Source of the DNA: a virus
Strand: one strand, 5' to 3'
IMG/VR virus record: IMGVR_UViG_3300035698_026835
Location: 1-26,665 of that record
DNA: 26,665 nt
Shown: positions 1-26,665 of the stretch, one piece after another
Layout: each line of letters starts with the position of its first letter
Numbering within the stretch: the stretch's first letter is position 1
The notes under the pieces: model-generated
What the model was told of the DNA's origin: nothing
The model's input: only the letters and a program-made list of their open reading frames with translations
Databases searched by the model: none
Program-made: the position numbers and the translations under genes

Positions 1-1
1 A

Positions 2-115
2 GCGCGTATATTATTGAAATTAACTGAATTTGACAGAGAAGAAGTATTAGATATGATTGATTTAAGAACTAAGATGGATATTAGAGCTGAACTAAAAGAG
101 GTGAAAAATGATTGA
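2..115 (+). CDS. C-terminal end of an unidentified protein (partial)
   Basis: The frame is open from the window edge to a TGA and gives 37 residues of a charged, probably helical tail ending KEVKND. The next gene starts inside its last codons and its RBS (GAGGTGAAAA) lies within this one, so the two are probably translationally coupled. The start lies outside the window and no function can be assigned. Confidence 0.55.
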   Translation, partial: ARILLKLTEFDREEVLDMIDLRTKMDIRAELKEVKND

Positions 116-257
116 AAAAAAATACATACTTACAAAACAAGAAGTTTTGGAAATTATATGCAAAGGAATAATGTTACAAAGGAAAAAGGAAGATGGGGAG
201 TGTTATATTCCTTCGGATTTAGCTGATGAAATATTTAAGAAGGAGATGATAAAATGA
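108..257 (+). CDS. Small hypothetical protein, 49 aa
   Basis: The start ATG follows GAGGTGAAAA at good spacing and overlaps the end of the upstream frame by 8 nt. The product begins MIEKKYILTKQEVLEII and is charged and mostly helical, with no domain I recognise. Its end contains the RBS (AAGGAG) of the next gene and overlaps it by four bases (ATGA). Placement in a tight run of early genes supports it being real. Function unknown. Confidence 0.6.
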   Translation: MIEKKYILTKQEVLEIICKGIMLQRKKEDGECYIPSDLADEIFKKEMIK

Positions 258-373
258 TATTTAAAAAACAAAAATGGGTTAGTTGGGAAACATACCAACA
301 AAAAGCAAACAATAATATGGGACTTAGTTTTGTGATGAAGTGTAGAAACACTTTCTTACCAAGAGGCAACTAA
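254..373 (+). CDS. Small basic hypothetical protein, 39 aa
   Basis: The ATG overlaps the previous stop (ATGA) and is preceded by AAGGAG at about 7 nt. The product starts MIFKKQKWVSWETYQQ and is basic and aromatic-rich with one Cys. The next gene begins on the base after its TAA. No family recognised; support comes from the RBS and tight packing. Confidence 0.55.
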   Translation: MIFKKQKWVSWETYQQKANNNMGLSFVMKCRNTFLPRGN

Positions 374-619
374 ATGGATTTACAGAAATTAAAGGATTTG
401 GAATTGCCTTGTGAAATTAATGGTGGTTGTAATTGTCATAGTGGTAATATTAAACTGGAAGATGCTAAAATGTTGGGTATTCAATGGATAAACAGATTGA
501 AATTAGCAAATAGTCCCTTATGTGGAAGAGATTGTGAACACATTGTGAGTTATAGGTTTGAAGAGGCTATGACTGCATTAAAGTACATTTTTGATATAAC
601 TGAGGAGGATTTAAAATGA
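374..619 (+). CDS. Cysteine-rich small protein, 81 aa
   Basis: The ATG directly follows the previous TAA, so translation is probably coupled. The product carries five cysteines and two histidines in a CEINGGCNCHSG segment (about residues 13-24) and a CGRDCEH segment (about 50-56), which could bind one zinc ion. The C-terminal third is an amphipathic helix. No known domain is recognised and a regulatory role is only a guess. It ends in GAGGAGG, the RBS of the next gene. Confidence 0.6.
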   Translation: MDLQKLKDLELPCEINGGCNCHSGNIKLEDAKMLGIQWINRLKLANSPLCGRDCEHIVSYRFEEAMTALKYIFDITEEDLK

Positions 620-750
620 ATGATGATATATTTAAGCAAATGGCTAAAGAAGTAGACAAACTAATAGAAGAGAAAGAACTAACTTCAATGATTAAAAAAG
701 AAAGAGATAGAGAGTGTATTGAAGAATATGAAACAGAGAGGGAAGAATGA
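616..750 (+). CDS. Small acidic/charged helical protein, 44 aa
   Basis: It starts in an ATGA overlap behind a strong GAGGAGG site. The product is almost wholly charged (Glu, Lys, Arg, Asp) and predicted to be a single long helix. It overlaps the next start (ATGA). No function can be assigned; tiny helical proteins like this are common in early regions of tailed viruses. Confidence 0.55.
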   Translation: MNDDIFKQMAKEVDKLIEEKELTSMIKKERDRECIEEYETEREE

Positions 751-890
751 ATTTTTTAGTAAGTAAGGAAGATGAAGTAAGGGTTGGGTTGAATCAGTGT
801 TTTAGTAGGTGGATTAAAGAAGTTTGTAAAGAAGAGGGTGTTAGTGTAGAGCAAAAAAGGCGTGAGTTTAGGTTAATGATGGGGTGCTAA
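747..890 (+). CDS. Small hypothetical protein, 47 aa
   Basis: It starts in the ATGA overlap with the gene before, with GAGGGAAGA as RBS. The product (MNFLVSKEDEVRVGLNQC...) is mixed charged with two internal cysteines and one at the C-terminus (MMGC). No domain recognised. The next gene begins four bases after its stop. Confidence 0.55.
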   Translation: MNFLVSKEDEVRVGLNQCFSRWIKEVCKEEGVSVEQKRREFRLMMGC

Positions 891-894
891 AAAA

Positions 895-1281
895 ATGAAT
901 AGGTCTAAGAGTCAGAAATTGTTTTATTATCAGAACCCTGGAGTTTATAACAAAAAATATGCTGAGTTAGTTTCAACAGAAGAAAAAACGGTTAGGATAC
1001 TTAAGGACTTTCCTGAAACTCGGAACAGTGATACTGAATTAATGTTTCAGTTTTGGTATATGTTTGATAATATGAGTTTTAGTCCAGCTGTTGCTATTGC
1101 TCAAAAAAAGTTAGGTAGTATTACTCCTGCTGAAACTATAACAAGATGCAGAAGATATATTCAAAACGAACTCGGACTATTTTTACCTACTGACGAAAAA
1201 GTTTTAGAAAATCGTAAGATTAGTAGTTTGGCTGTTAAGGATTGGGCTTGTTCTAAGGTAAGAATGAGCTGGGACGCATAA
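895..1281 (+). CDS. Conserved phage-type protein of unknown function, 128 aa
   Basis: The middle and C-terminal parts resemble a small protein widespread in tailed phages: an ETRNSDTELMFQFW stretch (about 41-54), then SPAETITRCRRYIQNELGLF (about 76-96), then LPTDEKVLENR. In phages it usually sits in the early replication/recombination region, but its biochemical role is not known to me. The PAETITRCRRYIQ part could be a helix that contacts DNA; that is inference. There is no good RBS before the ATG; it follows the preceding stop by four bases, so translation may be by reinitiation. Confidence 0.7.
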   Translation: MNRSKSQKLFYYQNPGVYNKKYAELVSTEEKTVRILKDFPETRNSDTELMFQFWYMFDNMSFSPAVAIAQKKLGSITPAETITRCRRYIQNELGLFLPTDEKVLENRKISSLAVKDWACSKVRMSWDA

Positions 1282-1282
1282 A

Positions 1283-1582
1283 ATGAAAAAAGTTAATATT
1301 TTGTTTATTTGTCTTATCTTTTTAATAATTTGTCTAACTTTTTGTGTTTATCAAGATTATAATATGACAATAAAAAAGGTTAGGGCTTGTGAAATAAGTC
1401 AACAAATGTGTACTAAAGAAATTAGGCAGAATGTTAGTGGAGTTACTGGTATTTATGATCATGATGGTTTTTATTGTGTGAGAACTTTTGATAGGACTGA
1501 GTTAGAAATTGTGAGTACTAAAAATCATGAGGTTTGTCATTATTTGGTAGATCAAGATTTTAATCATTTTTGTAATCATTGA
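1283..1582 (+). CDS. Membrane-anchored small protein with HExxH motif
   Basis: The first ~22 residues are a hydrophobic helix (NILFICLIFLIICLTFCVY) that could be a signal anchor or signal peptide, putting the rest outside the cell. The ectodomain has five cysteines and a C-terminal HEVCH motif (His82, Glu83, His86) followed by His95 and a terminal HFCNH. HExxH is the zinc-binding and catalytic motif of many metallopeptidases, and a third ligand could be His95 or Cys97. At 99 residues it is far smaller than known peptidases of this type, so activity is unproven. It starts 2 nt after the previous stop and is the last gene before the promoter at 1612. Confidence 0.7.
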   Translation: MKKVNILFICLIFLIICLTFCVYQDYNMTIKKVRACEISQQMCTKEIRQNVSGVTGIYDHDGFYCVRTFDRTELEIVSTKNHEVCHYLVDQDFNHFCNH

Positions 1583-1611
1583 TTAAAAGTTTTAAACACA
1601 ACATAGAAAAA

Positions 1612-1630
1612 AATAACAACATTTATATAA
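1612..1630 (+). promoter_or_regulatory. Archaeal-type promoter (class A), TATA box at 1622-1629
   Basis: AATAACAACATTTATATAA contains a consensus archaeal TATA box. The ATG of the following gene lies 25 nt after the box, so transcription should begin at about 1648-1652, leaving almost no leader. The same 19 bases occur exactly at 25867-25885 before an HNH gene, and ACAACATTTAAATA at 18223-18236 is a variant. Confidence 0.75.
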
Positions 1631-1654
1631 CTTAGAGTAATAGAAGGTAATAGA

Positions 1655-1804
1655 ATGACTGAATTAACATCAATTCAAGTGGATAAAAAATTAAAAGCAG
1701 ATTTGAATAGTTTAAAAGTTCATCCAAGACAACCTTATCATGAAGTAATTCGTGAATTAATAAAAGAAAAAAAAGAACTAAAAAAACATACTCGCACTGT
1801 GTAA
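1655..1804 (+). CDS. Ribbon-helix-helix-like DNA-binding protein, 49 aa
   Basis: The product begins MTELTSIQVDKKLKADLNSL, continues KVHPRQPYHEVIRELI and ends with a lysine-rich tail. This strand-helix-turn-helix pattern matches small archaeal Arc/CopG/VapB-type repressors or antitoxins: the first strand contacts DNA and the two helices form the dimer. It stands alone behind the best TATA box in the left part of the window and is followed by a non-coding stretch, which suits an autoregulated viral repressor. An antitoxin is an alternative, but no toxin gene is evident beside it. AAGGT a few bases before the ATG may act as a weak RBS. Confidence 0.7.
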   Translation: MTELTSIQVDKKLKADLNSLKVHPRQPYHEVIRELIKEKKELKKHTRTV

Positions 1805-1817
1805 GTATTAGTTCTAG

Positions 1818-1825
1818 TATATAAA
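1818..1825 (+). promoter_or_regulatory. TATA box TATATAAA upstream of a non-coding stretch
   Basis: A perfect TATA-like octamer 14 nt after the stop of the regulator gene. Initiation would fall near 1845-1850, about 140 nt before the next ATG, so the transcript would have a long leader or include a small RNA. Confidence 0.55.
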
Positions 1826-1836
1826 GTTTTTTGTAA

Positions 1837-1960
1837 GTGTGTGTTTTATGCTGGGTTGCTGGTGTAAGGTGTTGGACAGTTTTGGTTAGTCGTAGCTCTA
1901 CTTACGTAGTAAGAGTAGTATTGAGGGGGGGTTGTTAAGGGGGGGTTGATTAACACACAC
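1837..1960 (+). ncRNA. Candidate structured non-coding RNA or long 5' leader
   Basis: The 181-nt gap between the regulator gene and the next ATG has no convincing ORF. GTGTGTGTT at 1837-1845 is complementary to AACACACAC at 1952-1960, which would close a domain of about 124 nt. Inside are a CTTAC-GTA-GTAAG hairpin (about 1901-1913) and two runs of seven G (1925-1931, 1939-1945), each followed by TTG and then (A)TTAA, in an otherwise G-poor intergenic sequence. A TATA box lies at 1818-1825, but the predicted start would fall at the edge of the 5' arm of the closing stem, which weakens that stem. A replication origin or operator array is an alternative. Confidence 0.35.
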
Positions 1961-1985
1961 ACAAAAAAAAAACAGAGGTAAAAAA

Positions 1986-2204
1986 ATGAAGTTAACTAAA
2001 ACAGAAAAGAAATTATTAGCAAGAACTAGAGCTAACGGATTTGTTACAATGAATGATTTTGAGGAGTTTTATACTACCCCTCATTATGCTAAAGCTAAGG
2101 CTCAAAGGTTGGTTAGGTTGGGGTTGTTGTTGATTACAGAGAGTCAGACTTTTGTTATTGGAAAGGTTGAAGATGAACTTTTGTGTAGTTATTTGTCGCA
2201 ATAG
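1986..2204 (+). CDS. Small winged-helix-like DNA-binding protein, 72 aa
   Basis: Start ATG behind GAGGTAAAAAA. The product (MKLTKTEKKLLARTRANGFV...) has a short N-terminal helix, an FVTMNDFEEFY segment, then a recognition-helix-like AKAKAQRLVRLGLL followed by LITESQTFVIG, which resembles a wing. The pattern fits a minimal winged-helix transcription factor of the kind common in archaeal viruses, but no specific family is recognised. It is the first gene after the non-coding stretch and may regulate the genes downstream. Confidence 0.6.
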   Translation: MKLTKTEKKLLARTRANGFVTMNDFEEFYTTPHYAKAKAQRLVRLGLLLITESQTFVIGKVEDELLCSYLSQ

Positions 2205-2214
2205 GAGGGAAAGA

Positions 2215-2400
2215 ATGAGGTTGAAGGGTTTGATTAAGGAGATTACTTGGGAGAAGGATGGAGTGACTTATTCTCGTATGATAGTTAGTACGCCGTTTAA
2301 GAATGTGCCTATCAAAATATGTTTTGATGAGGATATTATGATTCCTAAAGAGTTGGTTACTGATGAAAAGTTTGTTGGTAGTCTGGAGATAAAAAGATGA
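2215..2400 (+). CDS. Small hypothetical protein, 61 aa
   Basis: I place the start at ATG 2215 (MRLKGLIKEITWEKDG...) because GGAGGGAAAGA precedes it; the frame is open further upstream without an RBS. The product looks mainly beta, with alternating hydrophobic residues (MIVSTPFKNVPIKICF). It ends with CTGGAGATAAAAAGATGA, which is both its tail and the RBS/start of the next gene; nearly the same junction recurs at about 2986-3001. No family recognised. Confidence 0.55.
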   Translation: MRLKGLIKEITWEKDGVTYSRMIVSTPFKNVPIKICFDEDIMIPKELVTDEKFVGSLEIKR

Positions 2401-3002
2401 ATGATTTAATTAGCAAATACGAAAAATTGGATAATTTAAAGAAAGTAGAAGAAAGTAAACCAATAAAAATTCCTTTTAGTTCATTAGAAATACAAGCAAT
2501 AAAACTAATAATAGACTCAAACAATGAAGGATTTAGAAAAGAAATTGAAGCAAAAACAAACATTTTTCGTGACGAAATTGAGAGTTCATTAGGTTCTTTG
2601 AGAGACGTTTTTAATAACATTTTAGAAAATGATGAGTGGTTAGAAAAGGTGAAGAAATCTCTTTTTGTGAGTATTGAACAAGAAATAAGAGTTAGGTTAA
2701 GTAAAGATAATTTGAGGGATATTATTAAAAAGATGGTTAAAAGTGTTATTGAAGAAGATTATAAGAGTTTGATTAAAGATATTGTTAATGTTGTTTTTAA
2801 TAAATTGTTTAAAGATGTTGATGAGCAATATAAGAGGACTAAGTCTTTAATTTATTCTTGTGAGTCTGAAATTAAGCATTTGATTAGGGATTTACCTATT
2901 TGTTTGGAAACGGAGAAGGTTATTAAAAGAAAGTTTGATGATTTATTATCTTATAATTTGGATAAAATTGATTTTAAGAAAAATCTTCTGGAGATAAAAT
3001 GA
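2397..3002 (+). CDS. Long helical/coiled-coil protein, 201 aa
   Basis: Almost all of the sequence is predicted amphipathic helix rich in Lys, Glu, Ile, Leu and Asp, for example the stretches around residues 60-100 and 115-165. No catalytic motif or transmembrane segment is visible. It starts in an ATGA overlap with a GGAG site 9 nt upstream and ends overlapping the next gene the same way. A structural, anti-host or DNA-associated role is possible, but none can be chosen. The length is unusual among the tiny genes around it. Confidence 0.6.
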   Translation: MNDLISKYEKLDNLKKVEESKPIKIPFSSLEIQAIKLIIDSNNEGFRKEIEAKTNIFRDEIESSLGSLRDVFNNILENDEWLEKVKKSLFVSIEQEIRVRLSKDNLRDIIKKMVKSVIEEDYKSLIKDIVNVVFNKLFKDVDEQYKRTKSLIYSCESEIKHLIRDLPICLETEKVIKRKFDDLLSYNLDKIDFKKNLLEIK

Positions 3003-3220
3003 GTCAGTTTGTCGTGTTTAGTTTATTAAAACATCATGAGAAAGGTTTATCTAGTGAACAAATCAGTAAAAAATTATGTGTTAGTAGTAATAGTGTTAAT
3101 GCTAATTTGTTTAAATTGTTTAAGTCTGATCTAATTAGTCGTAAGCAAGTGTTGGGTAAGACTAATCATTATCATTATTTGTATAAAACAAAAAAGGTAA
3201 GTAAGCACTCAAGGATATAA
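2999..3220 (+). CDS. Winged helix-turn-helix protein, 73 aa
   Basis: The product (MSQFVVFSLLKHHEKGLSSE...) follows the winged-helix plan: helix 1 (VVFSLLKHH), helix 2 (SSEQISKKL), turn CVSSNSV, recognition helix NANLFKLFKSDLI, and a wing with a basic NHYHYLY strand. This matches MarR/ArsR-type minimal regulators. RBS GGAGATAA sits before an ATGA overlap with the upstream helical protein, so both are made from one message. A promoter for the next operon overlaps its last codons. Confidence 0.7.
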   Translation: MSQFVVFSLLKHHEKGLSSEQISKKLCVSSNSVNANLFKLFKSDLISRKQVLGKTNHYHYLYKTKKVSKHSRI

Positions 3221-3222
3221 AA
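3215..3222 (+). promoter_or_regulatory. Archaeal TATA box (ATATAAAA) for the 3268 operon
   Basis: ATATAAAA overlaps the stop of the preceding gene, with a second TATA-like TTTATAA at 3224-3230. Initiation would fall near 3243-3248, giving a leader of about 20 nt before the GGAGG site and the ATG at 3268. Confidence 0.5.
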
Positions 3223-3267
3223 GTTTATAAGTGAGTTAAATAATAAAAACGTATGGAGGCAATTAAT

Positions 3268-3630
3268 ATGAAAAAAGAGGTGTTAGAAAGATTAGAAACT
3301 TTCCCTCAAAAAATTTTTGAGAAGGAAGTAGAATTATTACAAAAAGTTGATGATTTAGACGAATTAAAGCTTAAAATTGGTTTGTTAGAATTACAAGTTT
3401 ATAATAAAGTAATGGAAGAAGTAGACGAGGAAGGTAAAAAGTTGTTTTCTAATAAAGAAAAGCGAGATGTTGAGACTAAGTCTCGTTTGGATAAACTTGT
3501 TGATTTTGGTGAGATGAGTAAGGGTATTAAGAATTTAAGAAAAGATATAGATACTGATAAATTGTTGGTGTCTTTTTTGAAGCGTAAGTTTCGTAGTGCT
3601 GAATGTTTTGTAAAGGGAGGAGAAGAATGA
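3268..3630 (+). CDS. Conserved phage-type coiled-coil protein, 120 aa
   Basis: ATG 3268 is chosen over the in-frame ATG 3253 because GGAGG lies 8 nt before 3268. The protein is helical throughout; the final part (NLRKDIDTDKLLVSFLKRKF followed by RSAE) resembles the C-terminus of a small helical protein seen next to recombination genes in many tailed phages. That placement fits here, because a Rad52-like gene follows three genes downstream. Its exact role is unknown; a partner of the annealing protein is one guess. Confidence 0.65.
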   Translation: MKKEVLERLETFPQKIFEKEVELLQKVDDLDELKLKIGLLELQVYNKVMEEVDEEGKKLFSNKEKRDVETKSRLDKLVDFGEMSKGIKNLRKDIDTDKLLVSFLKRKFRSAECFVKGGEE

Positions 3631-3854
3631 AAAGTTTAAACCTTTTTGAGAAAGAAGAAGATGAGAGAGGAATAATATTTGATGAAGTTTTATGTAATTT
3701 GGGATTTTGGGATAAATCAAGTTGTGCGTCTGATATTTGGGATATTTGTTTTAAATTAAAAGGTTATTCTAAAGAGGGTGGTTGGGATTATTTTATTTGT
3801 CAAGATAAAAATGGGTGTGAAGGTATTTATCGTAAAAGAAAGGAGGGAAAATGA
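3627..3854 (+). CDS. Small hypothetical protein, 75 aa
   Basis: Start at ATG 3627 (MKSLNLFEKEEDER...), with GGGAGGAGAAGA as RBS and ATGA overlap. The product is acidic at the N-terminus and aromatic- and Cys-containing in the middle (LGFWDKSSCASDIWDICFKL), and ends in a basic RKRKEGK tail. Four cysteines are spread out rather than paired. No family recognised. Confidence 0.55.
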   Translation: MKSLNLFEKEEDERGIIFDEVLCNLGFWDKSSCASDIWDICFKLKGYSKEGGWDYFICQDKNGCEGIYRKRKEGK

Positions 3855-3976
3855 AAAAAATTAAATATGGTAATTTGAGTTGGAGTATTAAGGTTGCTGT
3901 TTTAGGTGGTTGGTTAATTGCAGTAGTAGTGGCTGTTGCGTTTGTTGTTGGTGTTGTTGAAGGAATATTAGCATAG
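3851..3976 (+). CDS. Single-pass membrane mini-protein, 41 aa
   Basis: A basic N-terminus (MKKIKYGNLSWSIK) is followed by one hydrophobic helix of about 24 residues rich in Val and Ala. RBS AGGAGGGAAA and ATGA overlap with the gene before. A lysis/holin-type or membrane-remodelling role is possible for such a protein, but nothing in the sequence proves it. Confidence 0.6.
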   Translation: MKKIKYGNLSWSIKVAVLGGWLIAVVVAVAFVVGVVEGILA

Positions 3977-3986
3977 AGGTAAAAAA

Positions 3987-4490
3987 ATGGATGAAAAGTA
4001 TATTATTGATATTAAAGGAAAAAAGTTTGTTACTTTTAATGGTTTGTTAGATTTGGCTCACGAAAAGGGTTTGGTTAGTTTAAAAGTTCAAGAATTAAGT
4101 GTTGATTGGGATAAGAAGAGTGCGTTTTGTATTGCTGCTTGTAAGATAGGTGAAGTTTGTGTTACTTGTGTGGGTAGTGGTACTCAGGATAATTGTGGTA
4201 GTATGGTTGCTGGTCATTTTGTTGAGATGAGTCAGACTCGTGCTTTTGCTCGTTGTCTTAGGACTATTTTGAATGTTGATATGGTTGCAGTGGATGAATT
4301 AAAAGAAAAAGAAGAAGTTAAAGTAAAAGAATCTGGTGATTTTGGTATGGACGTGCCTGTAAGTAATGTGTGTAGTGGTTGTAATTGTGAGGTGAGTGAG
4401 AAGGTTAAAGAGTTTAGTATTAGAACTTACAAGCGTGTACTATGTTTACCTTGTCAGAATATTGCTAAGGCTGAGGCAGAAAAGAAGTGA
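3987..4490 (+). CDS. Probable Rad52-like single-strand annealing/ssDNA-binding protein
   Basis: The N-terminal ~105 residues follow a pattern seen in archaeal and phage Rad52-type annealing proteins: KGKKFVTFNGLLDLAHEKG (about 10-28), a central beta region, then VEMSQTRAFARCLRTILN (about 79-96), which corresponds to the conserved RAxARALRxxxN helix. A charged linker leads to a C-terminal zinc-ribbon-like part with Cys129, Cys132, Cys134, Cys153 and Cys156. Such proteins coat and anneal single-stranded DNA during viral recombination or replication. It follows a coiled-coil protein and a membrane mini-protein and overlaps the next gene by a GTGA. Assignment is by motif only; a different ssDNA-binding family cannot be excluded. 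Confidence 0.65.
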   Translation: MDEKYIIDIKGKKFVTFNGLLDLAHEKGLVSLKVQELSVDWDKKSAFCIAACKIGEVCVTCVGSGTQDNCGSMVAGHFVEMSQTRAFARCLRTILNVDMVAVDELKEKEEVKVKESGDFGMDVPVSNVCSGCNCEVSEKVKEFSIRTYKRVLCLPCQNIAKAEAEKK

Positions 4491-4756
4491 GGAATTGTCG
4501 TAAGTGTAATAAAGAAATAAGTCCTTGGAGGAATTATTGCACTGATTGTGAGGGAATAAGCGATTTTAAGAGTGTTAAAGATAAAGCGGTTAGTTTAATG
4601 AATAGTCCTACTGGTAAATTAGTTATTAGTGAAGGACTTTTTTTGTTATTAAAGAGTTTGAAGAAAAGAAAGAATGTTCCGATTAATCAACAAAAGCGTA
4701 AGATAGTGGAGCAATTAAGGGGTGTTTTATTTGACGAGTTTAAAAAAAAAGATTGA
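4487..4756 (+). CDS. N-terminal zinc-ribbon protein, 89 aa
   Basis: The start is GTG 4487 in a GTGA overlap. Residues 4-21 (CRKCNKEI...YCTDC) give two CxxC knuckles, enough for one zinc ion. The rest is a basic helical segment (LFLLLKSLKKRKN). A nucleic-acid-binding accessory to the preceding annealing protein is plausible but not shown. Its end overlaps the next frame by about 35 nt. Confidence 0.6.
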   Translation: MRNCRKCNKEISPWRNYCTDCEGISDFKSVKDKAVSLMNSPTGKLVISEGLFLLLKSLKKRKNVPINQQKRKIVEQLRGVLFDEFKKKD

Positions 4757-4958
4757 AAATTTGGAAGGAGAAAATTTTGATTTAAAGATTGCTTTATCGT
4801 TTATTTTGAAAGAATTGAATATTCGTAAAACTCGTGGGGTTTCGAAGTTAGAATTGCATGTTTGTCAGTATTTGGGGGTTGTTAAAGAATTTTTTGATGA
4901 AGAAGTAAAAAGAGAATGTATGAAAATTATTGAAGAGGAACAACTAAAAATAAAATGA
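4722..4958 (+). CDS. Coiled-coil hypothetical protein, 78 aa
   Basis: The frame opens with GTG 4722 (MFYLTSLKKKIENLEGENFD); TTG 4731 with AAGGGG upstream is an equally good start. The N-terminal heptads (LKKKIENLEGENFDLKIAL) predict a coiled coil, followed by further helices. It overlaps both neighbours, ending in ATGA. No family recognised. Confidence 0.5.
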   Translation: MFYLTSLKKKIENLEGENFDLKIALSFILKELNIRKTRGVSKLELHVCQYLGVVKEFFDEEVKRECMKIIEEEQLKIK

Positions 4959-5209
4959 CTTTTATGAAAAAAATGGCAGGAATCGTATTTTTGTTTTTGT
5001 TTGTATTATTTTCTATTTTTATTATGTTTGAGTATCATGTTGAGCGTAACGGCCTTATTAGTTTTGATAGGAGTATTACTGTTTTGAGGCCTGTTGAAGT
5101 AATTAATAAAAGAATAGTTGTGAATCCTACTTATAATGTCACTAAGTCTGGCAGTATTATTCGTATTTATGACAAAAATGGAAAACTTATTCATGAGGAA
5201 ACAAAGTGA
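4955..5209 (+). CDS. Membrane-anchored small protein, 84 aa
   Basis: The first ~28 residues form a hydrophobic helix after MTFMKKMAG, likely a signal anchor. The remaining ~55 residues look like a small extracellular beta domain (SGSIIRIYDKNGKLI). RBS is weak; the start is coupled by ATGA. An envelope-located role is inferred; the function is unknown. Confidence 0.6.
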   Translation: MTFMKKMAGIVFLFLFVLFSIFIMFEYHVERNGLISFDRSITVLRPVEVINKRIVVNPTYNVTKSGSIIRIYDKNGKLIHEETK

Positions 5210-5334
5210 GTCAAGTTGAGGATTTGTTGGATAGTATTGACAAAAGTTTAAAACTTTTACGGTTGGACTTAAAATTTGTGTTAAGTGATATTAAAGAAAA
5301 AATAGAAAGGGGTAAAGGTGGAACAAGAGACTAA
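5206..5334 (+). CDS. Small coiled-coil protein, 42 aa (GTG start)
   Basis: GTG in a GTGA overlap, with GAGG in the preceding sequence. The product (SQVEDLLDSIDKSLKLLRLD...) has regular Leu/Ile heptads and is almost entirely helical. It overlaps the next start by 17 nt. Real by context and heptad regularity; function unknown. Confidence 0.5.
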   Translation: MSQVEDLLDSIDKSLKLLRLDLKFVLSDIKEKIERGKGGTRD

Positions 5335-5647
5335 AAATTTGTTAAAACTAATCTTTTATAGTGTAGCTTTCATTTTAGGTTTTGGTATTGGATTTGTTTG
5401 GGGGGTTAGTTCAACTGCTCACTTTTATGATAATAATTTAGTTATTGAAGAGTTTGAAAACAAATTATATGGTTGGGAACGTATTCCTTATGCTAAAACT
5501 TTTTTTAATGAAATAAATGTTAATCCTGAAAACGTTATTAGATTGTATGAAATGGGTGGTACTGGTGGTTTGAATGTAGTGGCTGGTATGGCGAGTGATC
5601 AAATTATTGAAGTGTGTAGGGCAGGCATAGTAAAGGGTGAAGAATGA
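5318..5647 (+). CDS. Membrane-anchored protein, 109 aa (GTG start)
   Basis: GTG 5318 follows GGGGTAAAG. Residues ~9-31 form a glycine-rich transmembrane helix (LIFYSVAFILGFGIGFVWGV), followed by a soluble domain of about 75 residues (NNLVIEEFENKLYGWERIPY...). It sits among other membrane genes (4955, 5644), which suggests a membrane cluster concerned with exit or exclusion, though this is inference. No domain recognised. Confidence 0.6.
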   Translation: MEQETKNLLKLIFYSVAFILGFGIGFVWGVSSTAHFYDNNLVIEEFENKLYGWERIPYAKTFFNEINVNPENVIRLYEMGGTGGLNVVAGMASDQIIEVCRAGIVKGEE

Positions 5648-5988
5648 AGGTTAGGAAATGGTTTGGAAAATATTTTTATTTAAAACTCTGTATAGATCGA
5701 GCACACAGTTACGTTAATCTTCCACTAGATATTGCTAAAGACTTCATGATATTCGGAACATTCCTTAAAGTTTTCATGCCTGGTACTACTTACGCTTGGA
5801 TTCCGATTGCATTTGTTTTAGCGATTTGTTTTGCTATCATAGTAGGCCACGTTGACATAAAAAAGAATATGGCTCATACAGAAATGAGTATTCGAAATCA
5901 GATCAACCCCGAGTTAATCAAAATTTTAGAAACTGTAAAAGAAATTGTAAAGAAAGAAGAAAATGAGAAAAGACGACAAAAGACTTAA
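5644..5988 (+). CDS. Two-helix membrane protein, 114 aa
   Basis: Two hydrophobic segments are visible, around residues 33-46 (DFMIFGTFLKVFMP) and 50-69 (YAWIPIAFVLAICFAIIVGH), followed by a long charged helical tail (ELIKILETVKEIVKKEENEK). Size and layout fit a holin-like protein, but many small viral membrane proteins look the same. RBS GGGTGAAGA; ATGA overlap upstream. The next gene starts inside its tail. Confidence 0.6.
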   Translation: MKVRKWFGKYFYLKLCIDRAHSYVNLPLDIAKDFMIFGTFLKVFMPGTTYAWIPIAFVLAICFAIIVGHVDIKKNMAHTEMSIRNQINPELIKILETVKEIVKKEENEKRRQKT

Positions 5989-6373
5989 AACAGGAAATGC
6001 CAAGTATAATTGGAAAGGAGAAGAAGCTTGTTATTTTGTTAAACACGCTTGGCTCCATAAACATTTTGGAAAGGCTAAAGAATGTAAGAATTTAGATTGT
6101 ATTGTAACTAGTCCTAAAAGGTATGAATGGGCACTTATTTCAACTGAATGTACAAGAGATCCGAATGATTATACTGAATTGTGTGCTTCTTGTCATAGAA
6201 AGTGGGATATGGGATTGTGTGAGATAAGATTAAAAGATAAGACTTTGTTATGTAAAAAAGAAGTTCATAAAAACTTGTTCAAGAAGGGTAATCAGTTTTG
6301 GAAGGTACGAGAAAAGTTAAAAAAAGAAAGGCTAGAAGGTGAGATTGTTATGAAAGGAGTAAAACAAAAATGA
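5963..6373 (+). CDS. HNH-like zinc-binding protein/endonuclease, 136 aa
   Basis: The pattern is typical of a phage HNH family: a conserved AKYNWKGEEACYF opening, WLHKHFGKAKEC (about 30-41) with Cys41 and Cys46, a YEWALIS strand, then RDPNDYTELCASCHRKWD (about 65-82) with paired Cys and His. The two Cys pairs bind structural zinc. The full catalytic His-Asn-His set is not obvious, so it may be a nicking enzyme, a packaging-associated HNH or a non-catalytic relative. A basic C-terminal tail follows. It overlaps the membrane protein upstream by 26 nt. Confidence 0.6.
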   Translation: MRKDDKRLKTGNAKYNWKGEEACYFVKHAWLHKHFGKAKECKNLDCIVTSPKRYEWALISTECTRDPNDYTELCASCHRKWDMGLCEIRLKDKTLLCKKEVHKNLFKKGNQFWKVREKLKKERLEGEIVMKGVKQK

Positions 6374-6385
6374 AGTGTAAGGGTT

Positions 6386-6478
6386 GTGGAAGAAATTGTG
6401 GGTTTTAAGAAAAAGTTGGTGGAGTTGAGGGATGGTTTGGAAGAAGATGTTAAAGATTTAAAAGAGGCAACAAAATGA
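6386..6478 (+). CDS. Possible small helical protein (~30 aa, GTG start)
   Basis: The frame VEEIVGFKKKLVELRDGLEE leads to a stop overlapping the next ATG (ATGA), like real genes here. The start could also be GTG 6398. In the other frame, ATG 6370 gives a 12-residue Cys-rich peptide (MKCKGCGRNCGF) ending at 6408, which might be a leader or the remnant of a zinc-ribbon gene. Weakly supported. Confidence 0.35.
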   Translation: MEEIVGFKKKLVELRDGLEEDVKDLKEATK

Positions 6479-6600
6479 TAAAAAGTTGGTTTATAAAAAA
6501 CTTTATTTGTAATGGTTATTTACTTAGTTGTAAGTGTAGTTTGTGTAAAGAACGAGAAGAAAGAGAGGTTACTTGTTTGAAGGCAAGTTTGTTAAAATGA
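6475..6600 (+). CDS. Cysteine-rich mini-protein, 41 aa
   Basis: Begins in an ATGA overlap with GAGGCAACAAA upstream. It carries a CKCSLCKERE segment (CxCxxC) plus two further cysteines, so it could bind zinc. It ends in an ATGA overlap with the methyltransferase gene. Function unknown. Confidence 0.5.
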   Translation: MIKSWFIKNFICNGYLLSCKCSLCKEREEREVTCLKASLLK

Positions 6601-7247
6601 TTAAAGAATTAGTTGATAAAATTTTGTGGAAGAAATTATGGGTTTTGACTGGTTTGAATAAACAAAAAGGTTTTGTTAAAAATTATGAATGTTTAAGAAA
6701 AAGTACTACTTTGAATCATTGTGATATGTTTAATGTTTATTCTTGTGCTCTTGCTTGTAACAAATTAGAGGGTGATGTTGCTGAGGTTGGCGTGTATAAA
6801 GGTAGTAGTGTTAAATTGATTAAACAAATGACTAATAAAGTTGTGTTTGCTTTTGATACTTTTAATGGAATTCCTGAAATTACTAAATTTGATAAAAAAC
6901 AAGGTGGTGGAATGTTTAAAAAAGGTGATTTTAATAGTGGACTTGAAATTATAACAAATTTACAAAAGTTAGGTATTAAAACTTTTAAAGGAATATTTCC
7001 ACAAGAGACAGGAAAATTTGTTGAAAAGGAAAGTTTTTGTTTTGTTCATTTAGACGTAGACGTTTATAAAAGTACTAAGGATTGTTTACAATTCTTTTAT
7101 CCTAGATTAGTAAGTGGAGGAATTATTTTATCGCATGATTATCCGAATAGTTTAGGTGTTAAGAAAGCGTTTGACGAATTTTTTAAAGATAAGAAAGAAG
7201 TATTAATATGTTTGTTAGATCAACAAGTATTAGTAGTAAAAAAGTGA
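6597..7247 (+). CDS. TylF/macrocin-O-methyltransferase-like SAM methyltransferase
   Basis: The start is ATG 6597 (ATGA overlap); TTG 6573 in frame is an alternative. The 216-residue product carries the TylF/MycF family pattern: SAM-binding AEVGVYKGSS (about 63-72), FDTFNGIP (about 86-93), the metal-binding HLDVDVY (about 151-157), FFYPRLVSGGIILSHDYPN (about 166-184). Known members methylate hydroxyls of sugars, in antibiotics or on surface glycans, using Mg2+ and SAM. In a virus it may modify glycans on virion proteins or the host surface; no glycosyltransferase is adjacent, so the substrate is unknown. Length is close to the family norm (about 220-250). Confidence 0.85.
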   Translation: MIKELVDKILWKKLWVLTGLNKQKGFVKNYECLRKSTTLNHCDMFNVYSCALACNKLEGDVAEVGVYKGSSVKLIKQMTNKVVFAFDTFNGIPEITKFDKKQGGGMFKKGDFNSGLEIITNLQKLGIKTFKGIFPQETGKFVEKESFCFVHLDVDVYKSTKDCLQFFYPRLVSGGIILSHDYPNSLGVKKAFDEFFKDKKEVLICLLDQQVLVVKK

Positions 7248-7261
7248 GTGGAGGTAAAAAA

Positions 7262-7333
7262 ATGGCTAATAGAGATAAAACAGGTCCTAATGGGAATGGA
7301 CCTAAGACTGGAAGAAAGAAAGGACCGTGTTAA
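7262..7333 (+). CDS. DUF5320-like mini-protein, 23 aa
   Basis: ATG behind an excellent GGAGGTAAAAAA. The product reads MANRDKTGPNGNGPKTGRKK then GPC, matching the GPxGxGPxTGRxxGxC signature at the N-terminus of the DUF5320 family, common in archaea and anaerobic bacteria. Here only that signature is present. Its function is unknown. The strong RBS argues that it is translated. Confidence 0.65.
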   Translation: MANRDKTGPNGNGPKTGRKKGPC

Positions 7334-7381
7334 TAAATTAAGTACTCGGCTAGTAATAGCTATGCGAAGTTTGAGCTTAAA

Positions 7382-7462
7382 ATGGTTAGAAAAACAAGTT
7401 ACGAAAAGCACGTAAGAAGAAGACTACAACAAAATTGTAGACCTTTAGATTATGGTGAATGA
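7382..7462 (+). CDS. Small basic protein, 26 aa
   Basis: Product MVRKTSYEKHVRRRLQQNCR plus PLDYGE. It is very basic and could bind nucleic acid. The RBS region is a copy (7361-7375) of the repeated junction sequence of this region, though without GAGGT. It ends in an ATGA overlap with the alternative start of the next gene. Weak but plausible. Confidence 0.4.
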   Translation: MVRKTSYEKHVRRRLQQNCRPLDYGE

Positions 7463-7479
7463 TTAAGAAGGGAAAAGAA

Positions 7480-7734
7480 ATGATATCAAAAGAAAAAGCG
7501 ATTAAAAGTTTAGTATATACAACTCCGCCACCGCAGAGCTGGGCAATAACACAAGACAATGAAGCAAGATTTTTATCTCCTAAACAATCTATAAACGCTA
7601 TTGATATTGCTTTAAAAGAACAAGCAAAACAAATATTTAATGAGTTAGAGAAGTTAGGAGATATTAAACATTTATGTACACAACATGATAAATGGTGCGA
7701 TTGTTATGAAAAGTTTAAAAAGAACTTCTCATAA
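7480..7734 (+). CDS. Hypothetical helical protein, 84 aa (paralogue of 8280 gene)
   Basis: ATG 7480 is chosen for its AAGGGAAAAGAA RBS; ATG 7459 is an in-frame alternative. The middle contains ALKEQAKQIFNELEKLGD, nearly the same as ALKEQAKQIFGIVRDG in the gene at 8280, so the two share a helical module. The C-terminus adds CTQHDKWCDCYEKFKKNFS with three Cys and a His. The last codons form part of the repeated junction sequence (see repeats). No function assigned. Confidence 0.6.
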   Translation: MISKEKAIKSLVYTTPPPQSWAITQDNEARFLSPKQSINAIDIALKEQAKQIFNELEKLGDIKHLCTQHDKWCDCYEKFKKNFS

Positions 7735-7768
7735 GAAGGGTTATGCGAAGTTTGAGGTAAACAAAATG
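7724..7768 (+). repeat. Gene-junction repeat, copy B
   Basis: ACTTCTCATA, covering the final codons and stop of the 7480 gene, is followed by TATGCGAAGTTTGAGGTAAA and the next ATG. Related copies lie at 7361-7375 (A, partial), 8235-8265 (C), 8551-8594 (D) and 8999-9038 (E). Each carries the end of one gene and/or the RBS of the next. Confidence 0.6.
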
Positions 7769-8245
7769 ATAATGGAAAGAAAGTGGGCAATGCCTAATAA
7801 AAGAACTTTTACGATTAAACCTATTAAAGAATTGATTGCAAAAATAAAGAATGAGAAGGAAATAGTTGATTGGTGTGACCCTTTTCCTTTTCCGTATAAA
7901 GAAGATGCCATAATATATTTGAATAGATTTCAAGATAGTTCAGTCAAAGGGTTACTTTTTGACCCTCCTTATAGCCCAAGACAATTAAAAGAATGTTATG
8001 ATGGTTTGGGTTTATGTCTACACGATACTAAATCATCTGTTTGGGCTAATTGGAAAGATATAATTGCAAGAAAGATTAAGCCAGGGGGGATTTGTATTTC
8101 GTTTGGGTGGTCAACAAATGGTTTAGGAAAGAAAAGAGGTTTTGAAATAGTTGAGATATTACTAGTTGCTCACGGGGGCAATCATAATGATACTATTTGT
8201 GTTGTTGAGAAGAAGATTAACTCAAGTATTAAGGACTTCTCATAG
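7766..8245 (+). CDS. Adenine-specific DNA methyltransferase-like protein (DPPY), 159 aa
   Basis: ATG 7766 follows GAGGTAAACAAA; the longer upstream frame lacks such a site. The protein has a DPFPFPY segment, the catalytic GLLFDPPYSPRQLKECYDG (DPPYS at about 66-70), a SVWANWKDIIARKIKPGGICISFGW region and VAHGGNHNDTICVVEKK. This matches a compact phage family annotated as adenine-specific methyltransferase. A separate FxGxG SAM-binding motif is not visible, so the enzyme may be a minimal form or have altered activity. It may modify viral DNA against host restriction, alongside the larger enzyme at 9987. Its end contains junction repeat copy C. Confidence 0.75.
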   Translation: MIMERKWAMPNKRTFTIKPIKELIAKIKNEKEIVDWCDPFPFPYKEDAIIYLNRFQDSSVKGLLFDPPYSPRQLKECYDGLGLCLHDTKSSVWANWKDIIARKIKPGGICISFGWSTNGLGKKRGFEIVEILLVAHGGNHNDTICVVEKKINSSIKDFS

Positions 8246-8265
8246 GACCGACTATAAGAAGATTT
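8235..8265 (+). repeat. Gene-junction repeat, copy C
   Basis: ACTTCTCATA (identical to 7724-7733) ends the methyltransferase gene and is followed by a diverged CTATAAGAAGATTT. A different RBS, AGGAGGGAGAA, serves the next gene. Confidence 0.5.
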
Positions 8266-8279
8266 AACAGGAGGGAGAA

Positions 8280-8561
8280 GTGAAGAAAAATATAATTAAT
8301 GAAGAAAAAGTATTGTATTATATGTTGAAGCAAGATAAAGAGTGGGGAGAAATGCCTTTAGAAGAAGTCAAAGAATTAACTAAAGCTTTTAATGAAGCAC
8401 TAAAAGAACAGGCAAAACAAATATTTGGAATTGTGAGAGATGGAAATGATAAACAAAGGATGTGGATGAAGGAGTATAAATATCTTGGTAAGGAAGAGAT
8501 AATAAAGAAGTTTTATGAGACTTTAGAACTTATTGAAAGAGAAATAAAGGAGTTCGCATAG
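8280..8561 (+). CDS. Hypothetical helical protein, 93 aa (GTG start)
   Basis: GTG 8280 sits behind AGGAGGGAGAA. The product is helical and charged, with EALKEQAKQIFGIVRDGNDK (about 39-58) paralogous to the gene at 7480. Its C-terminus EIKEFA corresponds to the KKNFS and IKDFS ends of the two genes upstream because all three lie within the junction repeat. No function assigned. Confidence 0.6.
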   Translation: MKKNIINEEKVLYYMLKQDKEWGEMPLEEVKELTKAFNEALKEQAKQIFGIVRDGNDKQRMWMKEYKYLGKEEIIKKFYETLELIEREIKEFA

Positions 8562-8594
8562 TATGAACTATAAGAGGTTTGAGGTAAAAAAATG
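8551..8594 (+). repeat. Gene-junction repeat, copy D
   Basis: AGTTCGCATA then GTATGAACTATAAGAGGTTT then GAGGTAAAAAAATG. It links the 8280 and 8592 genes. The core TATGAACTAT is shared with copy E. Confidence 0.55.
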
Positions 8595-8771
8595 GAAGAA
8601 AGAGTTAAAATTAAAGAGTTGGAAATAAGAATAAGAAAAGAAGATGGTACAGAAGGTTGGATTAAATTGTCTGAGTTTACATCCGTATTTATTGAAACAG
8701 TTGGTGAAGCAATAGATTTAACCTTTAAAAAACTCGGAAAAGAAATGAGGGAAAAAAATGATAAAAGTTAA
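8592..8771 (+). CDS. Small hypothetical protein, 59 aa
   Basis: ATG behind GAGGTAAAAAA from junction repeat D. The product has an N-terminal beta-like part (VKIKELEIRIRKEDGTEGW) and a C-terminal amphipathic helix (IDLTFKKLGKEMREKN). It overlaps the next gene by 14 nt. No family recognised. Confidence 0.55.
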   Translation: MEERVKIKELEIRIRKEDGTEGWIKLSEFTSVFIETVGEAIDLTFKKLGKEMREKNDKS

Positions 8772-8997
8772 ATTAATTGAAAAAATGCCTTTTTTAAGAG
8801 AGTCTTGTAATGATATTTATATGGAGAATGTAAGAAATGATCCCATTTGGTTTGAAAAAGGAGAAGAATTTGAAATAGTTGAGAAGAGAATAAGCAAAGT
8901 TGATGGTGAATTGTGGTTTAAATTGAAATCAAAATGGTTTAATAACCCGCTAGGAGGATTTCATAATCCTAAAAACTTTGAAATATTAAAAGATTAA
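8758..8997 (+). CDS. Hypothetical protein, 79 aa
   Basis: ATG behind GAGGGAAAAAA. The product is rich in aromatics and predicted beta strands (EEFEIVEKRISKVDGELWFK, then WFNNPLGGFHNPKNFEIL); it could be a small barrel or SH3-like domain, but no family is recognised. It is the last gene before the non-coding element at 8999-9152. Confidence 0.55.
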   Translation: MIKVKLIEKMPFLRESCNDIYMENVRNDPIWFEKGEEFEIVEKRISKVDGELWFKLKSKWFNNPLGGFHNPKNFEILKD

Positions 8998-8998
8998 A

Positions 8999-9038
8999 AC
9001 TTCGTATGAGTATGAACTATCAGAAGATTGAGGTAAAA
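8999..9038 (+). repeat. Gene-junction repeat, copy E, with an RBS but no gene
   Basis: ACTTCGTATGA then GTATGAACTATCAGAAGATT then GAGGTAAAA matches copies B and D, but no ORF starts at the expected spacing. An inverted-repeat element begins 14 nt further on. The gene once served by this RBS has apparently been lost or replaced. Confidence 0.5.
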
Positions 9039-9051
9039 TAAAATAAAAAAG

Positions 9052-9151
9052 TTATACTCATGTGAGGTTATGGGAAATTATTACGTCATGAGTAAATATA
9101 ATGGTTATGCAGTACACTGCTTCCCATAACCAACAATTAACATGAGTATGA
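9052..9151. repeat. Complex inverted-repeat element with alternative pairings
   Basis: An outer arm ATACTCATGT (9054-9063) is the exact complement of ACATGAGTAT (9140-9149), extendable to 12 bp with one G-T pair. Nested inside, GGTTATGGGAA (9066-9076) is the exact complement of TTCCCATAACC (9121-9131). A third hairpin GCAG-TACA-CTGC lies at 9109-9120. The arm TACTCATG can instead pair with a second CATGAGTA at 9087-9094, and CATAACC can instead pair with a second GGTTATG at 9103-9109. An 11-nt direct repeat ATGAGTATGAA lies at 9006-9016 and 9142-9152. An ORF of 19 codons (9070-9129, MGNYYVMSKYNGYAVHCFP) lies within it but has no properly spaced RBS. Likely a structured RNA, a recombination or mobile element, or an origin. 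Confidence 0.7.
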
Positions 9152-9163
9152 AAGGAGAAAAGA

Positions 9164-9304
9164 ATGTTAAAGACAAAAGAGGAAAAAATGATGTGTTATA
9201 TGGAAGGGTGTGATAATAAAGTTAGTTCAAAGACTGATTTTCTTTGGGCTGAACCAGATGGTTATGTTTGTGAATCGTGTATGGATAGAATAGGAGATGA
9301 ATAA
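9164..9304 (+). CDS. Zinc-finger mini-protein, 46 aa
   Basis: ATG behind AAAGGAGAAAAGA, just downstream of the inverted-repeat element, which could control it. The product contains CYMEGC (about 11-16) and CESC (about 36-39), a four-cysteine zinc-binding arrangement separated by an aromatic loop. Function unknown; nucleic-acid binding or a protein adaptor is possible. Confidence 0.6.
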   Translation: MLKTKEEKMMCYMEGCDNKVSSKTDFLWAEPDGYVCESCMDRIGDE

Positions 9305-9345
9305 GGTGTGTTTATGGTGATTGTAATGAAAGGATGGAAACAAAA

Positions 9346-9444
9346 ATGAATATTTTAATATATTTAGGAATAGCTTTTTTGTTTGGAATATATGTAAGTT
9401 GGATAATAACTTCAAATTATTATGAGAAAAAGGGAAAGAAATGA
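9346..9444 (+). CDS. Single-pass membrane mini-protein, 32 aa
   Basis: The product starts with one hydrophobic helix (MNILIYLGIAFLFGIYVSWI) and ends with a basic YYEKKGKK tail. AAAGGATGGAAAC upstream supplies a weak RBS; the stop overlaps the next ATG (ATGA). The 41 nt between the previous gene and this one contain only a trivial ORF. Confidence 0.5.
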   Translation: MNILIYLGIAFLFGIYVSWIITSNYYEKKGKK

Positions 9445-9779
9445 AAGTTAAAAACAAATTTTGGGGAAAATATCATATTCCAAGCTGTCCTAATTATATG
9501 AAACGGCCTAAGAATGCTATTTTTATAAGCAGTAGTAATAGTTTAGAGCATGAAATGTTAAAGCTTAAAGTTTGTTATCAGTTTAGAAAAGAAGGAATAA
9601 ATTATATTACAGAGGCTGTTAGAAACAAACTTGATAGTAAAGGTAAGAGTAGGAAAGTGGATGTTGTGAATATTAATACGGGTGATGAGTGGGAGATTGA
9701 AATGACTGAGCGTCGTGCTAAACGATTTTTGGGAGAAGAAGGAGTTTTTGTAGTTAAAGGATGGAAGGTGAAAGGATGA
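9441..9779 (+). CDS. Putative PD-(D/E)XK-like nuclease, 112 aa
   Basis: The order of conserved-looking residues fits a small restriction-endonuclease fold: LEHEMLKLKVCYQFRKEG (Glu36/Glu38 on helix 1), a KVDVVN strand with Asp74, then EWEIEMTERRAKRF with Glu85 and Glu87 on the next strand, and a final VFVVKGW strand. Such enzymes in phages serve as Holliday-junction or repair nucleases, and it sits between recombination-type and DNA-methylation genes. The catalytic Lys position is not certain, so this is a fold guess. RBS GGGAAAGA. Confidence 0.5.
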   Translation: MKVKNKFWGKYHIPSCPNYMKRPKNAIFISSSNSLEHEMLKLKVCYQFRKEGINYITEAVRNKLDSKGKSRKVDVVNINTGDEWEIEMTERRAKRFLGEEGVFVVKGWKVKG

Positions 9780-9949
9780 ATGTTAAAGGAAGGGTTATAA
9801 CTATTGAAAAGAAAGATATAGGTAAGTCTTTCAAACTAAGTGGAGAAATAAGTTTTAGTTGTCGTCACATTTTTGGTCTTACAATAGTTAGTGATAAAAA
9901 CATTAAGAATTGTGAACTTACAATAAATGTCAACGAGGGAAAAAGATGA
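9776..9949 (+). CDS. Small beta-rich hypothetical protein, 57 aa
   Basis: ATG 9776 is in an ATGA overlap and follows AAGGTGAAAGG; the in-frame ATG 9761 is less well placed. The product (MNVKGRVITIEKKDIGKSFK...) alternates hydrophobic residues and may be a small beta sandwich. No family recognised. Confidence 0.5.
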   Translation: MNVKGRVITIEKKDIGKSFKLSGEISFSCRHIFGLTIVSDKNIKNCELTINVNEGKR

Positions 9950-9996
9950 AAGTTGAACTGATAGGAACTAAACTAATTAAAACAAAATGGAACTAG
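9946..9996 (+). CDS. Possible 16-aa peptide
   Basis: ATG behind GAGGGAAAAAG gives MKVELIGTKLIKTKWN and a stop inside the start of the next gene. It may simply couple translation of the methyltransferase, whose own RBS is poor. Weakly supported. Confidence 0.3.
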   Translation: MKVELIGTKLIKTKWN

Positions 9997-11003
9997 AGAA
10001 GAATAAAGTATATAATATGGATTGTTTAGAAGGAATGAAACAACTAAAAAGTGATAGTGTTGATTTGGTAGTAATCGATCCACCTTACAATATAGGTATT
10101 GACAAATGGGACAAAATAGATAATTATATTATATTTGTGGAAAGAGTAATAGATGAGATACGGAGAGTTATAAAAAGTACTGGAAGCCTTTATATTTGGA
10201 ACAGTGCAAAGTATATAGCAGAAATTAAATGTTTATGCTCAAAAAAGAAGTTTTTATTAAACAGTTGGATTGTATGGAATAAAAAGTCTAAACAACAAAA
10301 TAGTACTCGCAGTTATGCAGATATTACAGAACATTGTTTGTTTTTTACTTTAATTGATTCAACAGGACTAAGTTTGGTAACAACACCTTCAATTTATCCA
10401 ATTAGAAAATATATAAGACAAGAAATAATAAGAGCAAAAGGTAAAATAATTTTGAATGAAATAAATAAGGTACTTGGGACTGCTACAAATGGGGGAGGAG
10501 TTGCTTCTGCTTGTTTATCTTTAAATAAGACTTGTCCTGCTATGGTTACAGAAGAACATTATTTGATTTTAAGAAAATGGCTTAATGGGAGTTCAGAAAA
10601 AGAGTATGAATTCTTAAAAAAAGAGTATGAAAGTTTGAGAAAAGAGTATGAAAGTTTAAGATATACATTTAATTATATTGATATTGGAAAAAAAAAAAAC
10701 CAAAAAGATAAAAGAACTTTTACAAAGGAAGTAACAAATCCCATTAATGTATGGGAACACCAAAATACCAATGAACTAAACAAAATTTCACACACTACCC
10801 CAAAACCCTTATCTTTAATCAAAAAGATAATCAAAGTATCTAGCAACAAAAACCAACTCGTTTTAGATTGTTTTATGGGGTCTGGGACTACTGCAGTTGC
10901 TTGTAAACAACTAAACCGTAACTTCATTGGTTTTGAAATAAGTAAAGAGTATTGTGAGATAGCAAATAAACGATTAGAACAAAACAATTTAAAAGACTAT
11001 TAA
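9987..11003 (+). CDS. Beta-class DNA (adenine or cytosine N4) methyltransferase, 338 aa
   Basis: Motif order is that of the N6/N4 class-beta enzymes. Motif IV DPPYN is at 31-35 (VDLVVIDPPYNIGIDKW). A central target-recognition region of about 200 residues follows. Near the C-terminus come SHTTPKPLSLIKKII (motif X), LVLDCFMGSGTTAVACKQL with FMGSG at about 296-300 (motif I, SAM binding) and a GFEISKEY segment. The length is normal for the family. In the recognition region three tandem 21-nt units (10599-10661) encode KEYEFLK, KEYESLR, KEYESLR, a heptad helix. No restriction enzyme gene is adjacent, so a solitary anti-restriction or regulatory methylase is likely. It precedes the terminase genes. 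Confidence 0.9.
   Translation: MELEKNKVYNMDCLEGMKQLKSDSVDLVVIDPPYNIGIDKWDKIDNYIIFVERVIDEIRRVIKSTGSLYIWNSAKYIAEIKCLCSKKKFLLNSWIVWNKKSKQQNSTRSYADITEHCLFFTLIDSTGLSLVTTPSIYPIRKYIRQEIIRAKGKIILNEINKVLGTATNGGGVASACLSLNKTCPAMVTEEHYLILRKWLNGSSEKEYEFLKKEYESLRKEYESLRYTFNYIDIGKKKNQKDKRTFTKEVTNPINVWEHQNTNELNKISHTTPKPLSLIKKIIKVSSNKNQLVLDCFMGSGTTAVACKQLNRNFIGFEISKEYCEIANKRLEQNNLKDY
10599..10661 (+). repeat. In-frame 21-nt tandem repeat, three units
   Basis: Units at 10599-10619, 10620-10640 and 10641-10661 encode KEYE(F/S)L(K/R). Units 2 and 3 differ at a single base. The period of seven residues keeps a helical heptad, so copy-number change would lengthen the helix without breaking the frame. Confidence 0.8.
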
Positions 11004-11035
11004 AAGAGGAGGAATTAACATTAATTAACAAAAAA

Positions 11036-11455
11036 ATGACAAGAAGAAAAAGCATAACCAAAAACAATTTTGAAACAGCAATAAAAGACAGTGCAGGAGT
11101 AATAGAAACAATAGCCAAAAAAATAGGAGTAAGCAGAATAGCAGTATATTATTGGGTTAAAAAAAATAGTAAGTTTGCTGAACCTTTAATTTTAAGTGAG
11201 AGAGAGAAACTTATTGATATTGCTGAGTCTAAAATGATAGGGCGAGTTAAGGAGGATGATTGGGTTGCTGTTAATAAAGTTTTGAGTAGTGTTCGTGCTC
11301 GTGGTCGTGGTTGGACTGAGCGTAGTGAAGTTAGTAACGAAGTTCAAATAAGTGATTTTTTAAGTGTTGAAAAAAAGGAGGAAATTATTAAAAATTTGTT
11401 AAATGAGAGTAAGCCCAAGACAGTTAGCAAGGATAATAAAAAAGGAAAAAGATAA
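11036..11455 (+). CDS. terS: Probable terminase small subunit, 139 aa
   Basis: The N-terminal ~45 residues form a helix-turn-helix (GVIETIAKKIGVSRIAVYYW, about 21-40), as in small terminases that recognise viral DNA. The middle part (EREKLIDIAESKMIGRVKED...VNKVLSSVRARGRGWTER) resembles the conserved oligomerisation region that ends in a GRGWTER-like motif. A basic tail follows. It lies directly before, and overlaps by 53 nt, the large terminase. The AGAGGAGGAATT site is unusually far (over 20 nt) from the ATG; the frame is open through it, so a non-AUG start such as ATT cannot be excluded. Confidence 0.75.
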   Translation: MTRRKSITKNNFETAIKDSAGVIETIAKKIGVSRIAVYYWVKKNSKFAEPLILSEREKLIDIAESKMIGRVKEDDWVAVNKVLSSVRARGRGWTERSEVSNEVQISDFLSVEKKEEIIKNLLNESKPKTVSKDNKKGKR

Positions 11456-12932
11456 TAGTCAGCTTAAACAATTACTTAGGCATATTTTTAGCTTTTCTGA
11501 GAACATAGATACTTTTAGCCAATTCTTTTTCCCAGAAGCTATAACTACTACAATTCCTAACTTTCATAAAGAGATTTACAAAGAATTGTTTACTAGTGGA
11601 AATTCTGCGTTTGCAGCACCAAGAGGGCATGGTAAGAGCACAATTACTGGTTTAGTTTTTGTAATATTTAATATAGTTAATAAGATAGATAAGTATATTG
11701 TTTACATATCTCAAAATCATACTAAGACTGTTCAATTTTTGGATCCTGTAAGATTTCAGTTTAAAGAAAATGAAAGGTTAAATTTCGTTTATGAGAGTTT
11801 GTCTTTAGAATCATCAAAAGATGAGTATGGGAAGGATAGAGAGGACTGTTTTGATATTGGGGGTATTAGAGTTCAGGCTGCTAGCTTTGAGAAGAACATT
11901 AGGGGATTTAAGTATGGGAATAGTCGTCCTACTCTTATTATTGGTGATGATATTGAAAGTGATGAGAGAGTTATGAATCCTGAACTTAGAAAGAAGGATG
12001 AGGATAAGTTGAATAAGGTTATAATTCCTAGTTTGGACGTTAAGGGACGATTTAAGTTTATTGGGACTATTTTACATATTGAGTCTTTGCTTAAGAAGAA
12101 GATTAATCAGTATAAGGGCAAAATTTATTCTTCTTGTGATCGTGAGTTCAAGAATGTTTTAATGCCTGAATTGTATTCAAAGAAAAAATTAGAAGAAGTT
12201 TATGAAGAAATAGGTAGTGTATGTTTTGAGCAAGAATATCTTAATAATCCTATTGATAACGTGGCTTCTCTTATTAAGCGTGAATGGATAGAAAAGTGTT
12301 TGAGGACGGATATTTCTTTTGATGATTTGAATACTAAACTTGACTCGTTTTCGTTTAAGGTAATGGGTGCAGATTTTGCGTTCTCGGACCGAATAAGTGC
12401 TGATGACAGTGCTTATACTAGTTTAGGGATAAAGGACAAGCTTATTTATTTAATTCATGCAGAGAAGACGCATGGACAAAGTATTAATGAACAAATGAAA
12501 CATATCAAAAATCCGTTGTTTGCTAAGTATAAGTATGATCAGATTGGATTGGAAGAAAATAGTATTAAAGCAGTTTCAAAAGATTTGCATAAATATCATA
12601 TGCCTATTAAACTGTTTTGGACTGGTTCTCATGATGAGGCGGATAAGAAGCCTGGTTACACGCCTGACTTTACTGGTAAGCGACGAACGGTTGGTAAAAT
12701 TAATCTTATTTTAAGGTTGGCTACTGCGTTTGAGACTAAAAGGTTTATATTGCCTTATAAGACGAAGGCGGATAGAGTAATTGTTGATAGGTTGATTGCT
12801 GAGTGTACTAGTTTTGCTTTGAGTAATGGTAAGTTGGTTGAGGCGGGTATTCATCCTGATTACCCGATTGCTTTGGGTTATGCTTTGGAGTTGATTGATA
12901 ATTATAAGAAGTTAATTATAAACTTTGGATAA
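11403..12932 (+). CDS. terL: Terminase large subunit, 509 aa
   Basis: This is the packaging motor. The ATPase part has Walker A APRGHGKST (about 72-80), Walker B LIIGDDIES (Asp182, Asp183, Glu185) and a coupling motif FIGTILH (about 219-225). The C-terminal RNase-H-like nuclease has Asp324 in MGADFAFSD and an acidic PDYPIALGYAL near the end. Length is typical. It starts inside the small-subunit gene with no clear RBS, so translation is probably coupled. tRNA-Ser begins four bases after the stop. The enzyme translocates DNA into the prohead through the portal (15919). Confidence 0.95.
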   Translation: MRVSPRQLARIIKKEKDNSQLKQLLRHIFSFSENIDTFSQFFFPEAITTTIPNFHKEIYKELFTSGNSAFAAPRGHGKSTITGLVFVIFNIVNKIDKYIVYISQNHTKTVQFLDPVRFQFKENERLNFVYESLSLESSKDEYGKDREDCFDIGGIRVQAASFEKNIRGFKYGNSRPTLIIGDDIESDERVMNPELRKKDEDKLNKVIIPSLDVKGRFKFIGTILHIESLLKKKINQYKGKIYSSCDREFKNVLMPELYSKKKLEEVYEEIGSVCFEQEYLNNPIDNVASLIKREWIEKCLRTDISFDDLNTKLDSFSFKVMGADFAFSDRISADDSAYTSLGIKDKLIYLIHAEKTHGQSINEQMKHIKNPLFAKYKYDQIGLEENSIKAVSKDLHKYHMPIKLFWTGSHDEADKKPGYTPDFTGKRRTVGKINLILRLATAFETKRFILPYKTKADRVIVDRLIAECTSFALSNGKLVEAGIHPDYPIALGYALELIDNYKKLIINFG

Positions 12933-12935
12933 TTT

Positions 12936-13019
12936 GCTGTGGTGGCACAATTTGGTAATGCGACAACCTGCTACGTTGTTTACCGAAAGGTTATCTCGGT
13001 TCGAATCCGAGCCACAGCG
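12936..13019 (+). tRNA. tRNA-Ser (anticodon GCT)
   Basis: The acceptor stem GCTGTGG (12936-12942) pairs exactly with CCACAGC (13012-13018), followed by discriminator G13019, the serine identity base. The D arm is GCA/TGC around a loop with TTGGTAA. The anticodon stem ACAAC/GTTGT (12963-12967, 12975-12979) encloses CTGCTAC, anticodon GCT, reading AGC and AGT. A long variable arm with ACC-GAAA-GGT marks it as class II. The T arm is CTCGG-TTCGAAT-CCGAG (12995-13011). No intron and no encoded CCA. It is probably excised from the terminase transcript. Confidence 0.95.
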
Positions 13020-13041
13020 TAAAAAAAAAGGGGAGGGAAAG

Positions 13042-13224
13042 ATGAGTACAAAAAATAGTTTAGAGTATGATGATAAATTAGATATGCACGTTTATCAAGA
13101 ATGTGATAATAATTATTATTTAGAAACTGGGTATGGGACTGTTATGTTGAATAAGAAGATGGCAGAGGAATTGGCTGAACTTTTAAGGTTAATGATGGCA
13201 ATAAGAAATGGGGGTGGTGAATGA
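13042..13224 (+). CDS. Small acidic hypothetical protein, 60 aa
   Basis: ATG 13042 follows GGGGAGGGAAAG; an open frame continues upstream into the tRNA but is not coding. The product (MSTKNSLEYDDKLDMHVYQE...) is acidic, with a beta-like YYLETGYGTVML and a helical end (AEELAELLRLMMAI). It overlaps the next gene by ATGA. No family recognised. Confidence 0.55.
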   Translation: MSTKNSLEYDDKLDMHVYQECDNNYYLETGYGTVMLNKKMAEELAELLRLMMAIRNGGGE

Positions 13225-13460
13225 CTGCTGTTCGTTTGGCTTTTTTGAAATGTCCGTATTGTGGCGTGTATGAAAGTTTTAATAATAGTTATAAAAAACA
13301 TCAGGGATTGTTTAAGGTTAAACAAGTTGGTAATTTTTTGGCGTTGGAGTGTATGAAGTGTCATAAAATTTTTAGGATGAGTTTTATTGGTAGTCCTATT
13401 TGTTGGGATGATTTTAGTAGTGTTGAGAAGGAAATGTTTAGAAAAGAGGTGAGAGTGTGA
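13221..13460 (+). CDS. Zinc-ribbon protein, 79 aa
   Basis: CPYC (about 11-14) and CMKC (about 44-47) form a classic zinc ribbon, with aromatic and basic residues between. The C-terminus is helical and acidic/basic. RBS GGGGGTG before an ATGA overlap. Three zinc-ribbon proteins lie between terminase and portal, so a shared role in DNA handling or host takeover is possible, but unproven. Confidence 0.65.
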   Translation: MTAVRLAFLKCPYCGVYESFNNSYKKHQGLFKVKQVGNFLALECMKCHKIFRMSFIGSPICWDDFSSVEKEMFRKEVRV

Positions 13461-13561
13461 TTTGTGTGTTGTGTGGTGAACTTTTTGAGAGTAAAAGGGG
13501 GTTGAGTTTGTGTAAGTCGTGTTATTTTGGTTTGTTGCGTGATGATGGAGGAATACAATGA
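13457..13561 (+). CDS. Zinc-ribbon mini-protein, 34 aa (GTG start)
   Basis: GTG in a GTGA overlap behind AGAGGTGAGA. The product starts with an ICVLCGELF knuckle and has LCKSCYFG 14 residues later, giving two CxxC pairs, so the whole protein is essentially one zinc ribbon. It ends with GGAGGAA, the RBS of the next gene, and overlaps it by ATGA. Confidence 0.6.
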   Translation: MICVLCGELFESKRGLSLCKSCYFGLLRDDGGIQ

Positions 13562-13743
13562 TAAATGCTGAAAAGTTTATTATGGCTTATAAAAAGATGA
13601 ACGATACTAATGAAAAACTTGATTTATTGTTTGGTTTACTTGTTGGTTTTATGATTAGTGAGTATGGTAAAGAGTATGTTAATAAGATTTTGAACGGAGC
13701 TGTTAATGAAGCTTTAAATCGTGAGATGGAGGATTTAGAATGA
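13558..13743 (+). CDS. Small helical protein, 61 aa
   Basis: ATG behind GGAGGAATACA. The product has an amphipathic first helix (AEKFIMAYKKMNDTNEKL), a short hydrophobic stretch (LDLLFGLLVGFMI, too short to be certain as a membrane span) and an acidic end. Overlaps the next gene by ATGA. No family recognised. Confidence 0.55.
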   Translation: MINAEKFIMAYKKMNDTNEKLDLLFGLLVGFMISEYGKEYVNKILNGAVNEALNREMEDLE

Positions 13744-13943
13744 AACTAGGATTAACTAACATATTGGCAATATTTTACTTTTTGTTTTGGTTAGTACACG
13801 ATAGAGTACCTTTTAAAATAAAGTATTTTATTTGGATTGTTGTAGTGATTTATATTGCAGAGTTTGTGGTATTAATTATTATGGAAAGATTATCATCAAA
13901 TGCTAAGCTAATTGAGGAGGTAATGAAAAATGCTAAAAAATAA
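13740..13943 (+). CDS. Two-helix membrane protein, 67 aa
   Basis: Two hydrophobic helices are evident: about 6-19 (TNILAIFYFLFWLV) and 29-48 (YFIWIVVVIYIAEFVVLIIM), followed by a short basic helix. Such two-span mini-proteins often act as holins, but the sequence cannot prove it. Its tail carries GGAGGTAATG, the RBS of the next gene, and overlaps it by 14 nt. Confidence 0.6.
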   Translation: MKLGLTNILAIFYFLFWLVHDRVPFKIKYFIWIVVVIYIAEFVVLIIMERLSSNAKLIEEVMKNAKK

Positions 13944-14958
13944 AAAGATTAAGAGGGTTATGAAACATTTTATTAACATAGAAATAGACATTAAAGGAAC
14001 AATACTATTAGCTATATTCTTATTTTTTACACTAAATAAGACCTTAAATTATACGATAGGAATAGTACTGATTGGGATTGTTTTAGTGTTTGGAATAGAT
14101 TGGGACAATTTTTGGTGGAAAAAACGATGTATTGCTAAAAATTTAAGTAAGTCAGGACAAAAAATGCCTAAGAACATTTATGGTGGTAAAACGTTTAAAG
14201 AACATATAAAAAAGTTTAATTTTTTTCATTATGCATTTAAAGAATTTACTTTAGTTCCTTTGGTTTTGTTGTTTAAGCGTTGGTTTGGTAAGTATATGAT
14301 TGGTAAAGTACCTAAAGGTTATCATAATAAGAGTATTAAGATTTTTGATGAAGAATTTGAAAAAAGTATTAAAGAGTGGACGTTTAGGTTTTTGTGTGGA
14401 GATAGTACAAAGAAACAAAAGAAACAAACTAAGATTAAGTCCTGGTTTACTGGTCAAAGTCAAGTAGTTCTTAGAACGTTGAAAGAACTTGTACTTACTG
14501 GTATATTGCATGATACTGCTTATAGAGAATTTTTTGTTATATTATTGCATAATTTGGCTAATGGTATGCAAAAAGAGTATAGTGGTAAAGAAGTATGTCA
14601 TATTATGTATACGAATAAGAGTGTGTATGATGTGCGGTATTTTGTGGCTTGGACTATGAATGAGTTGAAGCAGATTAAGACTCCTGAAGAAGCTCAAGTA
14701 ATAATTGATAAGGCTAAAAAGGATGGTTTGCCTATTGGTTTGCAAGTGACTCAAATGTGTAAGTTTTGCGGAAATCCAATAAAACCTGTGGTTGATCCTA
14801 AAATGCCTCCTATGAATATGACGTTTTGTAGTTGTAAGACTAGAGGTCGTATGGTTGCTGATCAAAATCGGGGGATTGTGTGGAGTAAGGAACGAGTTGA
14901 TAGTGAGATTAAAAAATTAAAGAAGCCTAAGAAAGGGGGAAAAGATGTGGTTAAGTAA
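13930..14958 (+). CDS. Membrane-anchored protein with C-terminal zinc-binding cluster, 342 aa
   Basis: The start is supported by GAGGAGGTAATGAAA. Residues ~22-55 contain two hydrophobic helices (ILLAIFLFFTLNKTL, YTIGIVLIGIVLVFGI). A long basic, aromatic soluble region follows with predicted helices (KELVLTGILHDTAYREFFVI). Near the C-terminus CKFCG and, 22 residues later, CSCK provide four cysteines, then a lysine-rich tail. I recognise no family. Its size and position between terminase and portal suggest a virion or assembly role; a membrane-associated nucleic-acid-binding protein is another reading. Confidence 0.65.
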   Translation: MLKNKKIKRVMKHFINIEIDIKGTILLAIFLFFTLNKTLNYTIGIVLIGIVLVFGIDWDNFWWKKRCIAKNLSKSGQKMPKNIYGGKTFKEHIKKFNFFHYAFKEFTLVPLVLLFKRWFGKYMIGKVPKGYHNKSIKIFDEEFEKSIKEWTFRFLCGDSTKKQKKQTKIKSWFTGQSQVVLRTLKELVLTGILHDTAYREFFVILLHNLANGMQKEYSGKEVCHIMYTNKSVYDVRYFVAWTMNELKQIKTPEEAQVIIDKAKKDGLPIGLQVTQMCKFCGNPIKPVVDPKMPPMNMTFCSCKTRGRMVADQNRGIVWSKERVDSEIKKLKKPKKGGKDVVK

Positions 14959-15067
14959 TGAAACTAGAACGCATTTGTCTGTGGTTGATTGTTTGATTTG
15001 TCCTAATTGTGGAAGGGAAATAACCATTTGTGTTAGAAAATGTATTTGTGGTATGGAGTTTAAATAA
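14945..15067 (+). CDS. Zinc-ribbon mini-protein, 40 aa
   Basis: ATG behind GAAAGGGGGAAAAG inside the end of the previous gene. The product has CLICPNCG (about 16-23) and CVRKCICG (about 29-36), giving six cysteines that can make one full zinc ribbon. Short, well positioned and probably translated. Function unknown. Confidence 0.6.
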   Translation: MWLSNETRTHLSVVDCLICPNCGREITICVRKCICGMEFK

Positions 15068-15083
15068 AACGAGGTAAAATAAG

Positions 15084-15155
15084 ATGTTAAAGGGTGAAGA
15101 AAAAGAAGAAATACCCAAAGAAAAAGAAATAATGTTCGCTAAACAGCACTTGTAA
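15084..15155 (+). CDS. Possible 23-aa charged peptide / 5' part of an interrupted gene
   Basis: ATG behind CGAGGTAAAATAAG gives MLKGEEKEEIPKEKEIMFAK plus QHL. After its TAA the same frame continues, is stopped once more by TAA at 15201-15203, then stays open all the way into the 15318 gene. It may be the head of a decayed longer gene. The gap 15156-15317 otherwise holds only a 22-codon ORF at 15181-15249 (MTVLPSSKEQPTIVVIGLQL...) with GAGGG upstream, of doubtful significance. Confidence 0.35.
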   Translation: MLKGEEKEEIPKEKEIMFAKQHL

Positions 15156-15317
15156 AACAATAAGGAAAATGAGGGAGTGTATGACCGTACTTCCATCAAG
15201 TAAAGAACAACCAACTATCGTTGTTATTGGATTGCAACTGATAATGTAAAAGACAGGTTTGGTTGTTTGCTGGGCGATAACAAAAATGGAGAAAAAAAAA
15301 CTAACGAGGTAAAAAAA

Positions 15318-15818
15318 ATGGAAAATAAGAAAATAAAAAAAAATAAGAAAGGAGAAACAATTATAGAAGTAATAACCGAAAATGACCTAATAGTACCAAT
15401 TAAGGGAAAAAAGTTTCATTTAGGAAGTTACAAAAACAAAGTAATAAACACAATACCCAAAAAGAATGAATCAATGCTTAAAATCTTTTTGAGTGAACAA
15501 GAACAAGCACTAGAAACACAATTAGGACAAGCTGAACAAACATTAGAAAAATTACAAAATGTAAGTGTAGGCTTAATTCCTGAAGAAAATTTGAAAGTGT
15601 TAAAAGAAGACTTACCACAAGCATTAACCATTTTGTCTACTGCCAAAAATACTGAGATTAAAAGTTTAGTTAAAATTATACGAAACAATCTAATGAAATT
15701 AAGTAATTTAGACAAGTGGATGAAAGAAAGCGAACAAAAAAAGGTAAGTTTAGTAGCCAAACAACAAATAATAGTTCAACTAGAACAATTAAGAACGGAC
15801 TTAAAGAGTTTAAACTAA
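15318..15818 (+). CDS. Coiled-coil protein upstream of the portal gene, 166 aa
   Basis: ATG 15318 sits behind CGAGGTAAAAAAA. After a lysine-rich N-terminus and a short beta part (GETIIEVITENDLIVPIKGK), two long helical regions are evident: FLSEQEQALETQLGQAEQTL with continuing heptads (about 55-85) and a C-terminal KKVSLVAKQQIIVQLEQLRT. No catalytic motif. It closes the segment before the late promoter at 15819. A head-assembly helper is possible from location alone. Confidence 0.55.
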   Translation: MENKKIKKNKKGETIIEVITENDLIVPIKGKKFHLGSYKNKVINTIPKKNESMLKIFLSEQEQALETQLGQAEQTLEKLQNVSVGLIPEENLKVLKEDLPQALTILSTAKNTEIKSLVKIIRNNLMKLSNLDKWMKESEQKKVSLVAKQQIIVQLEQLRTDLKSLN

Positions 15819-15847
15819 ATTCCGTTAGGTTTAAATAATATGAAATA
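15819..15847 (+). promoter_or_regulatory. Late-type promoter (class B) for the portal operon
   Basis: This 29-nt sequence contains ATTCCGTTAGG followed by TTTAAATAATA (TATA box at about 15830-15837) and GAAATA. It recurs without a single change at 20752-20780 before the protease-capsid operon. Conservation across 29 bases suggests a specific activator site as well as the TATA box. Initiation is expected near 15856-15860. Confidence 0.75.
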
Positions 15848-15863
15848 AAATAATAAGTTAGTG

Positions 15864-15900
15864 GGGAGTCGCAATTCTTAGGAGTTGCCTCCAAACTCCC
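15864..15900 (+). promoter_or_regulatory. Structured 5' leader of the portal mRNA
   Basis: GGGAGT (15864-15869) pairs with ACTCCC (15895-15900). Inside it GCAATTC (15871-15877) pairs with GAGTTGC (15882-15888; one G-U) around a TTAG loop, with the six bases CTCCAA bulged on the 3' side. There is no T-run after it, so it is not an obvious terminator. No Shine-Dalgarno site precedes ATG 15919, so the leader may influence translation. Confidence 0.55.
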
Positions 15901-15918
15901 TTCACATAGTTACTAATT

Positions 15919-17592
15919 ATGGATTTACTAAAACCTTTTAGAAAAAAAGGAAGTGATGTAGTACAAAAAGCTGGTACTGGAGTCTTTGGTAGTTTAGGTC
16001 TTCCTTCTAAAGACAAATACGACATTTTTAAAGCATACATTCCCGAATTTTTATACAAGCCACCGTATGGTTATCCAAGAAAAGTAAATACTGTACTTCT
16101 TAAAAAACTTGCTCAAAATCCTTACATATTTTCAGTAATTAAAACTTTATATGACGAAATAACAAGTTTAGAGTACAAAATAGTAGTAAAAGAAAGATTT
16201 AGTGAAGACAAACAAGATTATTCTGAAAAAATAAGTGAAATAGAAGGATTCTTTGAAGACCCAAATGGAAACGAACAAAGTTTTGAAGAAATACTAAAAG
16301 CAACTATTGTTGGTATTAGTGAAGTTGACGCTGGAGTATGGGTTAAAGTTTTCAGTCAAGAAGGCCAATTTCAACAATTATTTGTAAGAGATGGTAGTAC
16401 TTTTTTAAAAAATCCTGACATTTTTGGTTATATGGGAAATCGTGCAGAATTTGTACCTCCAGTTTATGACAAATTTTTGAATAATGATTTGAGTAAGATG
16501 GAAGATGCTCAGAGTAAAGAAATTATGAGTCAGTATGATTATTTGTTCCGAAACCAAGCTGCTTATTTTCAGTATGGTTGGACTGCTGGAAGTATGCCTA
16601 TTCCTTTTGGTAAAAGAGAAATAGTTTATTTAATGAGTAATCCTAGGCCTGATACTATTTATGGTAAGAGTCCTTTACAAATACTTCAAGACGTGATTGA
16701 AACTTTAGTTTATGGTGTGGATTATCATCTTGATTATTTTTTGAATAATAACATTCCAGACGGAGTAGTAGAATTGTTAGGTGCTGAAGAAGACCATATT
16801 AAAGCATTTCGTGATGGTATGAATAATCGTGTTCGATTTGAGGATACTTTGGGTAATACTCGTAAAAAATTCTTTAAAGTTCCTATTGTTAGTCAACCTG
16901 TTGAGTTTAAACCGTTTAGTTTTAATAGTAAGGATATGCAAATTTTGGAACAACAAGAATGGTTTACTAAGCTCGTGTGGTCATGCTTTGGGGTGACTGC
17001 TGAAGAAATGGGTTATACTCAAGATAGTAATAAGGCTGTGGCTCAGGTTCAGAGTAAAGTTAATGTTCGTAAGGCTATTCGTCCGTTTATTAAATTAATC
17101 AAGTATTATATTGATAGTGAAATATTGCCTGAATTTTTTGTTGGTGAGGTAGAACCAGGAAGGTATAGTGAGAGTTTGCCTGATTTTAAGAAAGTTCCTG
17201 TTGAGTTCGTTTTTGATGATTATGATGTGGATGATGACAAAAAAAGTCATGATTTGTTGGAGCAAGAAATTCGTATGGGTGTTAAAACTCCTGATATGGT
17301 TGCTGCTGAACTTAATATTGATGTTGATAAATTGAATAAGAGTAAGGATGAATTGTTTGATAAACAGGTTGAACAAAATGAGGTTATGGGTGTTGATGAA
17401 GATTCTAATTTTGATAAAAAAGAAGAAAATGATGTTGAAATAGTTGAGGAAAAGAGTGTTGAGAATGTTATTAAACAAGGAGAAAAGGTTGTTAAAGATA
17501 TGGACTCTGTTATTGATACGATTGGTAATGGTATAATTAGTGCGATTGAGGATATGCCTGAGGATGAGTTTAAGCGAGAAAGTGGAGGTTAA
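15919..17592 (+). CDS. Portal protein (HK97/phage-portal type), 557 aa
   Basis: The first ~60 residues are basic with a YGYPRKVNTVLLKKLAQNPY segment. The core shows features of dodecameric portals: LIKDEITS-like wing (TLYDEITSLEYKIVVKERF), a VRDGSTF strand, GKREIVYLMSNPRPDTIYGK (about 233-252) followed by SPLQILQDVIETLVYGVDYH, the crown/clip helices, and a FGVTAEEMGYTQDSNKAVAQ turn typical of these proteins. The acidic C-terminal ~100 residues (DVDDDKKSHDLLEQEIRMG...) match the usual tail. It forms the DNA channel at one capsid vertex and binds terminase. Translation starts without an SD site after a structured leader. A 26-nt piece (16498-16523, encoding MEDAQSKE) is copied twice at 26221-26270. 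Confidence 0.9.
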   Translation: MDLLKPFRKKGSDVVQKAGTGVFGSLGLPSKDKYDIFKAYIPEFLYKPPYGYPRKVNTVLLKKLAQNPYIFSVIKTLYDEITSLEYKIVVKERFSEDKQDYSEKISEIEGFFEDPNGNEQSFEEILKATIVGISEVDAGVWVKVFSQEGQFQQLFVRDGSTFLKNPDIFGYMGNRAEFVPPVYDKFLNNDLSKMEDAQSKEIMSQYDYLFRNQAAYFQYGWTAGSMPIPFGKREIVYLMSNPRPDTIYGKSPLQILQDVIETLVYGVDYHLDYFLNNNIPDGVVELLGAEEDHIKAFRDGMNNRVRFEDTLGNTRKKFFKVPIVSQPVEFKPFSFNSKDMQILEQQEWFTKLVWSCFGVTAEEMGYTQDSNKAVAQVQSKVNVRKAIRPFIKLIKYYIDSEILPEFFVGEVEPGRYSESLPDFKKVPVEFVFDDYDVDDDKKSHDLLEQEIRMGVKTPDMVAAELNIDVDKLNKSKDELFDKQVEQNEVMGVDEDSNFDKKEENDVEIVEEKSVENVIKQGEKVVKDMDSVIDTIGNGIISAIEDMPEDEFKRESGG

Positions 17593-18211
17593 GGGTGTCA
17601 TTAAAGACATTGTTAACAAACTTGTAGGTTTTTTTAGTCTTGATGCGTTTAAGGTTAATGTTTCTAATTTTTTGAAAACTAATTATGATAAGAGTATGCG
17701 TGAGGCAGAGTTAGAGTTTAATATGAATTTTGTTCCAAGTGATGACCTTTCTTTTTTGGAGGATTACGCTTTTGAAAACGTTAAAGACGTAACGGATGAA
17801 ATTAACTCTGATTTGCGAAAAGTGATTAGTCAGAGTGTATTAAATAAGGATAGTAAAAAGGATATGGTTGATAAGGTAAAAACTAGTTTTGATAACAAAA
17901 AGTATAATAATCGACTTAAAATGATTATGAGAACTGAAGGATTAAGAGCTAACAATCAAGCCCAAATGGATAGTGCAGAACAGTCTGGTCTTAAACTTCT
18001 TAAATATTTAAGTGTTATAATGGATGATAGAACAAGCGAAATTTGTAAGGCAGAAAATAAGAAGTATGGAAGTAAAGAACAAGCAATTCCATTAGAAGAC
18101 GATTTTAAAGTAATAGTAAAAGTAGGAAAAAAGGTTAAAGATATTAGTGCTAAAATGCCCCCGTTCCACATAAATTGCAGAAGTGTGGTGCGGTTTGTAA
18201 GAAAAGACTAA
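17564..18211 (+). CDS. MuF-like head morphogenesis protein, 215 aa
   Basis: The C-terminal half carries the MuF (phage head morphogenesis) pattern: IMRTEGLRANNQAQMDSAEQ (about 128-147), LKYLSVIMDDRTSEICKAEN (about 152-171), and the closing MPPFHINCRSVVRFVRK with a conserved His and Cys. Such minor head proteins are injected or help capsid assembly, and in nearly all tailed viruses lie directly after the portal, as here. The N-terminal half is helical. ATG 17564 overlaps the portal by 29 nt; GTG 17582 is an alternative start. Confidence 0.85.
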   Translation: MSLSEKVEVKGVIKDIVNKLVGFFSLDAFKVNVSNFLKTNYDKSMREAELEFNMNFVPSDDLSFLEDYAFENVKDVTDEINSDLRKVISQSVLNKDSKKDMVDKVKTSFDNKKYNNRLKMIMRTEGLRANNQAQMDSAEQSGLKLLKYLSVIMDDRTSEICKAENKKYGSKEQAIPLEDDFKVIVKVGKKVKDISAKMPPFHINCRSVVRFVRKD

Positions 18212-18222
18212 CCGTGGAATGA

Positions 18223-18236
18223 CAACATTTAAATAG
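18223..18236 (+). promoter_or_regulatory. Archaeal promoter (class A variant) for HNH gene 1
   Basis: ACAACATTTAAATA includes TATA box TTTAAATA (18228-18235). It closely resembles the class A promoters at 1612 and 25867. The expected start near 18258 leaves a leader of about 12 nt containing GGTGATA before ATG 18270. Confidence 0.65.
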
Positions 18237-18269
18237 TATTAAGTAAACCATATTTATTGGGTGATATAT

Positions 18270-18764
18270 ATGGAACATAAAACAAACTGCTCCCAATGCG
18301 GAGCACAAATAGTAAGAACAAGAAGAATTAAGAAAGAAACAAATTTTTGTTGTACTTCGTGCCAAATGAAGTATGAATACGCAAATGGCATAAGAGACGC
18401 AAAAACAATAACAAGAAAAGCAAATGAACACGTAAGAAAGTATGGGCAACCACACTTAATTGGAAGAACTGGTAAGTTAAATGGAAACTGGAAAGGTGGG
18501 AGAGTCATACACAAGAGCGGTTATATGAGAATAAGAAAATTTGGGGGATATGTCCTAGAACATCGTTATGTTTGGGAGAAAACAAATGGAGAAATACCTG
18601 ATGGATGGCAAGTACATCACATCAATGGAGACAAATTGGATAACAGAATAGAAAATTTAAGGATAATACCAAATGCAGAACATCAGAAGTTGCATAAGCA
18701 ATCGCACGGTGAAGATGGTAAGTTCATTAAAAATGTTGTAAAACTTTTGAGGGTTGTAGAATGA
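18270..18764 (+). CDS. HNH homing-type endonuclease, 164 aa
   Basis: N-terminal CSQCG (about 7-11) and CCTSC (about 27-31) form a zinc finger. A NWKGG segment follows, then the HNH_3-type nuclease: GYVLEHRYVWEKTNGEIPDG (about 93-112), VHHINGDKLDNRIENL (His116-His117, Asn128) and EHQKLH (about 138-142). Free-standing enzymes of this type cut DNA lacking the insertion and spread between viral genomes. It interrupts the head module between MuF and 18761, brings its own promoter, and its 3' end carries the GAGGG RBS of the next gene. ATG 18270 has GGTGAT at good spacing; GTG 18261 is a weaker alternative. Confidence 0.9.
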   Translation: MEHKTNCSQCGAQIVRTRRIKKETNFCCTSCQMKYEYANGIRDAKTITRKANEHVRKYGQPHLIGRTGKLNGNWKGGRVIHKSGYMRIRKFGGYVLEHRYVWEKTNGEIPDGWQVHHINGDKLDNRIENLRIIPNAEHQKLHKQSHGEDGKFIKNVVKLLRVVE

Positions 18765-19027
18765 TGTTTGTTATGCCTTTTGAAAGATTTAAACAAATAT
18801 ATTGGTTGGAAAAGAAAGTGTTTGTAGTTGATAATTATGATAATTGGACTTTTTATGTTAATGATGAAAAATTTATTATTAAAAGTTTTGTGAACAAATG
18901 GGGTGATGAACGGGATTTAATGTTTGAACAAACTATGTTTCATGATAAAACTAATTTGTTCTTTGTAAGCGAAGAAGTAGAGAGTTTAGAGCATATTGAT
19001 GCTTTTTTGGAAGAGGGAGAACTTTGA
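18761..19027 (+). CDS. Hypothetical protein of the head module, 88 aa
   Basis: ATG 18761 (or 18764) follows GAGGGTTGTAGA and overlaps the HNH stop. The product is aromatic-rich with beta-like strands (KVFVVDNYDNWTFYVNDEKF) and an acidic C-terminal helix. Before the HNH insertion it would have followed MuF directly. It may be a minor structural or regulatory protein; no family recognised. Confidence 0.55.
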   Translation: MMFVMPFERFKQIYWLEKKVFVVDNYDNWTFYVNDEKFIIKSFVNKWGDERDLMFEQTMFHDKTNLFFVSEEVESLEHIDAFLEEGEL

Positions 19028-19245
19028 CTGCTATAATTGATAATGAGGATCGTTTACAATTTGATAATGCTAGTAATACTAAACTTCATTATAATAATAA
19101 TGATGAACTAATTTTTATTAGTTATGAATTGTTTGATGGTCGTAATATGCGACAACAAGTTAATGATACGTCTTATACTGGGAGTACTGCGTGGGAAGCA
19201 GTTACTGCTCGTACTTTGACGTTTGGTGTGTGGAACGAACAATGA
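19024..19245 (+). CDS. Small structural-type protein, 73 aa (TTG start)
   Basis: The start is TTG 19024, with GAGGGAGAAC just upstream and a TTGA overlap with the preceding gene. The product has RLQFDNASNTKLHYNNNDEL, a repeat-like beta pattern typical of tail-fibre or receptor-binding fragments, and a YTGSTAWEAVTARTLTFGVW end. It is followed by another fibre-like gene. Receptor-binding or decoration is plausible. Confidence 0.55.
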   Translation: MTAIIDNEDRLQFDNASNTKLHYNNNDELIFISYELFDGRNMRQQVNDTSYTGSTAWEAVTARTLTFGVWNEQ

Positions 19246-19535
19246 AGCATACACATATTGTTAAAAAAATTAATGGTTGTTTTGGTTATGCACTTGGAGC
19301 GTTAGTAGACAAAAGTGGATTAAGTGGGTTTACTCAATATTATGTTCCGTTTGGAGCAAGTGATGGAAGCCTTACAGAAAGTAGTAACTTACAATTTGAT
19401 GGTACTGACTTAAAAATTGCTAGTGGTAGTAAAATTTTTTTAGATGGTGGAACTAACACTTATTTTGTTTATAATAGTACTAGTGAAAAAATAGAAATTT
19501 TTGTAAAAGGAATAAAAAAAGGTGATTGGGGATGA
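19242..19535 (+). CDS. Tail-fibre/decoration-like protein, 97 aa
   Basis: Residues ~39-70 contain ASDGSLTESSNLQFDGTDLK followed by IASGSKIFLDGG, a pattern frequent in phage tail-fibre shafts and trimeric structural proteins. The N-terminal MKHTHIVKKINGCFGYALG is unusual and contains a Cys. Start ATG 19242 in an ATGA overlap with the preceding gene. Probably a virion surface component; the exact site is unknown. Confidence 0.6.
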   Translation: MKHTHIVKKINGCFGYALGALVDKSGLSGFTQYYVPFGASDGSLTESSNLQFDGTDLKIASGSKIFLDGGTNTYFVYNSTSEKIEIFVKGIKKGDWG

Positions 19536-20074
19536 AACTTAAAATAGTTTTAATAACGTTTTTGTGCTTAATTTTATCTATGATAGTAATGGCAGATAAT
19601 TCAGATTATGATAGCAGGAATATGAATGAAAACTCAATTTATAACGTGTCTAACATTGTAATTAGTAATACTTCTGGTAGTGCTGGTTTTACTGGATTGG
19701 GAGACTTGTTTGTATTAAGTAATGCTAAAATTATGGAAGGAGTTTTTGTAGAAGCACAACAATATGGTGCAGGACTTGAAATTTCTAACAATGATTTAGT
19801 AACAACTTATAATAATGTTTTATCTGCTAATGCAACCTTAACTTCTGCAACTAAAACCATATATGATTCAGAAGCAAGTTTTAATGATACATACAAAGGA
19901 CAATTTATAAGAGTTATAAGTTCGGCAGGAATATCTTTTTCAGGAGCAACTGCTGAGATAGAAACCGTTTTTAATTCTACTCATTTAGAAGTAAGTTTTG
20001 GAAGTTTTTATTATGATTTTACTGATGCTAAACCTTATGATTGTAATGGGGCGATGTGGACGGCGTTAAGATGA
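19532..20074 (+). CDS. Secreted or virion-surface protein with signal peptide, 180 aa
   Basis: The N-terminus MKLKIVLITFLCLILSMIVM is a classical signal peptide, with likely cleavage after a following Ala (MADN). The mature part is Asn/Ser/Thr-rich with several NxS/T sequons (for example NVS, NTS, NAT, NST) and beta-like composition, suggesting an exported, possibly glycosylated protein. Its second half (NATLTSATKTIYDSEASFND...TYKGQFIRVISSAG) resembles a small beta domain also hinted at in the connector gene (25140-25360). Export is unusual for a virion-module gene. RBS GGTGATTGGGG. Confidence 0.7.
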   Translation: MKLKIVLITFLCLILSMIVMADNSDYDSRNMNENSIYNVSNIVISNTSGSAGFTGLGDLFVLSNAKIMEGVFVEAQQYGAGLEISNNDLVTTYNNVLSANATLTSATKTIYDSEASFNDTYKGQFIRVISSAGISFSGATAEIETVFNSTHLEVSFGSFYYDFTDAKPYDCNGAMWTALR

Positions 20075-20439
20075 TAGATAAGACAATAGCTTTGAGTTCG
20101 GTTTCGTTTTTGTTAATTATAATACTTGGCGGTGTTTTATTAACTGATAATAACGTATTTTTTTGTGAAGATAGGAATATAGTGATGAGTTGTGAAAAAT
20201 TAAGTGGTTATTATAGTTTAGAAAATGGAAAATGTTGGAATTCAAATGTTGGAAACAAATTGTGTAAGAGTGGTTGGTTAAAAATTAAGAAAGATGTAAT
20301 TGGTAATATAACTGAAGAACATGAAGGAATAATTAAAGAATACAAAGGTAGGGTTTGGATTTGTGAAAGTCAAGATTCTAATTCTGTTTGTATGAGAAAT
20401 GGAACGCATAAAGCGTTTAGGTTTCAGTTGGAGGAATGA
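20071..20439 (+). CDS. Cysteine-rich membrane-anchored protein, 122 aa
   Basis: A hydrophobic N-terminal helix (about 5-26, ALSSVSFLLIIILGGVLL) is followed by an ectodomain with seven Cys, including FFCEDRNIVMSCEKLSGYYS, a GKCWN and a KLCKSGWLKI segment, and a VWICESQDSNSVCM hairpin. The pattern suggests disulfides outside the cell. ATG 20071 overlaps the preceding stop. Similar Cys-rich anchored proteins occur in archaeal tailed viruses, but I cannot name a family. Confidence 0.65.
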   Translation: MIDKTIALSSVSFLLIIILGGVLLTDNNVFFCEDRNIVMSCEKLSGYYSLENGKCWNSNVGNKLCKSGWLKIKKDVIGNITEEHEGIIKEYKGRVWICESQDSNSVCMRNGTHKAFRFQLEE

Positions 20440-20748
20440 ATGAGTAAACATTATTTTAAGAGTGATGGTAATGGGGGATATAATATTGGTAAATATACTA
20501 TTTCTTTAATAGCAATAGTTGTTTTAATAATTGGTATGCTTATTCCTATTTGTGTTAGTGCTGGACGTAATAATAATCGTATTGAAAATTTAGAAAATGC
20601 TTTTGTTGAAGCTGGTCCTCGTCATACTGAAGTTATTGATAGTTTGGGAGATAATATTGAAATTAATAATATTAAGATTGCTGTAATTTTAGAAAAGTTG
20701 GATGGAATTGATAAACATTTGATAGAAATTAGTAAAAAGTTGGATTAA
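20440..20748 (+). CDS. Membrane protein with coiled-coil tail, 102 aa
   Basis: ATG directly after the previous stop, behind GGAGGA. One transmembrane helix at about 20-40 (YTISLIAIVVLIIGMLIPIC), then an RIENLENAF heptad stretch and a helical end (NNIKIAVILEKLDGIDKHLI). It completes a run of three exported or membrane proteins (19532-20748). A lysis, entry or surface role is possible. Confidence 0.6.
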   Translation: MSKHYFKSDGNGGYNIGKYTISLIAIVVLIIGMLIPICVSAGRNNNRIENLENAFVEAGPRHTEVIDSLGDNIEINNIKIAVILEKLDGIDKHLIEISKKLD

Positions 20749-20751
20749 TTC

Positions 20752-20780
20752 ATTCCGTTAGGTTTAAATAATATGAAATA
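20752..20780 (+). promoter_or_regulatory. Late-type promoter (class B) for the protease-capsid operon
   Basis: Exact 29-nt copy of 15819-15847, with TATA box TTTAAATA at 20763-20770. Initiation near 20788-20793 would give a nearly leaderless mRNA for ATG 20796, unlike the ~60-nt leader of the portal copy. Confidence 0.75.
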
Positions 20781-20795
20781 TGAGAATAGGTTAAT

Positions 20796-21821
20796 ATGAT
20801 TGATAATGATATAAAAACTAAGAGTTTTGTGTTCTATACTAATAGTGTTAATTATGAAGAAATAAGTTTTAAAGGAAAAAAGCGTTATTATGTTACTGGA
20901 TTTATTTCTACGAATGATATTGATATAGAAAATGAGGTAGTTACTGAAAAAGCTATGACTGAAATGTTAAGCGAACTTAATAGTAGAAGTGTTACTACTG
21001 ATTATGACCATGACGTTTTTCGTACTGAAAACAATAATTTGTTAGCAGTTGGTAAAATTGTGGATGCTAAACTTAAACAAAAAGGAAGCAAAGTTGGTAT
21101 TTGGGCTAAAGTAGAATTGAATAGTAGTTGGAAACGTTTTGATGAAACTGGAAAGATAGTAATGAATTTTAGTGAGTTATGGAGTAGTATTAAAGGAGGA
21201 TTTAGCAACGCTTTTAGTATTGCATTTAAGCCTTTGAAAAGTGTAACAAAAATTGTTGATGGTGTTAAGGTTAAAATGATTGACAGTCTTGAATTATTAA
21301 ATGTGGCTATTACTGGTATGCCTGTTAATAGTGGGGCTGTTATGGATGGGTATAATATGAAGAGTGTATTAAGAAATAGTATGAAAGAAGACGTTAATGA
21401 AAGTTTGGAAGTAATAAATAATAAGTTGGATGTTCTTAACTCTCGTTTAGGGAGTATAGATAATAAATCGGAGGAAAAAAAAATGAGTGAAGAAAAAGCT
21501 CCTGAGGGAGAAGATGTTAAAGAAGTAGTTGAAGATTCTGCTGTTGAAAAAAAAGAGGAAGTGGAAGAAAAACCAGAAGCTCCTGTTGAGGCAGAAGTGG
21601 AAGAGAAGGGTGAAGAAAAAGAAGAAACTGAACCTAAAGTTGATGTTGAACAAAAGTCTAAAATGGATGAAGTTCTTAAAGAACTAAAGAGTGTTACTGA
21701 TAGATTGAAAAGTCTTGAAACAAAACAAAAAAGTGGAGTTTTTAAAAGTGTCGTAGATGCTGAAGCTCCTACTGAAGAAATAAAAAAAGAAGATATTGGC
21801 ATTATAGCTAGTATAAGATAA
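20796..21821 (+). CDS. Prohead protease fused to scaffold-like tail, 341 aa
   Basis: The N-terminal ~185 residues match HK97-family prohead proteases: YYVTGFISTNDIDIENEVVT, TTDYDHD with His72, and FSNAFSIAFKP with Ser141, the likely His-Ser catalytic pair. The family is a serine protease that matures the capsid from inside. The C-terminal ~110 residues are very Glu/Lys-rich and coiled-coil, as in scaffold domains. An internal in-frame ATG with its own RBS (21483) may produce that part alone. The gene is next to the major capsid gene, as usual. Confidence 0.88.
   Translation: MIDNDIKTKSFVFYTNSVNYEEISFKGKKRYYVTGFISTNDIDIENEVVTEKAMTEMLSELNSRSVTTDYDHDVFRTENNNLLAVGKIVDAKLKQKGSKVGIWAKVELNSSWKRFDETGKIVMNFSELWSSIKGGFSNAFSIAFKPLKSVTKIVDGVKVKMIDSLELLNVAITGMPVNSGAVMDGYNMKSVLRNSMKEDVNESLEVINNKLDVLNSRLGSIDNKSEEKKMSEEKAPEGEDVKEVVEDSAVEKKEEVEEKPEAPVEAEVEEKGEEKEETEPKVDVEQKSKMDEVLKELKSVTDRLKSLETKQKSGVFKSVVDAEAPTEEIKKEDIGIIASIR
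21483..21821 (+). CDS. Probable nested scaffold protein from an internal start, 112 aa
   Basis: ATG 21483 is in frame with the protease and preceded by GGAGGAAAAAAAAATGAGT, identical to the sequence at the start of the major capsid gene (21824-21842). The product begins MSEEKAPEGEDVKEVVEDSA, is acidic and ends in a coiled coil (KMDEVLKELKSVTDRLKSLE). Phage lambda makes its scaffold (Nu3) from a similar internal start in its protease gene. The strong, duplicated RBS argues for real expression. Confidence 0.65.
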   Translation: MSEEKAPEGEDVKEVVEDSAVEKKEEVEEKPEAPVEAEVEEKGEEKEETEPKVDVEQKSKMDEVLKELKSVTDRLKSLETKQKSGVFKSVVDAEAPTEEIKKEDIGIIASIR

Positions 21822-21836
21822 TCGGAGGAAAAAAAA

Positions 21837-22961
21837 ATGAGTCAAACAGGAATAATGGATGTACAAGCAGGTAATGCTTACGCACAAAGTTTTGGGGCTA
21901 TGGCCGACAAAACAAAATATGTTGATGTTTTTAATAAAAGTTTAGATATAAGACCTAAACTTCAAGAATTTGCTAGTATGGGGCTTAAAGCTTTAAATAC
22001 TGCAACTGGTGGAAGTGGAAGTACTGATAAGGTTATGGTGCCTATTTATTTAGACCCACAAATTGTTGATCTTACTAGAAAAGAAACTCCTCTTGTAGAA
22101 TTAGTGCCTAGAGTTACTAATATGGGAATCACAGCTGATTTTAATACTATAACTGCTAAAGGTGGAGCTTTTACTCAAAGTGAAGATGCTAGTCTTAGTG
22201 AGACTAATACTACATTTGCGAGAACAAGTAAGCCTATTAAGTATTTATACAGTGTTGGAAGAGTAACTGGTCAAAGTCTTGCTGCTTATCCAAGTTATGT
22301 AATGGCTGGTATGATGCCTACTGGTGGAGACGTTGGTGGATTTAATGATGTTGGAGCACCTAATAGTAAACAATTGGAAATCTTAATTAAGACTAGAGAA
22401 ATTAGGGAATTAGAAGAAAATTTGATTGTTGCTGGTAATGCTACAACTAACGGAATTAGTGGTAATATTGGACCTGCGGGTAGTGAATTTGATGGAATAG
22501 TTCAAACATTAGGAAGTACTAACACTGTTGCTAAAGGTACAACTGCATTAAGTCTTAACGATATTAACAAATCAGTAAGATATGCTTATGATGATGGTGG
22601 AAGACCTAATTTAGCTATATGCTCAAGTGGAGTTTTTGAAGACTTACTTGGACTATTAACTGCTAAAATTGGTTATATGCAAAGTATGAAACAAGTGTTC
22701 TGGGGATTTAGTACAATAGTATTATACACTGCTGTTGGAGAAATACCAGTTGTTCAAAGTAGGTATTTAAGTAATACGAGTGGAAGCAAGGCCATATACT
22801 TTTTAGATATGAGTGTTGTAGAAATGAGAGTACTTCAAGACTTAACTTATGAAGAACTTGCTAAAACAAACGATAGTCAAAAATTTATGCTAAAACAGTA
22901 TGAAGTTTTAATTATTAGAGCACCTACATTTTGTTCTTCAATTACGGGGATATCTGCATAA
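21837..22961 (+). CDS. Major capsid protein (HK97 fold), 374 aa
   Basis: The order protease, capsid protein, small capsid proteins, connector identifies it, and the sequence agrees: a helical N-terminal arm, MVPIYLDPQIVDLTRKETPL followed by VELVPRVTNMG (about 67-97), TSKPIKYLYSVGRVTGQSLA, a long spine-like helix (KQLEILIKTREIRELEENLIVAGN), and a C-terminal VQSRYL...YFLDMSVVEMRVLQDLTYEELAKT segment typical of HK97-fold capsids. RBS GGAGG with nine A before the ATG, expected to be efficient. By my count 27 of 32 serines are AGT/AGC, matching the encoded tRNA-Ser. Confidence 0.9.
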   Translation: MSQTGIMDVQAGNAYAQSFGAMADKTKYVDVFNKSLDIRPKLQEFASMGLKALNTATGGSGSTDKVMVPIYLDPQIVDLTRKETPLVELVPRVTNMGITADFNTITAKGGAFTQSEDASLSETNTTFARTSKPIKYLYSVGRVTGQSLAAYPSYVMAGMMPTGGDVGGFNDVGAPNSKQLEILIKTREIRELEENLIVAGNATTNGISGNIGPAGSEFDGIVQTLGSTNTVAKGTTALSLNDINKSVRYAYDDGGRPNLAICSSGVFEDLLGLLTAKIGYMQSMKQVFWGFSTIVLYTAVGEIPVVQSRYLSNTSGSKAIYFLDMSVVEMRVLQDLTYEELAKTNDSQKFMLKQYEVLIIRAPTFCSSITGISA

Positions 22962-22965
22962 GATA

Positions 22966-22988
22966 TTTTTTTCCCTTAGGGGAGGAGG
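22966..22988 (+). terminator. T7 tract plus small hairpin after the capsid gene
   Basis: Seven T (22966-22972) begin 4 nt after the capsid stop, followed at once by CCC-TTA-GGG (22973-22981) and GGAGGAGG, the next gene's RBS. An oligo-T stretch is an archaeal termination signal, so this may cut the level of downstream genes; the hairpin touches the RBS. Confidence 0.4.
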
Positions 22989-22998
22989 AATAATAAAA

Positions 22999-23322
22999 AT
23001 GACAAGTGCTGTAACAGCAAGTATGCAAAATAACGGAGATTATATTGCACCTATTGGTGGTGCTGATAATGATGGATGGAAACTTGGATATATTGAAATA
23101 GGTAATAAAGGAGAAGCAGGTTGTTGGGTTACAATAGGCGATGTTACTGAAGTTAGAAATGCTGTATTAAGTTCAAATAGTGCAACTGCATCTATAATGA
23201 GTGGTGCTGCACCTCCTGCTGAAGGTGGTAAAGTAATGGATTATGCTAGTAATTTTAGTGCTAATACGTTTCTTTTACATTTAGGCGTGGGAACTAGTAG
23301 TGGACTTATAGAGTATAGATAA
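22999..23322 (+). CDS. Capsid-associated/decoration-like protein A1, 107 aa
   Basis: RBS GGGGAGGAGGAA. The product is small, beta-rich and Gly/Ser/Thr/Ala-rich (MTSAVTASMQNNGDYIAPIG...GWKLGYIEIGNKGEAGCWVT). It is paralogous to the next gene, sharing DGWKLGYIEIG/RGWKLGYINLG, VTIGDV.EV, GGKVMDYAS and FxLHxGxGTSSG. Tandem placement after the capsid gene suggests a capsid decoration or turret protein; this is inference. Confidence 0.65.
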   Translation: MTSAVTASMQNNGDYIAPIGGADNDGWKLGYIEIGNKGEAGCWVTIGDVTEVRNAVLSSNSATASIMSGAAPPAEGGKVMDYASNFSANTFLLHLGVGTSSGLIEYR

Positions 23323-23338
23323 AATGGAGGAATAGAAA

Positions 23339-23671
23339 ATGTCAATGACAAGTGCTATAACTGCAAGTATAACTGATAATGGTACTATTTTAGCTCCAAC
23401 AGGAGGAGCAGGTAATCGTGGTTGGAAGCTTGGGTATATAAATTTAGGATTCAAGGGTTCGGCTGCTTGTAATGTTACGATTGGTGACGTTGCTGAAGTT
23501 AAATGTGCTCTTTTGAGTTCGGATGGAGCTACTGCTCGTATAATTGATAATATAAGTGGTACTGCCGTAACAGGTGGTAAAGTGATGGATTATGCAAGTG
23601 ATTATGTTGATAACACTTTTATATTACATCAAGGTACTGGAACAAGTAGTGGAGTTATAGTATATAAATAA
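23339..23671 (+). CDS. Capsid-associated/decoration-like protein A2, 110 aa
   Basis: Paralogue of the preceding gene (GGWKLGYI-like, VTIGDVAEVKCALLSSDGATA, GGKVMDYASDYVDNTFILHQGTGTSSG in matching order). It starts MSMTSAITASITDNGTILAP behind GGAGGAATAGAAA. Duplication after a shared start region suggests recent expansion. Probably part of the virion surface. Confidence 0.65.
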   Translation: MSMTSAITASITDNGTILAPTGGAGNRGWKLGYINLGFKGSAACNVTIGDVAEVKCALLSSDGATARIIDNISGTAVTGGKVMDYASDYVDNTFILHQGTGTSSGVIVYK

Positions 23672-23672
23672 A

Positions 23673-23720
23673 ATGGAGGAATGAAATAAAATGGCAAGTA
23701 GAGTTACTGCAAGTTTAAGT
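23673..23720 (+). repeat. 48-nt direct repeat, copy 1
   Basis: Covers ATGGAGGAATGAAATAAA and the first ten codons of protein B1 and is identical to 24017-24064 (copy 2) at the start of protein B2. It records a gene duplication or gene conversion. Confidence 0.8.
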
Positions 23721-23975
23721 GGAGCAACAATTGGTGCTGGAAGTTCAAGTAGTGGAACTGGTTTAGTTGGAGGAGTTTATGTTGTTACAAAAGCTGCTGC
23801 ATCTGACTTTTTTACAGTACCAGATTTTACTGCAATACATTATCTTAATGGTAAATTAGAATGGACCGAAAATATTACTGCATCAGTTGATAGTACAACT
23901 GCAAATAAAGTAACGTTTAGTCCTAGCACTACTGTTGGAGTATGTACGTGTTGGATTGTTGGAACACCTGATTAA
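23691..23975 (+). CDS. Capsid-associated/decoration-like protein B1, 94 aa
   Basis: RBS GGAGGAATGAAATAAA. The product opens MASRVTASLSGATIGAGSSS and has an SDFFTVPDFTAIHYLNGKLE stretch and a CTCWIVGTPD end. It is paralogous to the gene at 24035, and its VTAS opening recalls proteins A1 and A2. Its first 48 nt of leader and coding sequence are identical to 24017-24064. Probably a minor capsid or surface protein. Confidence 0.6.
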   Translation: MASRVTASLSGATIGAGSSSSGTGLVGGVYVVTKAAASDFFTVPDFTAIHYLNGKLEWTENITASVDSTTANKVTFSPSTTVGVCTCWIVGTPD

Positions 23976-23978
23976 AAC

Positions 23979-24001
23979 AAAACCTTTTTTTGGTTTTTTT
24001 T
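23979..24001 (+). terminator. Hairpin plus T-run between the B1 and B2 genes
   Basis: AAAACC (23979-23984) can pair with GGTTTT (23992-23997) around a T7 loop, and the T-run extends to 24001. Two T-runs close together fit archaeal termination or attenuation. A new TATA-like TTATTATAATA (24007-24017) follows, but it is too close to the ATG to serve as a normal promoter. Confidence 0.5.
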
Positions 24002-24016
24002 AGTCTTTATTATAAT

Positions 24017-24064
24017 ATGGAGGAATGAAATAAAATGGCAAGTAGAGTTACTGCAAGTTTAAGT
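24017..24064 (+). repeat. 48-nt direct repeat, copy 2
   Basis: Identical to 23673-23720. The RBS, spacing and first ten codons are all conserved, so selection or recent conversion has kept the initiation region unchanged while the coding region diverged. Confidence 0.8.
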
Positions 24065-24325
24065 TGTGGAAGTATAGGAAATGGTAGTTCAAAAAGTGGA
24101 ACTGGAAGTGTTAGTGGTTATTATATTGTGACTACAACTGCTGCAAGTGATGTAGTTGGTTTTTCAGATTTTACTGCAATTCATTGGTTTAATGCTCGTA
24201 TGGGTGCTTTAACTGGTGGAACTGTTGATGTTAGTGCTAGTGTGTCTAGTATTACTGCTAACGATATTGAATGGACTGCTGTTACTGGTAGATGTACTGC
24301 TTTCGTAGTTGGAACACCTGCATAA
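24035..24325 (+). CDS. Capsid-associated/decoration-like protein B2, 96 aa
   Basis: Paralogue of B1: same MASRVTASLS opening, GSSKSGTGSVSGYYIVTTTA, FSDFTAIHWFNARMGALTGG, and a CTAFVVGTPA end matching CTCWIVGTPD. It lies beyond a possible attenuator, so its level may be lower. Probably virion-associated. Confidence 0.6.
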   Translation: MASRVTASLSCGSIGNGSSKSGTGSVSGYYIVTTTAASDVVGFSDFTAIHWFNARMGALTGGTVDVSASVSSITANDIEWTAVTGRCTAFVVGTPA

Positions 24326-24342
24326 ATTGGAGGAATAAAAAA

Positions 24343-24573
24343 ATGGTATTAAAAGTTGGAAGTATTGTTATGGCGAAAGCTCCAGATGGTAAAGCTGATG
24401 GTGAACAACGTAATGATGATGAAGGTAAAGCTTATTTTCATACGTTTACTGAAGAAGAATTAGAAGAACGTTATGGGAATAAAGAAGTTAAAGAAGAAGT
24501 AGAAGAAAAAGAAGAAGTTGTTGAAGAACCTAAAGTTAAAAAAGTTAAAAAGTTTGGTAGGAGAAAAAGATGA
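24343..24573 (+). CDS. Small acidic/basic protein, 76 aa
   Basis: ATG 24343 behind GGAGGAATAAAAAA; an in-frame longer start has no RBS. The N-terminal part (VLKVGSIVMAKAPDGKADGE) is followed by an acidic stretch (EEVEEKEEVVEEPK) and a very basic C-terminus (KKVKKFGRRKR). This polarity is common in small viral structural or linker proteins. It overlaps the next gene by ATGA. Confidence 0.55.
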   Translation: MVLKVGSIVMAKAPDGKADGEQRNDDEGKAYFHTFTEEELEERYGNKEVKEEVEEKEEVVEEPKVKKVKKFGRRKR

Positions 24574-24965
24574 GTATTAGTGTTAGAACTGTTGAAGTAA
24601 CAACTCCAAGTACGGATGTTAATGAAGCAATTGCTAGTACTGCTCGTGTTACTGCTAGTATTAATGCTAATGGTACTTTGAAAGGTGTAATAATTCAACC
24701 TAACGTGGGTGCTCAAAGACCTATTAATAACTTTCATATTTTGATTAATCAGTTTGATGTTGAAATTTTGGATTCGGGTTATTTAGGAAGGACTGCTAAC
24801 GTGTTTCAAATGCCTATTGCTGTAACTAATAGCACGGCTAGTTTTGGTAGTATTGGAACTACTGCAAGTGCTAATTATCCTGTTGCTGGACCTGTTGAAG
24901 TAATTGGTTATGGTATTGGTACAGCTCATACAATTACTGTTCAATTATTAGTTGATGATGATTAG
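24570..24965 (+). CDS. Probable structural protein, 131 aa
   Basis: RBS GTAGGAGAAAAAG. The product is rich in Thr, Ser, Ala, Val and Ile and beta in character (VEVTTPSTDVNEAIASTARV, then VTASINANGTLKGVIIQPNV). Its STARVTASI stretch echoes the VTAS openings of the four preceding proteins. A stand-alone capsid or tail-tip protein is likely; no family recognised. Confidence 0.6.
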   Translation: MSISVRTVEVTTPSTDVNEAIASTARVTASINANGTLKGVIIQPNVGAQRPINNFHILINQFDVEILDSGYLGRTANVFQMPIAVTNSTASFGSIGTTASANYPVAGPVEVIGYGIGTAHTITVQLLVDDD

Positions 24966-24974
24966 AGGTATTTT

Positions 24975-25862
24975 ATGACTACAAAGACTGCTTATGTTAG
25001 TGTGGATGATGTTAAGAACGCAGTAGATTATCCTCTTGGTGGAGATAGTCCTGTTAGTACTGCAAGTATTCAACGTTTTATTAATGAATCTACGGATGAA
25101 ATAGAAAATATTATGAATACTAAGTTTGGTAGTGTTGGTGATAGTGGTACTGCCTTTGTAAGTAGTAGTGCGTCTGTTTTTGATACTAATGCTGATTGGC
25201 AAACTGACCTTTTTGAAGATTGGATTTTGTGGGTTTATTCTGGTACTGGTAGTGGCCAATATCGTAATATAGAAAGTAATACGGGACAGACTGCAATAGT
25301 GAGTCCTGATTTTGATGTATTGCCTGATCTTACTAGTAATTATCGTATTCTTAAATTAGGATTTAGTAGTGCTGCAATTGATGGGAGTGGAACTAAAACT
25401 TTTGTAACTGAAGAAAAACCTTTTGTTGATTTAATTCGTTTAAAAGTTGATAAGACTGTTGTTAGTGCTAGTAATGTTTATCAGTATCCTAGTGGAAAAC
25501 TTATTATGAAAGATGGAAGTCAAAGTAGCGTGTTTTCTAATACTTATCCACAAATAAATGATTTAATTTATGTTTATGGCGTGTATAAAATGCCTAAAAT
25601 TATAGAAAGACTCTGCATTTGCATTTCAGGAATTAAAACACTAATCTCACAAGTCGCAGGTACCTACGACGATTTTACTACCGTTTCTCTTCCAGGTGGG
25701 TTTAATGCTAGTAAAGGAGAACCGTATACAAATCTAAAAAGTGCTTTAGATAGTTTACAAAGAGAAGCAAAAGGAATAGTTTATGGTGCTGGAAGTGGTG
25801 AACAATTAGGAGCAGACTTTAGAATAATGCCCAGTTATCCTCCCTTTTTCCGTTTTGGTTAA
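24975..25862 (+). CDS. Head-tail connector (adaptor)-like protein, 295 aa
   Basis: The opening YVSVDDVKNAVDYP followed by TASIQRFINESTDEIENIMN (about 31-50) is the helix pair of gp6/gp15-type adaptors that sit under the portal. An inserted beta region (FDTNADWQTDLFEDWILWVY...GTGSGQYRNIESNTGQTAIV...DFDVLPDLTSNYRI) follows, then a C-terminal half with a helical LCICISGIKTLISQVAGTYD and a LPGGFNASKGEPY loop. Gene order (capsid, small proteins, adaptor) supports the call. RBS GAGGTATTTT. Confidence 0.75.
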   Translation: MTTKTAYVSVDDVKNAVDYPLGGDSPVSTASIQRFINESTDEIENIMNTKFGSVGDSGTAFVSSSASVFDTNADWQTDLFEDWILWVYSGTGSGQYRNIESNTGQTAIVSPDFDVLPDLTSNYRILKLGFSSAAIDGSGTKTFVTEEKPFVDLIRLKVDKTVVSASNVYQYPSGKLIMKDGSQSSVFSNTYPQINDLIYVYGVYKMPKIIERLCICISGIKTLISQVAGTYDDFTTVSLPGGFNASKGEPYTNLKSALDSLQREAKGIVYGAGSGEQLGADFRIMPSYPPFFRFG

Positions 25863-25866
25863 AAAT

Positions 25867-25885
25867 AATAACAACATTTATATAA
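25867..25885 (+). promoter_or_regulatory. Archaeal promoter (class A) for HNH gene 2
   Basis: AATAACAACATTTATATAA is identical to the promoter at 1612-1630. TATA box at 25877-25884; the start near 25905 leaves a short leader with GGTGATA before ATG 25918. Confidence 0.75.
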
Positions 25886-25917
25886 TACAACGATTTTACT
25901 TCCATTGGTGATATAAA

Positions 25918-26491
25918 ATGGTAGTATATAACTTAAAATGCGAGATATGTCATAAAAAGTTTAAGGCAAGAAGAAGAAATAACGCACCACCTCCAAAGTA
26001 TTGCGGACAAGCATGTTATAGTATTCGTATGAAACAAAAATGGAATGATGAAACTTATCGGAAAGATATGGTTCAAAAACATTTAGACAATCCAACAAAA
26101 TATTGGTTAGGAAAGAAAAGACCAGATATGCAGGGAAGTAATAATCCACGTTGGAAAGAAGTAAAAGGAAGTTATATTGATAACGGGTATAATGTGTTAT
26201 ATCGTCCAGACTTTGTCATAATTTCTTTACTCTGAGCATCTTCCATGGAAGATGCTCAGAGTAAAGAAATAATATAGTGATAGTAAAGGATGTATAATGG
26301 AACACAGGTTTGTTTGGGTTAAGGCTCATGGAAAAATACCTGAAGGATATATGCTTCATCATAAGGATGAAAACAAGTTGAATAATAAGCTTGAGAATTT
26401 ACAATTAACGACAAGAAGTGAACATACAAAGATTCATAACAATTTGAGGATAAAATATGGTACAAAAAGCATTAACAGTAGCGGACTTTAA
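25918..26491 (+). pseudogene. HNH homing-type endonuclease split by a 50-nt palindrome
   Basis: The first part (25918-26235) has CEICHKKF (about 8-15) and YCGQAC zinc ligands, NNPRWKEVKGSYIDNGYNVL and ends at a stop inside the palindrome. The second part (from ATG 26297) has the catalytic half: MEHRFVWVKAHGKIPEGYML, HHKDENKLNNKLENLQLTT and EHTKIH. Removing 52 nt (26221-26272) joins them in one frame (...PDFVI-YSDSKGCIMEHRFVW...), giving 173 residues that match the plan of the HNH gene at 18270. So the gene looks intact except for the palindrome. Two separate peptides are still possible. It brings its own promoter, and its end overlaps the next gene by 35 nt. Confidence 0.8.
26221..26270. repeat. 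Perfect 50-nt palindrome built from portal sequence
   Basis: Two 25-nt arms, 26221-26245 and 26246-26270, are perfect reverse complements with no loop. The 26-nt right segment 26245-26270 (starts ATGGAAGATGCTCAGAG) is identical to 16498-16523 of the portal gene; the left segment is its reverse complement. Real insertion and assembly or amplification artefact are both possible. Confidence 0.9.
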
Positions 26492-26665
26492 CAGTATACT
26501 TGATGATTATGCTGGTCGTGTTATAGTTCATACTCCTATATCTGTTAGTACTTCTAACATTACTGGCGAAACTACTTTAACAGATGGAACAACTGCTAGT
26601 ATTAAGGCGTATGCTATGAATTATAATGAAAAATTTGATTATGTAAAAGCAGGTTTTGTTCAAAA
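26457..26665 (+). CDS. Head-tail joining/neck-type protein (5' part only)
   Basis: ATG 26457 behind TTTGAGGATAAAAT, itself at the end of the HNH gene. The 69 residues visible (MVQKALTVADFNSILDDYAG, then RVIVHTPISVSTSNITGETT, then an ending with KAYAMNYNEKFDYVKAGF) resemble small head-completion or neck proteins of archaeal tailed viruses, which usually follow the adaptor. The window ends inside the gene. Confidence 0.6.
   Translation, partial: MVQKALTVADFNSILDDYAGRVIVHTPISVSTSNITGETTLTDGTTASIKAYAMNYNEKFDYVKAGFVQ

Follow-up and report, generated by a model that had tools for sequence, protein, structure and literature searches.

Distant inverted insertions at DNA breaks in yeast consist of two overlapping pieces of a single locus in opposite orientation, with a median overlap of 50 bp (PMC11724301). 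Their microhomology is 0-4 nt where they meet the break ends and 2-11 nt (median 6) where the two pieces meet, and they occur in rad27 and RPA mutants as well as in wild-type stationary cells. The study attributes them to copying on a flap or fold-back intermediate, the product of which is then captured at the break (PMC11724301). Inverted repeats are also made or perfected by wrong-strand synthesis in the quasipalindrome-associated template-switch mutations of E. coli and yeast (PMC7202029, PMC3820800). Finally, fold-back palindromes are well-known products of whole-genome amplification and library preparation (PMC6218980, PMC10908179).

The stretch analysed here (hereafter the window) is an entire IMG/VR virus record, linear and 26,665 bases long, in which a perfect palindrome interrupts a gene for an HNH endonuclease. 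We consider it probable that the HNH gene of this tailed virus took up a templated distant inverted insertion very recently, and that the insert is non-functional and present in a real molecule. If so, it would to our knowledge be the first distant inverted templated insertion from a prokaryotic virus.

As in the yeast cases, two overlapping and opposite copies of one remote locus, tens of bp long, are placed at one point, and the joints (0 and 0 nt of microhomology at the outer ends, 2 nt between the pieces) lie within the yeast ranges, the 2 nt shared by the copies standing against a yeast median of 6. However, the yeast events follow an induced break and are joined by NHEJ or alternative end joining, whereas here the break is presumed, in a prokaryotic virus for whose likely hosts Ku was not found in metagenome-assembled genomes (MAGs). 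Template switching at quasipalindromes starts from a pre-existing local imperfect palindrome, whereas the donor in the window lies 9.7 kb from the insert, at a site without a palindrome. The interrupted gene belongs to the phage free-standing HNH_3 (PF13392) homing-type endonucleases, whose presence varies at the same site among relatives; it departs from them in that the window copy is broken, and no intron is involved.

The palindrome and its portal donor

The following features define the donor and the insert.

15919..17592, + strand: portal protein gene, intact, 557 aa (Pfam Phage_portal, 7e-21)
16498..16528, + strand: donor site, portal codons 194-204, native and colinear in relatives (comparison with relatives)
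26216..26270, + strand: putative templated insertion of 55 nt (portal identity of both arms; excision gives a gap-free alignment with the L096 orthologue)
26221..26270, no strand: perfect palindrome with 25-nt arms and no loop (sequence; predicted RNA fold of -40.2 kcal/mol, z -8.9)

The exact 50-bp palindrome at 26221-26270, with loopless 25-nt arms and zero mismatches, was reproduced as given in the original prediction, and so was the identity of the right arm (26245-26270) with portal positions 16498-16523 at 26 of 26 bases. The other arm had been described as the reverse complement of the same 26-nt piece; its antisense nature was borne out, but its length had been understated, since 26216-26246 is the reverse complement of portal 16498-16528 at all 31 bases. 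The insert therefore reads as antisense portal from 16528 to 16499 (26216-26245, 30 nt), then as sense portal from 16499 to 16523 (26246-26270, 25 nt). All of its 55 bases are traceable to portal sequence, the direction of the copy reversing at portal base 16499. The two inverted copies share an overlap of 2 nt (AT) at the turn because portal 16498-16499 is AT, which is self-complementary.

In a window of such composition, about 1.5e-9 inverted matches of 31 nt and about 3e-10 palindromes with 25-nt arms are expected, and a 26-mer match to the portal gene appeared in none of 100 shuffles. A chance origin of the portal match and of the palindrome is excluded, in agreement with what had been claimed for the 26-nt match.

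In L005 and L006, the two closest relatives by portal, the portal protein is continuous through the donor stretch, with no insertion inside it, and the only difference from the window there, of two residues, lies before this stretch. The portal site is thus colinear in these relatives, which indicates that the portal copy is native and that the copy in the HNH gene is derived. The donor remains whole and the portal reading frame intact, as expected of a copy and not of a cut.

The core of the palindrome was not found in any IMG/VR contig outside the window, its DNA had no match in phage and plasmid collections, and within the window only the donor and the insert carry the sequence. A search for the same hairpin in related genomes, suggested as a check with the original prediction, showed it to be absent from every relative examined, including L096, L005 and L014. 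We also surveyed 1.86 Mb in 161 non-redundant loci, drawn almost wholly from IMG/VR contigs but with a few MAG contigs and one phage genome, and comprising relatives and unrelated marine podovirus contigs. A single further palindrome there had arms of 14 nt or longer: a perfect 32-bp one at L088:3021-3052, whose arm has no remote copy and which, being followed by TTTTAT, is probably a terminator. Comparable inserts thus occur at a rate below about 1.6 per Mb, a bound from a small survey that leaves room for rare cases elsewhere, and such inserts are no common fault of these assemblies.

The disrupted HNH gene and its empty site in relatives

The interrupted gene and its remaining downstream frame are as follows.

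25918..26491, + strand: HNH homing-type endonuclease gene, interrupted, with a zinc-ribbon-like N-terminus and an HNH_3 C-terminus (profiles; intact orthologue at L096:6956-7447)
26297..26491, + strand: downstream frame from an ATG, keeping the whole HNH_3 motif (open reading frame list, Pfam)

The claim that a stop in the first arm splits the HNH reading frame was confirmed: an insert-borne stop at 26233-26235 ends the protein after 105 residues, upstream of the catalytic HNH_3 motif, and leaves this gene without a single uninterrupted HNH frame. The downstream part still scores 59.1 bits with the HNH_3 profile (PF13392; cut-off 24.8), and this frame could be produced by re-initiation only. 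No further lesion was seen in the HNH gene besides the insertion, which implies that the break is either recent or false.

The empty site is provided by L096 (IMGVR_UViG_3300031227_000687), recovered in a scan that used 13 aligned capsid proteins. In this contig the same two neighbour genes flank an intact HNH orthologue, with 57% identity over 168 residues and 73-76% DNA identity in the alignable part. When the 55 portal-derived bases are left out of the window gene, the junction codon becomes GAA, opposite AAA in L096, and the junction aligns without a gap (RPDYKYSNKKG in L096, RPDF-[E]-YSDSKG in the window). Spacing is likewise unchanged in L014 and L016, whose HNH genes at this site read PRHPHANSQG. 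Judged against L096, the HNH sequence resumes without a base lost or gained, there is no target duplication, and microhomology at the outer joints is 0 and 0 nt. Three independent criteria, namely the limits of portal identity, the reading frame and the spacing in the orthologues, thus agree on a clean 55-bp insertion, with target bases neither lost nor duplicated. A scan for close relatives of the N-terminal half of the HNH protein returned none.

Excision of 52 nt, as originally proposed, does restore the frame, but so do many lengths leaving a remainder of 1 modulo 3; the 55-nt boundary is preferred, since it coincides with the whole stretch of portal identity and leaves no gap in the spacing relative to L096. 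The intact HNH gene at 18270, to which the plan of the restored frame had been likened, does encode an HNH_3 protein, but it is a distant paralogue lacking PDF..YSDSKG, so that L096 and not this gene is the right template. The paralogous HNH frame at 18261 was accordingly rejected as a model of the empty site, the segment concerned being missing from it.

The interval that separates the head-tail adaptor gene from the following gene (window 25863-26456) is a variable site among relatives. HNH genes of different kinds occupy it in the window, L096, L013 and L014/L016, unrelated open frames in L073, L043 and L114, and almost nothing in L110 and L054; L005 has a different short spacer, and in many relatives there is almost no gap between the neighbour genes. 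HNH genes at this site come and go, which argues that the loss of one is tolerated and that the gene is dispensable.

The virus, its likely host and other features

The window encodes a terminase (phrog_38), the portal protein, a Mu-F-like protein and an SU10-type capsid. Relatives of the capsid occur in MAG contigs assigned to Woesearchaeota (two), Nanoarchaeota, an unclassified archaeon, WOR-3 (one) and Bacteroidia (one). From these archaeal MAGs, together with archaeal-looking TATA boxes, it is reasonable to infer a tailed virus with a probable DPANN archaeal host, bearing in mind that MAG bins can be mixed. The capsid relatives in the genome contigs L115, L119 and L120, from Woesearchaeota and Nanoarchaeota MAGs, point to a group of tailed DPANN viruses. 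Scanning viral contigs for the terminase added no relative that could be confirmed.

One candidate promoter element precedes the disrupted gene.

25877..25884, + strand: TATA-like box TTTATATA, some 40 nt upstream of the start of the HNH gene (sequence pattern only)

Its context, ACAACATTTAWATA, recurs as a pattern before the other HNH gene, at 18228. Promoter-like copies of ACAACATTTAWATA stand at 1614-1629, 18220-18235 and 25869-25884, before both HNH genes and one early region, and in L096 a TTTAAATA box immediately follows the adaptor gene and stands ahead of that contig's HNH gene. The HNH nuclease genes thus seem to travel with their own putative archaeal-type promoter. In addition, a 42-nt intergenic repeat, ATTCCGTTAGGTTTAAATAATATGAAATA, is present in two copies, 90% identical, at 15819-15860 before the portal gene and at 20752-20793 before the gene at 20796; containing the TTTAAATA box, it looks like a shared late promoter. 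Other features of the contig include a tRNA-Ser (GCT) gene at 12935-13020, directly after the terminase gene, a TylF/macrocin-O-methyltransferase-like gene at 6573-7247, and two pairs of tandem duplicated small genes (22999-23671 and 23691-24325, 77-80% identical DNA) after the capsid gene.

Origin and meaning of the insert

We infer that the molecule is present in the virus population, that it arose by a break and fold-back capture, and that it lacks a function of its own. By analogy with the two-step route described for yeast, which lends this account its break, its fold-back intermediate and its joining enzyme, a short DNA would have been copied from the portal gene, antisense first, with an inverted turn at 16499 and then along the sense strand. 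This fold-back copy may then have been captured at a break in the HNH gene between window bases 26215 and 26271, the flanks being neither trimmed nor duplicated. The outcome would be the perfect palindrome with its stop codon and an HNH protein cut short before the catalytic motif. Joining could have been carried out by alternative end joining or by a simple ligase, given that Ku was not found in four MAGs of likely host groups linked to the relatives, which may be incomplete. The end-joining step would thus be without a known machine there, and this is a weakness of the break-capture view. A polymerase template switch returning to the original template was also considered; the insert 3' end, AAAGAAAT, finds no match in the HNH sequence before the site, and capture at a break therefore fits better. 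Two separate events (a 30-nt in-frame insertion, then a local inverted duplication) are possible and less economical.

The original prediction had offered a templated portal insertion disrupting the HNH gene or else an artefact, an alternative that the empty site of the L096 orthologue backs and makes more precise. It is possible, though we find it the more doubtful of the two, that the inverted portal copy entered the contig through an assembly error, or through a chimeric molecule formed while the DNA was amplified or made into a library. Fold-back palindromes are well known from amplified and library DNA and have perfect inverted junctions, as in the window (PMC6218980, PMC10908179). The insertion is seen in one contig, about 400 bp from its end, where coverage may be low; its arms are mutation-free, without signs of ageing, and the perfect inverted junction is not conserved, with no relative carrying the palindrome and no second observation. 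However, the known artefacts have a single joint and no precise return to the interrupted sequence, whereas the window insert has three joints and resumes at the very next HNH base with no outer microhomology, an exact return that is hard to get from them. The absence of a comparable case in the surveyed loci also speaks against a fault of this kind, and the main virion genes are intact, which argues that the contig is not generally poor.

A functional hairpin, acting as a cis regulator or as an antisense element against portal mRNA, is very improbable. Its predicted RNA fold is very stable and 31 nt are complementary to portal mRNA, but these antisense bases would be self-paired in a perfect 23-25-bp stem of about -40 kcal/mol. 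Moreover, even L096, with its orthologous HNH gene, lacks the hairpin, so that conservation or covariation is not seen; no terminator-like T run follows the palindrome, a search of Rfam matched a tRNA only, and the element lies in a coding frame. The suggestions of a cis regulator or captured anti-portal sequence thus found no support, nor did that of a terminal hairpin relic, in view of the absence from relatives and the position inside coding sequence. A mobile palindromic element (REP/IS200-like or MITE-like) could present a perfect hairpin in an interrupted gene without target duplication; this reading is already largely refuted and barely credible, as every base derives from portal coding sequence and there are no dispersed copies, neither in the window beyond donor and insert nor in the collections searched. 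Least credible of all, with almost no weight, is an archaeal bulge-helix-bulge intron spliced from the HNH mRNA. The likely archaeal host and the restoration of the frame on removal are in its favour, but the predicted fold is a continuous stem with an outer 7-bp helix and a 1/6-nt internal loop instead of a pair of 3-nt bulges with a 4-bp helix between them, and a portal-derived sequence is unexpected for an intron.

Our preferred reading thus stays with a templated insertion, and the locus has the look of a single repair accident, less probably of a sequencing fault, and not of a working genetic device. Pending confirmation in reads, it is an insertion ordinary in kind and exceptionally clear, disrupting a gene for a homing-type nuclease; such events are already known from yeast, and the viral case is a curiosity. 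There is a small chance that DPANN viruses or their hosts run an active fold-back copy-and-capture process that seeds perfect palindromes from gene to gene. If the insertion is not real, it usefully warns that a three-joint palindromic insert can sit in a contig that looks clean. If it is real, it is a complex insertion mutation readable to the base, from the donor and the point of the turn to the two joints and, through an orthologue, the empty site, as well as a fresh case of the loss of a homing-type nuclease; break repair through captured fold-back copies would then also shape archaeal viruses.
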